Below are positions 1 through 7,360 of a stretch of DNA of 7,360 bases, piece after piece. Position 1 is the first letter of the stretch; every line of letters begins with the position of its first letter. The translations under genes were made by a program, and so were the position numbers. The stretch comes from Pseudomonadota bacterium (lineage in GTDB: Bacteria; Pseudomonadota; Alphaproteobacteria; Micropepsales; Micropepsaceae): positions 1 to 7,360 of the forward strand of contig JAKBAU010000182.1 in the NCBI GenBank assembly GCA_021808875.1, in the 5' to 3' direction. The notes beneath the pieces are model-generated. The model did not search any database and was not told where the DNA came from. It worked only from the letters and a program-made list of their open reading frames with translations.

Positions 1-1
1 C

Positions 2-277
2 GTGGTGAACATCCAAAGCCAGAACGGCAATCCCACTTATCTCAAGCTTGAAGTCACGCTTGAGCTCAAAAACGCCAAGGAAGAGCAGGGCGTTAAGGTG
101 CTGATGCCGCGGATTGTAGATCAGTTTCAGAGTTATTTGCGCGAGTTACGCGTCGCCGATCTGCAGGGCTCGGCGTCCGTGATGCGGGTGAAGGAAGAGC
201 TCCTGCGGCGGATCAATGTCGCTGTCGCACCCTACCGCGTGCAGGATGTTCTGCTCAAGGAAATGATTGTTCAGTAA
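2..277 (+). CDS. fliL: Flagellar basal body-associated protein FliL, C-terminal part (5' end outside window)
   Basis: FliL is a single-pass inner-membrane protein whose periplasmic domain surrounds the MotAB stator and modulates its activity. Only the last 91 residues are present. The frame is open to the left edge, so the GTG at position 2 is not a true start; the N-terminal TM segment and linker lie upstream. The visible part is the conserved periplasmic domain: a strand with YLKLEVTLEL, then the helix MPRIVDQFQSYLRELRVADL, then VKEELLRRINVAVAP and the terminal VQDVLLKEMIVQ. This matches the typical FliL ending, with hydrophobic residues closing the chain a few residues before the stop. The stop (TAA 275-277) lies 14 bp before fliM, consistent with the common fliL-fliM order and one transcript. 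Identification is confident because of both sequence and neighbour. Confidence 0.93.
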   Translation: MVNIQSQNGNPTYLKLEVTLELKNAKEEQGVKVLMPRIVDQFQSYLRELRVADLQGSASVMRVKEELLRRINVAVAPYRVQDVLLKEMIVQ

Positions 278-291
278 ATGGAACCAAGATT

Positions 292-1332
292 ATGGCCGAC
301 GAAGAGCTAGCGCCGCAGGAAGCAGCTGCCGACAGTGAAAATGGCAGCCAAGTGGCGGGTGAACGCGTTCTGAACCAGGAAGAGATCGACAGCCTTCTGG
401 GCTTCGATGTCAATGATGAACAGCTGCAGGACAAGTCTGGTGTCCGCGCCATAGTTAACTCGGCGCTGGTATCCTACGAACGCCTGCCGATGCTCGAAAT
501 CATTTTTGACCGCCTGGTTCGGCTCATGACCACGAGCTTACGGAACTTTACCTCCGACAATGTCGAGGTCAGTCTCGACAACATCACGTCAATCCGCTTC
601 GGCGATTATCTCAATTCCATTCCATTGCCCGCCATTCTTTCGGTATTTAGGGCCGAAGAACTCGATAATTATGGGCTTTTCACGATCGATTCCAATCTCA
701 TCTATTCGATCGTTGACGTATTGCTGGGAGGCCGTCGGGGAACCGCGGCGATGCGTATCGAGGGGCGTCCGTACACCACCATCGAGCGCAGTCTGGTGCA
801 GCGCATGACGGAAGTCATTCTGCAGGACATGACCCAGGCTTTCGAACCTCTGGCACCTGTCAACTTTACGCTCGATCGACTTGAAACCAATCCACGCTTT
901 GCAGCGATTGCACGCCCGGCCAACGCCGCCATCCTCGTTAAGCTGCGTATCGACATGGAAGATCGTGGCGGACGCACGGAGCTGCTTCTGCCCTACGCCA
1001 CCCTCGAACCCATCCGCAAACTGCTGCTGCAACAGTTCATGGGTGAAAAATTCGGTCGTGACTCAATCTGGGAAACCCATCTTGCAACCGAGCTGTGGTG
1101 CACGCGGCTCGACATTCAGGCGATCTTGGATGAGCAGGTGATGTCGGTATCAAAAGTTATGGATCTCAAGGTCGGCGATACCTTAATGCTCAATGCAAAC
1201 CCGGACTCCACCATTGAGCTGCGCTGTGGCCATGTACCGCTGCTCAGCGGACGCATGGGACGCGTCGGCAATGCTGTGGCTGTCCGCGTCGAGCAGGCGG
1301 TCAAACGCGCTGACGCCTCACGGCAGCTGTAA
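292..1332 (+). CDS. fliM: Flagellar motor switch protein FliM
   Basis: FliM is the middle component of the cytoplasmic C-ring. It binds phospho-CheY through its N-terminus, contacts FliG through its middle domain and FliN through its C-terminal SpoA domain, and so sets rotation direction. The 346-residue length is usual. Residues 27-37 (LNQEEIDSLLG) are the CheY-binding EIDxLL motif. Residues 60-245 form the CheC-like middle domain, with GGRRG at 146-150 corresponding to the conserved FliG-contacting glycine motif. Residues about 265-335 form the SpoA/FliN-like domain (LKVGDTLMLN, IELRCGHVPLLSGRMGRVG). The start is the ATG at 292, preceded by a weak GGA at 280-282. An ATG at 278 is out of frame and closes at 308-310. 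The motif is preceded by about 26 acidic, Ala/Glu-rich residues, longer than the enterobacterial leader. fliM follows fliL by 14 bp and precedes the next gene by 9 bp. Confidence 0.97.
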   Translation: MADEELAPQEAAADSENGSQVAGERVLNQEEIDSLLGFDVNDEQLQDKSGVRAIVNSALVSYERLPMLEIIFDRLVRLMTTSLRNFTSDNVEVSLDNITSIRFGDYLNSIPLPAILSVFRAEELDNYGLFTIDSNLIYSIVDVLLGGRRGTAAMRIEGRPYTTIERSLVQRMTEVILQDMTQAFEPLAPVNFTLDRLETNPRFAAIARPANAAILVKLRIDMEDRGGRTELLLPYATLEPIRKLLLQQFMGEKFGRDSIWETHLATELWCTRLDIQAILDEQVMSVSKVMDLKVGDTLMLNANPDSTIELRCGHVPLLSGRMGRVGNAVAVRVEQAVKRADASRQL

Positions 1333-1336
1333 GGAG
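1331..1336 (+). promoter_or_regulatory. Ribosome binding site overlapping the fliM stop
   Basis: AAGGAG lies within and directly after the fliM TAA (1330-1332), 5 bp before the ATG at 1342. It is the strongest Shine-Dalgarno sequence in the operon segment. It fixes the start of the small downstream gene and suggests translation coupled to fliM termination. Confidence 0.75.
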
Positions 1337-1341
1337 CCACC

Positions 1342-1773
1342 ATGTCGATCTCGCTCTATATTGAAATATTACTGTGCATCCTGCTCGTGGCAACGCTTGG
1401 CTTCTGTCTTGTCCTGGAGCGCAAACTCAGCGCGATGCGCAAGGGCCAGGACGGACTCAAGGTCGTGATTGCCGAACTTAATGGCGCTATCGGTGCGGCG
1501 GGTACCTCGATGCGGCTGCTGAAGTCAGCGGCTTCTGGTGCGATCGAGGAACTCGATGAAAAGGTCACGAAAGCCCGTGCTGCGATTGATGAGCTCTCTG
1601 TACTCACCACAAGCGGTGATCGCATTGCCGCACGCATCGAGCGCAGCGTTGAGACGCAAGGTGGTTCAAAGTCGCCGGTTCTGCCGGCGGCAGCCGAGCG
1701 CTTGGCTGGTATAGGTTCACGCGTCTTGCGTACCAAGCTGCCGCTTGAACAGGCCGTGGGGGGTGTGCGGTGA
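1342..1773 (+). CDS. DUF6468-like membrane-anchored coiled-coil protein in flagellar operon
   Basis: A 143-residue protein of unknown biochemical role. Residues about 5-25 are a hydrophobic helix (IEILLCILLVATLGFCLVL) followed by the positively charged stretch ERKLSAMRKGQ. This suggests a single N-terminal membrane anchor with the remainder cytoplasmic by the positive-inside rule. Residues about 30-105 are almost entirely helix-forming with heptad-like spacing of Leu/Ile/Ala and alternating charges, probably a coiled coil. The last 35 residues are Gly/Pro/Ala-rich and likely unstructured. Size, topology and position directly after fliM match my memory of the DUF6468 family in alphaproteobacterial flagellar loci. 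That assignment is from recall and was not searched. Its GTGA overlap with the next gene (4 bp) indicates translational coupling with the MotE-like protein. A role in assembling or scaffolding the motor at the membrane is inference only. Confidence 0.72.
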   Translation: MSISLYIEILLCILLVATLGFCLVLERKLSAMRKGQDGLKVVIAELNGAIGAAGTSMRLLKSAASGAIEELDEKVTKARAAIDELSVLTTSGDRIAARIERSVETQGGSKSPVLPAAAERLAGIGSRVLRTKLPLEQAVGGVR

Positions 1774-2546
1774 GCCAGCTCTTCAGGCAGCTTCGCCTGT
1801 TACCTGTGGTCATATTTATGTGCGGGACGCTGATCGCCCTCAAAGGAGCAAACCTGATTGCACAGGCTCGTGCCGGGGCGCCGGCAACGGCAACCTCCGC
1901 GCCGCCTTCTTCCAGCAAGAGCGCGAGTGCCAGTGATGCAATGCTTGATGAGAACACTGATAGCGCCTCGGAAATCGACGTCCTGACTTCCCTGGCAAAG
2001 CGTCGGCGGGCCCTTGATCGCGACGCGCAGGCGCTGAATATGCGCGCCAACCTTTTGACCGCCGCAGAAAAGCGTGTAGACGCCAAGATTGCTGATCTCA
2101 AAGGCCTCAAGGCGCAAATTCAGGCATTGCTTGGACAGCGCGACGCCGCCGAGGCCAAGCAGGTCGCGACTCTGATCAAGGTCTATTCGGCCATGAAACC
2201 GCGCAACGCCGGACGTATCTTCGATTCCCTCGATCAACATGTGCTTCTGGAAGTGGCTTCCGGCATGCAGCCGGACGCTCTGGCTCCCATTCTTTCTGCC
2301 ATGTCGCCGCAGAACGCGCAGGCGCTGACGGTGGCATTGGCCGAGCGGCTGCGGCTGCCGCAGGGCGCTGCAACGGCAGCTGCCGCGCAGGCACTGCAGG
2401 CAAATGTGGCAACACCGTCGCATGCTGCCGCCACATCCACCACGGCCGCGAAGCAGGCTGCACCGTCACCGAACACCGTCGCTGCTGCTGGCGCGGCGGC
2501 GGCCAGCGGCGCGGCCGCATCGCCACCGCCCGCAGCGCAGAACTAG
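1770..2546 (+). CDS. MotE-like flagellar protein with MgtE_N-type domain
   Basis: A 258-residue protein resembling the MotE family. In rhizobia MotE is a periplasmic chaperone for the motor protein MotC. Residues about 10-24 are hydrophobic (LLPVVIFMCGTLIAL) and act as signal anchor or uncleaved TM segment. Residues 33-65 are a Ser/Ala/Pro linker. Residues 66-128 are a charged coiled coil (SLAKRRRALDRDAQALNMR). Residues about 130-192 form the MgtE_N-like helical domain, recognisable by LIKVYSAMKPRNAGRIFDSL, LLEVASGMQPDALAPILSAM and the following SPQNAQALTVALAERL. Residues 198-258 are an Ala/Pro/Ser/Thr low-complexity tail, which makes it longer than the rhizobial MotE as I remember it. The GTG start at 1770 overlaps the previous stop as GTGA. 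A G-rich run at 1758-1763 may serve as the ribosome site, and the next in-frame ATG would cut the membrane helix. The family call is good; a chaperone role is inferred. Confidence 0.78.
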   Translation: MSQLFRQLRLLPVVIFMCGTLIALKGANLIAQARAGAPATATSAPPSSSKSASASDAMLDENTDSASEIDVLTSLAKRRRALDRDAQALNMRANLLTAAEKRVDAKIADLKGLKAQIQALLGQRDAAEAKQVATLIKVYSAMKPRNAGRIFDSLDQHVLLEVASGMQPDALAPILSAMSPQNAQALTVALAERLRLPQGAATAAAAQALQANVATPSHAAATSTTAAKQAAPSPNTVAAAGAAAASGAAASPPPAAQN

Positions 2547-2553
2547 CGTGGTA

Positions 2554-2559
2554 CGGAGG
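2554..2559 (+). promoter_or_regulatory. Ribosome binding site of the giant TPR gene
   Basis: CGGAGG sits 9 bp before the ATG at 2569. It decides the start. The reading frame is open back to 2404, and an in-frame GTG at 2548 exists, but neither has a comparable Shine-Dalgarno sequence, and only the ATG places a signal peptide at the N-terminus. Confidence 0.7.
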
Positions 2560-2568
2560 CCGGCTGGG

Positions 2569-5500
2569 ATGACGCTGACGCGCGGCAGAGAGGGGCAGGT
2601 ACGGCGCTGGACTGCCATCGCCGCGTTTGCTCTTGGTCTTGCTGGCCCGTCCTGTGCCGCTGGCCTAACGATCACGAGCGCGAATGGCTATGGGCGGCTG
2701 ATTTTCAGCAATGAGCACCCCGAAGCGAAGGTTGAAGACAGTGTTTTTGTGCTTCAATTTGCCCATCGTCCGCCTTTCACCGCCAAAGAGATCATGCGCA
2801 GGCTGCCGCGCTATATTTCCGATGCCCATGCTGGCCCCCGCGGCAAAACCTTCCGCTTTGCACTCATAAACCCGGTGTGGCTGCATCAGTCCAGCTCCGG
2901 TGACCTTTTCGCTGTCGACCTGGTTCCGGCGAACTATACCGGTACCCCTCCAGATTTGCCGCCGCCGCCACCGGTGACACCCAAACCGGTGAATATCGCG
3001 GCGCTGCCGGTCCTGCCGATCCGCGCGGGTGCCTATGCTCACTTCTCGCGTCTGCTCTTCGTCCTCAAGTCGCCCATTACCTATTCGATATTCCCCGGTT
3101 CCGGGCGGATCACCCTTCACTTTGACGCCAAGTTGCGTCCGGACTTCACGGCGCTGGAAACCGTGGCGCCGCCCTGGGTCAAAGCCGCAGGCTGGCACGT
3201 CGACAGCACCGGAACGGTTATTAGCTTCAACACCCTGGCGGGATCCGGCTATCATAGCTTCCGCAGCGGAGATGATGTGGTGCTGGATATTCTGGCGCCG
3301 CGCAGTGATAGCCAGAGCTATGATCCACCGGGCGTGAAGGGTGCAGCGGCCAGGGGTAAAATCCATTGGCTAACGTCAGATCCGAAGCATGGTGCAGCGA
3401 AAGCTGTCTCGCAGCGACAGGCAGTGCTGAATGCCGTGGCAGCGATCGATGGCAAGACGGCGCGGAAGGTTGTTGTGCCGCTGCCCACTCCGCGGCCGCA
3501 TCGCGCCAAAGACGCAGCCACATTGAGCTCGTCTCTGCCGGTTACGGCGAACGCCAGCTCGGCCACGCTGAGCTTTCCAGCAGGTACGGCGATTGCGGCG
3601 TTTATGCGTGAAGGAAACGCGTGGATTGTTCTGAGTTCGGCAAAGCCACTGCAGGTGTCATTCCTGACGAAGGCCCTGGGTGGATTTTCCAATGCTGTTA
3701 CGGTCTCGAGCCAGGCGGGTGTAGGCGTGGTACGCATCGCACTGCGCCAAGCTGAGCAGATTCGTGTCACAAGCGACGGAGCTGCAAACGTGGTGCGTAT
3801 AGCACCCAGCTTCGCCAGCACCTCTGTCGCCCGGCCCCTGACGATTACCCGCGATATTGATACTCCTGATGTTGCGGCGTTGCGCGTTGCATTGCCAGGC
3901 GCCCAGGTGCCGCTTCAGTTGAACGATCCGGTGGCGGGCGACACGCTCATCGTCGTTCCTGCGACACCCGGACGGGTGCTCACGCATGCGGATCGCTATG
4001 TTGATTTTGCGGCGCTGCCGAGCGCTTCCGGGCTCGTCATTTCGCCCTATGCTGAAGGTCTGGACGTCCGCAGTTCTGGCGATCATGTGCGCATCAGCCG
4101 GCCGGGCGGCCTGCGACTGACGGCTGGCGCAATTCCTGCGGTAGCAAATCCTGCAACACTCGCCGAAATTACCAACGGGCCGAGCTACCTCAATTTTGCT
4201 GCCTGGGCACATCCCATGCATCTGGACGTGCTGGAGACCGAGCGGGCCCTGCGCGATGCGGCCGCGGCCCTGCCCTCGGCGCAGGCCAATGGCGCGCGCC
4301 GCCAGGAAGCGCAATTCTACATCGCCAACCGGCTTGATGCCGAAGCGCTCGGGGTGGTTGCCCAAATGCAGAGTTCGGATCCGACTTTGCAGGACGATCC
4401 GGAGCTTCAGACCATCAAGGCCGCCGCCGACGTTATGATGGCAAGATATCGTGATGCACGATCGGCCCTCTCTGCGACAGCGTTCGCGAATGATCCCCAT
4501 GCCGCGATCTGGCGAGGCCTTGCCGATGCCGGGCTGCGACGCTGGCCGGAGGCGCGCCACGCCCTGATGTTGGCGATGAGTGTTATCGGGCGTTACCCGC
4601 CAAACTGGCAGGCCCGCGTACGCCTCGCCTATGCCCATGCAGCCATTGCCACGCGGGCGCTGGGGGTAGCCAAAAAAGTGCTGGCCGGAATACCCAAGGG
4701 CCTGAGGCCACCACTATCTTATGAAGCCGAACTGGCGCAGGCACGGATAGCTGTGGCAGAGGGCCGCTATCGTGCCGCGGCACCATTGCTTGCGGCGCTG
4801 AAGCAATGCCCGGATCCCAAGGTTGCAGCGCACGCGATCTATGATGATGCCCTATCGGCTCTTGCGGCCGGTGCCATAAGCCAGAGCCAGGCTATCGCCA
4901 GTCTTGAGCGCTTGCGTTATCGCTGGCGTGGAGACGCACTTGAATTGCAGACGCTACGCAAGCTTGGCTCGCTCTATTTTGCGCAGAAGAAGTGGCGCAA
5001 GGGCCTTGGCGTGCTGCAGGTTGCGGTCGAGAGTTTCCCCAATGACGAATCCACGCGCCATGTCCAGGACGACATGCGCAAGGCCTTCATTGCGCTGTTT
5101 CTTCATGGCAAGGCCGACAAGATGCCACCCATCCAGGCGTTGGGTCTGTTTTATGACTACATCGACCTGACGCCGATTGGCGCTGATGGTGATGCCATGA
5201 TCCGTCGCATGGCCAACCGGCTTGTTGACATCGATCTTCTCGGGCCTGCGGAAAAGCTGCTCAAATACCAGGTCGACAAGCGCCTCAATGGCGTTGCTCA
5301 GGCACAGGTAGCCGGGCGTCTGGCCATGGTCTATCTGATGGACCACAAGGCCCGGCATGCGCTCGCGGTGTTGCGGGCCACGCGGGTCGCGGGGATGCCC
5401 GATGATGTTGCCCATGCACGTCTGCTACTGGAGGCCAGGGCTCTGGCCGCGCTCAAACAATATACGCAGGCGCTGGATCTGATCGCGGTCGAGAAGGGTG

Positions 5501-5883
5501 CAGATACCCAGCGTCTGCGGGCCGACATATATTGGGAGAGCGGCAACTGGCCCCTGGCCGGGCGGGAGGCTGAAGCGCTGCTCGGCGATGCATGGTCAAC
5601 GAAAGGGGCGCTCAGCAAAGTGCAGCGTCGCTATGTCATGCGGGCGGCGATCGCCTATTCGCTCGCGGGTGATGCCGCGAGCCTGTCGCGGTTGCGTAGC
5701 CATTTCGCCCAGCAGATGGCTCAAGGCCCCGATGCCGCGTCCTTTGCTGTTGTTACCCAGAATGTTTCCACGCAAGGCGTGGCCTTTCGCGATGTTGCAG
5801 CCAAGGTTGCCTCGATCGACACTCTTGAGAGCTTTATGAAGGATTTCAAGAAGAGTTTTGACGCTATTCCTTCGGTACAGTAA
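2569..5883 (+). CDS. Giant exported protein: tandem beta-rich (AMIN-like) repeats plus TPR-like superhelix
   Basis: A 1104-residue exported protein of unknown function. Residues 1-31 are a Sec-type signal peptide: R12-R13, a hydrophobic core WTAIAAFALGLAG at 14-26, and probable cleavage after CAA at 29-31. The mature N-terminal half is beta-rich, with three alignable units of about 70-90 residues. Unit 1 (40-120) starts GYGRLIF and ends FAVDLVP. Unit 2 (155-244) has RLLFVL and ends VVLDILAP. Unit 3 (339-414) ends VVRIAPS. They resemble AMIN-type domains, which in other proteins bind the cell envelope. A Pro-rich linker lies at about 127-140 and a less ordered segment at 245-338. From about 540 to the end the chain is helical with degenerate TPR-like units, for example 646-673 (RRWPEARHALMLA), 799-827 (YFAQKKWRKGLGVLQ), 955-975 and 984-1005 (WESGNWPLAGREAEALL). 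The mature chain has a single cysteine (747). It follows the MotE-like gene by 22 bp, suggesting a periplasmic motility factor. Exported TPR protein is secure; a motor role is inferred. Confidence 0.8.
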   Translation: MTLTRGREGQVRRWTAIAAFALGLAGPSCAAGLTITSANGYGRLIFSNEHPEAKVEDSVFVLQFAHRPPFTAKEIMRRLPRYISDAHAGPRGKTFRFALINPVWLHQSSSGDLFAVDLVPANYTGTPPDLPPPPPVTPKPVNIAALPVLPIRAGAYAHFSRLLFVLKSPITYSIFPGSGRITLHFDAKLRPDFTALETVAPPWVKAAGWHVDSTGTVISFNTLAGSGYHSFRSGDDVVLDILAPRSDSQSYDPPGVKGAAARGKIHWLTSDPKHGAAKAVSQRQAVLNAVAAIDGKTARKVVVPLPTPRPHRAKDAATLSSSLPVTANASSATLSFPAGTAIAAFMREGNAWIVLSSAKPLQVSFLTKALGGFSNAVTVSSQAGVGVVRIALRQAEQIRVTSDGAANVVRIAPSFASTSVARPLTITRDIDTPDVAALRVALPGAQVPLQLNDPVAGDTLIVVPATPGRVLTHADRYVDFAALPSASGLVISPYAEGLDVRSSGDHVRISRPGGLRLTAGAIPAVANPATLAEITNGPSYLNFAAWAHPMHLDVLETERALRDAAAALPSAQANGARRQEAQFYIANRLDAEALGVVAQMQSSDPTLQDDPELQTIKAAADVMMARYRDARSALSATAFANDPHAAIWRGLADAGLRRWPEARHALMLAMSVIGRYPPNWQARVRLAYAHAAIATRALGVAKKVLAGIPKGLRPPLSYEAELAQARIAVAEGRYRAAAPLLAALKQCPDPKVAAHAIYDDALSALAAGAISQSQAIASLERLRYRWRGDALELQTLRKLGSLYFAQKKWRKGLGVLQVAVESFPNDESTRHVQDDMRKAFIALFLHGKADKMPPIQALGLFYDYIDLTPIGADGDAMIRRMANRLVDIDLLGPAEKLLKYQVDKRLNGVAQAQVAGRLAMVYLMDHKARHALAVLRATRVAGMPDDVAHARLLLEARALAALKQYTQALDLIAVEKGADTQRLRADIYWESGNWPLAGREAEALLGDAWSTKGALSKVQRRYVMRAAIAYSLAGDAASLSRLRSHFAQQMAQGPDAASFAVVTQNVSTQGVAFRDVAAKVASIDTLESFMKDFKKSFDAIPSVQ

Positions 5884-5915
5884 GCCGCCATGAACGAGCC
5901 TTGGTCGGACAGATC

Positions 5916-7118
5916 TCAGATCGTCGCGATCTTGCGGCCGAATTGCCAATAGAGTGTACCGAGGATCAAGCAGGCGAGGCCGCTGACGCCGGCGTCTGTC
6001 AGCAGCGTGCCGACGAGGCCGACGACGTGGTAGGCATTGCCATCGAGGACCTGCATATACGTCAGTGGAATCTGCGTCGCGCCCAGGAGCACGCCATACT
6101 GGGTGGCCGCGAGCGGATTGTCATGACCGATGGTACGCAGCGTGATGGCATTGGCTGCTGAGAAGGCGGCGGCCTGAAACAGGTTTTCGCCCATGATGGC
6201 GATACCGAAGGTGATGGCATCGTGCGCCTGGGGCAGGAGCGAGACGGTGAAGGTGGCGCCGACCAGGCCGACCAAAAGATAGATGGTAACGGGCGACATA
6301 CGCTTGGCGATCTGCGGTACGACGAGACTGCCGCAAACCCCGGCGATGGCGACGCCGGCACCGCCGATGAGCCCTACCATTTCGTCGGAGGTGTGGAAGT
6401 CGTGACCGAATCCCGAAAGCGTGTTGGTGAGCGCGAAGGAGGCGGCAGGAGCCAGAAATATTGCGAGGATCCATTGTACCTCCTTGCGGCGGAACATGGC
6501 GATCACATCGGTGCTGAACGCCTGAAAGCTCTCGCTGGCCAGTTTGCCATCCGCACGCGGACAAGGTGTACTCAGGTAAAGCGGCAGTACGAGCAGAACG
6601 AGAGCGGCCGTCGCGATGGCTCCCCACGGCGCAGGCAAATGGCGCATGGCGAAGATCGAAAACGCCGCGGCCACACCGCCGCCGCCAAAATTGGCGATGG
6701 TAAACCAGGCTCCCAGTGAATCTTTCTGCTCGGTCGGCAGCAGATTGCCGAACCAGCCTCCTACCGAATTGACGACCAGCACGTTGGAAAGACCGCTGAG
6801 GAAAAGAAAAATGGTCAGCAGACTGACATTGCGAACGGCGAGCAGGCTGGCGCAGGTGAAGATCGCGCACAAAATGGTAAAGACAATCGCATAGCTGCGG
6901 CGCGCATAGCGCCAGTCCAAAATGGGAGTGATCGGAATCCCGATAAAGGCTGTGGCAAGATAAAGCGAGGTCACCGTGGCGATCTGAACTTCCGGTGTGT
7001 GTGCAGAGGCGAGCAGATCTGGAACGGCAATGATGCCTACCGAGCCGTTGATCGCGAGCGGTAAATTTCCCCAGCCCAGGAGCCACGGCGGCAAGGTCCT
7101 GTCGGATTTGTTGGTCAT
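5916..7118 (-). CDS. Major facilitator superfamily transporter, 12 TM
   Basis: A 400-residue polytopic inner-membrane protein with about 12 hydrophobic segments. TM1-6 lie at about 12-36, 46-67, 75-94, 98-121, 135-158 and 164-182. TM7-12 lie at about 214-237, 247-270, 275-295, 301-327, 337-358 and 364-390. The two halves are joined by a charged cytoplasmic loop at 183-213. DWRYARR at 68-74, between TM2 and TM3, fits a degenerate MFS motif A. A GGGG run at 145-148 in TM5 is compatible with the flexible helix of the family. E311 in TM10 and D375 in TM12 are intramembrane acidic residues that might couple to protons. The substrate cannot be told from sequence. The start chosen is the ATG at 7118 with GGA at 7126-7128, 7 bp upstream. 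A TTG at 7154 would add 12 residues without a better ribosome site. The gene runs convergent to the flagellar operon with a 32-bp gap and is probably transcribed alone. Confidence 0.85.
   Translation of the reverse strand: MTNKSDRTLPPWLLGWGNLPLAINGSVGIIAVPDLLASAHTPEVQIATVTSLYLATAFIGIPITPILDWRYARRSYAIVFTILCAIFTCASLLAVRNVSLLTIFLFLSGLSNVLVVNSVGGWFGNLLPTEQKDSLGAWFTIANFGGGGVAAAFSIFAMRHLPAPWGAIATAALVLLVLPLYLSTPCPRADGKLASESFQAFSTDVIAMFRRKEVQWILAIFLAPAASFALTNTLSGFGHDFHTSDEMVGLIGGAGVAIAGVCGSLVVPQIAKRMSPVTIYLLVGLVGATFTVSLLPQAHDAITFGIAIMGENLFQAAAFSAANAITLRTIGHDNPLAATQYGVLLGATQIPLTYMQVLDGNAYHVVGLVGTLLTDAGVSGLACLILGTLYWQFGRKIATI
5918..5932. repeat. Short perfect inverted repeat near the convergent gene ends
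   Basis: AGATCG-TCG-CGATCT forms a 6-bp perfect stem with a 3-base loop. It lies within the last codons of the transporter gene, starting 35 bp after the stop of the giant TPR gene. No run of T follows on either strand, so it is at best a weak terminator or mRNA end structure. It could also be chance in GC-rich coding DNA. Confidence 0.3.
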
Positions 7119-7334
7119 GAATGCATCCGGATTTGCACAGGCTACCTTGCCCAAGCAGGCGGGCTCAGAGCAAGCGTGTACGGAATATCTCTTGCCCCTC
7201 TCTCCCTGGCGGCGCCAGCGCCGCGAGCCGGCAATGCGAAGCTGCCCACGAGTTCCGCGAACGTTTCCTGAACATCTTTAAATAATACTGTAAAAACAAT
7301 ATCTTATTTCCATCCTTGCGAACAGGAACAAAAC
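7119..7334. other. Divergent intergenic region
   Basis: These 216 bp separate the start of the - strand transporter from a putative + strand start. The transporter-proximal two thirds is GC-rich. It holds a 5-bp stem with a 3-base loop at 7206-7218 (CTGGC-GGC-GCCAG) with no T tract. Toward the right end, about 7277-7310 is markedly AT-rich compared with the rest of the window. I see no convincing coding sequence on either strand, no tRNA and no recognisable riboswitch. The region must hold the transporter promoter and, if the right-hand gene is real, that promoter as well. Confidence 0.6.
7277..7305 (+). promoter_or_regulatory. Possible sigma70-type promoter in AT-rich tract
   Basis: TTTAAA (7277-7282) and TATCTT (7300-7305) are spaced by 17 bp and each match the consensus at four of six positions. 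Transcription would begin near 7312, giving a leader of about 23 bases before the ATG at 7335. On the opposite strand the same tract contains TATTAT (7287-7282), a good -10 match without a clear -35. AT-rich DNA often yields such matches by chance, so this is a candidate only. Confidence 0.3.
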
Positions 7335-7360
7335 ATGTACGATCCGCCTCAGCCAGCCCC
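7335..7360 (+). CDS. Possible 5' end of a new gene, cut by window edge
   Basis: An ATG at 7335 begins an open frame reading MYDPPQPA and continues to the window end. AGGA at 7324-7327 lies 7 bp upstream, a good Shine-Dalgarno position, and an AT-rich tract with a candidate promoter precedes it. A Pro-rich N-terminus is not enough to name a family. Eight to nine codons cannot prove a gene; the support is the ribosome site and the context. Confidence 0.45.

Follow-up and report, generated by a model that had tools for sequence, protein, structure and literature searches.

The locus raised the question of what a MotE-like protein and the very large exported protein encoded directly behind it do together in a flagellar operon. 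The window, meaning the whole stretch of 7,360 nucleotides that was analysed, opens with the C-terminal part of fliL (2..277, PF03748 8.8e-17), whose 5' end is cut by the window start. It is followed on the forward strand by fliM for the C-ring switch protein (292..1332, PF02154 5.5e-70, TIGR01397 1.1e-99), a DUF6468 gene (1342..1773, PF20072 5.7e-14), the MotE-like gene (1770..2546, 258 aa) and the giant gene (2569..5883, 1104 aa). An MFS gene (5916..7154, 2.1e-17) lies 3' of the giant gene on the opposite strand. The MotE-like gene starts with GTG at 1770 and shares 4 nt with the DUF6468 stop (GTGA, 1770-1773). The giant gene begins with ATG at 2569, 22 bp after the motE-like stop and behind a GGAGG at 2555-2559, and ends at 5883. 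The open frame as listed starts at another ATG, 2404. The start at 2569 was preferred because the start at 2404 overlaps motE and buries the signal peptide internally. The coordinates and neighbours confirmed what the initial annotation had described, a MotE-like gene followed after 22 bp by a 1104-residue exported protein in a flagellar operon. In the Caulobacter gene order of fliL, pflI and motE (PMC10954123), the DUF6468 protein is by its position the likely counterpart of pflI, and Caulobacter vibrioides was the sole match to PF20072 among 14 control genomes. The window motE lies in the flagellar neighbourhood fliL-fliM-DUF6468-motE, and the fliJ/fliK setting typical of other lineages was not seen.

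The MotE-like protein was assigned to the E-ring kind (FlgY/FlbB/MotE) by MgtE_N, the FlbB model and Foldseek. MgtE_N matched residues 131-190 with E 2.7e-5 and 25.1 bits, slightly below the Pfam cut-off of 25.9. The spirochaete FlbB model NF047368 matched with 5.1e-6 and 26.4 bits, far below the model's cut-off of 110; the same model matched 25 of the 30 members of the MotE alignment at E<=0.001 (best 4.8e-9). The order of parts was that of the E-ring family. A hydrophobic N-terminal helix at residues 10-35 (1797..1874), predicted by AlphaFold2 and coinciding with the hydropathy peak, would cross the membrane. A long helix at 63-141 (1956..2192), presumed to form a coiled coil, contained a block with pLDDT 95-97 from about residue 71. 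It was followed by a C-terminal ARM-like head at 144-212 (2199..2405), modelled as four helices (144-153, 156-165, 168-177 and 180-212) and overlapping the slightly sub-cut-off MgtE_N match. A Foldseek search over the PDB gave nothing at E 0.001 or better for the MotE model. The top match was 9a67_B of the FliF-YlxF model (E 1.4e-3, TM 0.25/0.31), and the next was at 9.2e-2. The output gives no molecule name for this chain, which is probably YlxF, judging from its 204 residues and the entry title. FliG, MgtE and 9a67_B all aligned across about 113-197. The observation bearing on a possible MotE ring around the MS-ring was this fold resemblance.

The giant protein was read as an exported spoke protein (FssB/PflA-like) from its frame, family alignment, AlphaFold2 model and Foldseek matches. 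It is not a chance open reading frame, because mean column identity was 62% over 44 sequences of the family. After a basic start, the most hydrophobic stretch of the whole protein lies near residues 16-35. A putative Sec signal peptide was placed at about residues 1-31 (2569..2661), which could instead be an uncleaved anchor; this region was weakly conserved, with 0.29 majority identity. The AlphaFold2 model (pTM 0.51) placed beta domains at residues 32-120 (2662..2928), 148-243 (3010..3297), 325-412 (3541..3804) and 435-512 (3871..4104). The second of these was AMIN-like, with profile matches to AMIN amidases and a weak PilQ match. Residues 146-410 aligned with chain Qa, presumably PilQ, from a type IVa pilus model. 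Helices forming a TPR-like arm were modelled at 543-1099 (4195..5865). The arm carries the family signature R-x-RWRGD-x-LE at 783-792 (4915..4944), in which R783, R785-D789, L791 and E792 were identical in 26/26 diverse members. Pfam gave TPR only E 0.21 in the single window sequence; in the family, TPR_2 was found at E<=0.01 in 10/26 members and AMIN in 3/26, the window's own protein not being among these three. The features of a spoke protein were found at both ends, a putative Sec signal with an N-terminal AMIN-like beta-sandwich, and a C-terminal TPR superhelix indicated by the helices of 543-1099, TPR fold matches and TPR_2 in the family.

In the case of the giant model, the best Foldseek match over the PDB, at E 2.4e-8 against 1.0e-6 for the next, was 9hmf_K, a chain of the periplasmic scaffold from C. 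jejuni. The match was piecewise, because the global TM-scores were low (0.16/0.22, rmsd 31). The model resembled many TPR chains, and TPR proteins generally match numerous unrelated ones. 9hmf was absent from the best 50 VIA rows, and other TPR chains led by VIA Z. The output gives no molecule name for the 773-residue chain; from this length, and from what we take to be the length of PflA, it is presumably PflA. The plan of an N-terminal beta domain followed by TPR is that described for PflA and MotK. The initial annotation had called the protein larger than rhizobial MotC and different in architecture. MotC is indeed smaller, but the plan of the giant is the one shared with PflA and MotK.

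The distribution of the giant protein was surveyed in 337 alphaproteobacterial genomes, with a strong match defined as E<=1e-20. Strong matches were found in 175 of them, and the protein is therefore not specific to one lineage; its reading as a lineage-specific novelty was rejected. Giant and FliM occurred together in 164 genomes, the giant alone in 11, FliM alone in 24 and neither in 138. The corresponding numbers for giant and MotE were 162, 13, 20 and 142. FlhA was present in 9 of the 11 strong-giant genomes lacking FliM, and the remaining two (G217, G314) held C-terminal fragments only. A giant match of any strength was present in 188 genomes, and the cross-table excluded the 13 of them with E>1e-20. 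With these included, giant and FliM coincided in 169 genomes, 19 had the giant without FliM, 19 had FliM without the giant and 130 had neither. Eight of the 13 had no FliM match, and what matched in them was short and lay within ORFs of 280-830 residues; FlhA was present in three of the eight and absent from five. A second local profile search (E<=1e-10) was empty in seven of these eight; its single match, L115 (G166), was assigned to no family by Pfam. The five weak-giant genomes with FliM (G111, G215, G317, G326, G330) may hold divergent giants. Of the 19 genomes that had FliM but no giant match at all, 17 had FlhA; genomes of this kind may use other partners, for example MotC. The expectation that the giant is confined to flagellated genomes and flagellar loci was thus mostly borne out, by the 164/175 with FliM and the 9/11 of the rest with FlhA, but not by three loci in genomes without an FlhA match. 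L050 encodes a full-length giant apart from motE and fliM in a possibly incomplete genome, and L057 and L073 carry C-terminal pieces.

In the protein search 7992 candidates were scored, and the best 120 of 451 matches were considered. One pattern scan covered at least 80 places, corresponding to 78 named loci. Among the matches listed, fliL-fliM-DUF6468-motE-giant occurred in this order on the same strand in 58/78 named loci. The proposed pairing held in the same set, with motE upstream of the giant on the same strand in 63/78 and a gap of <400 bp in 58 of these 63. Across 259 Pseudomonadota genomes, the giant profile matched 68 at E<=0.001. All matches at E<=1e-180 were in Alphaproteobacteria, and the best outside the class was 2.4e-10. 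Those outside were short TPR stretches or stretches at profile positions of about 140-300, and all three of the latter that were scanned with Pfam were AMIN-Amidase_3-LysM proteins. On plasmids, two partial matches to the C-terminus were found, one in Sphingobium sp. V4 (2e-22; 29.6% over 49%) and the other in Erythrobacter aureus (7e-19; 28.1% over 45%).

MotE, FlgY and FlbB are now regarded as proteins of the flagellar E-ring, with the TPR proteins PflA, MotC and MotK as structural partners (PMC13023049). The closest comparison was Caulobacter crescentus. The arrangement is not new in kind, because the Caulobacter pair CC_2059/CC_2058 was named in 2025 as E-ring protein and TPR partner (PMC11870540, PMC13023049) and the TPR gene, CC_2058 (fssB; UniProt Q9A6M9 in PMC10954123), was deleted in 2021, which left the cells flagellated but paralysed, like delta-motB (PMC7885107). 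By published description, the genes adjoin as in the window, the 264-aa MotE (258 aa in the window) carries a transmembrane motif, and FssB is encoded downstream and secreted, with an AMIN-like start, TPR and a PflA-like structure. DUF6468 is present in both. Caulobacterales motE usually lies upstream of motA (PMC10954123), an arrangement absent from the window. The two window genes are probably orthologous to CC_2059/CC_2058, and the pair is most likely a further member of an arrangement widespread in Alphaproteobacteria and already recognised in Caulobacter. In C. jejuni, FlgY shares the E-ring head and long helix with the window MotE, but has a signal peptide instead of a transmembrane helix. 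PflA shares a beta-sandwich, linker and TPR superhelix with the giant, whose best fold match is a 9HMF chain, but has one beta domain instead of three to four. Since C. jejuni delta-flgY remains motile (PMC13023049), the E-ring is not needed in every case. Cereibacter sphaeroides encodes MotE in a fliL operon with MotK, a secreted AMIN and TPR partner; each is required for rotation and interacts with MotB2. MotK is shorter than the giant, at about 650 residues, and has no BLAST similarity to Caulobacteraceae proteins (PMC10954123). S. meliloti has a MotE and a TPR-rich periplasmic partner, MotC, which is required for rotation (PMC13023049), but its MotE has a signal peptide and motE lies between flgI and flgH. 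FlbB of Borrelia burgdorferi, like the window MotE, has a transmembrane motif without a signal peptide and has TPR partners; the multi-protein collar FlcA-FlcD is a difference.

Based on the above results, the MotE-giant pair very probably forms an E-ring and a large spoke that links the ring to the stators, as two layers of a periplasmic motor scaffold. The anatomy of the genes, their synteny and their co-occurrence with flagella supported this, as did the fold resemblance to the FliF-YlxF model and the C. jejuni scaffold. One helix of MotE would anchor it in the inner membrane, the 79-residue helix would mediate dimerisation, and the ARM-like four-helix heads would build an E-ring encircling the FliF MS-ring. 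Sec would export the giant, whose TPR arm (543-1099) would bind directly to the coiled coil that projects outwards from the ring and whose N-terminal AMIN-like beta domains would extend further out to peptidoglycan and/or MotB. Each copy would then be a spoke that positions and activates one stator unit. In relatives, binding has been seen for MotE-MotC and MotE-MotK, and rings for FlgY/FlbB. The initial annotation had also proposed one motor module with the giant as a possible periplasmic stator or motor scaffold, and this is the best reading.

The proposal that the giant is the client of MotE did not hold up as well. It rests on S. meliloti work of 2004, in which motE deletion reduced MotC and MotC was bound by MotE (Eggenhofer 2004, via PMC13023049), and MotE would then be a dedicated chaperone and no permanent part of the motor. 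The adjoining genes agree with this. However, MotE is now seen as an E-ring subunit, and its relatives FlgY and FlbB are structural ring subunits in cryo-ET (PMC13023049). The predicted transmembrane helix and long helix with head, the top PDB match from a model with FliF, and the 20 genomes that have MotE without a strong giant also made the chaperone role improbable. It was judged still less probable, indeed very unlikely, that co-transcription is the giant's only tie to the flagellar genes and that, as a peptidoglycan-binding factor of the envelope or of surface sensing, it acts on the cell wall or on surface signalling through the stators instead of as a spoke. The AMIN-like domains, the identification of fssB as a suppressor of holdfast induction (PMC7885107) and the full-length giant of L050 were consistent with such a factor. 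Against it, the giant co-occurred tightly with FliM and FlhA, its best fold match was a C. jejuni scaffold chain, delta-fssB was non-motile in the same way as delta-motB (PMC7885107), and G217, G314, L057 and L073, all without FlhA, carried C-terminal pieces only.

A rather unlikely reading, which overlaps with the ring and spoke, places the giant in the outer rim or collar (PflB, FlcA-type) instead of a PflA-like spoke, or in both combined. Only one giant copy was found in the window's genome, the protein is far longer than the 773-residue 9hmf chain and has three to four beta domains, and Foldseek does not safely separate PflA from PflB where the 9hmf chain has no molecule name. The order of N-terminal beta domains and then TPR is nevertheless that described for PflA. 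PflB is defined by a transmembrane motif and an antiparallel beta pair in mid-structure (PMC11870540). In the giant model, in which a distant beta pair could escape at this pTM, no strand was predicted after residue 510, and no 19-residue stretch with mean hydropathy >1.2 lay outside the N-terminus, a segment that could itself be an anchor.

In many relatives, motE and the giant are separated by a MotB pair, of which one copy lacked the Asp in 16/16 examined; the pair lay <=3 kb from the giant in 63/64 same-contig genomes. In the open literature, covered non-exhaustively and including passages of PMC12505986, no alphaproteobacterial MotB pair of this Asp-less kind was found described. Tentatively, and with more doubt than belief, we consider that one alphaproteobacterial protein of about 1,100 residues could serve as spoke and rim or collar at once, often inherited with a two-MotB cassette. 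With its TPR arm and three to four beta domains, it would replace the separate spoke and rim or collar proteins found elsewhere. The dedicated stator cassette would consist of two MotB paralogues, one minus the ion-carrying Asp, and the two would pair as an asymmetric MotB-MotB' heterodimer in which a single ion path is active, kept in place by the ring of MotE and the spoke formed by the giant. The window lineage would have retained ring and spoke without the adjoining MotB pair. The position of the pair between the ring gene and the spoke gene is a concrete hint, open to testing, of ring, spoke and stator evolving as a single unit, with a stator that is possibly asymmetric.

On one strand, the window carried, in order, the C-terminal part of fliL, then fliM, the DUF6468 gene, the MotE-like gene (window 1770-2546, +) and the 1104-codon gene of the giant exported protein (window 2569-5883, +). 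Thus, the initial annotation, which had placed the giant 22 bp after the MotE-like gene inside a flagellar gene run, was confirmed. The DUF6468 stop and the MotE-like start overlapped by 4 bases, and GGAGG preceded the giant start. From this short overlap, the 22-base gap and the GGAGG, the genes from fliL to the giant look like one operon. An MFS transporter gene (window 5916-7154, -) lay 3' of the giant in convergent orientation, with 32 bp between both stop codons; nothing tied this neighbour to the flagellar module. The window sits in contig C92 of a 3.29 Mb genome in 171 contigs. This genome gave one match to the giant and one to MotB_plug, the latter on a different contig from the window.

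The adjacency and architecture of the window pair were the same as those published for CC_2059 and CC_2058 of Caulobacter. CC_2059 and CC_2058 were named homologues of FlgY and PflA (PMC13023049; the preprint behind the review, PMC11870540). The same texts drew the E-ring links MotE-MotC/MotK, FlgY-PflA and FlbB-FlcB. Deletion of CC_2058 (fssB) was described as leaving the filaments in place and abolishing swimming, like ΔmotB (PMC7885107). Since the window pair shares its adjacency and architecture with the Caulobacter pair, the proposed motor module was broadly right and is already in print for this relative. However, the reading of MotE as a chaperone is the older view. We consider it very likely that the window pair represents the E-ring plus a spoke. 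The new elements here are a class-wide, sequence-conserved spoke family and its co-occurrence counts, the fold resemblance that ties both proteins to E-ring and scaffold structures, a MotE-FlbB sequence link and a MotB pair. The MotB pair and the conservation of the spoke family are the main value of the finding.

The MotE-like protein was modelled with AlphaFold2 using a 30-sequence alignment (mean pLDDT 77.3, pTM 0.48). The model predicted a hydrophobic helix (residues 10-35) followed by a flexible stretch, a single helix (63-141), four helices (within 144-212) and, last, a low-confidence Ala/Pro tail. This predicted plan of a long helix and then a head is the one given for FlgY and FlbB in PMC13023049, a long helix with an ARM-like head; a transmembrane motif was also reported there for FlbB and CC_2059. 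MgtE_N matched the window protein at 2.7e-5, slightly below the Pfam cut-off, and the spirochaete FlbB model matched it at 5.1e-6, far below that model's own cut-off. The FlbB model reached E<=0.001 in 25/30 alignment members. All other NCBIfam families had a match in at most 1/30, so the FlbB match was not that of just any coiled coil. The top PDB match of the model was 9a67_B, a chain of a FliF + YlxF model (E 1.4e-3), and B. subtilis ylxF is an apparent FlgY homologue according to the review (PMC13023049). Because no PDB match was obtained at E 0.001 or better, this predicted fold likeness is support, not proof, for the E-ring identity.

Synteny was examined in 78 loci encoding the giant, taken from the matches listed in one scan. 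The pairing of the two genes held, with MotE upstream of the giant in 63/78 loci; in 58 of these 63, no more than 400 bp separated MotE from the point where the giant first matched its profile. The full order fliL, fliM, DUF6468, MotE, giant on one strand was found in 58/78. Close homologues of the giant with an organism name were mostly from Rhizomicrobium or unclassified Alphaproteobacteria (among 120 of 451 matches listed). In an even draw of 337 alphaproteobacterial genomes, the giant matched at E<=0.001 in 188, with E<=1e-20 (strong) in 175 of these; FliM was present in 188, MotE in 182 and DUF6468 in 173. Strong giant and FliM occurred together in 164 genomes, giant only in 11, FliM only in 24 and neither in 138 (odds ratio 86, kinship ignored). 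FliM, MotE, DUF6468 and a strong giant were found together in 152 genomes. DUF6468 occurred with FliM in 166 of its 173 genomes, and, from gene order, the DUF6468 gene (window 1342-1773) is probably PflI of Caulobacter. In a phylum survey of 259 genomes, all giant matches at E<=1e-180 fell in the window's class.

According to the initial annotation, a giant common in non-flagellated genomes would speak against its proposal. This was largely not the case, since 164/175 strong giants were accompanied by FliM and 9/11 of the others by FlhA; the two genomes with neither (G217 and G314) carried C-terminal fragments only. However, the 24 FliM-positive genomes without a strong giant count against a strict link, as may L050, a locus of a Robiginitomaculum MAG. 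It encoded a full-length giant (L050:7884-11405). Neither motE nor fliM lay in the 7.9 kb upstream of this gene, and FlhA gave no match in the MAG. Among the 15 listed loci without upstream MotE, 9 had about 2.0 kb of sequence or less upstream of the match. L050, L057, L073, L076, L078 and L079 had more than 7 kb there and were truly without motE in that stretch. L076 (7353-9947), L079 (7719-10235) and L078 (similar length) encoded shorter relatives of about 840-875 aa. Those of L076 and L079, situated away from motE, were without the two N-terminal beta domains (alignment A2), and FlhA was found in the L076 genome. In the case of L057 (7305-9008) and L073 (7980-8597), only C-terminal stretches were present, in genomes without an FlhA match. 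These pieces, which also count against a strict link, look like decay following flagellar loss, and they could also be a re-used part of the giant. By eye, each was near a chemoreceptor-like ORF. Two large replicons, one from Sphingobium sp. V4 and one from Erythrobacter aureus (plasmid records NZ_CP081002.1, NZ_CP031358.1), likewise carried partial C-terminal relatives of the giant.

In other lineages, motE and the giant were separated by genes in the same orientation that encode a CheY-like regulator, a CheZ-like protein and a pair of MotB-like proteins. In L128, this stator cassette (3574-6034) consisted of CheY (3574-3960), CheZ (3964-4596), MotB' (B1, 4600-5307) and MotB (B2, 5318-6034). 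L126, L134 and L143 were arranged likewise, and in L068, L125, L131 and L133 the MotB pair stood by itself or beside some of the other cassette genes. In Pfam scans, B2 proteins had MotB_plug and OmpA in 3/3, and 1/4 B1 proteins passed the MotB_plug cut-off; the other three (E 5.4e-5 to 0.003) fell short of it. When 16 pairs were aligned, the Asp of a TF(A/G)D-like motif was present in all 16 B2 proteins, and all 16 B1 proteins had Ser, Gly, Ala or Cys at this position. We take this residue to be the ion-carrying Asp. This agrees with PMC10954123 on MotB. No description of a MotB pair with an Asp-less copy was found in the portions of the literature returned by our search. The window genome had no MotB pair beside its giant. 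Both B1 and B2 were present in 3/78 loci among the matches listed, and in 13/20 regions chosen mostly for their motE-giant gap. In the unbiased 337-genome draw, 75 genomes had a B1 profile match at E<=1e-20, and every one of these also had a giant match. Giant coordinates were listed for 68 of them; B1 and the giant were on the same contig in 64 and on different contigs in 4, and B1 was less than 3 kb from the giant in 63/64. The giant and the MotB pair are therefore syntenic over wide distances, which is independent support for a stator role of the giant.
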